This document shows, piece by piece, positions 1-64,000 of a stretch of 64,000 nucleotides of DNA. The stretch is from the NCBI GenBank assembly GCA_030765065.1, contig CM060984.1:103397488-103461487 (forward strand), in the 5' to 3' direction. Under the pieces are notes generated by a model. The model was not told the DNA's origin. It saw only the letters and a program-made list of their open reading frames with translations, and did not search any database. Every line of letters begins with the position of its first letter. The stretch's first letter is position 1. A program made the position numbers and the translations under genes. Source of the stretch: Deroplatys truncata (Eukaryota > Arthropoda > Insecta > Mantodea > Mantidae).

Positions 1-37
1 CCCTACTTACTATACGTAGTAGAGAAAGTAAAAATTG
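1..37 (+). mobile_element. Family A element, 3' terminus cut by the window edge
   Basis: The window opens inside the conserved 3' end: the CCCTACTTACTATACG stretch, the TACTA-TACG-TAGTA hairpin, then GAGAAAGTAAAAA. The rest of this copy lies upstream of the window. Confidence 0.85.
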
Positions 38-399
38 TTTGGACGCATTCTAAACATTCTAGACCGTCTTCTTTGTGCATATGAGTTAAAACAATTTGCA
101 TTTCCTCATCACTAATATCGAATTCTTCAGATAACACGGTGACTCCTTAGCTTAAGCCACAGTTCAGTACAGTTTAAGCCAAGCCAGCTTAGCATTTGAA
201 CTACGCATTATAGAACTCCAGTGTAGCTTAAACCTCCGCTTAAGCCCAATTCGAAGCTTAAGCTTAGACTCTGAAACCGGGCCTAACCAGACAAGTATAG
301 CGTTTATCTCCACATCTACTTGTATACATCCAGCTTTTTCGCATTAGCTTTTCTTTTTTCTCATTGCTTACAGTGTAAACTAAAAAGACTATTATTTAT
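38..399. other. No gene recognised
   Basis: No coding or known repeat signal. Between 151 and 267 the motif CTTAAGCC recurs in exact or near form about five times at irregular spacing. Confidence 0.5.
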
Positions 400-797
400 T
401 ACAGTCTCATGACTTTCTCTACCCATTCTTCAGCCAACTATTCTTACAAAAGCTCATTCTTCTATTTACTTCATATTAATCGAGATAAACATTTGCATAA
501 ATGGTTTGATTACATATTTAGTTGTAAGCACAAAGGCAGTATTAAGGTATCTATCGCTGATAGGATTAAGCGATAGTTAAGTATTTTAAGAACGGGTCGC
601 TATATGATGGCTTTCAAATTCCGTTCTCATTGCATAAGCACAAGAAAAAATAGCGAAAAGCTAGCTGAAAGAGTATAAACAATTTGACAGTTGAAACCCA
701 TGTTTTTTTCGCGATTTTCCTCGGCTAGACGAATACTCAGCTGGATAATTTGATCCGTGAGTTTTCCTATCATTCTTGTTATCACTTCATTACATTT

Positions 798-965
798 CCT
801 TCTTCTTCACCGCCATACCAGGCTTCGGACTGATCACCCATTCTGGGTATGCTTAGATTCAAAGTTTACTTACTCCTCTACAGGCTACCGATCCAAGCCA
901 TTGGCTTGTAAGTCCTTGGAGGTGTAAATCCTACAATGAAGAGGATAATCCGTTAAAGAAGAAGA
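798..965 (+). repeat. Family M short repeat (MITE-like)
   Basis: A 168-bp unit with inverted ends CTTCTTCTTC / GAAGAAGAAG. A second copy with the same internal order (ATTGGCTTGTA, AGTCCTTGG, GTAATCC) lies at 42003-42171, and two shorter reverse copies lie at 57774 and 58021. No coding capacity. The class is unknown; the inverted ends suggest a small DNA element. Confidence 0.6.
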
Positions 966-1071
966 CAAGAAAATATATCGGAAATGGTAAACGCCATAAA
1001 AACATTTATTTGACATATATTGCGTGATTTAACGAGATCTAAATATTTTGTATAGTAAGGTTCTGTACCAG

Positions 1072-1457
1072 ATGGCCCAAACTAAACGTCCTTTACAGTT
1101 TTACGTTTCCCGCCTACATAGATGCAAAGGAAATTGCCGCATCAGTGTTATTAAAGGTGGCAGTGCAGGTACAAAGGGAAACGTCATTGAGGTAGTGCTG
1201 TCGTCTGCAGGTGTTTATGTGATAGTTTCGTACTCATAAGCGTCCTGTGGTTGTTTCATATAGCAAGCAGTTTCTCTACCGAATGAGCTCTGGGACCAGT
1301 AATAGCAGTTAAAGTGTTCGTTTTCAAGCATTGGTCTTTCATTTAGCACTCTCCTCTCTCTCGGTATGGAGTCTCCTTTGCAGTTCTGCTTAGGCAAACC
1401 TTTTGGGATCTGCGCTATCCGGTAAAAACTAACTTCGACTAAGGACGGCTTGTGGTA
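1072..1457. other. Unidentified insert in a family A copy
   Basis: Family A sequence stops after GTTCTGT and resumes with ATCTCTTACAG. The intervening 386 bp match nothing else here and hold no long frame. No terminal repeats or target duplication could be identified. Confidence 0.4.
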
Positions 1458-1635
1458 TATCTCTTACAGTTCAGAAGTTATACAAAATTCATTCAGTTTG
1501 AAGAGGACTTCAAAGGATATTCCCAGAAAATTTAAGATATAGGCACACTTAATTTGTTATTAAAATAGCCAAAGCATATGGTATTTTGAAAAAAATGTCG
1601 CTTACAGAAAGATATGTCAAACAGATTGTATATTC

Positions 1636-1880
1636 TAGTTCCCGAGGTCGCGGGTTCAAACCCGGTGGAGGGCGATGGATTTTTTCGGGCTTAGCATGGC
1701 TTCCTTCGGAAGGGAAATAAAACCGGTGGTCTCGTATCGTAGATTTACGGCACGTAAAAGAACCTCAAGGCTGATAAAGAGGCCTCTGAGTAAAATTATC
1801 GGTATTTCACGCCCATTTGAGAATGGGACGCTCAGGACCATAGTAGTTAAAGAGCGTCCATAAAAAAAGAAAAAAAACAT
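1636..1880 (+). mobile_element. SINE-2 copy (tRNA-type B box, A-rich tail)
   Basis: It contains a near-perfect pol III B box, GGGTTCAAACCC, near the 5' end, then a body shared with the reverse copy at 7438-7655 (AGCATGGCTTCCTTCGGAAG, GTAAAAGAACCTCAAGG). It ends in an A-rich tail around 1861-1879. The A-box half is truncated or degenerate. Confidence 0.65.
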
Positions 1881-2711
1881 ATTTTATATCCTACCCGATT
1901 ACATTAATATACATTCTAAACTGCTTTTCGCATATCCACATTGATTTATTTTTCAATCGGCTGGTCAATCATTGCGTGAGATACACCCTTGCCAAGTATT
2001 ATGGTTAGCTATGCTGGTGGAAAAAATGATCATGCAATGTTCATTTTAACCAGTTATCCGTATTTTTGCTGCTTGCTGACCTAGTTAACCGACTGTCTGA
2101 AGTACCAAAATCATTCGCTGCCTGCAAAGAACGCAACGATCTCATAATATTATTAAATTGTCAAGATAACCAATGTCTAATGACACCATCCCTCATAGGG
2201 TTGCTGAAATTAGCTCTTGAAAACTCGAGAACATTCAAGTGTAAAACTCTGAGATAAAGCATTTCTCTGAGGAACATTTTATCTCCGTCGGAGATGTAAT
2301 TAGCAAAGAAATGAATTCAGACAGAGAAACTTTGGCAATGTTACGAGTTGGCACATCTTCCAACAAAGTGCACCTCCTTTAAAGAATGATAAGTGACAGC
2401 AGTGAGCGTGTAACCAGCACTATTAGCAGCTCTTCTGTGCACAACAGCAGTTGTATTCATTTAAGATATCTTCCCCTGGTTGAAACATTTATGTGGGGGT
2501 AAATGGAGCCAGTGTGTTTCTAACTTACTTTTGGCCATAACCGTGCAATTAGGAAGTAGGTACGAGAATAAAAACAATATCTGACATATAAAACTCACAG
2601 AAGCTTCTGTTTCTATTACCCAGTAACAGGTGTACAGTGCATTTACTAGGTGAATCATCCGCAACTAGATTTTCTTTCCCCGCCACCTGCCTACAGCAAG
2701 TAAGAGGAAGT
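1881..2711. other. No gene recognised
   Basis: AT-rich DNA with only short frames; no known repeat from this window recurs here. Confidence 0.5.
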
Positions 2712-3464
2712 ATGTACCCAAAACTTCGATGTCGAGATTTCGCCAGAAATACAAATTTTAAGACCCTCTGAATCAAAAAAATTAGAAATAGATTCGTATG
2801 TGTGTGTGTTTCTGTGAATATAAGAACTCAAAAACGAAAAGTTTGTCCTTATGCTCAGCATCTTCCAAGGATGGGATACAAAATATTTAACGAAAATCGT
2901 CCCACCCAAAACTACTCTTTACATGAAAAAAATGTTCGTTGTTTTTTATTTTCTTAAAAATGGCTTAACGATTTTGATTAAAATACCATATCCTTTAGAT
3001 TTTTGCATGATAAATAAAACGTATATCTTGAAAATTTTATGAGAACAGCGCATGAAGTCTTCATTCTTGATTACTTTAGCATAACCGGTATACTTTAAAG
3101 AAATACACAAAATCTTACTGCACACACAAAAGTGTAGTGCTCGTTAAAACACACAATTTATATGAAATAAAAATGCATGTGGCTTTGAAAACTTCTGAGA
3201 TTTTCTTTGTTATCAGGTTGAATTTTCAAGTGGTAATCGTTATGGTCATGCAATTTCAAAGCCATCACATATCTATCAGCTTTTAAAAATTTGACTAACG
3301 CTTTACCTACTATATCCTTCTAGTATCTGCATGAAATCTGTAAATGTGTATTGAAACCTAATATCGATTAGCAAGAAGAAAATATAAGAATAAAATTTTG
3401 TAAGAATAGTTTATAGAAGAATGAGTAGATAAATCGTGTGAATGCCACACACTAGATCTTTTGT
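2712..3464 (-). mobile_element. Family A element, old copy
   Basis: Reverse orientation. It shows the family segments in order: TCGAGATTTCGCC, a TGTGTGTGTGT tract, AACTCAAAAACGAAAAG, CATCTTCCAAGGATG, and the 5' terminus at 3425-3464. The 3' hairpin end is missing. Confidence 0.7.
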
Positions 3465-3489
3465 GACCATACTTTGGCAAATCACCGTA

Positions 3490-4682
3490 TTTTTTTTCTC
3501 TACCACATACATAGTAGTCAGAGAAGGTATTGCATTCCATCCAAAAATTCAATACCTATATTTCAGCGGAAATACATGTTTTGAAGCCCTCGAATCCAAA
3601 AGAGCATTTTAATAGCATTTGCTGTGTGTTCTGTAAACAGCACAACTCAAAAATGAAAATTTGGATAAATACCAAAACTGGTATTTAGGTTCAGTACCTT
3701 TCAAACATGCGACACGAAGATTTTCAAGAAAATCCCACCCCCAAAGTTACCCTTTACACGGAATATTTTTCGAAATTTCTTCTAAAAATGGCTAACGATT
3801 TTGATTAAAGCACCTTATATTAAAGATATTTACATAAAATCTTTATTTTGAATTTTTTGGGTATAGCCTGTGAAGTCGCCTTCATTCAGAAGAATTTTGT
3901 ATGAACTATAACTGGTAAACATTAAGCGATAGATGAAAACGGCTGCAAAAAAGGATGTAGATCTCTTTAAAACACATAATTTATTACAAGTTTTTTATAG
4001 CTTAGCTATTTCCAAGATATATGTTGTTAATAGTTCCATTTGTTTAGTAATTTAGCAATCTTTTGAAGTCCTGTCGACATTCAGTTGTTTCTCCGATTGC
4101 CCCGAAAAGGGGTTCCGACCTCTTTAGCTGCCGTGCGTGGGCGCTGCGAACCCTGAGAACTCGTGATACGCTGATACGAGGTACGCTGGGGCAAACATCC
4201 GAGCCCCATCCGTGAGAGTGAGTTGTTTGGCTTGGGTTGGGTTGGGTTGGACTCGGCGGGACAGTGGTTTCAGATACCCGTGGGAGATTGGTACGTCTGG
4301 GCAGTCCATGTCCAAGCGGGGTTGTGAGACTACTCAAGATCCTCCGGTACCACCCTGGAGAGCCGGTAGACAGTTTGCTAGCATGCTGTCGGCCCCACCG
4401 AGGTTGTTCGGTAGTCTTCCCCTTCGGGGGTTAACACGCTAAGTGACGTATCTACTTCCACCCTGTAATGACGGGGGCTGTTTTAACATTTTCAGGTGCC
4501 GGCCTAAAGCTCTCAAGGGTGGGAGAGCCACTCGGTTGGCGCCCTCCTCCCTGGTGCAGTGCAGCCCCTGTTTCTTCGCTTGCATGGAAAGAGTAAGGCC
4601 ATCTTATAGCGTCCAGTTCTTAAACATTTGACTGTCTCAATTCCTTTTGTATGTAAATAAAGTAATAATAATACTAATAGGT
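3490..4682 (-). mobile_element. Family A element, old copy split by a GC-rich insert
   Basis: Reverse copy starting with TTTCTCTACCACATAC (3' terminus) and running through the standard interior. It is interrupted at 4101-4568 and resumes as TGCATGGAAAGAG with the TTTGACTGTC segment. The 5' terminus is lost where a LINE relic begins. Confidence 0.75.
4101..4568. mobile_element. GC-rich retroposed insert of unknown class with 15-bp target duplication
   Basis: A 468-bp GC-rich block sits in an AT-rich family A copy. Host-repeat sequence TGTTTCTCCGATTGC (4086-4100) is repeated as TGTTTCTTCGCTTGC (4569-4583), 13 of 15 identical, as expected for a target-site duplication made by LINE machinery. 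The insert has a short (TTGGG)n tract near 4233, no poly-A on either strand and no long frame. It could be a 5' LINE fragment or a SINE; I do not recognise it. Confidence 0.6.
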
Positions 4683-4683
4683 T

Positions 4684-5650
4684 AACAATTTTCAGCATCT
4701 TCCTGTACCCAAATTGTTCTTCTCCATTGTTCTCTTTTCTGCCGATCTTCTGTCAATCCTTTATGTTTCAAGGTTTTAATAATTTCTACCCTGCATGTTT
4801 CCGGTGGTTTTTCTCTCTTCCTACTTCCTTCAGAAATACATTCCAACAACTGTCTTGGTAGTTTATTTTCCTGCATTCTCCGGACGTGGTCAAACCAGGA
4901 TACTAATGCACGATATGAGTGCACTTGGAGGAGACACTACTGTTTTGTTGACAATGCGCAACGTCATCAAAGCTAGCGATCAGAGGGAAATGAATGATAG
5001 TAGTGGAAATGTACAGTTGTACAATGAAAAGAATACTATATTTATACCCTCATCCTCACTAATAAATGAAACTCGGAACTGCAGACGTTTTCTTTACCTG
5101 GCTGCACATCCGATGTCCCTCCTACTTGTTCCGTAACTGTTTAGTTCCTCTTCCCACCGAAATCACTCATACCATGGCTCACTAGAAACTGTTTGTTACT
5201 CTATAGATGTTTTATATTACATTTTTCTTCTTATTTCCTCGGTTTTCAATTTATCTAATCTTGAACATCGCGCAGATCTTCTGATAATATATAGCTCTGT
5301 GGATTCAAATTTATATTTCAAGTTGTGGATTTAAAATCCATAATTCTTCTTCATAATTTATAAGTAGGTATTATTTCTAATTTATGTTTCAATAGACCAT
5401 AATTAGTAATTTTTATCCCTAAATATATGTATTTATCACAACCTTTTATCAATTCCATTGTTCTCTTTTCTTCCAAAGCTAAATAATTTATATCATCCGT
5501 TCCAAATGACATATAGCTTTGTCCATCCAAACTTATTGTCTGCCCCTAATTCTTTCAATGTTTTGTCATATCGTTAAATGATAATTTATTTGGTATAACC
5601 AATTGATCATTCACAAACAGTAATATATATTCTACTACAAATTTCTGTTA
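4684..5650 (-). pseudogene. RTE-like LINE reverse transcriptase relic
   Basis: Read on the minus strand, 5650 to about 5200 gives broken frames containing ELIKGCDKYIYLGIKITNYG, the typical palm/thumb text of this LINE group. The 4924-4684 end gives ASWFDHVRRMQ-type sequence, here SWFDHVRRMQENKLPRQLLE, then a basic tail ending QEDAENC; this is the usual 'WFGHVxRM' region just before the stop. About 250 bp between the two blocks (4925-5190) is not recognisable as LINE. Several stops and frame changes make it inactive. The clade is judged from the motif style only. Confidence 0.7.
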
Positions 5651-5929
5651 AAGAAATGAAGTAGGAAAAAGAACCTCCTTTCGACTCTCCTTTTCCGGTA
5701 GCAGTGTTTTACTGCACAGAACGTATTATTAACTCGGTATGAATTCTCAAGCGAGCTGTATACATTATTTCTGAAGTATTAAAGCTTTTCGACCCTACAG
5801 GGAACTATATAAACTTCCGAAAGCATAACCGGAAACCGGATGAAAGTTTGTCCCACGTCATTTGAATTAATTACAATGCATATAAAATCCCGTCAGGTTT
5901 ATGAGCATACCTGTAGCTAAGCATTTGGT

Positions 5930-6775
5930 CTGCCTTGCCTTTGTTGGAATTAACAGTAACATCAAGGTATATTCGGCTGAAACCATTTAATTTTTTTGGT
6001 AAAACGGAACATATGCATTTATATTGTCTTGTATTGTTCGATACAGATTTCCGTCACTGCAACGGAGACACTTCAACCTTGGGCTTGTGCTACCTGTATA
6101 GTTTTAAAGCTAATTATAATGCCTGTACCCTTTACCAAGGAATAGTCTCTCATAACGACATGGTTTCAAATTCTTCTGGTTCTAAATATATTTACCCAAA
6201 AGCAATATATCTCTGTGAACCAAAGCCTCACAGGAACATAATGCTTCAGTTTCTTTCTTGCACAGTCTGCAATCTAAGTTACCCTGAAATACTCCCATGA
6301 GTTAAAACGCTTTTTCACAGGAGCATGTTCTGTAAGAAATGCAATAATTGTTCCCGGCTGAGGTATGTTATATTTAAGTTAGCTTTCAGCTGTTTTATTG
6401 CATGATTTTCTAATAAATAGTTTACCATGCTTGTTTCCTGGAGTTTGAAGCAGGTTTTATAACGTTCTAGTTTGAACCAGTTCTTAATAGCCTCTCTTAC
6501 TAAACATTGAGATGTTCCTAGAACGGGCTCTGGCCCAATAAATTGTGAAGCTGCTCCTTGTCTTACAGGTTCATCAGCTTTTAAATTTCGCTCTATGCCA
6601 CTATGACTCGGCACGCAGATGAATTACACTTCATTCTGTTCTGCCTAGTGTGTAAGCATGATTAAGCAGTTTAAAACGTCCTGACGTTACCTTATGACTA
6701 CTTAGAGCCTTAAGTGAGCCTGGCTATCTAGTACCAGATCGTTTACCAGATCCGAATTATTCAATGTATGCATTG
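5930..6775 (-). pseudogene. I-like LINE relic: RNase H domain and 3' zinc-finger region
   Basis: From about 6775 downward on the minus strand, frames give LDSQAHLRL, then VPSHSGIERNLKADEPVRQG and FIGPEPVLG. That is the DSQ...HSGIxxNxxAD signature of the RNase H domain of non-LTR retrotransposons. Further downstream GNLDCRLCKKETEALCSCEA is the C-x2-C...C segment that follows in these elements. The domain is broken by stops and frameshifts, and the reverse transcriptase domain is absent. The same lineage recurs at 18001-19615. Confidence 0.75.
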
Positions 6776-7079
6776 AATAATAGCATAAATTTCTGTATAA
6801 AAATCAGTGATATATTTCGCTCAAGGGAAAAACTTTTTGCACCTTGGTCTTATGTCAGAACATATGCATGACCTGTGATCTAGATTTATTATAGATATAT
6901 CAGAAGAGGTTTTGAGATAATGGAATAATTTATTGTATTTCTCCGTCTTTGTATACATAATCGTTTCGATAAACCAGAAGATTGGCGATATAAACAATCT
7001 ATACTAATATTATATATAGAGAAATTTTGTAACTATGTGGGTATGTGTATGCAGGGCAAACTCAAAAACCTTCTTCTTA
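6776..7079. other. No gene recognised
   Basis: AT-rich; no supported feature. Confidence 0.4.
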
Positions 7080-7436
7080 TACTTCTTCTTCCAAAGGATT
7101 GGGTTTTTATAACCCGTTCCGATATCAAAGAACTTTAAGAGAATTGCTGTACCAATCTTTTCTTTGTCTAACCTATATCTCGTCTTTCCTTGGGAGAATA
7201 AACTAATTCTGGGTACAGTAGACGGTCATGAGGCAACCTTATAATATGGCCGTAAAATTTCTTCTGTCATGATTTACCTCATCAACCATTGTGTTGTGAA
7301 GTTGCAATTCTTGTCTTACTCTGCCCCTAGACTCAATTCCAAGAATTTTCCCAACGCATTTCCTACGTTTCTATTCGCTTATATCTGCTTCTTTTAAAAT
7401 CCAGGTTTCGCTCCTATAAATTAGCGTTATTTGTTT
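7080..7436 (-). pseudogene. RTE-like LINE reverse transcriptase relic
   Basis: Minus-strand frames read IYRSETWILKEADISE, then GIESRGRVRQELQLHNTMVD. This matches the region after the catalytic palm of RTE-like LINEs (LYGSExW... followed by RIRxxxxxxEL). It is the part that lies between the two blocks preserved at 4684-5650. Stops occur within the first 20 codons, so it is dead. Confidence 0.6.
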
Positions 7437-7437
7437 A

Positions 7438-7655
7438 TTTATGGACGTCCCTAGCGTCCCTTTCTATATTGGGCGTGAAATACCGGTAATTTTGCCCAGA
7501 GGCTTGAGGTTCTTTTTTGTCCGCAAATCTACGACACGGGACCACCGGCTTTACTTCTCTTCCGAAGGAAGCCATGCTAAGGATTTTTACCCCGAAAAAA
7601 ATCCATCACCCTCCGCCGGGTTTGAAACCGCGACCGCAGCCCATATATTTCCTCA
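7438..7655 (-). mobile_element. SINE-2 copy
   Basis: Reverse copy of the element at 1636-1880. On the minus strand it carries GTTTCAAACCC (B box), AGCATGGCTTCCTTCGGAAG and the AACCTCAAGCC block, and ends in an A-rich tail (7436-7441 on the plus strand is T-rich). Confidence 0.65.
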
Positions 7656-7841
7656 TTGTTTTCCCTGGATATATATTAATACAACCATTGATTGCATTAT
7701 ATTTCCTAATATTACTTTCCATTCCTTGGTTTGTACGAGGCGAATCCAGAAAGCAAGCTTCCCGATTTTGTTTATCTTAAAGTAAACTTATTTATCAGAG
7801 AAAACTGCGCATGCGTAACAGATCTATGACGTATCAATCAT

Positions 7842-8920
7842 ATGCGGGTTGGACAGGTCCCACCTGGTGCCAGTAGCGCGGCAGTGATAAAGTTCCTTAC
7901 TGAACAAAACATGGCGCCAATCGAAATTCATCGTCAAATCGTCAGATCTACGGACCGAACATCATGAGCAAACAGATGGTGCGTCGCTGGTTTAGGCGGT
8001 TTTCCGAAGGTCGTCAAAGTATCCATGATGAAGAGAGCAGTGGGCGACCGTCCCTCATCAATGATGGCCTTGTTGAGCTGGTGCGGCAGTGCATCATGGA
8101 GAACCGTCGCTTCACGATTACGGAGCTCAGCAGCCATTTCCCGCAGATATCGCGATCCTTGTTACATGAAATTGTCACAAAGCACCTGCTGTACAGGATA
8201 TTGTGTGCCAGGTGGGTGTCGAGAAACCTGATACCCGAGCATAAAACGAAACGCTTAGAGGCAGCACTGTCATTTCTACAGCCGTATCATGATGGCGGCG
8301 ACAAGTTCCTCGACAGGATCGTCAAGGACGATGAGACGTGGATTTCGCACTTTACCTCGGAAACCAAGCAGCAGTAAACACATTGGCGTCACAATGGATC
8401 CCGATCAAGACGAAATTCAAACAGGCTGTGTCGGTTCATAAAGTGATGTGAACGGTGTTCTGGTGAGGAAGGGCATTCTACTCATTGACTTCCTGCCCAG
8501 AGCTGAAACTGTGAACGCTGGCCGTTACTGTGAAATACTGCGGAAATTGCGACGTGCCATTCAAATAAGAGGCGTGAATGCTTACTGCAGGTGTTGTGCT
8601 GCTCCATAACAATGCTCGTCCACATACGGCTCGGCGCACAGCAACTGTACTGCAGGAGTTCGGCTGAGAACTGTTCCATCATCCATCATACAGTCCTGAT
8701 CTTGCTCCCAGCAATTTCCATCTTTTCTTGCACCTCAAGAAATTCCTGTCCTCCGAGCAACATTTTGACAACTACGACGACCTGAAGATGACTGTCACAT
8801 GCTGGTTCCATTCACAGGCGGCAGACTTTACGAGACAGGAATACAAAAGTTGATCCCACGATACGAAAAGTGTCTCAATTGTTGTGGTGACTGTTGCCAA
8901 TAACATTTTTCATGTATGTA
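7842..8920 (+). pseudogene. mariner transposase pseudogene
   Basis: The frame opens near 7842 and reads AAVIKFLTEQNMAPIEIHRQ. One missing base at about 7954-7960 then shifts it into the 137-codon frame from 7964 (MSKQMVRRWFRRFSEGRQ, GRPSL, SSHFPQISRSLLHEI). This is the N-terminal helix-turn-helix region of mariner. Catalytic motif 1 is present as VKDDETW. Motif 2, normally HDNARPH, reads HNNARPH with the aspartate codon changed to AAC at 8608-8610. Motif 3, normally SPDLAPSD, reads APSN with AAT at 8713-8715. Stops follow from 8375. Terminal inverted repeats could not be found. It is a dead copy. Confidence 0.9.
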
Positions 8921-8930
8921 TGTTTTAAAA

Positions 8931-9786
8931 AATCTGATGTGTTACACTCACATGAATTTCTCTACTCTTGTACAAACTATTTTTACAAACGTTTATTCTC
9001 CATATGCTTCATGTTAATCGAGATATCGAGATGTCAATCTTATTGGTAATTTTCTTGTAGATGCAAGGGGAATATGGTAGGTTTTAAGCGATAGTCAAAT
9101 ATTTTAACGCTGGTTGCTATGAGGCGCATTCCATTCTCTTTGCATGTCCAGGACATAAAAAAATGAATAACGAATTTGAGAAAAAGTACAAGTATTGGAA
9201 AATTTAACGGAATAACAAGCAATATTTCGAAAATGGTTCACTCAACAAAAATGTATATGACATAAATGTGTATTTTAACGCGATCCACATTTTTTGTGCA
9301 GTAAAATTTTGTCTATCTCTTATGGTTTACCAGTTATACAAAAGTTGTTCACAATGAAGAATACTTTTGGAGACATTCCCAGAAAATTCGAGATATACAT
9401 ATGATATTTTAATCAAAATCGTTGGAGCCATTTTTGAGAAAATTAAAATTTTCGAAAAATGTTCCATGTAATGGGTAATCTGGCGTGGGGGGATTTTCTT
9501 GAAAACCTTCGTGTCGCATCTCTGGAAGATACTCAACCTAAATACCAAGTTTGGTGTTTATCCGACTGTTCATTTCTGAGTTATGCAGTTCACAGACAGA
9601 CACACAGACAGACAGACAGACAGACTGACAGACTGACAGACACACACACGGACATGTTACCAAAAATGCTTTTTTTGGATTCAGGGGATTTCAAAACATG
9701 TATTTCCGGTGAAATCTCGGTATCGAATTTTTGAGTGGAATACAATACTTCCCCTATGTACTATACGTAGTAGAGAAAGTAAAAAT
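8931..9786 (+). mobile_element. Family A element, complete young copy
   Basis: The 5' end AATCTGATGTGTTACACTCAC is followed by TCTCTACTCTTGTACAAAC, and the 3' end carries the CTATACGTAGTAGAGAAAG hairpin region. The internal microsatellite is a mixed (CAGA/CTGA/CA) tract at about 9590-9652. Immediately downstream, family A sequence restarts at an internal position, so this copy appears inserted into another at an A-run. Confidence 0.85.
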
Positions 9787-10240
9787 GAATAACGAATTTG
9801 AGAAAAAGTATAGGTATTGGAAAATTTAAGGGAATAACAAGCAATATCTCGAAAATGGTTCACTCAACAAAAAATATATATGACATAAATTGTGTATTTT
9901 AAAGCGATTTACATTTTTGTGTAGTATAATTTTGACTATCTCTTATGGTTAACCAGTTATGCAAAAGTCGTTTACAATGAAGAATACTTTTGGAGACATT
10001 CCCAGAAAATTCGAGATATACATTTCATACATAGTGAAAATATCTTAAACATATGATATTTTAATCAAAATCGTTAGAGCCATTTTTGAGAAAATTAAAA
10101 TTTTCGAAAAATGTTCCATGTAAAGGGTAATCTGGGGTGGGGGGATTTTCTTGAAAACCTTCATGTCATATCTCTGGAAGATACTGAACCTAAATACCAA
10201 GTTTGGTGTTTATCCGACTGTTCGTTTCTGAGTTATGCTG

Positions 10241-10279
<39 letters not shown>

Positions 10280-10412
10280 GGACATTTTTCCAAAAATGCT
10301 TTTTTTGGATTCAGGGGGTCTCAAAACATGTATTTCCGGTGAAATCTCGTTATCGAATTTTTGGGTGGAATACAATACTTCCCCTACTTACTATACTTAG
10401 TAGAGAAATTAG
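9787..10412 (+). mobile_element. Family A element, 5'-truncated copy abutting the previous one
   Basis: Starts at the internal motif TGAATAACGAATTTGAG, which in a complete copy follows the A-run of GGACATAAAAAAA. It continues to a slightly altered 3' end (CTATACTTAGTAGAG). Microsatellite (CA)n at about 10243-10275. Confidence 0.85.
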
Positions 10413-10983
10413 AAAAGAATGTAACATAAGACAAATGCTGCCGATATTTCATTCTAGGCGATATATCCATCCATCGATCCATGCATCCGGATGGTCATGA
10501 TTTACCAACTAAGACACAGGAAAACAGAAGAGAGTCGAATCTACTTATAACGGTACAAAACGCATGGGATACCAATGCCAAGATGTTTTAATTATCCTCC
10601 TGTATGAAAGTTGTTCTTTATTTCCTTTGTATGTTGTAATTAATTTAGTTAGTAGAGTATACTAAATAATTTTACAAAGAAAAACAATTGTATCCAACTA
10701 ACATTAGAAATCAGTGAACCGATATTTTATAATCAACAACTGAGAAGATTATTTTTATCCACGGTCGCAGACTATGTTTCTCTGCCAAAGCAGGATGATT
10801 AACTTGGTGGTCTAGGAGTGGAGAATGTTTATACTCATCAGTTTTACCTATAATTTGTTGTATATGTTGTGCATTAGAATATTATATGAAAGCTAAGCCG
10901 CTTTTATGTTCTTAAATAACTATGGGATCAAGGTGAAAAAGTTTAAAATTTCATCCACCTATTGCGATTGTATATAAACAAGC
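10413..10983. other. No gene recognised
   Basis: AT-rich; a short ATCCATCCATCGATCCATGC tract near 10460 is the only regularity seen. Confidence 0.5.
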
Positions 10984-11202
10984 ACATAACTTTCTTTACC
11001 TACTGACATTTATTTTTATGTAACCTCTCCAAAGTATTTTTACGAAGGCTTATTTTTCTATCTGCTTTATGTTAATCAAGATAAATCTTTGCAGAAATAA
11101 TATATTATAAATTTCGTAATATGTACAAGGGAAATAGAGCAAACTAAATCAATTGTAATATGTTTGAAGGCCGGGCGATATGGCTATAAAATTCTTTACT
11201 GT

Positions 11203-11628
11203 GGCGCAGGTATGGGCCTCGATTAATCGGTAAATCGACCGATTGGCCGGGTGATAAGTTCTCTCGTCCAGCGTAAACACTAAAGACGCTATCGGGAGAT
11301 AACCAGAACCTTCTGGAAGTTTCCTTTTTCCCGCTTCTCGAACGCTCTGGAACTATCCGAAAAATTTCAGCTACTATATAAGCAAGCATACTCGCGAAAA
11401 AGCCAGTAAATAAGCGAGTGCGTTTCTGGTACATCAGGTGTGGTTTTACAAGTGAGTTTGTGAAAATTCTGCTACCACGCGGGATTAGAGATGTCTTGGT
11501 TTCGATTCCCCAGAAGTGAAGTAATCGAAGAAGAGGCTGCTTCTCGTGTATTTCATTACGTCGCGAAGAAATGTGAAATATAGAACTAGATCACATTACT
11601 GGAATGACAGTGAGAATTCAGTGAAATG
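11203..11628 (+). other. Insert carrying a heat-shock-type promoter
   Basis: About 426 bp absent from other family A copies. Host-repeat text TATAAAATTCTTTACTG precedes it and TTTAAAACTGTACTC follows, so some 14 bp of target seem duplicated, although diverged. It holds, in order, an inverted repeat AATCGG...CCGATT (11225-11246), two heat-shock elements, a TATA box and a 5'UTR-like stretch. A 30-codon frame follows at 11491-11583 (begins MSWFRFPRSEVIEEEAASRV). That frame matches no heat-shock protein I know. Alternative: an old solo LTR, since the block can be read as TG...CA with a near match TTTAC/TTTAA at its edges. Confidence 0.55.
11301..11381 (+). promoter_or_regulatory. Two heat-shock elements plus TATA box
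   Basis: The first element, 11306-11323, reads GAA-cc-TTC-tg-GAA-gt-TTC: four perfect alternating HSF-binding units. The second, 11335-11352, reads TTC-tc-GAA-cg-CTC-tg-GAA: three of four units. TATATAA lies at 11375-11381, 22 bp downstream, so transcription would be expected to start near 11405-11410 on the plus strand. The layout (upstream HSEs, one close to TATA) is that of insect hsp promoters. No hsp coding sequence follows within the window. Confidence 0.65.
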
Positions 11629-12111
11629 ACATTTAAAACTGTACTCTTTCCATGACATCACGAGACAAAAGTGAATAACGACATGCATTTGAAAATATTA
11701 CAAAGTTTGAGCAATTAAAACCAATATTAACGGATATATTGAAAATGGCTGCTACCACAAAAAGCTATTTGAAATAAACTGTGTGCTTTAAAGAGATTTA
11801 CATTTTTGTGTAGTACGTTCTTGTCTGTCTTTTAAAGTTTACCAATTAAACAACATGTCTGTCTATAAAGAGGACTTCACAGGCAACTCCGAAAAAATTC
11901 AAGATATACATTTTATTTTGCATGTAAATATCTTAAACACATGGCATTTCAATCAAAATTGTCAAGAGCATTTAAAACATCTTCCATGTAAAGGGCAGTT
12001 TTGGGTTTGGGGATTTTCTTGAAAATCTTGGTGTTGCATCCTTGGACAATGCTAAACCTAAATACCAAGTTTTGTATTTATCGGACATTTCGTTTTCAAG
12101 TTATGCTCTTC

Positions 12112-12144
12112 AAACACACACACACATAGACACACACACACACA

Positions 12145-12178
<34 letters not shown>

Positions 12179-12180
12179 CT
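12112..12180. repeat. Compound (CA)n/(CT)n microsatellite in family A
   Basis: CACACA with one interruption to about 12145, then CTCTCT to about 12172 and a degenerate tail. It sits exactly where other family A copies carry their CA tract. Confidence 0.9.
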
Positions 12181-12352
12181 CACTCACACACACAACGCAC
12201 ATGTATTTTTCTAAAATGATTTCTTTTTTGATTCAGGGGGCCTCAAAGCATGCATTTTCGTGAAATCTAGATATGGAACTTTTAGGTGGAAGGTAATACC
12301 CTTTCTACCAGTAGGTAGAATCAGTAAGTACGTGGTAGAGAAGGTAAAAATA

Positions 12353-13077
12353 CATAAATTAATAGTAACTCACTTTGAAATTTTTATGGCTGTAGAATTT
12401 TGCAAACGTCATCCTGAACAGTCACCCCTAAGAAGATAATTTTTGTGAAAAAGTTAATTCTGAGAAGGATAATTATAATCGCTTGATTAATCTCGTTTGG
12501 CACCAATTGGTTTTCATCGCGAAATACAGAAGGCTGTGGACTAACGGTCGAGAGCTATCAATCTCAAGAGCGGTGTTGATGATATCAAGCACTACTTCCT
12601 TCCTCTTCAACACCCTCGAACACTTGATCGCTCTCCCGCCACATTAAGCGCGAACAACACCAGCAACAATGGTACTGATGCGTGCATTGACCACTAAATT
12701 CAATCTGTGGCTAATTGCACACTACAGCTGGTATTCATGGAGGTGGATTATTGGTTCAGTAACATCTAAATGAACTCGTGCTTATTGCTTAAAATATTTG
12801 TAGTATTCATTATTATTTGTGAGGTGAATATTTCTAAGTTAGTTTAGTAAAGTGTGACAGCCACAAACGTCCTATATAACGCACTTATATTCTACTCTTA
12901 TTATCAAGCTAAAGAGCCCTCGGAGTGTCATTTAAATCTGCATTTGTCAACTTACAATCAAAATGTATTATTGCATGCAGTATTTCATGATACAATAAGA
13001 TGTACCGAATGAAACTACGAATTGTAGAACAGTATTTGATTAATCTTAAAAAATTGTGATGTCAAAATATAAAAATG
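12353..13077. other. No gene recognised
   Basis: Unassigned DNA; a somewhat GC-richer patch at about 12520-12680 shows no frame or repeat match. Confidence 0.5.
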
Positions 13078-14147
13078 TAACATGTTGCATTCACAAGATT
13101 TTCTGCATTTATTTTTCTACAAAATATTCTTACAAAAGCTTATTATTCTACTTCTTGTTAATCCAGATAAACTATCAATTCACAATAATAATCTCTTTGT
13201 AGGACATACTGGATAACGCGATAGTCAGATTTTTTAAAACAATCTGATGTGTTACACTCACATGACTTTCTCTACTCTTGTACAAACTATTTTAACAAAC
13301 GCTTACTCTCCATATGCTTCATGTTAATCGAGATATCGAGATGTTAATCTCGTTGCTAATTTTCTTGTAGATGCAAGGGGAATTGGTAGGCTTTAAGCGA
13401 TAGTCAAATATTTTAAGAGCTGGTTGCTATGTGCAGTATTCCATTCTCTTTGCATTACTAGGACAAAAAAAAGAATAACGAATTCCCATTTGAGAAAATG
13501 TATAAGTATTGGAAAATATAAGGCAATAACAAGTAATATCTCGAAAATGTTTCACTCAACAACAAAAACATGTATATGACATAAATTCCGTATTTTAACG
13601 CGATCTACATGTTTTGTGTAGCAACATTTTGTCTATTTCTTATGGTTTACCACTTATGCAAAAGTCGTTCACAACGAAGAATACTTTTGGTGACATTCCC
13701 AGAAAATTCCAGATATACATTTCATTTGTCATGAAAATATCTTAAACATATGACATTTCAATCAAAATCATTAGAACCATTTTTGAGAAAATAAAAAATT
13801 TCGAAAAATGTTCCATGTAAAGGGTAATTTGGGGTGGGGGGATTTTCTTGAAAACCTTCGTGTCGCATCTCTGGAAGATACTGAACCTAAATACCAAGTT
13901 TGATGTTTATCCGACTGTTCGTTTCTGAGTTATGCTGTTCACACACAGACATGTTTCCAAAAAACTAATTTTGGATTCAAAACATATATTTCCGGTGAAA
14001 TCTCGGTATGGAATTTTTGGGTGGAATACAATACTTCCCCTATTTACTATACGTAGTAAAGAAAGTAAAAACGTGTCGCTATGTGATGGCTTTGAAATTC
14101 CATCCAATAACAAGGTATATCTTGAAAGTGCTTCACTCTATAAAAAA
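13078..14147 (+). mobile_element. Family A element split by a younger copy
   Basis: A diverged 5' part (13078-13231, GTAACATGTTGCATTCACAAG... GATAGTCAG) ends at TTTTTTAAAAC. Its continuation, CGTGTCGCTATGTGATGGC, lies at 14072-14147 on the far side of the complete copy at 13232-14071. The two pieces join to the normal family order, giving a readable empty site. Confidence 0.75.
13232..14071 (+). mobile_element. Family A element, complete young copy nested in another
   Basis: 5' end AATCTGATGTGTTACACTCAC, 3' end with TATTTACTATACGTAGTAAAG. The microsatellite position holds only CACACACAGA. Flanks are an A4 run on each side, so insertion left either an AAAA duplication or none. Confidence 0.85.
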
Positions 14148-15188
14148 ACTTCTGATGTGATACATTCACATGAGTTTCTCTATCTTTTATCTGTATTAGT
14201 GGGTATACAAACTACTCTTACTAAAGCTTATTTTTCTATTTACTACATTTCAATCCAAATAAACCTTACGGGAATACTATGTTACACATTCCGTTATAGA
14301 TACAAAGGGAACAGCGACAGTCAAAGTGTTTAAGCATTGGACCGGCCGTTGCCCATGACCTGTCTTCGGGGAGCCCACTGCTACCTCCTTTCATCCCCAC
14401 AACCTTAGTCTCAACCGCCATCCTGCAATAACCTTAACCTACCTACAAGTGGCTAAACCCTAACAAGGGTAGGTACACTTGACAACACTTCCTCGGACTG
14501 CCCTCAGCCTGCCAACTTGTTTCGGGCTATATGCTGGCCCTAAATTCCATACTGTTTCCAAGCAATCGCGAAAAACAACTGAATGTTGAAAGGATTTAGA
14601 ATGACCAAGAAATGAACAATTCGAACCTTTAATAACGGATATCTCAGAAACGGCTTATAGAAAAAAAACTTGTTTTTATTAAATAAAGTGTTATTTTAAA
14701 GAGATCTACATTTTTTCTGTAGTACATTTTCGTCTATCGCTTAACGTTTACTAGTTATACAAGATTATACAAAACTCCCTCCGAATGAAGAGGACTTCAT
14801 AGGATATTCCCCAAAAATATACATCTTATTTGTCACGTAAATATCTTTAATATATGGTATTTTAATTGAAGTCGTTAAGAGTCATTTTTAGAAAATAAAA
14901 AATATCGAAAAATTTTCCATGTAAAGGGTAATTTGGGACGAGGCGATTTTGTTAAAAATCTTTGTGACGCAACTTTGGAAGATATTAAAACAAAATACCA
15001 AGTTTGGTATTTATCCAAGTTTTCGTTTTTGAGTTATGCTGTTCACAAACAGACGCATAGACACACTTACACGGACATGTTTCCAAAATTGCTTTATTTG
15101 GATTCGGGGAGCCTCAAAACATGTATTTCCGGTGAAATCTCGGTATCGAATTTTTGGGTGGAATGTAATACTTCCCCTAGAGAAAGTA
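14148..15188 (+). mobile_element. Family A element with a 174-bp foreign insert
   Basis: 5' end TTCTGATGTGATACATTCAC; 3' end shortened to CTTCCCCTAGAGAAAG, so the hairpin is deleted. The interior is normal except for the insert at 14355-14528. Confidence 0.8.
14355..14528. other. Unidentified GC-richer insert in a family A copy
   Basis: Family A text stops at AAGCATTGGACC and resumes with CTATATGCTGGCC. The 174 bp between are GC-richer, with no frame, tail or target duplication visible. It may be a SINE fragment. Confidence 0.4.
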
Positions 15189-15545
15189 AAAAAGACAAAT
15201 TGTGTGTTTAACGAGATCTACATCTTTTGGGTATTGAGATTTTGTCTATCTCTTACGATTTGCCGATTATAGGTACTAAAGTTATTCAGAATGACGAGGT
15301 CTTCAAAGGCTATTCCTAGAAAATTCAAGATAAACATTTCATTTGTCATGAAAAGATCTTAAACATATGCTTTTAATAAAATATTAGAGCCGTTTTTGAG
15401 AAAACAAAAATTTTCGAAAAATTTACCGTAAAGTGTAGTATGGGGTGGAGGTTTTCGTAAAAATTGTCGCACCATATCCTTGAAAGATACTGAAACTAAA
15501 TACCAAGTCTGGTACTTAACCTGCTTTTCGTTTTGAGTTATATTG

Positions 15546-15633
<88 letters not shown>

Positions 15634-15800
15634 ACACACACACACATGCACACAACCCTTTGTCTGAAAATGCTGTTTCGTTTTTGTTTGTTTTTGGGTT
15701 CAGGGAAGCTCAAAGCGTTTATTTCCCGTGAAATGTCTGTATTGAATTTTTTGAATGAATGCAATACTTCTTTTATATACTATAGTTAACAGTCGCATGA
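15189..15800 (+). mobile_element. Family A element, 5'-truncated copy abutting the previous one
   Basis: Begins at the internal motif GACAAATTGTGTG right after the A-run that ends the preceding copy, and continues to about 15800. It carries the longest compound microsatellite in the window. Confidence 0.75.
15550..15646. repeat. Compound (CT)n(TA)n(CA)n microsatellite in family A
   Basis: CT at 15550-15579, TA at about 15583-15630, CA at 15632-15645, at the standard family A microsatellite position. Confidence 0.95.
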
Positions 15801-16077
15801 CTGTCTATGCATTATAAACTTATATGTTTGTTTACAGTATTTACATAAAAAGTGATTCTTCCATCCAAGTTGTTATCCATAATATGTGTTTACGTAGGAA
15901 TGATTCCAAATTAAACAAGTACTTAGTGACATACAACAAAAACAGTATTCATATGCTTAGCTGTCGTAGCAAGCTACAAAAACCTAAGGTGGAAAGAAAA
16001 TAGAAGAATCGCAAACTTTCAGGAATGCCAGTCAGACGGCAATACTTACACTTGGGAAAGCGTGAACATACAACACA

Positions 16078-16555
16078 GAATATTTTGGTAACAGCTAACG
16101 TTACAAAAAACTGACACAAACTACATCTTAATGAGCTCTACATTTTCCCTTAAAATTTTGTTTCCCAGTTACACAAAATTATACGCAATGCATTCAGTAC
16201 GAATTAGACTTTACGGCTATTCACAATGTACATTTTATTAGTCACGCAAATATCTTAAACATATGCTATTTTAAAAAGAAATCATGAAGAGCTATTATTG
16301 AGAAAATTAAAGATCACGAAAATTTCTCCTGGTATTTTGGAGTTAAAGATGTTTACATGGTATGTTTTAACAGTGGTTCGAATAAGAAATGTGACATTTA
16401 TCCAAACTTTAGTTTTTAAGTTATGCTGCTCACTTACACACGCGCGATTGCTTTTATAAATGGTTTTCTAGAGGATTCAGTGGACCTCCAAACTGATTTT
16501 TCGGCGAATTTCAGTATCGAATTTATGATTGAAATAATGTACTTCCCCTTATTAT
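16078..16555 (+). mobile_element. Family A element, old fragment
   Basis: Strongly diverged but in order: GCTAACGTTACAAAAAA, GAGCTCTACATTTT, CTTAAACATATGCTATTTTA, AGTTTTTAAGTTATGCTGCTCAC, GGATTCAGTGG, TATCGAATTTATGATTG. Confidence 0.65.
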
Positions 16556-17551
16556 AGACAGATAATGTCATATTTTGGTTACGATTCAGTGTAAAGTAAG
16601 TAAAGTATCCTTGGTATACTGAGGTTTATATCATTTGATCCAGTTAATAATAGCGACTTTTGTGGGCGGCTGTTAATGCTTAACTTCATAGTCCGTCTTT
16701 GTCAAATAAATTGTTAAGCACAGACAAACATTTTCATTCCTCAAAGGTACGCAGTTATTAAAAGCTTCTTTTCTGACTGCTAATTCTCTATTTGATTCCT
16801 TGACAACAGAACACGTCACTATCTTACTTATAGCACATCACTAGGAACCAAAGCTGCCCCTTTGCTCCAAACCTCATCTCAAATTCACAAAGGTATCTTC
16901 GTAGCCTTTTTTCCAATAATTATTGCCTTTGTCTCTTTTGTGTGTGTCTTATACACCTGCTACTCACCGTTGTCATTTGTCTTCATTAGCATGTTTATTT
17001 GGAGCTTGTCTCCTCTGTTGGAACTAAATGACCGCAGCTGGCATAAGAATTATTTAATACGTGAATGCTAAGAACAGATGCTATGCACACAGTAATCTAC
17101 ACTGCATCGCTCAAGCTACGCAGTAGCTCCGAAGAATAAACAACATGAGACTTCTGACATTTCTTGGAGTGGTATATTTCGATGGCAACGTCTCCTCCGC
17201 TGTTGTTAGCCAGTATGGTGCCACCGCACTTGTTTACCTTCGCTAACAAGCTAAACTTGAGGGGATAACGTGTTTTTATTTGTATTCCCTTTATTTTCGT
17301 TATTTACTGTTTATTGTTGAGTGGTTGTGTGGGAATGGCAAGGTATAACAATTACTAATACCCCTTAACGTACAATGAGTTAAGCACAGTGCCGTATAAA
17401 AGCCAGGTATTGCATCAATTGCAGTATTGTCTTAAACTATCTCAACCACCACGCAAACGAGGAAGACCTGTAATATACGTTACAATACATATAGGATTAC
17501 GCGGTTAAAAGCAATAAAAGGTTCACCATCACCAAATTGCAGCAGCCAACA
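16556..17551. other. No gene recognised
   Basis: No supported coding region or repeat. Confidence 0.45.
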
Positions 17552-17707
17552 ATGGAAGTAATAGAGAAAGTGACTTCAGACAATTGGGTGACTATGGTAT
17601 CACAAAGCAAGAGACCTGCTGAAGAACAATGGGGGAAAAAAGGAATTTTAGACGAGTGCGTAGATAAAATGATAGAGAGCGTGGTAGAGCCGTCAAATGT
17701 ATTATAA
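17552..17707 (+). CDS. Small open frame of 51 codons, unassigned
   Basis: The frame reads MEVIEKVTSDNWVTMVSQSK, then an acidic C-terminal half ending PSNVL. The composition (no low-complexity, balanced hydrophilic residues) and the CCAACAATGG start context look more gene-like than the surrounding DNA. The general style resembles the acidic tail of some DNA-transposon proteins, but I cannot assign a family. It could be a relic or chance. Confidence 0.2.
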   Translation: MEVIEKVTSDNWVTMVSQSKRPAEEQWGKKGILDECVDKMIESVVEPSNVL

Positions 17708-18000
17708 ACATAAAGCTCCTTCTTTTAAATGCAAAATGTTAGGAATAAAATAAAATGTCGGAGTCTTAAGCACATTTATGCACTGACCAAGCTGCAATTT
17801 AGCTTATGATAGCTCTAACCGCATCGGACGTATTAAACGGCAAATCCCTGCGAGGTATTTGCTAATCGGTGCGCTGCTAACCAGCTGACATGCTCTAATA
17901 CAGCGTGGCACGCAGCTCTCATTTCGTTTTGAGTGAGCTGTCAGAAGTCTCAGGTTGTTTAAACGGCACTCTAAGTTGAATAAAGCACATGCAGCTTTAG

Positions 18001-19615
18001 CTCACACGTCAAGTTGCAGTAGAATCCTTGGGAGGTTTCGTCCGTTTCTTTCCTGTTTGTTTTTACATAAATCGTTCCCAACATCCAGTAAACAGGCGCT
18101 TCTCTGAGCGATGGCCTTCACCCAGCACACTGTAATCGCTTTTCTGTGGTACAGGTTGGCTTTAGTAGAGTAGATAAAGGGGGGCTTTGTTGGAGTTTTG
18201 TCAACCTCCCACATGCCAGCCTTATTGTGCAACCCCGTTGGAAACTCATTGTATCCAAAATCTGTTCCCTAAATAAGCGGCAATATTTGGGTTCCAATAT
18301 CAGCAGACTTCTCTAGATCTTCTCTTGCCAGTAATGGGTAGTCTGCGAGGCAGTTTACTCATTCTACTTGCACATTCTACAGATGAGTTCATCCTTGTAG
18401 AGTCCTATATTACCTAGATGTTTCTGAGGTGACGATTTTCAGAAATTAATGCAAGTACTTTTCTGATTCCTGTTCTATCCAATCTCAGGAGAAATGAGAA
18501 AACAGTGCTGCATGACCTAAGACCAGCTTCCTGGCTTGTCTTTGCCAGGATGGGTTCGCCACCTGGGTTGGTGCTTTTCTTTAATTCATGACTTTACCGA
18601 GGTTTTGGTAATACGTGTACTGATTCAAATCACGGGTTCAGGTCCAATATAGGGTATCTCAGTATTAGTTTTAGCCAACTGATTAGCTTTTCCATTTTCA
18701 TAGATGCCCTGGTGCCCCGTAACCCACCGCAATTTGATCCTGTTGCGAGATGATAGGAAATTGAGCACTTCTAGGCAGTTCCATACCAGTTTTGATTTTA
18801 TCTGATTTGGGGAGAGTGCTTTTAAGGTTAATTCTTTTACCATGGTAACCTTTCTCAAGTTCTTTTACACAGACACTTCTGCCTGAAAAACTATGCAATA
18901 TTTTCCAAGGATAATTCTAATATTTCTCCTTAAATATAGGCCTCATATGCCTGCACCCGAATGTGTTCTCTATGGGATCCGTCTGTGAACTCACAAGTTG
19001 GTCACATTCTTTATCAGGCGTAATTCCTTCCATGCAGCCTTCTCGAGACCCGAGAGTTATCTTAAATGAAGGGAAAGAACAATACTGAGCACTCAATTAG
19101 CTAGACCGCATATTCAATACTGGAATATCCAGGAAATTTAGAATATAGATGTGTCCAGTTGTTGAACAACTACCACTCCGGTTCCCTATTTTCATTAGCG
19201 CTGGTCAGTAAGCCAGGCCTCCGCTTGTAAATAAATGTCCATGGGCGGCAGTCCCAGCAGAGTCTCCAATGCGATGGTTAGCGTACTTCTGAAAGCCCCT
19301 GTAATAGAAAGACATGCTACAGCTTGATACATTTACCTCTACGGTAGTTTTAGTGTTTTCCGCAACCAAACAATAGCATTGTAAGATAGTGGCATTGCAA
19401 ATTAGCCACTGAGTAATGTGTGGCTTTATGCCTCAGATTGTTCCAATATTGCATTTGATGGTTACAAGCCACTACCCATCTCTACGGTCGTTCCAGGTCA
19501 GCTTCTTATCCAGTACTAGGCCCAGATATTTATCCGACTCTGAATATTCCAGAATTGAACTTCATACTTTAAGATTTCCTAGATCTTTTAAATTCCTCCT
19601 GTTGGTGGATTAGTA
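18001..19615 (-). pseudogene. I-like LINE relic: end of reverse transcriptase, RNase H and zinc-finger region
   Basis: Minus-strand frames from 19615 downward read KYLGLVLD-type text (here INIWA*YWIRS in a shifted frame) and later LGLPPMDIYLQAEAWLTDQR, characteristic of I-like LINEs. From 18858 the RNase H part reads KSKLVWNCLEVLNF, then RIKLRWVTGHQGIYENGKAN and IPYIGPEPVI. Further down, LGNIGLYKDELICRMCK is the C-x2-C region. Many stops and frame changes. The 3' limit is uncertain; 18001-18230 may be 3' UTR or another element. Same lineage as 5930-6775. Confidence 0.75.
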
Positions 19616-20439
19616 AGTAAACAGTAGACGTGAAACATGCTCTTTAACTAAGTGTTCTTCCTTTTCTTTCTTTCCTTGTTTCTTTTTTACCGATTATTTT
19701 ATACACGCCTTCCTACCTGACAACACACAAGGCATTTGATCACTGCGAAACTTTTTATTGTTTTTGTTGTTTCATTTTATAGCCTCATTTTAACCTCAAT
19801 GGTAATATCATGTACTGCAGATTTCCTGATCTTGGTTTTATTTATTTTTGCCGTTAAGCACACTCAAATGCATTCCCATATTGATATTGGAGGATAGGGA
19901 ATAACTTTGATTTCCGAACTGGGAATCAAAACCGGGTCCTCTCGGATGAGAAGCTAGAAAAAATTATTTTATGTGATGCAGAAAAGAATGTATCGATTTG
20001 AAGCATCTATTTGCTAAATAAGATACAGTGTACTGTTCAGATTGTATCATATTTGTTCTATTTGAGTATGCTGTCCACGTATAATAAACGAATCAAGGAG
20101 GAAAAAAATAAACTTACGTATATCTGGGACTAAAACGATTCCCTCCCTGTCAAAGTAGGTTTCCAGCCAAAGAGAACATTTTAGGTATAGAAACAGGTTG
20201 ACGACGAAAAAGATTTCAGCCTTATAGCCAGGAATCAGATGAGGGATTGAATAAGACCTCCAGATCTCGTGGCGTAAGGCCCACAATACAACGGATCCCT
20301 AACGATATGTATATCCTGATAGAGTGCCCCATTGAAGGTCCCCAATCCTTAGAGACAGGTTGGACCAAAGGATTCCAATGCCGCGTATACAAACAGTTCT
20401 CCAAAACAGCATCCTCCGTATATGCCGCTTAGCATCGTT
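19616..20439. other. No gene recognised
   Basis: Overlapping short frames on both strands at 20222-20432 match nothing known to me. The 20260-20439 part could be the 3' portion of the adjacent SINE. Confidence 0.4.
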
Positions 20440-20680
20440 CACTGCGCCTGGCCCTCCAACCCTAAGAGTTGAAGAGGGAAGTCAAATGAGAGGAAATGCG
20501 GAATGAGAAAATTCCTGGTAAGTAGGAATATTCATCTTGGAATTCGCCTAGTGACCAGAGAAAACAATGATGTTCGGCCACCTTGGGGTTTGAATTCGGG
20601 TACTCCTGAATGTGAGGCTCAGGCGCTGCAGTCTGCTGTACCTTCTGTGCAGTAGCACCACTTTTAGTTTCAATGTGTTT
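20440..20680 (-). mobile_element. SINE-1 copy, truncated
   Basis: On the minus strand the tRNA-like head (GCGCCTGAGCCTCACATTC, then CCGAATTCAAACCCC) is followed by the SINE-1 body signature CACTAGGCGAATTCCAAG and the AATTTTCTCATTCC block shared with the copies at 40396 and 49185. The 3' half is lost or diverged. Confidence 0.6.
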
Positions 20681-22089
20681 CTCCGCTTCTATACTTCATA
20701 TTCGTGTAGAAATATGTATTTTTCATGATTAAATATTGACGTTTTAACGATTAAATGATGAATGAAGGCGTTACAGAATGTGTTAATATACCAGGTGAGT
20801 CAACTGCGCCTATTTATTTTGAATTTATGCAATTTGCTAAGCGACATATGTGACTTACGCCTTTCTTGAATGCCTTCTAATGGCTGATTTGCATAACATT
20901 TATAGAGAAAGGATAGATAACTCAGTGCATAAGTGTTTTAGGGGACAGAATGCAATCGCAATGTATGTCAATGCAAAAAAAACATCCCACCCTAAATCTG
21001 GGAGCTGTAGTAGTACCTTTAGCCAATTTTACAAACTTTTATTCTTTAGCATACATTTATGCATCCCTTTGAAAACGCCCCTGAAGGAACAGGCTATCAC
21101 ATGCATCGGTTGACAAAACCATTTGAAAACAAAATGCCAGATCTACGCAGTGTGACCAATTGGATTTAAGCCGTTAGTCAATGTACAGCCTTGTCAAAAA
21201 AATGCTAAGTATTAGGTAGATAATTTCTCTTATCACAAAATATGGTATATTTCAGTTCATACAGTAACTGTAACGACTGGTGCAGTTTCTTTACTTGAGT
21301 TAGAACTACCAAACTGAGCTCAAAACACTGTATAAAGCTGCAAAAATCGTGTAAAGATTCGAGGTGGGGTCAAGTTCTGCGATTACTAGGTTGTATAGGA
21401 ACCTAAGCTCTCAAAGTTGCATTAACAGAATGGTATTATCATGGTTGTTTTAACACTGTGCCATTTCAGTTCGACTTCAAATCCATCCGGTTAGGTTCAA
21501 CTTTTTATTACCTTTTATTTTATCTCTTTGGGCCTATAATTTGATATTATGATACAAATAACATTTTTGATAACATAAGTGTGTACAAAATAGAATAATC
21601 GCCACATTTTTCACCGCAAAGCCCAAATAATCTACGAGCACTCATACATGATGATGCAGGCAGATTACACAGAGCATGTTACAGCAACGGCAACGTACAC
21701 AAATGTGCATTGATGAAGTGTGTCATCATTTTGAACATTTACTTTGTTGATGAAATCCAGGCTCTTTAACAATTTAATATTCTCTTTACCCGTGAACTTA
21801 GCACATTTACAACTCCTTTGACAGTAGAAGTGAAACATAAGGTTTAAACACGAAACAAAAACTGTTAGATTTAATATCGTCGATATGCGCCCAAGAGAAT
21901 GAAAGCTAACTACGTAACACGCTTTACAGCACAGATTATTAGGGTAAACATGATACTCGATTATCTGCTTGTAATTGTCGTGTCTTTGTCTCACAGGAGA
22001 GCAAATAGCAAAAATACATACATTAGTATACTAAAATACAGAAAATAAACACAATGAGAAAGAAAAAAACAATCAAAACAATTTGATGC
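20681..22089. other. No gene recognised
   Basis: AT-rich, with short frames only (87 and 109 codons, no recognisable domain). Confidence 0.5.
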
Positions 22090-22170
22090 TTGTATTAGAT
22101 TCGAACCTCACCTTTGCTTTACCATATTCCGGCAGCTAACCCACTCGACTAACGCACTCTCTCCCGCTTT
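22090..22170 (-). other. tRNA-like pol III promoter block (SINE head or tRNA pseudogene)
   Basis: The minus strand holds a perfect A box TAGTCGAGTGG (22141-22151 complement) and B box GGTTCGAATC (22098-22107 complement) at tRNA spacing. A T-stem partner and a pairing acceptor stem are not visible, so it is not a functional tRNA gene. Confidence 0.45.
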
Positions 22171-22623
22171 TTGGGAGAACATTCCTCTACCTCCTTGCAA
22201 GCATTATATCCATGAAGAGCTGCCATTTTTAGCCTTTTGCAACTTCTTGGTTCTTATTCAGACCTTTAATCATTAATGATAGTTGCGTATAGTACCGAAT
22301 AGAAGGGTAGAGCTAAAATAACACTTTTTTTTGTTGCAAAAAGGGTCGATGTTTTCACATTAGACTATAAACTGCAGGTTGTATAGATACGAATACTAGG
22401 GGCAGCTGACTCACCTGGTGTTATGTCCCTTACTCTACACCAGAGTGCAATAATAACATAATGTAGCTAAGACTTATTTTTATTAAACCAGGATATTGGA
22501 TTTAAGTTGATACAATTTAATTGGAGAGCAGATTGTTATCAAACTAACTGACTTTAGGATATTCAACATTGACGTATACCAAGAACTGTAACGATGCATC
22601 ACGTGTTAGAAGAAAAGAGAAAA
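22171..22623. other. No gene recognised
   Basis: Nothing supported. Confidence 0.45.
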
Positions 22624-22858
22624 ATCGGATTTGTTACATTCACATGACTTTTTCTACTTACTATCGTTTATTTTATATAGCTTCTACAAATCATTCTTAC
22701 GAAAGCACACACGCTCGGATCGTTTTCTAAGAATGCTTTCTTTTTTTTTGGATTCAGGGTGCTTGAAAGCATGTATTACCGGTGAAACCTCCGATATCGA
22801 ATTTTTGGGTACAATATCCTCTCTATCTACTATGTATCTCGTAGAGAAAGTAAAAATG
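22624..22858 (+). mobile_element. Family A element, internally deleted 235-bp derivative
   Basis: Both termini are present: 5' GTTACATTCACATGACTTT and 3' CTCGTAGAGAAAG. The middle jumps from the 5' zone (CTTACGAAAGC) straight to the post-microsatellite zone (GGATTCAGGGTGC), a MITE-like deletion product. Confidence 0.8.
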
Positions 22859-23913
22859 ATACAAAATGCGATATAAAATGTTATAGACATATTTGCTTGC
22901 GAGATGGAGGATGGCAGCTGCTACGTTTGCTGTATTTGTGCCGAAATGTAAAATAAGCTCGAGGTTAAAGTTGGATTACTCTAATGCGACTAGAAAGCCA
23001 CGTTGCCATAAATACGAGAGCGGTGTTTCAGACCACTAGTATCTTCCTCTGCTTGTTCCAGCAAAGACAGGAGTACAATTTATGTTGCCCAGGTATCGGC
23101 TTTAAGGTAATCGCGTAATATGTGCACCTGGTTCCCAGCAAGGACGGACCAGCTGAAGAATCTGAGATACATCGATCACTAAACGCTGCAAGCCCATCCG
23201 TCTCACAAGAGATTTACAACGGCTGCTATTGCTGCTGGATACCTTTATCCCCTCAGAGGCCATCAGCTGGCACAAAGACTTATTGCGGTCACAAACTTTC
23301 CGTCCATGATCGTGATTCCTAGCTGTGATGGAAATCACCAGAGTATGCAACACAAATGTTAAAGCTGTCTTCTGGTACTGCCTGATGTGTACACAGAAAT
23401 TTCTCTTGGGGCTGGTCCAATACGATTATACGAGTTTTCTTAGCTTTCTGGGCTGAATCTGGAGCACATAATTACTAATATCGTAAATATTTAATTATTT
23501 ACATTAATTAAGGTTGTTATAGATGTTTCTCTTTCCTCGGCTTAGCTCTGGTATATATCACGGTCGAATAAGTATCTCTTCATCAGGGCGTAGTAGTGGA
23601 AGGAACTTGTATGAATATATATGTACACAGTTCAAATCAAAATAACAACACAAGTGGGTGGAATTAAACTTCTCAAGACTTTATTTCTAATGAATGTATG
23701 AAGTTTACACTCTCGTTGATAACACGAACTATCTATTGGTGAAACATACTCTGATGGCTTGTATTGATATTAACAGTTAAAAATCTATGTTCCTGTGTAA
23801 CCGTTTTATTAAAAAATATCTCCTGCTTACACAATTTACTTCGACAAACGTAGATATTATTACTTAATCTGAGTATACTGTATGTGTTGTGAAATTGGCA
23901 TTATTAACGCGGA
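22859..23913. other. No gene recognised
   Basis: Includes a GC-balanced patch at 23060-23340 with short frames on both strands; no domain recognised. Confidence 0.45.
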
Positions 23914-23921
23914 ATTATAAC

Positions 23922-24918
23922 TAGGGCCCGGATTTTTAGGTTTAACCTATATTTTTCCTCGCTATTTAATTAACACATTTCAACATATATACTTGTTTCA
24001 CAGCTCCTGGAGCAGAATATGCAAATTTCAATACACCTAAAAAAACGTAAACGTAAATTAAAAAGCTGTTTTTTCCTTTTTCGAAATGAAGAATGTTTTT
24101 TCGGAATGAAACTCGTAAAATTATTTCCACCACTTACAGCCAGTAAATAGTAAGCTACTACAGTTAAACGCAGTACATGTGATGTGGTGACACCTGGATG
24201 CAGCTGACAGAAGGTCAGGATTTGGCTGTCTGCTGCCATTTACTATGCCGAGAGCACTTAAAAGACGTTAACAATATCTTCACTGAATTGGATGAAACAG
24301 AAGCACATGCATTGCTAAGGCTAAGAAATCACTCGAGTGCCCCACTCTTGTCGCTTCCCTTGCATACATTAAGACACATTTTTTGTTTCATACCAGAAAC
24401 TACTCTCCGGTTGGAAAGTAGAACCTTGCCACTGAAGGATGCTCTAGATATCATCGGCAATGTTTCCAGTAAAGAAATACCTGGACCAGTGGGAGTTAAA
24501 TGTTCTTCGAAGTTGCAGAAGATGCTTCAACGAAATCCTGCTTTTAAAGATATGAAAATCATCAATTCAGTATGGCAGGGAGAAAAGTATACAGGAGAAC
24601 TACCCCTAGAACCTGCTGCACTGGCATCTATGTTCTACGCTCCAATGACGTCATGTTCCGTTGAAACAACCTTTTCTTCATACAAGATTGTGTTACGTGA
24701 TATTAGGAAATCGTTTACGCCTGAAAATTTGAGAATGTATGTATCTACTGCAATGCCAAACTATATATTTTACAACTAACTACCAGAAAGGCACGATCCA
24801 CGAAGCAAAACATAAAAAAGAAGCTATTTTAATCAAGAAAAACCTTAAAAAAAACCTATTTTAAGCTCATTAAGAAACCTAAAATGAAAGTTTATTCCAC
24901 CTAAAAATCCGGGCCCTA
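23922..24918 (+). mobile_element. hAT transposon, 997 bp, with perfect ends and target duplication
   Basis: The ends are a perfect 20-bp inverted repeat: TAGGGCCCGGATTTTTAGGT at 23922-23941 and its complement at 24899-24918. Exact 8-bp direct repeats ATTATAAC flank it at 23914-23921 and 24919-24926. An 8-bp duplication is diagnostic for hAT. The element is too short for a full transposase and holds one frame for the C-terminal domain only, so it is a deletion derivative mobilised in trans or an inactive remnant. The perfect ends suggest fairly recent insertion. Confidence 0.93.
24198..24779 (+). CDS. hAT transposase C-terminal fragment (193 codons)
   Basis: An intact frame inside the hAT element. 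Residues around 78-130 read LPLKDALDIIGNV, IPGPVGVKCSSKL and RNPAFKDMKIINSVWQGE, text usual before the dimerisation domain of one hAT group. Residues 144-193 contain YAPMTSCSVETTFSSYKIVL and SFTPENLRMYV, the hAT C-terminal dimerisation motif (A-x-TS-x3-E-x2-FS-x-YK). The BED finger and the catalytic DDE core are missing. No stop or frameshift interrupts it. The start at 24198 is the first methionine; the true 5' exon, if any, may lie in deleted sequence. It could still make a dimerising fragment. Confidence 0.7.
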   Translation: MQLTEGQDLAVCCHLLCREHLKDVNNIFTELDETEAHALLRLRNHSSAPLLSLPLHTLRHIFCFIPETTLRLESRTLPLKDALDIIGNVSSKEIPGPVGVKCSSKLQKMLQRNPAFKDMKIINSVWQGEKYTGELPLEPAALASMFYAPMTSCSVETTFSSYKIVLRDIRKSFTPENLRMYVSTAMPNYIFYN

Positions 24919-24926
24919 ATTATAAC

Positions 24927-26049
24927 ACTATATACTCAACACATCACACAACACGTCTTTACTTTGACGGTAAACTAGCAACTTGAACGCTTGGGTAAGC
25001 AATTCTCAACTACCACCTCACAAAAATATTTTAAATCTGTTTAAGTATCACTGATTGCTTCTTATTCACGTTAAACAGTTAAAACTCTACCATTCGCTAC
25101 TGGAAATCACACGACATACATTTTAATTTCGTCTGTTGGGTGTTCTACTATTAACCGTCTACAGGAAATTTCCAACAATTACCCTCGACATTGTATACAC
25201 AATAGAACGAGGCAAAGCTAAATTATATTTCTCTACCTAACAGCTCTCTCTCCTTACACCTAAATAACAACAGTCTTCACATTTTAAGACACCATCAGTT
25301 TCCACCAAAAATACATTTACATATACACTATCACTTAAAATAACACCCACACTCCCCCCCCCACACACAAAGAAATATGTTCAGACCCCATATATATTAC
25401 TATCATTATTAGAGTGGGTTAAGTATTATATTCATTATAAACTAATTGACATTAATGAAGTACCAAAAGTACTGCTTCAAATATTAAATTACACAAACAC
25501 CCGCACGGGCACATAACCTTTATTAAGCTAATATATCTTATGAACGTTTTCACGACTTGACCGTAATGACCCTTCAAGACTTGGAAAAACACACACAACA
25601 AAATATCCCCATTGCTCATTAATTCATTATAAACCATGATAGCTAACCTTGGCAGCAGTGTACCCACTCTCTAGGGGAGGAATGATGACGTGGTGGTTGA
25701 AATAGAGCGAGTGCAGAATTGTGCATTCTTTCTTCCTTGATTCCACTCGGCCATGTTATCGAAAGAAGAGCGCTCTGCTACCAACAACGGTTGGAGCCTG
25801 GCACACGGATTTGGTTGACAAGAAAAAACATACGTGAATAATTTCAATGAAATTATACTTAACAGAATTGTGCTATCAACACTTTAAAATCTCAATAAAT
25901 ATGTTACAACTTTCTCTTTGAGGGCGGGGAGGCCCGATCCCATGAACCCCCCCCCCGTCGTGCACCCTTGCAAAGTTTCTCTTTAACTAAATTTCATGAA
26001 ATTCCGTAAACAGTGCTACTATTGCATACTATTAATGCATATGTTAATA
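24927..26049. other. No gene recognised
   Basis: AT-rich, with a poly-C run near 25347-25361 and another at about 25947-25956. Confidence 0.5.
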
Positions 26050-26290
26050 TTTTTTTATCATCCCAGGTGCTGTGGAGAGAACCCAAATAATCTCAGCCCG
26101 GCAGCTGAAAACTGGAAAATCGGGGTTAAGGATAGAATGGCAAGGCAGAGGATGACATGAATGGAGCAAAATAGTGCAGGAGGCCAAAGCCCATCAATAG
26201 TTGTAAAGCCAGAGAAGAAAAAGAGGCAGGGATTCATCAACAGGTATTCCAGCTTGGTCTCGTAGTGCAGGAGACACGAACGTAACCCCT
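26050..26290 (+). pseudogene. Possible LINE C-terminal fragment
   Basis: A frame with stops reads HEWSKIVQEAKAHQ, then SQRRKRGRDSS, which resembles the extreme C terminus of some LINE reverse transcriptases (IVxEAKAxxGLxSQ). Only this short match supports it. Confidence 0.3.
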
Positions 26291-26647
26291 ACAACACTAC
26301 TACGCTTTTAGAATATTTTTATACAATTTTTTAAAATTATTAGTATTCCAGTTTTTTCCCATATTTATATAAATAAATAGGTTTTTCCAAAGTAGGTTTA
26401 GAAGCACTTATTAGGAAATCTGCCTATAGGAGGTTTATTTCTATATAAATATGGACATGGTATTTGAAATTCCTTACATACATATTCTTTACGATGACAA
26501 AAAGAAACAAAAAAAATTTTGAAAATGATTATCCGAAAGAAATTAATTTAATGTCGATGAATTGATATATGTATAACTTTACTATGGTGTATTCTAAATT
26601 ATGTGGTAACATTTCATCCTGATTCACGAATGCCTACTTCGTTGAAA
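26291..26647. other. No gene recognised
   Basis: AT-rich, nothing supported. Confidence 0.45.
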
Positions 26648-27218
26648 CAATCTGATGTAATATATTACATGACTTTCTCTTGTCATCTATCGTTTGTTAG
26701 ACTGTATACGAACTATACTTATTAAAACTAATCTACTTCATTTTCATAGAGAAAAACCTTTGTAAAAAAAGTTATAGTACACATTTCGTTATAGATGCAA
26801 ACAGAACAGAATAGTCAAATGTTTAAGAATTGGACCCTATATGCTGGTCTTAAAATTCCATACTAATGAAAAATTACAAAACTAATAATGGATATCTCAA
26901 AAATGACCTACCTCACAAAAGACATTATTTGAAACATATTGCATACTTTAAAGAGATCTACTTTTTGTGTAGTACGTGTTCGTCCATCCTATAATATTTA
27001 CCTGTTATACAAGACTATATAAAATTCCTTCCGAATAAGGCTATTCCCAGAAATTGCAAGCTATGCATTTTGTCATATTACTTTCTCTACTACGTATAGT
27101 AAGTAGGGGAAGTATTGCATTCCACCCAAAAATTCGATACCGAGATTTCACCGGAAATACATGTTTTGAGACCCACTGAATCCGAAAAAAGCATTTTTGG
27201 AAACATGTCCGTGTGTGT

Positions 27219-27259
<41 letters not shown>

Positions 27260-28245
27260 TGTGTGTGTGTGTGTCTGTGAACAGCATAACTCAAAAACGA
27301 ACACGGATAAACACCAAACTTGGTATTTAGGTTCAGTATCTTCCAGAGATGCGACACGAAGGTTCTCAAGAAAATCCCCCCACCTCAGACTACCCTTTAC
27401 ATGGAACATTTTTCGAAAATTTTAATTTTCTCAAAAATGGCTCTAACGATTTTGATGAAAATATTATATGTTTAAGATAATGTCATGAGAAATGAAATGT
27501 ATATCTCGAATTTTCTGGGAATGTCTCCAAAAGTATTCTTCATTGTGAACGACTTTTGCATAACTGGTAAACCGTAAGAGATAGACAGAATTTTACTACA
27601 CAAAAAATGTAGATCGCGTTAAAATACATAACTTATGTCATATACATTTCTTTTGTTGAGTGAACCGTTTTCGAGATATTGCTTGTTATTTCCTTAAATT
27701 TTCCAATACTTGTACTTTTTCTCAAATTCGTTATTCATTTTTTTTGTCCTGGACATGCAAAGAGAATGAAATGCGCCACATAGCAACCAGCGTTAAAATA
27801 TTTGACTATCGCTTAAAAGCTACCATATTCCCCTTGCATCTACAAGAAAATTACCAATAAGATTGACATCTCGATATCTCGATTAACATGAAGCATATGG
27901 AGAATAGGCGTTTGTAAAAATAGATTGTACAAGAGTAGAGAAAGTCATGTGAGTGTAACACATCAGATTTTTTTAATACAAATGTTAGTCATTTTTAATA
28001 AAATCCAAAATTTCGAAAAATATTTCATGAAAGCGTAGTTTGGGGTTGGGGATTGTCATGAAAATCTTCGTGTTGGATCTTTGGAAGATACTGAACTAAA
28101 ACGCCAAGTTTGATGTTCATCCTGCTTTTCGTTTTTGAGATATGATGCTCAAAGACACGCGGACCTTTTTCTATAATCTCGACATCGAAGTTTTAAGTGA
28201 AATGCAATACATTTACACTTACTACGTAGGTGGTAGAGAATGTAG
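26648..28245 (+). mobile_element. Family A element, diverged subfamily, split by a young reverse copy
   Basis: 5' end AATCTGATGTAATATATTACATG at 26646; left part to about 27077; right part from 27971 (CAAATGTTAGTCATTTTTAAT, TGGGGTTGGGGATTGTCATG) to the 3' end ACGTAGGTGGTAGAG near 28240. Confidence 0.8.
27078..27970 (-). mobile_element. Family A element, complete young copy
   Basis: Reverse orientation: TTACTTTCTCTACTACGTAT at the left and AGTGTAACACATCAGAT at the right. GT-rich microsatellite at 27209-27281. Very similar to the copies at 29112 and 31398. Confidence 0.9.
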
Positions 28246-28556
28246 AAATGACATTTATGCTCTTGATAGCTGGAGGTAGATACCGACACATTACCTATGT
28301 AAACGCGGTGACGTAATTAACGCTGTAATTTGGCTTGTTTATGTCATGTATGCATATTCTTCGTCTCCGAAGTCTTGCACCTGCGACCATGGCATAATTC
28401 AAGGTAACAAACCTAGAGCCCTGTGGAATTTGCCTTGTCAGTCTGCTGTTCAATTTAAAAACCAGAAGGTTCCTAATGAAATGGCGTCTAGTTTCTTCTT
28501 CTTCTCTTAAATTAGGGTACTAGCTGCTTCTTCTAATGTGTGAATCGCTCCAATTT
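28246..28556. other. No gene recognised
   Basis: Nothing supported. Confidence 0.45.
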
Positions 28557-29250
28557 TACTTTCTCTACTACGTATAGCATTCCACCCGAAAATTCGATAT
28601 CGAGATTTCACCGGGAATACGTGTTTTGAGGCACCTGAATTCAAAAAGGGCATTTTTAGAAAAAAGTTCGTGTGGGTCTGTGTGCCTGTCTGTGAGCAGC
28701 ATAACGAAAAAAAAGTCATATAAATATCAACCTTGGTATGTCGGTTCAGTATCTATCAGTATCACAAAGATTTTCAACAAAATCCCCCCACCCCAGATTA
28801 CCCTTTATATGGAACATTTTTCGAAAATTTCTATTTTCTCAAAAATGGTTCTAACGATTTTGATTAAAATATAATTTTATTTAAGATACTTTTATGACAA
28901 ATAAAATGTATATCTTTAATTTTCTGGGAATGTTTCCAAAAGTAATCTTCATTGTGAACGACTTTTGCATAACTGGTAAACTATAAGAGATAGACAAACT
29001 TTTACTACACAAGAAATGTAGATCGCGTTAAAATACACAATTTATGTCATATACATTTTTTGTTGTTGAGGGAACAATTTTCGAGATATTGCTTGTTATT
29101 CCCTTAAATTTTTACTTTCTCTACTACGTATAGTAAGTAGGGGAAGTATTGCATTCCACCCAAAAATTCGATACCGAGATTTCACCGGAAATACATGTTT
29201 TGAGACCTCCTGAATCCTCAAAAAGCATTTTTGGAAACATGTCCGTGTGT

Positions 29251-29282
<32 letters not shown>

Positions 29283-30275
29283 CTGTGTGTATGTGTGTCT
29301 GTGAACAGCATAACTCAAAAACGAACAGTCGGATAAACACCAAACTTGGTATTTAGGTTCAGTATCTTCCAGAGATGCGACACGAAGGTTTTCAAGAAAA
29401 TCCCTCCACCCCAGACTACCCTTTACATGGAACATTTTTCGAAAATTTTAATTTTCTCAAAAATGGCTCTAACGATTTTGATTAAAATAACATATGTTTA
29501 AGATAATGTCATGAGAAATGAAATGTATATCTCGAATTTTCTGGGAATGTCTCCAAAAGTATTCTTCATTGTGAACGACTTTTGCATAACTGGTAAACCA
29601 TAAGAGATAGACAAAATTTTACTACACAAAAAATGTAGATCGCGTTAAAATACACAACTTATGTCATATACATTTCTTTTATTGAGTGAACCGTTTTCAA
29701 GATATTGCTCGTTGTTTCCTTAAATTTTCCTATACTTATACTTTTCCTCAAATTCGTTATTCATTTTTTTTATGTCCTGGACATGCAAGGAGAATGAAAT
29801 GCGCCACATAGCAACCAGCGTTAAAATATTTGACTATCGCTTAAAAGCTACTATGTTCCCCTTGCATCTACAAGAAAATTACCAATAAGATTGACATCTC
29901 GATATCTCGATTAACATGAAGCATATGGAGAATAGGCGTTTGTAAAAATAGATTGTACAAGAGTAGAGAAAGTCATGTGAGTGTAACACATCAGATTTTT
30001 TCCAATACTTATACTTTTTCTCAAATGGGAATTCGTTATTCATTTTTTTTGTCCAGGTAATGCAAAGAGAATGGAATACTCCACATAGCATCCAACTCTT
30101 AAAATATTTGACTGTAGCTTAAAGCCTACCAATTCCCCTTGCATCTACAAGAAAATAAGCAATAAGATTAACATCTCGATATCTCGATCAATATGAAGCA
30201 TATGGAGAATAAGCGTTTGTAGAAGGAGTTTGTACAAGAGTAGAGAAAGTCATGTGAGTGTAACATATCAGACAT
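28557..30275 (-). mobile_element. Family A element split by a younger copy
   Basis: 3' end TTTACTTTCTCTACTACG with part of the hairpin-adjacent segment deleted (TATAGCATTCC). It runs to TTATTCCCTTAAATTT at 29111 and resumes at 29998 with TTCCAATACTTATAC. The 5' terminus is at 30240-30275. Confidence 0.85.
29112..29997 (-). mobile_element. Family A element, complete young copy nested in another
   Basis: Complete ends on both sides, flanked by the outer copy's sequence broken exactly at its T4 run (AAATTTT|CCAATAC). Microsatellite of GT with TCTG interruptions at 29243-29301. Confidence 0.9.
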
Positions 30276-30515
30276 TTTTTTATTGTCCTGGACATGCAAA
30301 GAATGTAATGCTCCACAAAGCAACAGCTCTTAAAAGATTTGACTATCGCTTAAAGCCTACCATAATCCTCCTTGCATCTACAAGAAAATTAGCAATAAGA
30401 TTAACATCTCGATATCTCGATTAACATGAAATAGATAGAGAATAAGCGTTTGTAAAAAATAGTTTATATAAGAGTAGATAAAGTCATGTGAGTGTAGCAC
30501 ATCAGATCTTTTCCT
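30276..30515 (-). mobile_element. Family A element, 5' part abutting the previous copy
   Basis: Carries the 5' terminus at 30480-30515 and ends internally at TTTTTTTATTGTCCTGGACATGC, the same internal A/T-run that is occupied at 9786. Confidence 0.85.
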
Positions 30516-30910
30516 TTGTATTCCTCGGCTTCTCCCCCCTTCTGGAATATTATCTCTAGATACTCTTACAATCTATCAGGCGCCATTCTTGATATAATAT
30601 CATTAGATTCTTCTCTTCCTTTATCTGTCCGTTCCACAATATTCTTTATTCTACAATTGTTCCTAATATCTTCGTTCCTGTTTCTATCAAGTTTTGTTAC
30701 CCCAACTATTTTTTTTAAAGTTTAGTTTTGTTACTTCCATTAATTTCTTTGTCTTTACAGTGTCTGTTCTAGTTTCGGATGAGTAAAACTTAGGTTCGGT
30801 ATGTAGATATTTATTTTTCCATATAGCATGGTTCAGGAAACCAGATTTGGTTTTACTGCTTATGAAAGAAGTTTGTTTTACAATACTGCTATTTCCAACT
30901 CTAAACATTT
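30516..30910 (-). pseudogene. RTE-like LINE reverse transcriptase relic
   Basis: Minus-strand frames read SETRTDTVKTKKLMEVTKLN, LDRNRNEDIRNN and later SNDIISRMAPDRL. These match the post-palm region of RTE-like LINEs (SExW..., R-RN-DIR, W-x-HI-RM-P-R). Frame changes and stops are present. Same lineage as the relic at 7080-7436, different part and state. Confidence 0.6.
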
Positions 30911-31397
30911 AAAAACCATTACTTGTTGTTTTACACTATTTTCAATTATACTATTAGCACCTTACTGGTTCCTTACTTATTATCATTGACTTAGTTTTAT
31001 TAGTGAAAGTTTCTAAGAGAATTTAGTATATTGGTCTTTGTAAATTAGTCTTATTATTATACCATTCGCAGAGCAAAATTCATTTATATATCCATCTCTC
31101 ATGTTTCTTTTTCCATGTATGTTGATGCCCAACAACGACTATCTGTTTGTTAATAGATAATTAAAAGCATTAATAATACCAAAACAACAAATTCTGAGCC
31201 AATCATACTTCTCCACTTATAAAACATGCAATGATTATACATATTACATAACATATAACTTGGATAAAAAAAAAGAATTGGGTTACCTCACCCCAGTAAA
31301 AATTTTTAAGAATGCAAAGAAGGACTTCAACTGCTACGAGACTTTACTGGAAATTTCTACGCGCCAGAAATTTGCAAATTTCGGAAACAAATGGAAA
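30911..31397. other. No gene recognised
   Basis: AT-rich, nothing supported. Confidence 0.45.
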
Positions 31398-32280
31398 AAT
31401 CTGATGTGTTACACTCACATGACTTTCTCTACTCTTGTACAATCTATTTTTACAAACGCCTATTCTCCATATGCTTCATGTTAATCGAGATATCGAGATG
31501 TCAATCTTACTGCTAATTTTCTTGTAGATGCAAGGGGAATATGGTAGGTTATAAGCGATAGTCAAATATTTTAACGCTGGTTGCTATGTGGCGCATTTCA
31601 TTCTCTTTGCATGTCCAGGACATAAAAAAAATGAATAACGAATTTGAGAAAAAGTATAAGTATTGAAATATTTAAGGAAATAACAAGCAATATCTCGAAA
31701 ACGGTTCACTCAACAAAAGAAATGTATATGACATAAGTTGTGTATTTTAACGCGATCTACATTTTTTGTGTAGTAAAATTCTGTCTATCTCTTACGGTTT
31801 ACCAGTTATGCAAAAGTCGTTCACAATGAAGAATACTTTTGGAGACATTCCCAGAAAATTCGAGATATACATTTCATTTCTTATGACATTATCTTAAACA
31901 TATGATATTTTAATCAAAATCGTTAAGAGCCATTTTTGAGAAAATTAAAATTTTCGAAAAATGTTCCATGTAAAGGGTAGTTTGAGGTGGGGGGATTTTC
32001 TTGAAAACCTTCGTGTCGCATCTCTGGAAGATACTGAACCTAAATACCAAGTTTGGTGTTTATCCGACTGTGCGTTTTTGAGTTATGCTGTTCACAGACA
32101 CACACACAGACACACAGACACACACACACACACAGACACACACACGGACATGTTTCCAAAAATGCTTTTTTTGGATTCAGTGGGTCTCAAAACATATATT
32201 TCCGGTGAAATCTCGGTATCGAATTTTTGGGTGGAATGCAATACTTCCCCTACTTACTATACGTAGTAGAGAAAGTAAAA
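31398..32280 (+). mobile_element. Family A element, complete reference copy
   Basis: Best full-length example, 883 bp. Order of landmarks: ATCTGATGTGTTACACTCAC; inverted-repeat arm ACTTTCTCTACT; GATATCGAGATG; AGCGATAGTCAAATATTTTA; CCAGGACATAAAAAAAATG; GCGATCTACATTTTTTGTG; CCCAGAAAATTCGAGATATAC; GAGGTGGGGGGATTTTC; CA-rich microsatellite at about 32094-32143; GGATTCAGTGGGTCTC; TACTATACGTAGTA hairpin; 3' arm AGTAGAGAAAGT. Flanks are AAAA on both sides. The 101-codon frame across the microsatellite is not preserved in frame between copies. Class: non-autonomous Helentron/Helitron2-like by inference. Confidence 0.9.
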
Positions 32281-33194
32281 ATATCTGCGTATTTAAAGCG
32301 AGATGTTCAGTTCAGCTTGAGCGCTTGGAGATTCATTTCTGCGCAAGTCAGTTAGATGCTAAGAGTGCCGCAGACTCGAGGGATCGTGGACTTCAATTGA
32401 AGCCCGCTGTAGAAGACAAAAATACAGGGCAAGACAATATACATATTACTTAAACCATTTTATATGGAATAAAAACCTATAACGTAGTTATTAATTTATT
32501 ATACAAGCTGACATTTCAATTGTACATATAGTGGTGATGTCTACTAGTTCATTCATGTCTATCAAGAGCAGTATCCGGCGATGTAAGAACATCAGTTACG
32601 AATGTGTTATTAAGAGCACAGGCAAGGTATTACGTATAAATGGTATCCTTGTAACCGTGGGCAACATGGTGCTCCCGTATGTACTTCCTTTCAAATGCTT
32701 ACACATCAAAGAAGTAAACATATGTACATTTGAAATTGACAATATTCTTCAATTGGACTGACATTGTATCTCGTCTATCGTCAGAGAAAATAGGTATTAA
32801 AAACTATTCATATTTTCCTGAATCATACCTCTCATTGGTTTGTGTGGAATGGTGGAAATGATTTCTAAGTAAGTCGTAAAATACAGTGATTATTCCACCC
32901 ATAGCTGCCTCATCCATTTGGACGAATGTATTAGATATAAATCACTATGAGCCATGAAACAATAAATAACCGTTGCTCTCTTTAACCCTAATTAGGATGG
33001 TTTTTCCCTCTCCCTATATTTGTCTTTACCTCTCCCTTTCTTTCTCCGTTCTATATCTCCATCTTTCTCTCTATCTATACACGACCTTCACTCCTATAGT
33101 TTCTTCTCTCCTTGCAACTTACATATTGTATAACTACTTTTTGGGGCGTATTAATAAATATTAAAATAAAAAAATGTGATTACCAAAAAATTAC
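32281..33194. other. No gene recognised
   Basis: Includes a pyrimidine-rich stretch at 32998-33110. No domain or repeat recognised. Confidence 0.5.
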
Positions 33195-33832
33195 ACAATT
33201 CTGGCAGTTGTTTCAGATGATATACAATATTATAGATATATGCTAAATCGATCTCTTCTTTTTTAAATCACATCAGTGGCTACTGTCCACGAATTAACGT
33301 TTTCAGAAGGACCTTCCTTTCCATTCTGAGCTAGGAATGTCGACTCACTGCAATTTTTGTCCAGTCTGGTAATTCAAGCTAAAGATGGCAAGTTAATGCA
33401 CATCATCAGTTTTAGTTAAGACACCAGTATATGACATTGATGCCGATTAGTAGTACAGAACATGTGTTTTATTTAATATGTTTAGTATACTGCTCTCTCA
33501 AAATTGTATTCAGCAGTACATATCAAAGGCCTTATGAACTCTTCTTGCTGATCTCTACCTCAGATATTAATATAATAGTTTGCTGTCCAATTGATGCTTC
33601 ATCTGTTTGAAATATGTTTTTAGATTATAAAGACAACTTCTGTAGGATGTAGTTCTGAATAGTTGTAGTATTCCAGCGAGTCGACATGCCTAGCTGAGGA
33701 TGGTCCTTCTGAAAGCGTTACTTTGTGGCCATCAACACCAGGGGCCAGTGATGTGATTTAAAAAAGAGGAGGTCAATCCAACACATTTCTATAATGAACG
33801 TGGCATCACTTTCAATACTGCTTCTCACAATC
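33195..33832. repeat. Large imperfect inverted duplication
   Basis: The left arm (about 33195-33352) and right arm (about 33668-33832) are reverse complements over some 150 bp with scattered changes. Clear blocks are TTTTTTAAATCACATCA, TTTCAGAAGGACC and GAGCTAGG-ATGTCGACTC. A 315-bp spacer separates them. Both arms, read inward or outward, give similar degraded peptide text (RFQKD...LGMST), so a formerly coding segment may have been copied in inverted orientation. Confidence 0.7.
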
Positions 33833-34557
33833 ATATCGTATATAATATTCACAGAATTTGTAACGTTCTCGGGAAGGTTAAGGAAATAACCCATACACAC
33901 TGGAGTGAATACAACATCCTGGGACATTTCACAAGAGATTTTTTGTTGGTTTTTGGATTATCATGGGGACTTAACGAAATTGCAATTATAAGGAGGAAAG
34001 GAAAAAATTGATCATAATCTTCTAGACCATTGTACAGAAATTTTATAAAAAAATACAAGAGAGGCAAAGGAAACTAATTTGTCACTCGAGATTTATAAAA
34101 ACCACTTATGCAATATGGGGTAGACTTCCTTTGATAAATTGTAATAATGTTGCTGATTTGACTTTAAACGTGGTTACAAAGCTTTCCTTAGCACAAATAT
34201 CATAGCGATTCTCTCTGGTATGTGCAACTAAAATAGCTCTGCTACCTCTAGCATTACTAGCGGAATATCAGGTCGGGCATGAGATAGCTGTCCGGGGGAG
34301 CGAGGTAATGGCTCCCGATACTGATATGTTATTGAGTACCCTTCGGGGATGGTGAGTGACCTAAAATCGACTCCGGCTATCAGCTCCTACAGCCGGGAGG
34401 CTAAGCTATTGTTCAGTCGTTTAGAAAACGCATTTGTCGCCCGCTCTATTCTCGGTGAAAATGAGAATATCTGTTACTCTCCCCATTAGTGTGCCTTGCA
34501 TATGTAGGATACAGGGTTAGCTTTTCGCAATAATTACAACAATCTGAACATACATGT
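33833..34557. other. No gene recognised
   Basis: A GC-richer island at about 34265-34480 is out of character with its surroundings and may be an unrecognised retroelement fragment. Confidence 0.4.
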
Positions 34558-35415
34558 ATTTTTACTTTCTCTATCACGTACCTAATAGGTATAGAAGTTT
34601 TGCAATCCTCCAAAAAAATCAATACCGAGATTTCACCGTAAATATTACTTTAAGGCCTCCTGAATCCAAAAATCCCTTTTAGAAAAATATCCCTGTGAAT
34701 ATGAATGTGTCTGTGAACAGCAAAACTCAAAGCTGAAAAGTCGGATAAAAACCAAACTTGGTATTTAAGTTCAGTATCTTCCGAAGATGCGACGCGAAGG
34801 TTTTCAAGGAAATCCCCCACCCCCAGCTACCTTTACATGAAAATTTTTCGAAATTTTTATTTTCTCAAAAATAGTTCTAACGATTTTGATTAAAATAGCA
34901 TATACTAAAGATATTTACATGACAAATAAAATATATAGCTTGAATTTTCTGAGAATAACATGTGAAGGCTTCTTTATTCGGAAGGAATTTTGTGTAATAT
35001 TATATAACTGGTAAACGTTAAGCAATAGACGGAAACACACTCAACAAAAAATGTATATCTCTTTAAAAACACCTAATTTCCTTAAGATGCATTTTTGTAG
35101 CATAAGCCATTTCCGAGATATCCGCCATTAATGATTCAATACTTTGTCATTATTTTTAAAGTCCTATCGACATTCAACTGTTTCTCGTGACTGCATGGAA
35201 AAAACGTACAGGCAGCGTGTAGCGCCCAGTTCTGAAACATTTGACTGTCGCTATTCCCTTTGCATTTATAACGAAATGTGTAATGCAGCTATTTTGGCAA
35301 CGGTTTATTTGGATTAAAGTGAAGTAGACAGAAAAATAAGCTTTCGCAAGATGAGTTTTTACACATTAATAAATAATATAGGGTAAAGGAAGTCATGCGC
35401 ATATAACACATAGAC
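34558..35415 (-). mobile_element. Family A element, complete diverged copy
   Basis: 3' end TTTTACTTTCTCTATCACG, 5' end GTCATGCGCATATAACACATAG. The microsatellite position holds only a short ATGTGTCTGTG, so this copy predates or lost the expansion. Confidence 0.8.
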
Positions 35416-35707
35416 TTTTTTAGAATTTATTTTGTAGAATAATTTATCCGTAGTAATATAAACATGTATCCTGTAAGCAGTCGACCAGAGACAGCTTGCT
35501 TTTGTGTTTTCTAACATGCAATTATATTGCAGTCCCTATGAAGGTATTACACAATACACACACACACACAAAAAAAAGCTCTTAACAATGTTGATGTTAG
35601 TTTATCGAAGTGAGCTTATCAACACAAACCGAAAGAACAGAGTGAAGTAGCGGAAATACTATCTGAAATTACCTCACTTTATATTAGGTCATATAATAGG
35701 TAATTAA

Positions 35708-35967
35708 AAGACCTGATGCGTTAATTTCATATGGGTCTCTCATCCTACTACCGTTGATTGTATATAGCTTCCACAAGCTATTCTTACGATACCATATTAT
35801 TTTATCTATTTTATGTTGGTCGAGATAAACCTTTGCAAAAATAGTTTCATTACACATTTATTGCACATGCAAAAGGAATAGAGGAAACCGAATTGACAGC
35901 AAAATGTTTAAAATCGCTATATTCAAGTTTATAAATGTAATATCTTTTCACGACAACGCTTATAAAA
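35708..35967 (+). mobile_element. Family A element, 5' fragment
   Basis: Starts AGACCTGATGCGTTAATTTCA, continues through GTCGAGATAAACC and GACAGCAAAATGTTTAA, then stops where another 5' end begins. Confidence 0.65.
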
Positions 35968-37335
35968 TATCTGATATGCCTTTCTCTACCTACCATCGTT
36001 TATTTTCATATAGCTTCTACAAAAGTCTACTTTTCTACCTATTTCGTGTTAATCGAAATAAACCTTTGCAAAATAGTTTCATTAAGCATTTCGTTGTAAG
36101 TACAAAGGGATATAGAAAGCGGGTCGACAGTCATATATTTCTATATGTAGACCATACTCATTCCATGACTTTAGCGGCGGTACTTTTAAAAGGTGACAAA
36201 GCACTGGAAAATTCAAAGCAATGATAACTATATCTCGGATATTGCAGATGCCACAGAAAATTGTGTGTTTTAAGGAGATCTACATTTTTTATGTAGTAAG
36301 CTTTTGTCTAATCTCTTATGGCTAACCCATTATACGAACTATACATAATTCCTTCCGAATGAAAAGGACTTCACACACTATTCTCAGTAAATTTAAGGTA
36401 GCATTTTTTTGTCAAGCAGATATTTTAAACATGCCTAAATTTTAGCCAAAACCGTTAAAGCCATCTTTGAGAAAAACAAAAATAACTAAAATTTCTACAC
36501 GTAAAGGGTAGTTTGGAATGATGGTCTTTTCTTGAAAATCTTCATGTCGTATCCTTGGAGGACCTGGGCTTAAATACCAATTTTGATATTTAAACACCTA
36601 CTGGGAGGCTCAGGCGGTTGTGTCTGTGGCCCGCTTTCGGACGGTTGTGGGTTCGATTTCCGCGGCCGACCTTTCTGACCCATGGGTATTTTCGGGGTTT
36701 CCCCGAGTCACTAGGGGAGGCCACCCCCAAATTTCATTTCCTTCATTCCCTCTAATTACATCTTCCTCTTTCACGTTACAGGTTGGCTTCGGGGCTGTGT
36801 GTCGGACGACTGCGGACAGATGGCCTGTGTGTTGGAACTTCTTCTCAGCCCCGTCAGATGGAGGCGGCTCGAGCCTGAGTGAGCTTTCCCCGGGCTCCGC
36901 TGGAGGGGAGCCTGTGAGTCACCCTTCGGTGGCTTGGGAGGGCTGCCTTGAGCGCTCTCCGACTGGGTGGACAAACTTGTAGCTGTTAGGGACCTCTGCG
37001 CGTCTCTGTCGCCTGCGTCGGCCGGTCCTGCAGCCCATACGTCACCTGCGGTTCCTTTATCTCATTCGTTCCTCCCTGGATGTATGGACAAAAGATCCCT
37101 GTGTGGGTCGAGGTGCTAGGTATTCCCTCCGTAGCGTAATCCTAATCTTATTCCCAATTTTCCGTTTTGCTGTTCACAGGCGCAAACACACACTCACATG
37201 GATATTTTTCAAAAATGCTTTCTTTTCGGCTCAGAAGACCTGAAAATATCATTTCGGGTGAAATCTCAACATCCAATTTTTGGATAGAATACAATTCTTC
37301 CTCTACTTAACTTAAGTACGTAGTAGGAAAGGTGA
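35968..37335 (+). mobile_element. Family A element, diverged copy split by a SINE
   Basis: 5' end AATATCTGATATGCCTTTCTC; interior in order to TTTTGATATTTAAACACC; SINE-1 insert; resumes TTTTCCGTTTTGCTGTTCAC with a short ACACACACTCACA tract, ending at CGTAGTAGGAAAGG. Confidence 0.75.
36596..37157 (+). mobile_element. SINE-1 copy, about 560 bp, tRNA-type head
   Basis: A box GGCTCAGGCGG (36607-36617) and B box GGTTCGATTTC (36650-36660), then GCGGCCGACC and TTTTCGGGGTTTCC shared with the other SINE-1 copies. It is GC-rich and ends with GTAGCGTAATCCTAATC and no poly-A tail. No clear target duplication. Confidence 0.75.
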
Positions 37336-37344
37336 ACTACGTGT

Positions 37345-38835
37345 GTTCTTAATTTATCCATCACCTATCTATAAGTAGTAGGGGAAGTATTGGTTTCACC
37401 AAAAAATTCAACATCGAGATTTCACGGAAATATATGTACTGAAGTACACCGAGTCATCGAAAAATAAATAAAAGAAGAAACCTTTCAGAAAAAAAGCATG
37501 CATATGTGTAAAACAAAATTAAAAAGAAATTGAATTACCTTGAAGTAGGTAATGTATTATATTTCAACTGTTGGGGAACCGAACTTGTAGTAGTTGGTTA
37601 CAACCGCACGTATGGTACCCGGTAGCCTTCGTCCCAAATTTAAAAATATTAACCTTGTAATTTAACTGTTTCTTTAAATATTATATATTTATGTTTGCCT
37701 CGGCTGCGTCAGTATTTATTTTAGAGACATAGATGTCTTGGAAGGGTTGTGGTGTGACTAAGAATGTAGGCTTACACAGATTATAATTTTACTTCACTTC
37801 TTATATTAATGCTTCACACGATTTAATTAACACCTCACTGATATAGAGAGAGAGCTGTGAGATGTTTTTGTTTAATACTTGCACTTTTTAACACGTAAAA
37901 TATTTTTGTCTCACACAAAATACGTATAAAATTTCTCGAGGTTGCATCATGCATCCGGTTAGGAACACTGTTTTCAGACAACTGAACTCTAAATTTGTAA
38001 AATTTTCTCCTTTTCAGTTTCTGATTGGCTAGTCCTACTCGAATAGAATACCTTGATTTAACTAATGCTTTTTCTGGTTGTTGATTGGCTATTTTATAAA
38101 CTGTCACTAAAATCACATTATTGCGTCCAAGAATCACAAGTAGTATTATTAAATTCTCAAACTGATTATTGCCTCAAGGTTATCTCATTGTTACCTCATT
38201 GTTAGCAACTTTTAACCTATTTATCACAGCTCCTACATTATTAAATTACGTAAAACATTCACATAACATTATTGAACATGTATACAATAATATAAGCATA
38301 TGCAATGACTGTTACATACAATTTACAAATTATTACATACACATATTGCTTCAAGGCGGGCTGTTATTGAATTTAAATATTATATAATTAGGCTGAAATT
38401 ATTTAAGTGTTAAAAATACTGCCGCAACCTAATAACAAACTTGGAAAATGAGTTCAACGTGCTTCGCGAAAGATTTTCAATAAACTCTCCCACCCCAAAC
38501 CAGCCTTTACATAGAAACATTTTCGTTATTTTTACTACCTCAAAAGTGTTTGTAATGATTTTTATTAATACATAATATGTTTCAATTAATGATTTGAAGC
38601 TTTCTTGGCGTTGATACTTACTAGAACTTCACAGGATCATTACCCTGAAGAATGCCTCGGAATGCAGAGGGCCGAAAGCTTAAGCATGGAATGGCATGGA
38701 ACTCGGCTGCAATCCCATCAAGTCATAATGTTTAATATATTTTCATGGTAAATTAAGTATATATTTGGAACTTTCTGCGAATAAATTGTGAGGTTTTCTA
38801 CAATCAGAAGGAATTTTATATCAATTTGTTTAAGG
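37345..38835 (-). mobile_element. Family A element, old copy split by a solo LTR and a small insert
   Basis: 3' region AGTAGTAGGGGAAGTATTGG to about 37540; interrupted at 37541-38426; resumes as ACAAACTTGG. A second, unassigned insert of about 140 bp lies at 38597-38737 (includes a GCTTTC...GAAAGC hairpin). The 5' end is lost. Confidence 0.7.
37541..38426. mobile_element. Solo-LTR-like element, 886 bp
   Basis: It begins TGAAGTAGG, ends CTGCCGCA, and is flanked by ACCT on both sides (37537-37540 and 38427-38430): a TG...CA unit with a 4-bp target duplication, as for Ty3/gypsy LTRs. A homologous unit lies at 55213-56178. Read on the minus strand it has two CCAAT boxes (AGCCAATCA) in its middle. 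No internal retrotransposon sequence adjoins either copy, so they would be solo LTRs. Confidence 0.6.
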
Positions 38836-39271
38836 GGTGTAGAAAGTGCAAAATGACAAAATTTGGCATCTTGTGTTTTTAATGGGAGAAAACACATGTG
38901 ATTCTTTCTGATTTAGAATATATTATGATTTATTATTTAAACCGTTAAACGAATTGAAATAACTGTGCACCGCTTTAAACTTTAGAGTTCTAAGCCCTCT
39001 TTTAAACTCTTAACATCTCAATGCTTGTTAACTGTTGAAAAGACATTACAGGCTTCATGTAAGAGGTCCCAGGTCAAAAGATGTAGCACTACAAATCAGG
39101 ATACAACCTAATGGTGACTACTTTTGAACATAAATTTAAACTGTGATTATCTCAAACCTACATAATTTCAATCATATACTCTTTCTTATCAGAAACCGTA
39201 AATGCTTCAAGGCTGAAATTTTGCACACTTATGCCAGATAACTTATTAAATCTGCTGTACTGGAATTATAA
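38836..39271. other. No gene recognised
   Basis: AT-rich, nothing supported. Confidence 0.45.
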
Positions 39272-39279
39272 ACGGTGAG

Positions 39280-39460
39280 CCATTTAAGTTGAGAACAATT
39301 TAATAATTAAATTGACCCTAAAATGAGCAACATAATGTCCTCCAAACAAAACACCACTAATAGCATTTACTTTCCCCCATAATACAAATCAACTTTTATT
39401 AAAAACATTTCTTTCTACAATGCTTAGTTTTGGAGATATTGTACAGTCTCAACTTAAATG
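39280..39460. repeat. Short inverted-repeat element
   Basis: CCATTTAAGTTGAGA at about 39283-39297 is mirrored by TCTCAACTTAAATGG at about 39447-39461, bounding some 180 bp. The right-hand half recurs in reverse at 63058-63110 with the same neighbouring text (GTACAATATCTCCAAAACTA), so it is a mobile or dispersed repeat. Confidence 0.55.
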
Positions 39461-40380
39461 GTCTGTCTTGTATTTTTAAAAATTTTAGAATTTTTGTTTT
39501 AGAAAGCTTAGATGTAAGTTTTTGTTAATTTTCTTCACAGAGGAAAAAAAGCATTTGTAACAGAATACTGTCAACTTAATTTCCTCAGTTCAGTTGTATG
39601 AGACAAAATGTTTTCACATTCCTGCTTTCTGCTTGAACTGACGTCTGCGAAAAACTAACCTAAATGTATCAAATTTACGGGCTTTATCTTGGAAATACTT
39701 TTTTTTTTAAAAAAATTATTAATTTTTAAAGCAAAAACTAAAATAAAACATATAGTTGCAAAAATTTAATGAGGGATCTAGGTGTAGATGCTGACAATAT
39801 ACTACATAGATGTATTAATGTCAACAGCCTAAGTTAGCTGCAGTCCATATACTGCTCCCACTTTCTACCCCACGTTACTGGTAAGTTATAAGAGAGAAAA
39901 AACGTACTACAGGAAGAATATAAGATCTCGTTAAAACACAACGTAATCCGAATAAATAGTTTTGTGGAATTAATTAATTCCAAGAAAGAAATGCTCTCCA
40001 ACGCATACATTTTCAGTATCCTTTATCTATTTCTCGCGATATTATACAAAGAACATGGATTTTAAAGCCCGCATATAGGGCCCTATTCATTAAGGATTTG
40101 AAGTGTTTTGGTGACTTCCACACAAATATGCTATATCTTCAAAGGGTTTGCTTGGTTTTAAGCTAGGCACAACATATTTAGCAATCTTATCAAGTTAAAT
40201 CAATATGTAATCCAAATTTATACAATTTTCCTAGTATCCGTGACTGATAATTAATTAACAATTTGCAAAACCCAAAAGAGCAGTTCATTTTTTCGGTTAA
40301 GTACATTTTATAAAAAACAGCGTATAAGCCGTTAATTAATTTTAATTATATTTCCTATCAATGGTCTGATATTAGGGGTA
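39461..40380. other. No gene recognised
   Basis: Very AT-rich, nothing supported. Confidence 0.45.
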
Positions 40381-40395
40381 AATCCCTTTATACAT

Positions 40396-40940
40396 ACCGA
40401 GCGGGATGGGTCAGGCGGTAACGTCTGTGGCTGTTGGAATGTCGTGGGTTTGATTTCCGTGTCCGACCTTCCTAACCCACGTGTTTTTCGGGGTTTCCCT
40501 GAGTTTTTAGGCGAATGCTAGGAAGGATAATTAAGTCCCGCGAATTTCCTGTCCTTCCATTTCACCTCCATTCTCATTTCACTTCACCTTTCATCCGCTT
40601 ATCTCTTTCAGGGCTGTACGTATCGGTGGTCTCGGTGTGTGCATGGCAGGGGAAAGGGATGCTCTTTGGAAACATTTGTCCCCGGACAGTCTCGTGTTCA
40701 GATCCACCAGGAGATGTGTAAGCCTACAGGGGGAGGGGAGCCGGCCATACCGGTGCCCATCCTGGGAGTTTGAATCTATAAATAGTAGGGACCCAGACCT
40801 GTTCCTATCGTGCCTCCGGGTTCGGCCGACCTCTGCCTCCTCACACCTCAACCCTACCTCCGGGAGGCGCCCCGTCCGGGGCATAGGTACAAAAGCTCTA
40901 TGTAGGTGGACCGTCTAAGACCCCCTTCGCGTTAAATCCT
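40396..40940 (+). mobile_element. SINE-1 copy with target duplication
   Basis: Head CCGAGCGGGATGGGTCAGGC with B box GGGTTTGATTTCC, then the SINE-1 body, ending TTAAATCCT. Flanking AATCCCTTTATACAT (40381-40395) and AATCTCTTTACACAT (40941-40955) match at 13 of 15 positions; the first three bases may belong to the SINE end. Confidence 0.75.
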
Positions 40941-40955
40941 AATCTCTTTACACAT

Positions 40956-42002
40956 TTATTCCTTTGCCTTGGTGTAAAGAATAGTTAGCAACACTTAATG
41001 TAATTTTTTATGAAAACTTTTAAACTAAATATTCTTTTTGAAAACACATTCAATTTAGCCCGAAAGGACCAATCTCACATGAAGTACCCTATAGGATACA
41101 AATACACACCACATTAATCTATCTGAAATCTGTTTTGGGTTAAGTGCACCTGGAAATAAACAATTACAAGTTACGCGACAACACAAAAAAAAAACTAAAT
41201 CACCGCACACAAAATTTATTCAGAAAATTATCCTAGGGATGTGAATTTCATAATGATTTAATAAGCAAAGATTACGTGTATTAAAAGTTCTGCGGTCCTA
41301 GCTTAAAACCAAGCAGAGATATTCCTATTTGAAGATACATCACATATTTAAGTGTAAAAGTCACCCAAAACATTTCCAGTGCTCTTCAGCCTAATGGAAT
41401 GTATAATAAAAGTATATTTGTTAACGCTTATCTGCTTAATATAATAAAAATATAAAAAAGTAAGATAAGTGTGGTTTGTAAAACTGATATAAAAATAAGC
41501 CACATTGGATATAAATAGACAGAATGAAACGCAATTTTTTTTAAATGCAAACATACTTGACACTGAACATGTGTCGTTGGACCATATCTCACAGTGGCCA
41601 TGGCACAGAAGATGATGTTATTAGCGATGAAGGATATTTTAGCTTTCATTGCTTGAGTTTATTGCCTGTGAAGAGTCTCTTTATAAATATAATTTGCGTG
41701 GGAATCGCCCTTCTTCATCCACCGGTTATCTATTTACTGTGTTTAGTTCCCGTGTGTGGGTGTGTGTGCTGGTTTTAGTAAAACCATGTTTTCACTAATA
41801 TAGAAACAATAAAAATAACGTATTTTGTAACATTCTAGCAGTTAATATATTATATTTTTGTCTTACCTTTAGATAAACAAGGTGAGTCACGTAAAAATCT
41901 TTCTTTTTGTCTGTCTTGTTTAAAGGAGTTACAGCTCATAGTATTTTGGTCTTCCTAATGATTATTCGTCTATTTATAGATTCTCTGACACTATATTTCA
42001 TG
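40956..42002. other. No gene recognised
   Basis: AT-rich, short frames on both strands without domains. Confidence 0.5.
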
Positions 42003-42171
42003 TCCTTCTTCTTTATCGCCTTACCAGGCATTGGGCTGATCACTCATCCTGGATATGCTATGAGTTTGCTTGGTTCTCAAACAGGATACTCACACAAGGT
42101 ATTGGCTTGTACGTCCTTGGGGGTATAAGTCCTACAAGGAGGAGGGTAATCCTTTAAAGTAGAAGAAGAGG
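42003..42171 (+). repeat. Family M short repeat (MITE-like)
   Basis: Same length and order as the copy at 798-965: CCTTCTTCTTTA...GCC, GGCTGATCAC, ATTGGCTTGTACGTCC, GGGTAATCC, ending AAGAAGAGG. Confidence 0.65.
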
Positions 42172-42287
42172 AATGATCCTTTGTTACAGTCCTTATTATT
42201 TTATTATCAGAATTCATTTCTTTGATCAGCTGTTTTTATCATTTTTCAGTTTTCTTTTATATCAACTATAACGTTCTTTTATATAGC

Positions 42288-42840
42288 TCCTCCTATTTTC
42301 ACATGCACTTTGCGTCTTGGTGTTGGCTGGAAGTGGAGGACGGTTTCGGCACTTAAGCGCATAGTCGCATTTTGTGCTTCTGGAACCTCCAGGAGGAACG
42401 GGTGAAGTGAAGAACTCAGAGAGCGACAGATCTGGGCTGCAGGCTCAGACACAGGCTGGATCCCTAACGTCTTCTGACGCCGGCGGGACCGGCACAGGTT
42501 CACCCCTCGGAGAGGCCCCTCAGAGGTTCCGAACCACACCGAACGACAGGACAGACATTTACACAAAGCAATTTCCACTGTCATACTCCTCGCCCTCCGT
42601 CCACTGGCCCAATCCTTTGACACAGAAACATGATGAGCAATTGAAATGACAGGAAATGAGGGGCAGTAAAATTCGTGGCATTATATAATTCATTCGCCTA
42701 CCAATTAGGAAAAACTACAAAACACCCAAGATCAGAGTCGCCGCCCAACGGGAATCGAAAACCAAGACCTATGCGAGCGGAGTAATCTCGTTCAGTTTCC
42801 TTATCGCATAGCACACAGCCAACTAGCCTGTCACGGGGCA
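42288..42840 (-). mobile_element. SINE-1 copy, reverse and diverged
   Basis: Minus strand: a tRNA-like head (TTTTCGATTCCCG as B-box remnant), then GGTAGGCGAATGAATTATATA and CACGAATTTTACTGCCCC, matching the SINE-1 body. The 3' half is GC-rich as in the other copies. Confidence 0.55.
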
Positions 42841-42984
42841 ATGGTAGCAACATGCTGAGCAATGGGCGCCCGAAGTGACAGCATGGCCGGTATATCAGTG
42901 TGAAGGAATGTCTTTAAAACGAACGCCTTCCAAGCTAGAGTCCTGCACTAAATGGTTAAGAAAGTTCAAATTTTGAACCACTAC

Positions 42985-43165
42985 TGTACCCCATGTGATG
43001 GCTCAGGCGGTAACGGCTGTGGTCCATATTCGGGAGGTCCCTAATTCAAATCCCGTAGACCGACCAATCTGACGGAGGTTTATTCGTGGTTTCCCTCAGC
43101 CGCAAAGGTAAATACCGGATTGGATATTTAACACCACGATCCAAAGTTCCACCTTAAGCCTTAGT
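42985..43165 (+). mobile_element. SINE-1 copy, 3'-truncated
   Basis: Head ATGGCTCAGGCGGTAACGGC and ATTCAAATCCCG (B box), then GTAGACCGACC and TTCGTGGTTTCCC. Sequence leaves the family at about 43110-43165. Confidence 0.65.
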
Positions 43166-43235
43166 AAACATGAAAAATACGTGGTAACAGCGAATGCTAT
43201 GCCATCCATTCACAGACAATGAAAGCAGGTAGAGT

Positions 43236-43803
43236 GGACGCACCCTAATGCCACCTGCAGGCACGAAACAGAATCTCCGGCTGCTATGCGTTAGGGCCTC
43301 TGTGGACACGAAGCAGGAGAGCATGGTTACAGGGATGAGACCTAGAAGGCTAACTGTCCGCCTTTCTGTATGAGGACGGCTGTAGGACTGGACGCACCCT
43401 AATGCCATCTGCACGGCACGAAGCAGAAGATCCAGTTGCTGTACATAGCGTCTGGACTGTCGAAGTGGGTGGTTACAGGGATGAGACCTAGAAGGCTAAC
43501 TGTCCGCCTTTCTGTATGAGGACGGCTGTTGGACTGGACGCACCCTAATGCCATCTGCACGGCATGAAGCGGAAGATCCAGTTGCTGTACACTAGCGTCT
43601 GGACATGTCGAAGCGAGTGGTTACAGGGATGAGACCTAGAAGGCTAACTGTCCACCTTTCCGTATGAGGACGGTAGTTGCACTGGATGGCATCCTAATGC
43701 CACCTGCACGGCATGAGGCAGGGGATTCGGTTGCTATACGCTAGGGTCTCTGTGGACATGACGAAGCGGGTGGTTACAGGGATGAGACCAGAAGGCTGTC
43801 AGC
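43236..43803. repeat. Tandem array, about 150-bp unit, just under four copies
   Basis: Units start GGACGCACCCTAATGCC at 43236, 43390, 43536 and a diverged one at 43684 (steps of 154, 146 and 148 bp). Each contains GGTTACAGGGATGAGACC and AGAAGGCTAACTGTCC. GC-rich. Followed closely by an (AAT) tract, so it may be the repeated 3' UTR of a LINE. Confidence 0.85.
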
Positions 43804-43880
43804 CATGCCTCGAGCTAAGAGTTATCCACTAACAGATCCTCGCGATATGACCCTGTAGTTAAATCGACGTGAAATAAACA

Positions 43881-43881
<1 letters not shown>

Positions 43882-43956
<75 letters not shown>
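43882..43956. repeat. (AAT)25 microsatellite
   Basis: Uninterrupted AAT repeats preceded by GTGAAATAAACAG. It may be the simple-repeat tail of a LINE whose 3' UTR is the upstream tandem array. Confidence 0.95.
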
Positions 43957-43957
<1 letters not shown>

Positions 43958-44427
43958 TACACCGTGTGAAGTAGGCAACATGAAGAATGTTCGTTTTATG
44001 CAGCCTGCATATGGATCAGTTAAAGAATGTTCCCGACGATTTCTGTAATCACTAAGCCTGGTGGATTGGACAGGAAAGCATTAGATAGAGGCATCAGGTT
44101 ACGAGGTACTAAGCTATGTTTCGTTGTCCTCTACTACTATACGCCAATGGTGTACGCATGAAGGAATTGACAAATTAGCGTACTGTCAATCCCCTCTCGG
44201 TTGCTGTAAACAACTCGCTATATGTGGTTCGCGATACATTTAACTTCACATGTTCGTTGTTCAAACCTCCAGGTTTAGTAAACATGATCAGATAGATCCT
44301 GGAAATGTCCCAGAGGGTGGGAAATGAGTTTTGTGGGTATAACAAGCAGATGAAAGTGAAAGTGAAACAGCCTGCAACGTGAGCAGGCAGAAGTTGCAAG
44401 TTGTAAATCGCAAAATAAATATACCAA
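43957..44427. other. No gene recognised
   Basis: Nothing supported. Confidence 0.45.
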
Positions 44428-46221
44428 TTGCATAAACGCGAAGGATTAGCAAGCTATATGTGGAAGAAATTTCTTCTTGTTGTACCTGTTGATAAAACAC
44501 CTACTGCGTATGCATATTGTGAAATTTGTTCAAGTCTCCTGACGTTCACATCTAGAAGCCCCTGTATCAAAAGAAGGTTAAAGCGGACTGCAAGGGAAAC
44601 CTGCAATGGAACATTAGCTCAAGCAGCAATGTAGTATGTTTGAACCAGCATATCCATGCAGCCGATTACGAAATACGTTCAGGTCTTAGTCCCGGCAAGC
44701 GAAGAGGGGAGACTTAACGAATGCCAAAGTGGGTGCACCCTATCTCTTAGCTAACTAGAAAAGTTGAGGTATATAAGTAAGTAAACTGGTTCCAAGCTAA
44801 AGAAACTTGCATCAGCATCAGAAGAGAACAGGGAATACATTTCAATCCGTTTTATTTTCCCCAAAAATCATAAGAGATAATAAAGACAAAAACAAAAGCT
44901 ATTAGCAAATAAATTACAAAATAACAATTGTAAAAACATCAGTACCAAAAATAGCAAAATAAAAATATGTATCTACATTAAAGAAAGAAAGACAAAAAAA
45001 ACTACAATTCTATAATAAAGTAAATGTACTAGGTGACGTTAATAATGAAATTTAAATTTATACAACAGAACAAAGTTCCAAAAGGGAAAACTTAAAATTA
45101 CTTAAATATGCTGCATTATAATTAAATTATAATGAACCACAAAAACAAAAATTATTAATTGAGAAATTACAAAAGCAAGTCTAAATATAAGTAAAAAGAG
45201 TATTAAATGCAAAGCAAAGTAACATTAACAGATCCTAAAAGGATAAAGTAACAAACAAAATACAAAGATGCTTAGTTGTTTCAGGCTGCATACACAATTC
45301 TCAAAAGTAAAAAATTAAATAAGTAATATTTAAAGTAAAAAAGCAAGAATGAACTAATACTATTCTTTACTGAAAGAAAAGCTGGGGCAATACTTAACAT
45401 TTTGTGATCGGCACAAATAATAATAATAAAGAAAAACCTTTTATAGAACAAACTCCTACAGCTGCAAGTACCGTAAACCTTCAAAAGTTGTTGTTAAACA
45501 TTGAAAATGAGAGGAGATATCGAAAAGTTGGAAATAAGTCTGCATCAGGAGGTGAGTACAAGGTGGAAACGCCATGACTGCACTCTTTATAATCAGTACT
45601 ACAAAGTGATTAAGATTTTAGAACACAATTCGTCGTGAAAGTTAAATGGATTCCACAATAAGGTTGCAGGAAAATTACCATTGGTTTTAAATCAATTTAA
45701 AGAAGCCGCAGACGACTTTGAGTCTGACAAAGAACCGACGATCCAAGTTGTGCTACTTCTATAAACTAAGAGACCCTGTTCAATTTCTGAGGCAATAGCA
45801 AAAATTAATGAACGAGAATATAATCTGATAGAAGCCGAGGTGGGAATAATCCGCATTCACAAAATAGAAACGTTTCAATTTGAAAAAGTTGGCAGAGACT
45901 GACAGAGATAGATTCTACGAAGTGCTGCGCCAGATGTGTTCTCAATTAAAATACTCTTCTCTAGCCACAGATGCAGTTTCATCAAGTCAGCAGTCACCAT
46001 CAAAGAAAGGGAACAAATTCACGCAAGACAGGCATAGCGATAACTTATCTATGACTACTGAGGTGGACCTGTATAAAGATATGAACACTGGAAACGATGA
46101 CGATCTTCTAAACTGGAGGAAAGAGAACAAAAGCAGAGGTCTAATCTTTCCAACCGCTTCCAGTGAGTGCGACTATTGTAAGGCAGGTTTACTAATACCT
46201 AGGTTTCTAAAATTACGGTAA
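44428..46221 (+). pseudogene. hAT transposase relic with BED-finger start
   Basis: The frame at 44428-44634 reads SYMWKKFLLV and YAYCEICSSLL, fitting a BED zinc finger (W-x2-F ... C-x2-C). An A-rich non-coding stretch (about 44870-45480) follows. Broken frames then give VSTRWKRHDCTLYNQYYKVI and FKEAADDFESDKEPTIQVVL, typical of the middle of hAT transposases. The frame 45880-46221 includes DDDLLNWRKENKSR followed by FPTASSE and KAGLLI, where the normal sequence between these blocks is missing. Multiple stops; no terminal repeats found. Confidence 0.65.
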
Positions 46222-47130
46222 AGTACTGTATAATACGAAAATGAGACAAACTACTGTATTTTATCCTGTATTATTGGCATTAATGGTATAAGTAGATGCC
46301 ATCTGCATAACAATTATGTATCACGTTTTGTATACACCTCAGGCGAGCCGTTTGCAGTTCTTGACTGCTACTGACACTCGCAAGCGTTTAGTAACGACAT
46401 CCGGAGTATTTACGACATGACATGTTTAGAACTGATTTAGTTGTCAAGCGTCAAGCGTGATGTAAAAGTAATTATAATGCTTTCGTTCTTTATCCAATGT
46501 ATTGTAATATTTCAAATTGTCAACATACGTTCTGTTAATTATTCGGAGTATTTGGGAACATTTGTGTATTACTAAGATGTGTAATTATAACAACTGTCAG
46601 TATTTTCAATTCACTTGGTTTACATAATGTACATTTGACAGAAAAACGCCGTAATAGGAAATAGAAAGTTTAGTATCCTTTACTTGCGCTGAAATCACAA
46701 ATCCTACCATATATACCAATCTTACCAGGTATTATTCGGTTTAAAAACCAGATTTGGTATTATATCAACACCGCTAGCGTATTATACCTTACCGCCAGAA
46801 TAATACAATTAGATCCAGATCGGGTAAATGACATGTTAATTATTCATAACAATTTTGAAAAGTAGAATTGTGTGGTGTGTGTTAACCTACTATATATGTA
46901 AAAACCAATATTATATTGCCATTTGATTAGACAGGAACTGAAAATAATGAGACTTCGTTTCTTAATTACCCACTCATTGCTGTTTGCGATAAAGTACGTA
47001 TTTATTTTACCATTTTTGTATAGAGGAAACAATTATTATAGTTGTAATACGAAGTATTTGTTTAAATAAGGAACTATCTAACTTTAAAAAATAAACTGAT
47101 TATAATGATTTGTTGCTATCAAATTCATCA
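46222..47130. other. No gene recognised
   Basis: AT-rich, nothing supported. Confidence 0.5.
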
Positions 47131-47690
47131 ACAAAGAAGGCATAAGAATCTGTCCCTGGTGTGGAGAGGAAGAAACTTGGATTCATATTCTGGCGCATTG
47201 TAGTAGGACAAAACGGTTGAGGAGAAAGTAATTGCCAGGTTCCTTTGTTAACTCAAGGGGAGGGTTACAAGTCTGTTGGACCTTCCTGATTGGGAGGGGG
47301 AAGCAATTGGTACATTTTAAAAAAGGTTATGCAGCTCAGATCGGAGTGTAAGGAAGAGGGTCAAGAGTAGAAGGGGGAGGGTTAGTGGCTATGGGACTGA
47401 TATTTGTTGGGTTTGTAAACAATTGCGTGTGCTTGTGAACAAGTTTTTTCCTTCATATTCTTCTGTTTCGTTTGTGTGATTTTTGTTGTTAGTTAATCTG
47501 ATTTTTTTCTTTTCATTTCTTGTAAATATCAATAACTTTAAATTCAGTGTGATAAATATAGTCTGCAACATATGAACTACAGTGTATTATATAAGCACGT
47601 TCGATCTAGCTGATCTTTGCGATGTATGACTTTGAACGTGTAAAATGTTTAAGACCAATAAACACACCATTCTACTCTACTCTACTAATT
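47131..47690 (+). pseudogene. LINE 3' end (C-terminal zinc knuckle, 3' UTR and TCTAC tail)
   Basis: Frame 47145-47201 reads RICPWCGEEETWIHILAHC, the C-x2-C-x9-H-x4-C knuckle at the end of the ORF of I/R1-type LINEs. A basic region and stops follow, and the fragment ends in (TCTAC)n at about 47671-47688. The 5' part is missing, as is usual for truncated insertions. The fragment at 60735-61353 is a close relative. Confidence 0.7.
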
Positions 47691-48059
47691 AGGGTTTTGT
47701 GGTAACATTTATAAATTCAGTGTAAAACAAAACAAAACATTTCAGTGCATTTCAGTACTCGATGAGTTTGACATACACTACTTTAGAATTTGAACTGTGA
47801 ATTTTCTCTTAGTGTTGGTTAATTTATAGCTGAGAAATTTTCATCCGTCTATTGATATCTGTAGGCTGAGTTGCAAGATATTAGGGGTAACCATAGGAAG
47901 CTGCGTGCTTCTTCATAGAATTAGTGGTGCTCAATTTGTCTAAAAATTGTTTGAACGATTTAACTTAGTAAACTTGAACGTTTATTTTTTATTAAATTCT
48001 GCCTGTATATTTTTACACCTAAAATCAATGCACTGCTGCATGACAAATACATTATAAGC
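47691..48059. other. No gene recognised
   Basis: Nothing supported. Confidence 0.45.
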
Positions 48060-48833
48060 ATCTGATAAGTTACATTCACATGACTTTGTCTACCCTCGAT
48101 TGTTTATTAGTGGTATAAAAATATTCTTACGAAAGCTGGTTACCGATGTTCTTTTTTAAAATCTTTGCAGAAATAGCTACACTATACATTTCGCCATAGG
48201 TACAAACGGAATACCGATAGTCAAATGTTTAAGAACTGGACGTCCTATGCTTGATTTAAAATTCCATATTCTTTCCATGCAATCGCAAGAAACAATTGAA
48301 TATTAACAGGTCTAAAAGAATGACAAAATATTGAAAATAATAATGGAATAATGTCTTACAGCACAAAATTGTGCGTTTTACAGAGGTCTAAATATGTTGT
48401 GTAGTAAATTTTCATCTATCACTTAACGTTTCCAGTTATACAAAATTATACAAAATTCCTTCACTGGCTATTCCCTACTATTAAAATCAAGATTACATTT
48501 TATAGTTATGTAAATATATTAAATATGTGGTATTTTAATCAAAGCCATCACAGCCATTTTTGAAAAAAAATTCGCAAACCTTTTCATGTAAAGAAAGGGG
48601 GGAATTTTTTTTGAAAATCTTCGTGTCGCATCTTTGGAAGCTGCTGAACTTAAATAACAGGTATAGTGTTTATCCGACATGTTTTTGAGTTATGCTCGCA
48701 GACACACAGGCGGACCAGGTTCTAAAAATGCTTTTCTGGACTTAGGGGCCTCAAAACATGCGTTTCCGGTAAAATTTCGGTATCGAATTTTCACCCTCTC
48801 TACCTATTATGTACGTTGTACAGAAAGTAAAAA
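48060..48833 (+). mobile_element. Family A element, diverged subfamily, complete
   Basis: 5' GCATCTGATAAGTTACATTCAC, 3' ACGTTGTACAGAAAG. The microsatellite position holds only GCAGACACACAGGCG. Confidence 0.8.
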
Positions 48834-49180
48834 TAGAAAAGACCAAGGATTCCTAGAAGTTTCATTTCTGACATGAGATACTACGGTACGCATACAGTAT
48901 TACTGGAAAGCAGGGACTGCATGACGTCATATCCAAACAAGACAATATCATTAGCGTTTATGTTGAAGTTGTATGTTGAATAAACAATTGACATTTTATT
49001 GCCGTTATGCATATTGCAGCGATATTTACAAGTTATATACAACACGAAATATTCATTCAGAATAAGAAACTAATGCTGCATAGAAAACCTATTGCAATAA
49101 GATATAAAATACCTTAAAATAAAAATGATTTTATTTTAAGACTATTCTTGTATTAAATAATGAGGAATAATAACAACTAA
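48834..49180. other. No gene recognised
   Basis: Nothing supported. Confidence 0.45.
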
Positions 49181-49184
49181 TCAT

Positions 49185-49700
49185 CGAGCGGGATGACTCA
49201 GGCGGTGTTTGTGACCCACATTCGGGAGGTCGTGGATTCAATTCCCGCGACCGACTTTTCTGACTCATGTGTTTTTTCGGGGGTTTCTCCGGGTTGCTAG
49301 GCGACTGCTAGGAGTGTTCATTACATCCCCCGAATTTCTTGTCCTTCTATTTCACCTCCATTCTCATCTGCTTGGACTGTTCAGGGTTGAAAGTGTCGGC
49401 GGTAGTCTCGTCTTTGCATGACCGGGGAAAAGAATGTTCTATGTAACCCTTCTTTCCCCGGAATGAGGGCGGCTGCGGTTCCGAGTCCCCTCAGTGGGAC
49501 GTGCAAGCCTGAAGGGGGGAGGAGAGCCGGTTCACAGGTGTCATCCGGGGAGATTCAATCTGTAAAAGGTAGGACCCTGCCTTCTGCCCTGTCGTGCCTC
49601 CTGGTCCCGCCGCTCTCTGTCTCCGTTCACCTCACCCCTCCCGGGGATACCCCGTCAGGGGCTTAGGCACCTTGTAGGTTAAGGTGCTAAGTCCCTACTC
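49185..49700 (+). mobile_element. SINE-1 copy
   Basis: Head CGAGCGGGATGACTCAGGCG, B box GGATTCAATTCCC, then GCGACCGACTTTTCTGACTC, GGTTGCTAGGCGACTGCTAGG and the GC-rich 3' half. Possible target duplication CAACTAATCA / CAACTATCA at the two ends. Confidence 0.75.
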
Positions 49701-49709
49701 CTGCAACTA

Positions 49710-51406
49710 TCAGCTTTATAGTTTACAATTAAATTTTCTATCCTAAATTGTGTTAAATCGAACGATAAAGTGTTATACAATCTTATACCTAATATTTCAA
49801 AGTTATTCAGTGATTTAGTAAGTCCATGATATGGTATGTTAATTAGGTTATTATTCTTAGTATTATATTTATGTCCTGTCTGTATTGCTGCTCGGATAAA
49901 TTAGTTTTATATAAATGAGTACAACATAAACGTACAAGTTGATTACGGTCATTACTGTTAATTTGATAAACAGTAGCTTATACTGTACAACTTGTCTGAT
50001 TTGAGACAATATGAATAATCGTTTTTTGCAGAGAAGAATATAATTAAGGGGAGACTAAGTGCCCTATCCGTCAATGTTAAATTTAAAAAAAAATGAACCA
50101 TTATTTCAAACCATTTATGATATTAAACTGAAATGTTTACAGGATTAAAATGCCTGCCTTGTTTTTAAGTTTACTGATCTACGTTTATACAATATTGTGG
50201 TTTATTAAGGAAGATATGATATTTTTTCTTAATTAGGTAACTTTTTTTCTCAAACTTTATCAGCAATTAGTTTTTTAAAACCTAACCTACCAACTTATTA
50301 AGGCCAAAGTAAACCATTTAGGTAACTAGTTTAGTTCCTAAGAAAACGGGTCATTTATATCAGAAAATGCCATTCAGGGAAAACATTGTTCAAAAACAAA
50401 TGGGGAAAAATAACCTCACATATATTTACAAAAAAAACACATTTTTTGAACATTCAGAAGCTGCCATATTTGGAAGTGATACCAATTTGTAGAGCAAAGT
50501 TTACCCTAAGAGATGAGCTAAATTCATCTATCTACTCCAAAGAGTGTAGAAGCTTTTATTTTTCTGTGAAGTGGTGCAGAATTCAGAATTCGAGTCGACA
50601 GGCGCTAAAACATATTTAAAGCATAAGTGTGATAATTACAGTAATAAAATACAGATCACGTTAAACGGAAAATTCCAATTTAAATTTATTTATAAAATTC
50701 TATATTTTACACAAAATATAAAAAGATATGCTTTGACAAATTACGCTATTTAGTCTCTCCTAAACGTGTTTCCCCAGAGTAAAATACCGTACGAGATTAT
50801 ACTGTGAAAGAGAAGCTAATGGTTGCTCTTGCATCGTTCCTAAGTTATATGAGGCTTGTTGTACATTGTGAGGAAAATTGCTTCACAACGTTCTGAAACA
50901 CCCTGTACATGGTTCGCTGATGCAAGCCAATAAAAACAAGTCCTAGGGCAGGAGTTTTGGGATAAGTTGATGGCGTGTTTAAGTCGGTGGCAGGGTTCCC
51001 CCAGGACTTATGCCGTCCCGCTTTGCATCAAACGCTTACCCATGCGGTGCCTGTCAAAGGGAAGAGAGATGTGCCACGATCTTGTGCAACTTAGCTCAAC
51101 TTGTGATGGGCATTTAGCTCGAGCATTGTTCTCTTGTTGCAGTGATGAAAGGAAGAGTAGAAAATGACGCCTAAAACGTATCCATCATCATGTGCTACTT
51201 CTGAACACAAACAACGCATTCTTCTTTTTGCTTTGTATCCTTTCTAGCGCTCCTTTAACCCGTTAATGCCTGAATTGTGTTCAGTTTGAAGAAACAAACT
51301 AAAATCTGCATTATTAGCTTAGTTTGCGGAAGTTTGGTCATACCTAACATCATTCCGTGCCTTATGTGATATTGGGCGTATTACTAATAACTGCAATTCT
51401 TTTCTT
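49710..51406. other. No gene recognised
   Basis: About 1.7 kb of mostly AT-rich DNA. A GC-balanced patch at about 50960-51180 has a 66-codon frame of unknown meaning. Confidence 0.5.
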
Positions 51407-51422
51407 TACTACGTGACCTTAA

Positions 51423-51980
51423 CCGGATTGCGCAGGTGAGGTTTGTGGCTCCAATCGGGAGATCGCGGGTTCCATTCCCACGGCCGACCTTCCCGACTCA
51501 TGGCTTTTTTCGGGTACTTCCTCGGGTCGCAAGGTGAATGCTGGGAACGTTCATTACATTTCCCGAATTTCCTGTCCCTCCATTTCACCTACATACACAT
51601 TTCACTTCACCTTTCATCTGCTTGATTTGTTTCAAGGTTGAAAGTGTCGGCGAGAGTTTTGTTGTTGCATGGCAGAGGAAAAGCATGCTCTCTGTAAGCC
51701 TTCGTATCCCGAAATGGGGAGGTCTGCGAGTCCCGGACCCTCAGGGAATGTGAAAACTCGTCGGAGGGGGGGGGAGCCGGTTGTACCAGCTGCCATCCAG
51801 GGAGTTTTGATCTGTAGAATGTAGGGAACCTACCTTTCGCCCTCTCGTGCGTCCTGGTCCGGCCGTCCTCTGCCTCCTTTCACCTCACCCCTCTCTCCTG
51901 GGGCACTCCGTCAGGGGCTTCAGGCATACGAGATCTTTTAGGTCGAGGTTTTTATCCCCCTCCGCAGTTAGTTCTAGTCC
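51423..51980 (+). mobile_element. SINE-1 copy with clear 16-bp target duplication
   Basis: TACTACGTGACCTTAA (51407-51422) and TACTGCGTGACCTTAA (51981-51996) flank it, 15 of 16 identical. This fixes the SINE at 558 bp. Head with B-box remnant GGGTTCCATTCCC, body CCGACCTTCCCGACTCATGG, end TTCTAGTCC without poly-A. It is the best-delimited SINE-1 copy. Confidence 0.85.
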
Positions 51981-52164
51981 TACTGCGTGACCTTAAGAGT
52001 TATATCTTACTACACAACGTTATACGGAAAGCTTTTCAAACTCGATTGACGAATCAATTAATTTAATTTAGTACCAACCGTGCTTTATAACTTATTGTAC
52101 AATGATCTAGAAGATTTTATGCTAAATCCTCCCCTTTACCCCTTATTTATTATACCCAATAAAG

Positions 52165-52750
52165 TCCGAGCGAGTTGGCGCCGCGGCAATGTGTGCAACT
52201 GGCATTCGGGAGGTCGTGGGTTTGATCCCCGGTAACCAACATTGACCCATGGATTTTTCTTGGTTTCCACGTGTCGACAGTCGAATGGTGGTTCAATTTT
52301 CGCCACGATTCTCCCGCTCCTCATTTTCTTTACCCACCATCTTGCTTCTCATCTGCTTCACGGCTGTAGGACCAGGAGACGGTGTTCTGCGGGTTGCGCC
52401 TGGGCGGTGGATGTGCACTCATTAGAGGTTTCTTCAACGGCGTCTTTGCGGGACTGCTCAGTTAGGTCTCGCCTCCCAGTTGGCTCTGTGGGAAGAACAT
52501 GTGGAGGTTCGGTAGCTTGTGGGTGGGCCCAGGCGGCGTAGGATGCATTCGATCGGAAAATGTTAGGGATACCGTCCATGCTTGGCCCGTCGTCATCCGG
52601 ATCTGGTCGTCCTTGGGGTCTCTTCCTTCATCCCACCCTCCCAGGGATCACGGTAGAAGGAAAAGGGACTATTGCGTCCTATTTGCGGTGCTCTGCCCCG
52701 TCTGTTGGGGTCTCTCCGTACGTCCGCATCTTCACCTTTACGTAATATAA
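52165..52750 (+). mobile_element. SINE-1-related copy, diverged
   Basis: Head GTCCGAGCGAGTTGGCGCC with B box GGGTTTGATCCCC, then TTGACCCATGGATTTTTCTTGG. The GC-rich body differs in the 3' half (GGGCCCAGGCGGCG). Probably a related subfamily. Confidence 0.65.
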
Positions 52751-53249
52751 GTTGAAAAATGATGTAAAAGGATGTAAAACATCGATGGAACATCTGACTT
52801 CCTTAACCTCCCCTGGCAGTCTACCAAGTTCTGAAAATGCTGCATAGCCTATAATTATGTACCCTTAGGCGGTAGAATAGTCATCGGTCGAAATGTTCAA
52901 GTAATCACATGTTAAACCTTTGTAACTTCTCTGTGGTCCAATAGTTATTTAATAACGTAAGGGTTGCTAGTTACACCTAATACATTGGCCCTTAATATAA
53001 AGAACGAAATAGAGATGCTGGTGAACACGAAGACTCCCCACTCCCAGGCTACAAAGTTAACCTTTCTGAAAGAGACACATAGTCTGCGAAAAAAATAATA
53101 TGCTGAATTGTTAATTATAATATATCGGTTGGCTGGTTTCTGATGTTAGCTAGACACAATATTTTATTATTTAACATATCCTGTTAACGATTTTTATATG
53201 ATATACAAAAGAAATAAAGCAAAACATTCTTATTTCATAACCTTCTAAA
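52751..53249. other. No gene recognised
   Basis: Nothing supported. Confidence 0.45.
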
Positions 53250-53752
53250 GATACCACACGAACATTTTCAAGAAAATTTTCTCACCCCAAACTACCCTTG
53301 AAGTACTCTTCATCTGGAAAGAATTTTGTATAATCTTGCATAATTAATAAACGTTAAGCGATAGACGAAAACCTAATACACGAGAAATGTAGAACTCCTT
53401 AAAAATACATAACTTACTTCAAATAAGTTTTTGTGGCATAAGCCATTTCCAAGATATTCGTTATTAATGGTTCGAATTGTTCATTACTTGATCACTCTTT
53501 AAAGTCCTTTCAACATTGAGTCGTTTCTCGCGATTACATGGAAACAGTGCGGAATTTTATGGCCAGCATATAGCACCCAATTCTTATATATTTGACTATC
53601 GCTATTCCCTTTGTATCTATAACGAAATGCGTAATGTAGCTATTTCTGCAAAGGTTTCTTTAGATTAAAATGAATTAGATATAAAAATTGTAAGAATAGT
53701 TTGTATACTCACTAATAACCGTTAGAAAATAGTCATCAGATTTGTTTCTTTA
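53250..53752 (-). mobile_element. Family A element, internally deleted and 3'-truncated
   Basis: Starts at ACGAACATTTTCAAGAAAATT, jumps to GAAGTACTCTTCATCTGG, and runs to the 5' end at AGTCATCAGATTT. Confidence 0.65.
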
Positions 53753-53957
53753 TTTCAGCATTAAAACAAGTTTGTGTCTGTTTCTGTTGGTTTTACTATA
53801 GTTAAATGAAACTTAAATACTACCGGCAAAGTTCAGTAATTCTTACAATGTTCTAATTGCAGAATGCAGTAGCAGCTATTTCAGAAACGTTAGAGCAGCC
53901 ACCAGCTTGAATTTCTCACCTAACAGCAAGAGGAATGCCAGTTGTCAACCGTGTCAC

Positions 53958-54655
53958 TTTTACATTTTCTACTACGTATCTACAGTAAATAAAATATTGT
54001 TTTATTAGATATGGATAGTTCACTTTAAGTACACGTTTTTAAAAGTCCCCTAAATCTAAAAAACTTTTGTTGAAAAAGGTCTGCGTCTGTATATATGTCT
54101 GTATGTCCGTGTTTATGTGAACAGCATAACTCAAAAACGAAAACATACTTGAATATTCAACGTTGCATTCAAGTTCAGCATTTTTTCAAAGATGCAAACG
54201 AAGATTTTAAAGAAAATCCTCACCCCATACTAACTTTAACATGGAAAAAGTTTTGTTATTTTTTTATTTTTCTTAAAAGTGCCTCTAATGATTTTGATTA
54301 AATTACTATATGTTTAAGATATGTGAATGACAAAAAAATGTAAATCTTGAATTTTCTGCAAATAGCCTGTGAAGTTCCTTTTTATTCTGAATGACTTTTG
54401 TATAATTGTAAACCGCAAGAGATGGAAAAAATCGTATTACACAAAAAAGTACATCTCATTACAGCACACAATTTATGTCAATTAATTTTTTGGTGGCATT
54501 AACAATTTCCGAGGAATTCTTTGTTGTTCTTTTGAATTTTCAAACACTTATACTTTCCTTAAGTGGCAAGTCGGTATTCGGTTTTTTTTCTAGTAGTCAT
54601 GCTAACAGCACGTAATTTAAAAGTCACCACATAGCGATCCAATTTTTACAAATTT
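53958..54655 (-). mobile_element. Family A element, old copy
   Basis: 3' end TTACATTTTCTACTACGTAT, short TATATGTCTGTATGTCCGTG in the microsatellite place, then the standard order until it meets the 5' end of the next copy. Confidence 0.7.
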
Positions 54656-56460
54656 GATTATTGCATTCACATGACTTTCCCAACTCACACTTCTACAAAC
54701 TATTCTTACAAAAGCTTACTCTTCTATCTTTTTCTTGTTAATACAGATAAACTCTCATTACTCATTTATTCATTTCAATATAAATATAAAAAGAATGCAA
54801 TAAGCTAAAGCGATAGTCATTTTCAAAGCCGGTCGCTGTGCAATGGCTTTCAAATTATGTTCTCTTTTATGAACACGAAAAAGAAAGACAGAAAGAAAAG
54901 AACAGCAATTTGCAGTTGAGAAAAGTATAAAGTATCTGAAAGTTCAAAATAATAATAAAGAATATATCGGTAATGGATAACGTTACAAAAAAGTCTATTT
55001 GGCATGAATTGTGTGCTTCGACGAGATCCACATTTTTTGTGTAGTAAGATTTTGTCTGCCTCTTACGGTTTACCATTATGCAAAAGTGGTTCGGATTAAA
55101 GAGGACTTCGGAGGCGATTCCCAAAAAATTCAATATATGCATCTTATTTGCATGAAAATAGTTTAAACAAATGGTATTTTAATAAAAGTCACTAGAACTA
55201 TTTTTGAAATAATTTGTAGAACTGGGTTAATTTTAGGAGGAGTGGCATTGTAGTTCCTTTGATGGGGAGCCAAACTTGATGTAGTTTCTTGGAGTGTTCG
55301 CCCCACTATGGTACACAGTTTCCGGTAGCCTTCGCCCCAACGTTCACTTTCCGGTGGCCTTCGCCCCAATGTTTAAGAATCAACTTTGTGTTTTTATGTT
55401 TTCTTTAAATATTAATTATATTTAGGTTTGCCTCGGCTGCGTCAGTAATAATTTGTAGATACATGTGTCTCTTTGCAGGGGGTGATGCGGCTAAATAATG
55501 TAAGCTTACACAAATTATAATTTTTTACTTCACTCCTTTTATTAATCCTTCACACGATTAAATAACTCTTCACTTATATAGAGAGCTGTGATATTATTTA
55601 TTAATTACTGCACTTTTTAACACGTAAACGCTATAATATTCTTGCCGTAATGATTTTTCGTCTCACACTGAATACGTATTAAACTTCTCGAGAACGCGTC
55701 TCGCGTCTAGTTAGGAACACTGTCTACCAGCAACTGGCGCCTGAATTTTTACAATTTGTTCTATTTCAGCTTCTGATTGGCTAATACTACTCCAATAGAA
55801 TACTTTCATTTAACTTAAGCTTTTTCTGGTTGTTGATTGGCTATTTATAAACTGTCTCAAAAATTACATTATTGTTGCGCCAAGAATTATTAGTAGCATT
55901 ATTAAACTTTCCATTTCATTATTGCCTCTAGGTTACTTCATTGTTACCTATTGTTGACAACTATTGACCTATATTCTCACAGCTCCTAGATTATGAAATT
56001 ACATAATACATTCACGTAACATTATTAATCATGTACATAATAATATAAACATAAATACAATGACTGTAATATACATTTTATGTTATTTTATACACATATT
56101 GCTTTAAGGCGGGCTGTTATTAAATTTACATATTATATAATTAGATTGAAATATTTAAGTGTTAAAAATACTGCCTCAAATAAAAGATAATGAAAATTGT
56201 TCTATGTAAACAGTAGTTTGGGTTGGGAATTTTTTTTCAAAATCTCTGTGTGACATCCTTGGAGGTTCTGAACATAATACCAAGTTTCGTATTTTCGTTT
56301 TTGAGCTATGCTTCTCACAAACACTCGCACGGTTCTTTTTCTAAAAATTCTTTTTTTGGAGCCAGGAGACTTCAAAACATAATTTTCCGGTGAAATCTCT
56401 ACATTGAATTTTTGGGTGGAATGCAATGCTTACTCTAAGTATGTATTAGAGAAATTAAAA
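54656..56460 (+). mobile_element. Family A element split by a solo-LTR-like element
   Basis: 5' part from TTGCATTCACATGACTTTCC to TATTTTTGAAATAA; interrupted at 55213-56178; resumes ATAATGAAAATTGTTC and ends TATGTATTAGAGAAATT. Confidence 0.75.
55213..56178. mobile_element. Solo-LTR-like element, second copy
   Basis: Homologous to 37541-38426 along its length (GTTTGCCTCGGCTGCGTCAG, TTCTGATTGGCTA, GGCGGGCTGTTATTAAATTT, ATACTGCC). Flanked by AATAA on both sides (55208-55212 and 56179-56183). The start is poorly fixed; TG occurs at 55215. It contains an internal short duplication TTTCCGGTAGCCTTCGCCCC / TTTCCGGTGGCCTTCGCCCC. Confidence 0.6.
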
Positions 56461-56648
56461 ATCTGACTATCGCTATAGTCAATATGGCCTTCTTATACCT
56501 AAAACTAAATGTGTAAATGTGCAATGTAGGTTCATCTATATTATCAAGAATTAGATAAACAGATAGAATATTAATATTTTGTAAGAATAGTTTTTAGAAT
56601 GATGATTAGGGAAAGTAATGTGAATGCATCACATCAGATCTTTTCCAA
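56461..56648 (-). mobile_element. Family A element, 5' fragment
   Basis: From GACTATCGCTATAGTC to the 5' terminus GTGAATGCATCACATCAGAT. Confidence 0.65.
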
Positions 56649-57417
56649 ATCTTTTTGCTACAGATCTATGAAAGACAATGGAAAATTAATTAAAGCATCT
56701 CTCAAAGTTCTCATCAAGACCTCTCTCTTGTTTTGAAGATGACATACGCCGCTTTTACCAGATACCATGTAACTTCATATTCAAGGATTCCATTTTCTTC
56801 AGTTTAATATCTGGTAGCCTTTTTTCTAAATTTTGAGCAGTGCTCTCCATTTATTTATCATTCGATCTCAAGGTTCCCTGAGTGCATTGATGCTGAGTGA
56901 AGTGTGGAAACATCGAAGCATCTGTTTGCAACATTAATCTCTTAACATTCACCTCTTGTGACCTGCGTGGGTTGATGCAGCATACAAAAGGTGCTTCCCG
57001 ATCCCTTGGCGACGTCACGTGCAGACGTACTTGCTGCGAGTTATTTTCATGATTTTGGTTTTGTTGCTGGCTCATGCTGGTGGCTCTACCGCCCTTTATC
57101 CACGAACATCACCGTTGTTAACGATTATTGGATTGGGGTTTTATGGTTACGAGAAGCTCGGGATAATTTTGCTATTAGGAGATGTTAAAGTGTTTCTGAT
57201 CAGAATACCCCCAGCTTCATTATCCACCGATCACGCCGATATACGTGGATACCAAAGCTGGGTTTCTCTGGTAAAGGATAGAATATGCTGTACATAATAA
57301 ATATAGCTGTAAATATTGGCTTGCAGCTAATGATGTTCTGATGGGCTTCCTATCTACAAAGATGGAAGGCATATAATTGAGTGAAGCAAAGAAATCGATT
57401 TCTTATTTATTTTTCTC
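56649..57417. other. No gene recognised
   Basis: A GC-balanced patch at about 56860-57290 has overlapping frames on both strands (74 and 92 codons) without a recognisable domain. Confidence 0.4.
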
Positions 57418-57773
57418 TACTGCGTACTTATAGTAAGTGGAGGAAGCATTGTATTCCACCCAAAAATTCGATATCGAAATTTCAACGGGAATGCACCTTT
57501 TAGCTACCTGAATCCAAAAAGGAAGCATTTTAAGAAAATTAGCATCACTGAAAGAGCATCACACAAAAACGAAAAATTAAACACCGCGTCTTCTAAGGAT
57601 CCGACACGAAGGTCTTCAAGAAAACCTCTCATCCCAAATATTCCTTACATGGAAACGTGTTGTTATTTTTGATTTTATCAAAAATGGCTCTAACAACGAA
57701 TGTAATAGCCTTGAATGCCTCTTTATTCTAAGTGACATATGTACAATTAGTAAACCGTAAGAGATGGACAAAA
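57418..57773 (-). mobile_element. Family A element, internally deleted and 5'-truncated
   Basis: 3' end TTTCTCTACTGCGTAC, GAAGCATTGTATTCC, CGACACGAAGG, AAAAATGGCTCTAAC, AACCGTAAGAGATGGAC; then family M sequence begins. Confidence 0.7.
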
Positions 57774-57898
57774 CCTTCTTCTTCTTTAACATATTACCCT
57801 CCTCACTGTGGGAATTACATCCCCTAGGATCTACAAGCCAATGTCTTGGGTCAGTATCCTGTCGAGGAACAAGAAAACTGGTAGGGCGGTGAAGAAGA
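57774..57898 (-). repeat. Family M short repeat, reverse copy 1
   Basis: CTTCTTCTTCTTTAACATAT, TTACCCTCCTC, CTACAAGCCAATG, ending GGCGGTGAAGAAGAA: the family M ends in reverse orientation, 125 bp. An identical reverse copy at 58021-58145 comes from the tandem duplication. Confidence 0.7.
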
Positions 57899-58020
57899 AT
57901 TGTTATTTTTGATTTTTGATTTTATCAAAAATGGCTCTAACAACGAATGTAATAGCCTTGAATGCCTCTTTATTCTAAGTGACATATGTACAATTAGTAA
58001 ACCGTAAGAGATGGACAAAA

Positions 58021-58145
58021 CCTTCTTCTTCTTTAACATATTACCCTCCTCACTGTGGGAATTACATCCCCTAGGATCTACAAGCCAATGTCTTGGGTCA
58101 GTATCCTGTCGAGGAACAAGAAAACTGGTAGGGCGGTGAAGAAGA
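58021..58145 (-). repeat. Family M short repeat, reverse copy 2
   Basis: Duplicate of the copy at 57774-57898 within the tandem duplication. Confidence 0.7.
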
Positions 58146-58275
58146 AAGAAATGAAATGTAACTGATGAAGGGGATCATAAGAAAATTCGCGGATCAAATT
58201 GTCCAACTTGGTATTCGCCTATCGATCAAGAAAAAGTGCGAAAAAAACTGAACAAAGTCTTACTAAACAAACAAA

Positions 58276-59092
58276 ATTTGATGTGTTACACTCACATGAG
58301 TTTCTCTACCCTTGTACAAACTATTTTTACAAATGATTATTCTCTATCTACTTCATTTTAACCGAGATAAACATTTGCAGAAACTATCTTATTGCTAATT
58401 TTCTTGTAGGCCCTAAAGAATAGTCAAATCTTTTAAGAGCAGGTTGCTATGTGGAGCATTCCATTCTCTTTGCATATCCAGGACATAAATAACGAATAAC
58501 GAATTCCCATTTGAGAAAAAGTATAAGTATTGGAGAATTCAAACAAATAACAAGGAATATCTGGAAATGGTTCACTTGACCAAAAAATGTATGTGACATA
58601 AATTGTGTATTTTAACAGCTCTACATTTTCCATATAGTAAAATTTTGTCTAACCCTTACGGTTTAACAGTTATGCAAAAGTCAATCAAAATGAAGAGGAC
58701 TTTTGGAGACATTCCCAGAAATTCAATATTTACATTTCATTTGCCATGAACATATCTTAAACATATGATATAATAATTAAAATCGTTAGAGCCATTTTTG
58801 AGAAAATCAAAATTATCGAAAAATGTTCCACGTAAAGGGTAGTCTGTGGCGGGGGAAATTTTCTTTAAAATATTCGTGTCGCATTCTTGGAAGACACTAA
58901 CCTGGAATATCAAGTTGGTATTTATCCGACTTTTGTGTTATGCTGTACACACACACACACACACACACACACACGACATGCTTTATTTGAATTCAGATCA
59001 CCTCCGAACATGTATTTCTGGTGAAATCTCTGTATCGAATTTTTGAGTGGAATGCAATACTTCCCCTACTTACTCTACGCAGTAGAGAAAGT
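58276..59092 (+). mobile_element. Family A element, complete
   Basis: 5' ATTTGATGTGTTACACTCAC, 3' CTACGCAGTAGAGAAAG. Microsatellite (CA)n at about 58947-58973. A tract just after the microsatellite is shortened. Confidence 0.85.
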
Positions 59093-59192
59093 AATAATAA
59101 AGACATAATTGTCTTCGGATCACATTATCATCATTTCATATGCAGGACAGACAACACATAATTCCTGTTTACCAAGGTTTAAACACCTTATG

Positions 59193-60600
59193 CTAATTCC
59201 TCATCTGATGAAAATGTATGTCTGGTGGTTCGTATACTTCTACGGCATCATGCTTATATCTAAGGTTCCAGGGCACTGAAACGAGTTTTTCAGCTGTAAC
59301 TTGAGACAATCTGTTTCTTACCTTAGCGTGAATTCTGCCATGGGCGTACCAGTTACGATCACTGGCTGCCAACGACAATGGTATGTTCAAAATTCCTGTA
59401 GCCAGAGGATACGATTGCTTATTACATACACCAATCCACAATGTGGCTGAGAGATATGTTGAGCAGCAAGTTTGAAAAAAAAAAACCTACATGTGCTCGA
59501 AATTCCGCCAGATTAGCCACAAGAGACCCATTATCAAGTTTACACAAATCACAGAATATTTTGATGTACTCCAGTGGTTGACGTTTTTCATTAACATTAA
59601 GAATCACTCCTTAGAGTGTCTACAATGTTTGCTGCTGCATGAATTGCCTTGCACGTGAACTTTCATATCAGCCACGAAATTCCTAGCACCTAATTGGTCT
59701 TCTGTATAAATTGCTTTACAACCCTTCAACACTGAATCTACAGGTGTGGAAAGTTCAGAAAACAGCTTGTGCAAGGCTGACAAAGTAGCGTTGTCCCGTC
59801 CACTTTAATGATAGCTTCAGACTTAGGTTTCATTAGACACAAAGTTTCTAATTACTGTCAAGTCTCATCCCTCAGGAGGAACTCTTAACAGTTCTGTCGA
59901 TCCGAACACTGGGGCTAAACAGTTTCCAGTAGAGCTTCTGTGTTCCCTAGCAAACTATCGAAGTATATCACTCTAGCATCCCACCGCATTGGAGGTGAGA
60001 GTTTTAGTGTGACGGAAGAATTTCCATATTTTTATTTCCTCTTAGCCTCCAGTATTGTGTTTGAAACGTGGCTATGCTTAAAATACTTAATTATATCTTG
60101 CTTAGGAGATTTAGTTTTTATAGCACTAGTATTAGTGTAGCATTTTTCCTGCAAAAGCATATTTCGGCCGCTGTCTGTTACAACAGCGATGAATTTGTTA
60201 TTACCAATGTCGTCGATAACGTCGATGATACTTGACGCAATATACTGAGTGGTTTTCCGTTGCTCTACAGATCGAATGCTCTTAGGGTCGGTGTAATGAT
60301 AACTAAATTGAACACATTGTTGCCTGAAATATCTATCTAATCGTCCGAAATTAAGCGCATTTGACTTGTTAATCTTCTGCATAACCACTGCTTGCAAACG
60401 CTAGCATTCCATAACCAGCAAACGTCTCCCAAGAGTATCATGTATAGGAGGCTCATAACCACGATGGATCTTCTGAAACACATCTCGCCAGTATTAGTTG
60501 GATTCTAACGTTGAAATAGCTACACTTGAAGTGTAAATGGTCCTGACAATACTTTTGTTCACTTCATCATTTCCTACCGCACTTGAAGAGGATGGAGTTA
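59193..60600 (-). pseudogene. hAT transposase relic, DUF659-type
   Basis: On the minus strand from about 60540 the text is NxYWRDVFQKIHRGYEPP-like (YWRDVFQKIHRGYEPPIHDT), then QAVVMQKINKSNAL. IIDVIDDIGNNKFIAVVTDS follows, where the aspartate of VVTD is a known catalytic-core position in hAT transposases. Later frames give LSLAASDRNWYAHGRIHAKV and RNRLSQVTAEKLVSV, the C-terminal dimerisation region (S-x-RNW...H-K-RN-L...EKLV). Stops and missing blocks separate these pieces, so it is inactive. It differs in type from the other two hAT elements here. Terminal repeats not found. Confidence 0.7.
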
Positions 60601-60734
60601 CTAACAGCACCTCTGGAAGGTTACGCTGTTCACTACACAATGCAGCGGACGCGGACTTTGTAAACAAAGCCACGTGACAAGAGAGCACCTCAAAATGAAA
60701 TAAAAACTAGGTGGGGTACGGAAACATATTTTGG

Positions 60735-61074
60735 AATTAGGTATAAAACAGAGGATGGGAATAGCATGGCTTAGGTAGGGAGGGTGGAAAGCTCGCAAGA
60801 TTGCTGATGATGATGGCAGGAGGATTTGCCCATTATGTGGGGAACAAGAAGACTGGACGCATATTTTGGCAGCATGCGTGCAGACGGAGAGTATTAGCGA
60901 AAAATTATTACCGAAAGTATTTTTGGCTTCCAACAGACGGAGGGCAGCATGCTGAGACTTGATTCTGAACAATCAAAACTGGCCAAGCTTGGGCACATAC
61001 TTAATGGAAGTACGTGTACTAAGAGATAAGGTGTTTATGTAAATTTTCTTCAAACGTATGTGGTGCTTGAGCAC

Positions 61075-61122
<48 letters not shown>

Positions 61123-61308
61123 GTGTGTGATTCAGAGTGTTTTTCAATTTTATATGTATATAATGTGGTGATTATAAACATAGTTGTTTCTGGTCCATTC
61201 TGCCAGTCACGTATACAGACCAGGTATTTTTCTAGAGAGCATGTACGGTCTTATGACCCATGCGACTGTGTTATGCAATTAATGTAATACTAAATACTTA
61301 ATAAATAT

Positions 61309-61353
<45 letters not shown>
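60735..61353 (+). pseudogene. LINE 3' end (C-terminal zinc knuckle, 3' UTR and TAC tail)
   Basis: 60821-60877 reads RICPLCGEQEDWTHILAAC, the same knuckle as at 47145; an in-frame stop (GGTAGG) lies upstream. The ORF end is followed by a 3' UTR with a (GT)n tract, then ends in (TAC)15 at 61309-61353. Truncated at the 5' side. Confidence 0.75.
61076..61119. repeat. (GT)n microsatellite
   Basis: Uninterrupted TG/GT tract of about 44 bp in the 3' part of the LINE fragment. Confidence 0.95.
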
Positions 61354-61559
61354 CTCATTGGCTGGTGGGCAAACTACAACTTTTCCCGCTAGTCTCTTCC
61401 TCTACATAAAACAGTTCGGTTCAGGTCGTAACTTTTGTGGTTCTTCTCGTGCAGAGAAATTTAAAAAAACAATTATTGTAACAGTTCAATTTATGAAATA
61501 AAGTGTGTTTGTTCACATTCACCTATAACTAAATGAATAGTTATAGCATAGGGTTTAAG

Positions 61560-61830
61560 AGGCTATGCGCAGTTGCTGCTGTTCATTTCCGGTTTCCGGA
61601 TAAGCCGCCAGTGTACTTTCGTAACGTGTTGAGAAAATGAGTGCTGTGACTGAGAATCCTCTGCCACTGTGGAAAACACAAACACGGGAATTGGAAGGAA
61701 GACAATTGCGTTAAATGCTTTTAACAAAATCTGTGAAACGTACCCACCTTTAATCGACAATGAATATTGTTGGCCATTATTTCGCAATAATTCACCTTCT
61801 TGGTTAGTGATGCAGAATTGATGCTCGGAT
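61560..61830 (+). other. Possible exon or gene fragment, unassigned
   Basis: Slightly CpG-richer DNA (TTCCGGTTTCCGGATAAGCC) precedes AAAATGAGTGC, opening a 25-codon frame at 61637-61714. A shift of frame continues open to a stop at 61819-61821 with LNAFNKICETYPPLIDNEYC and PSWLVMQN, which look protein-like. No family recognised; could be a frameshifted pseudogene or chance. Confidence 0.25.
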
Positions 61831-63057
61831 AGCTTGGGTCGCGTTTGTTTTCCGTTGTGTTTTAACTTATAGTGCTAATCATTTTCTTAACTTGTTGACT
61901 CATAAAAGGTTAAAGCAAAAGTGGTATGCTGATATTGGTAATTAAACTAATGATTTCTAAAGCCTGAAGTTAAGATCAGTTTAATGCAGTATCTTTAACC
62001 ACAGAAGCAAAACTGTTCAGGTAAAACATTAATTTGTCTACTCTTAGCATTATGTGTTAGAAGTTTAGGATGTAAGGAAAAGTATAGTGAATAAGACATA
62101 CAGTGTTTAAAAGCTAATGATCCCCAAGCTGTGCAATATACTGTATTAGCAATTTCATTTCACGGGTCCTGTCATCGTCTACGTGGTGCTGCCATGTGCT
62201 CTGCGGAGTGATACATTTAAGTTTTGTTTATTTCTCCTTTCAACTTATAGTGAAAAAGTTATAGTAATTCCTGATGCAACTAGTGATGGCTGCTGCTTCT
62301 GTACATCATTCTACGAAGGTACCATACGTTTTATAAATTGCAAACATAACTACATTCAACGAGATGACTATGTAGTCTTGACGCCAAAGCAAAGCTATAT
62401 GTTTTCTCGCCATATTTGCAACATGTTTCTCTTTTACCGCGAAAATTTCGTATTTCGTATTGTCCCTATATGCCGCCATGAGACCGCATTGCTTGAGAGC
62501 TGGAAAATCGTGTACGTATTCAACCCGATACGAGCTTTATATACACACGCAGATATTCCAAAATGTTTGGTTCGACATTTCTGCGCATGTTCCTAATCAT
62601 TTGTTACTTACTAACCACCTCCATGGAAGCGTCTGGTATTTGTGCATCTCTCAAGAGTAGCCAGAAATTATGGTTACACCAATTTATACAATGAAAGGAA
62701 CAAGTTAAAACAGTTTACAACCTCACTTAATGCAATAAATCCGTTTAGAACGGTTTGATTACAAACCTATTGTATACTTCTCCCAGTAAGTAAATTATTG
62801 TGAGAATTGTTATCAATAACACAATTATAAAAGCTTTTGATTCGATGTAAAAACCAAGTTCTCCATTTTGGACACTCTTGAATTTTACTACTCATAATCA
62901 GAATAAATTATGTGGAAACTGTCCGAATGTTATAAAACGTCAGAATAATGCTTGGAATATTCAGTAAAACTATTTTATTCGAATAGTCGAATACTACAGT
63001 TTTGATTCTCAAACTTCTCACAGAACAAATGTTTGTGCTTACCTGTGGATATACAGA
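61831..63057. other. No gene recognised
   Basis: A 137-codon frame at 62183-62596 has no recognisable domain and the composition of translated AT-rich DNA. Confidence 0.5.
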
Positions 63058-63195
63058 ATGGACCATTTAAGCTGAGAATGTACAATATCTCCAAAACTAA
63101 GGTTGTAGAAAGACATGTCTTGAATAAAATTGGTTTGATATTATGGAGGAAAGTAAACGTCATTAGCCGAGTAGCACTTGTGCTACTAGTTTGAC
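63058..63195 (-). repeat. Short inverted-repeat element, partial reverse copy
   Basis: ACCATTTAAGCTGAGAATGTACAATATCTCC and following text correspond in reverse to 39400-39461. The other terminus is not found. It ends near a perfect 9-bp-arm palindrome (63170-63187). Confidence 0.5.
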
Positions 63196-63304
63196 ATGAC
63201 AATTTAATTTCGCTTTTAAAATCATGCATTTTTGATAAATAATTATTACAAGAGGAAGGTCTTATCATTGAAAGAAGCATTTGTAAACCTCAATTAAATC
63301 GTCG

Positions 63305-63345
63305 TAAAACTATCAGCACTAGTGCTACTGCTGTTGATAGTTTTA
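63305..63345. repeat. Hairpin with nested palindrome
   Basis: TAAAACTATCA (63305-63315) pairs perfectly with TGATAGTTTTA (63335-63345); the loop includes AGCACTAGTGCT (63315-63326). Related palindromes AGCACTTGTGCT and AGCACATGTGCT occur at 63173-63184 and 63843-63854. Confidence 0.7.
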
Positions 63346-63896
63346 AAGTATTGTGCTGAAAAACTAATAACTGATAGATACATAAGTTTTCTCCTACATT
63401 CATTTTTGTATTCCTATAATCTTTGCTTCGATTTTAATAGGGATCTAGGAAGTCTATTCTCATGCGTTTACCGTTCACTATTGGCGGTTGACACAACCTG
63501 TAAAAATGATTAGATTTGGTGATCTGTGAAATCAAAATATAACAGAAGCGGTACAGCTTGTATCTAACGCCGTATAATACAAAAAGAAACAAAAGTAGTT
63601 TTGCCTCTAATGAAATTAATAGATTATTCTCGCATTTTAAACATACAGTGATTATACTAAAAATAAAAAAGTGACATCGTTCTCAAATTGTAATTATCAT
63701 GCCGAATTCTCCTCTGGCTTATGTTTTTTAGGTAATGTAATTGAGAATTCAAATACCTGTATTTTTGTTACTACATGATTATTTCTCGATCTTCGGTTTC
63801 AAAATGGCAACACACAATCGTTAACCTCAACCGAAACCTATCAGCACATGTGCTAATACTATAGATAATTTTCAGAATAGGTATGAAAGTAAATGA
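63346..63896. other. No gene recognised
   Basis: AT-rich, one palindrome at 63843-63854, otherwise nothing supported. Confidence 0.45.
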
Positions 63897-63940
63897 TACT
63901 GGGTAGAGAAAGTAACGTGATTGTAACACATCAGATGCTT
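63897..63940 (-). mobile_element. Family A element, 5' terminus only
   Basis: GGGTAGAGAAAGTAACGTGATTGTAACACATCAGATGC matches the reversed 5' end. The rest of a copy is not evident to the left, so it is a remnant. Confidence 0.6.
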
Positions 63941-64000
63941 TAACTAAGTAATAAAGTTCACTTCAATAGGAAGAGCCAACCTATAAACTCGTATTAAGGC

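Follow-up and report, generated by a model that had tools for sequence, protein, structure and literature searches.

The window analysed here, a stretch of 64,000 nucleotides, carries on its plus strand an insert at about 11200–11641 that is a decayed solo long terminal repeat (LTR) of a Ty3/gypsy-type retrotransposon family. Most likely it is what remained after the paired LTRs of an old element had recombined. Copies of this family align with the window from about 11197 to about 11645, in near agreement with the bounds of 11203–11628 given in the preliminary description. Alignment with these copies places the left end, TGTGGCGCAG, at 11200, and the right end at 11641 lacks the GGACAAAGTCACA terminus present in other copies. 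The U3-like part (11200–11404, plus strand), whose putative border with R was set by the initiator described below, comprises a 5′ region, the heat-shock elements (HSEs) and a TATA box. HSE1, GAACCTTCTGGAAGTTTC at 11306–11323 (plus strand), is a perfect four-unit GAA/TTC element, and HSE2, TTCTCGAACGCTCTGGAA at 11335–11352 (plus strand), has three of the four units. The TATA box, TATATAA at 11375–11381 (plus strand), follows 22 bp past HSE2. These three elements are present just as the preliminary description had claimed. An initiator-like CCAGT lies at 11403–11407 (plus strand), and transcription would presumably start at its A at position 11405, which is also the start (near 11405) proposed earlier. 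An R/U5 (3′) remnant occupies 11570–11641 on the same strand, with 11570–11644 matching several units of about 55 bp in two other family copies (L009 and L053).

HSE1 is the sole perfect four-unit HSE, in either register, within the 64-kb window. Reversed-pattern controls over the 4.29-Gb genome give a chance expectation of about 0.016 such elements per 64 kb, so that the perfect array alone is improbable by chance. The window copy is short of one HSE2 unit (the third, which is broken), of the third array, HSE3, and of the 3′ terminus. It retains HSE1, the TATA box and CCAGT, with which it could still fire, and it may have kept some residual activity.

The insert lies within another repeat, as had been proposed: related copies of the surrounding repeat continue uninterrupted across the insertion point, most clearly at three loci (L022, L044 and L054). 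Because these related copies lack the insert, we judge from the alignments that the surrounding repeat is merely the landing site of the LTR. The HSE segment is not part of that repeat, as the cargo of a Helitron or Helentron would be, since insert-free copies exist. The right flank at 11642–12140 (no strand assigned), a dispersed repeat hosting the LTR insertion, joins the left flank in those insert-free copies. The flanks of other LTR copies are mostly unrelated to one another. When 42 right and 59 left flanks were compared for shared sequence, counting only matches that begin near the border at similar offsets, three pairs of right flanks and one pair of left flanks emerged, the near-twins L023 and L025 among them. 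These near-identical LTR copies lie 172 kb apart (C16: L025 at 51.92 Mb, L023 at 52.09 Mb) and have common flanks, 99.8% identical over 1,200 positions on the left and 100% over 108 on the right; they probably represent a segmental duplication or an assembly duplication.

No second LTR copy was found in the 64-kb window, and the internal-domain pieces of three family loci (L016, L068 and L069) were unmatched there, bar a short dispersed repeat that also occurs in L069. A search against Rfam gave no matches in the window. Several interspersed repeat families, in both orientations and in some stretches up to 99% alike, occupy 9.2–15.8, 27.0–32.5 and 53–59 kb, and it is in one of them that the LTR has landed. 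A Mos1-like mariner transposase piece lies at 7904–8374 (HTH_32, E 2.2e-8, over the cut-off; HTH_48, E 1.1e-4, below it), and a weak DUF659 match at 60032–60397 on the minus strand (E 4.8e-4) is below the cut-off.

The preliminary description had called for a genome search for other copies. With 11203–11628 as the query, a search of 4,289,915,091 bases in 818 contigs gave at least 40 further matches, 68–88% identical and most of them about 70%. Of 3,546 first-look candidates, 40 were scored, with 41 matches, the window included, listed; the 40 matches outside the window represent 39 places, all of which were retrieved (L009–L047). Family copies start with a TGTGACGCAG-like left end and finish with a CTGGACAAAGTCACA-like right end, and their termini, TGTGAC...GTCACA, form short inverted ends of the TG...CA type expected of LTRs. 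A 17-mer of the right end, AACTGGACAAAGTCACA, occurs at 2,094 genomic sites, compared with 3 in the control, and the exact junction of the right end with a primer-binding site, GGACAAAGTCACANTGGTGTCAG, occurs at 123 genomic sites, compared with none in the control. Nine of these 123 junctions form one array on C4 (C4:237710564–237711396) with a 90-bp spacing and one 180-bp step, seemingly a small satellite grown from the junction of LTR end and primer-binding site. We take the primer-binding site to pair with the 3′ end of a tRNA-Leu. The 22-mer of this putative tRNA-Leu 3′ end was found at 189 genomic sites, compared with none in the control, and its sites are clustered among the 100 listed. 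Among those 100, clusters of these tRNA-Leu-like ends lie at C3:74.37–74.49 Mb and C9:218.98–219.46 Mb, many of those on C9 at steps of about 150 bp.

The primer-binding site also recurs in the individual loci retrieved. In a sample picked by the right end alone (L068–L079, with 14 ends in 12 loci), three of the 14 ends (L068, L069 and L074) continue into TGGTGTCAGAAGTG or a near match, the primer-binding site. Among 56 right ends with at most three mismatches in L009–L079, six passed a loose primer-binding-site filter; four of these are convincing (L016, L068, L069 and L074) and two doubtful (L032 and L071), and the match at L068 is good over the first nine bases only. L069 is the one LTR pair that was read in detail. 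Its first LTR (about 117–686) is followed by the primer-binding site and then by about 950 bases, and a second LTR in the same orientation starts near 1636 and ends at 3452, where the flank begins (borders drawn by eye). The two LTRs share 80% identity across 515 alignment columns, and ATAT stands on both sides at the outer borders. A mariner-like element (Mos1-type, HTH_48, E 6.5e-8) splits the 3′ LTR of this locus at about 1700–2945. Two partial LTR copies are present in L068. A further candidate pair, C1:24786381 and C1:24790742, was rejected; its members are about 75% identical, and their right ends are followed by ATAC, with no primer-binding site. In some LTR copies, such as the one at L053:1416–1916 with its 8.8 units of 55 bp, the 3′ part consists of tandem repeats.

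Short inverted ends could also belong to a MITE, a non-autonomous DNA transposon, that ends in the inverted repeats TGTGAC/GTCACA and duplicates a TA target. TA is present at both borders in many copies, and the target-site duplication, of about 4–6 bp in Ty3/gypsy LTR elements, is weak: an exact 4-bp match was found in 3 of 25 copies, with 1.75 expected. Among 32 candidate end pairs that lack a primer-binding site, some of which look mispaired, 5 had such a match, against an expectation of 2.24 (P 0.044, or 0.092 when counted letter-wise). Inverted termini are, however, also normal in LTRs. The primer-binding site after the right end at the 123 sites, with none in the control, and the paired direct copies that flank integrase remnants argue against a MITE; the junctions and the LTR pair largely refute this reading, which we consider barely tenable.

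The class of the LTR retrotransposon was read from its coding remnants. No copy of the element was found intact; in L016, L068 and L069 the interior is broken and much reduced. None of the retrieved loci extends over both reverse transcriptase and integrase. L068 contains an integrase H2C2 zinc domain (E 2.2e-7, over the cut-off), and the interior of L069 holds two halves of such a zinc domain in separate reading frames (E 0.041 and 0.0014, both under the cut-off). The reverse transcriptase (RT) piece of L016 has the Ty3 RT 4ol8 as its best match (E 0.001). Pfam gave no match at E 0.1 for this piece or for a gag-like piece of the same locus, and no supporting match was found for the latter. 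Because of the RT match to Ty3 and the integrase H2C2 domain, we read the family as Ty3/gypsy, from short and broken RT and integrase pieces.

The HSE units recur in related copies, a point on which the preliminary description had staked its claim. In 39 aligned copies, which include the window and leave out L025 as a near-copy of L023, the four units of HSE1 are intact in 25, 34, 28 and 27 copies. The third unit of HSE2, which is disrupted in the window, remains whole in 34 of the 39, and its first unit is intact in 20 of 39 and lost in 19 of 39, with CTC in 16. HSE3, a shorter third array in about half of the copies, has two units, intact in 19 of 39 and 22 of 39. The 95 bp before the TATA box hold at least three of four HSE units in all 39 similarity-chosen copies and all four units in 19 of them; in the usable copies chosen by their 3′ end the corresponding counts are 6 of 7 and 3 of 7, and shuffles gave frequencies of about 0.02 and 0.000. 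In this test the near-twins L023 and L025 were both counted, and L067, whose anchor lacks TATATAA, was excluded. At least three units are present in the HSE2 region of 34 of the 39 similarity-chosen, 18 of the 22 HSE1-chosen and 3 of the 7 3′-end-chosen copies. In the diverged L072, only the HSE1-like array is displaced; its four-unit array is about as far from the TATA box as HSE2 is elsewhere.

The core promoter recurs as well. TATATAA is exact in 21 of 39 similarity-chosen copies, and YCAGT was found within 45 bp after 18 of 36 CTATATAAG sites, compared with 2.3 expected from mononucleotide shuffles (counted in L009–L079 and the window segment, with L025 left out). For eleven of the 18 YCAGT motifs, the distance to the initial T of TATATAA is 28–31 bp. 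In the U3 of this family, ahead of the core promoter, sits an array of at least four HSE units, as in ONSEN-like elements. The copies and their recurring HSE units bear out the view that a heat-inducible promoter layout resides in a repeated insert, which is hence able to spread HSEs.

It is unlikely that the HSE-like arrays bind a factor other than heat-shock factor (HSF) or are inert, and that the copies are not heat-responsive. Outside CpG, the columns of the core HSE have a conservation of 0.908, compared with 0.835 for the rest of the LTR (P 4e-5), which is no proof of selection because the copies were picked by similarity to an HSE-bearing copy. The same core value is not clearly higher than that of the linkers (0.872, P 0.063), which counts in favour of this alternative. 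Against it stand the run of four inverted units spaced exactly 5 bp apart, the second array and the TATA box and initiator that follow, as well as a spacing between array and TATA box similar to that of the host hsp70 promoters at L080 and L082.

A Pfam HSP70 search of the genome gave 59 matches, and five near-complete ones were used for their upstream regions. Three of these regions have an HSE with three of four units, and two are without any HSE of at least three units. The perfect four-unit HSE is absent from the stretch read upstream of all five, and the LTR arrays are more complete than those that precede these five hsp70 genes. At L080 and L082 the HSE with three of four units lies at −173 relative to the ATG, and TATATAA follows at −128. 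The near-complete hsp70 at C4:173331360–173333174 (L084) has one in-frame TAA, with TATATAA at −130 and no HSE of at least three units.

The layout and spacing at L080 and L082 resemble those of the LTR, as they might if a mobile element had taken up a host hsp promoter and multiplied it. A parental hsp locus, for which the preliminary description had proposed a search, did not emerge when the five hsp70 upstream regions were compared with four LTR copies by blastn (best E 0.11). Because the five upstream regions are without similarity to the LTR copies, a captured hsp70 promoter is unsupported. A very old capture could be decayed past recognition; overall we regard such an origin as very unlikely.

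Perfect HSEs are far more frequent in the genome than in the controls. GAANNTTCNNGAANNTTC, the pattern in the register of HSE1, has 7,219 sites in 4.29 Gb, compared with 652 for the reversed pattern, and perfect HSEs in the other register have 4,530 sites, compared with 396 for the reversed-pattern control, an excess of 91% in each register. Of 27 consecutive perfect HSEs, 22 lie inside this LTR family (E at most 4.1e-9; 95% interval 0.62–0.94). Of the remaining five, one (L100) is 188 bp from an LTR match and four are without an LTR match. The 27 sites are the first in order of 50 listed among the 7,219, all on C1, and come from one region (C1:16.26–26.34 Mb). By extrapolation, the rest of the genome would resemble the classified stretch of C1, which is consistent with the excess over the control. 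That one Ty3/gypsy family is the source of most perfect four-unit HSEs in the 4.29-Gb genome is a tentative proposal, which we hold to be possible rather than probable.

From these analyses, we consider it likely, with a probability of about 0.75, that 11200–11641 is a solo Ty3/gypsy LTR of a family in which HSF acting on the U3 HSEs drove RNA synthesis, with heat or stress favouring copying. The U3 of the family carried HSE1, HSE2 and, in about half of the copies, HSE3, together with a TATA box and, some 30 bp beyond it, an initiator of arthropod type. Host heat-shock factor would bind these arrays as putative targets, and the bound HSF would drive full-length genomic RNA from the initiator near 11405. 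Copying would in this way be coupled to heat or stress and would scatter many HSEs, and later recombination between LTRs would leave solo LTRs. The sequences themselves establish the LTR identity, the promoter layout, the recurring HSE units, the surplus of perfect HSEs in the genome and, for the stretch of C1 that was classified, their concentration in this family; from these we infer HSF binding, heat induction, heat-linked amplification and effects on neighbours.

The kind of phenomenon proposed here is already known, because, according to PMC12810828, plants and animals have already provided demonstrations that heat shock can activate transposable elements through the machinery of the host. 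The preliminary description had offered two analogies, ONSEN and the Helitrons of Caenorhabditis, and ONSEN is the nearer of the two. In the excerpts available from PMC5059998, ONSEN/COPIA78 is a heat-responsive COPIA of Brassicaceae in which a cluster of nGAAn units in the LTR forms the heat-responsive element, at least four adjacent units being the strongest class; COPIA78 has 55 copies in A. lyrata, and none of 16 fragments or solo LTRs in A. thaliana has a functional heat-responsive element. The likeness, as far as these excerpts go, is that of an LTR retrotransposon with a cluster of HSE units in its LTR. ONSEN is, however, a plant COPIA with tens of copies, whereas the present family is Ty3/gypsy-like, with thousands of perfect HSEs in a presumed animal genome. 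The hsp70 proteins, the initiator and the mariner pieces suggest that the host is an animal, probably an arthropod. Many HSEs sit here in solo or broken LTRs, and the heat response is putative.

Other systems are likewise similar in part. DIRS-1 of Dictyostelium, which is also a repetitive retroelement, resembles the family described here in that its terminal repeats contain a heat-shock promoter (PMC2685390, with reference to Zuker 1984 and Cappello 1984). Its terminal repeats are inverted, whereas the present family has direct LTRs and an integrase remnant. To our knowledge, DIRS-1 is without an integrase. The HSE-rich Helitrons of Caenorhabditis are a mobile family that supplies many genomic HSEs, with HSF-1 binding seen by ChIP-seq (PMC6927752, in its available part); they are DNA transposons with binding data, whereas the carrier here is an LTR described by its nucleotides. 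In Cryptococcus, the LTR retrotransposons TCN3 and TCN12 have putative HSEs in their LTRs and are mobilised at 37 degrees (PMC12810828, in the portion available); these fungal elements have one or two putative HSEs, and that portion of the paper mentions no HSE load across the genome. The known systems, as far as these sources cover them, differ from this LTR in class, host or copy number. A search of the open-licence literature by title and the start of the abstract returned no arthropod LTR retrotransposon with HSEs, which does not imply its absence from print; the papers listed include one on bovine leukemia virus with HSF1 and LTR terms and one on Drosophila CLAMP.

If the proposal holds, a Ty3/gypsy family that seeds thousands of perfect HSEs would be a test case for the takeover or dilution of a stress network by a mobile element. 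The same HSE-seeding family would also be a test case for heat-driven bursts of copying.
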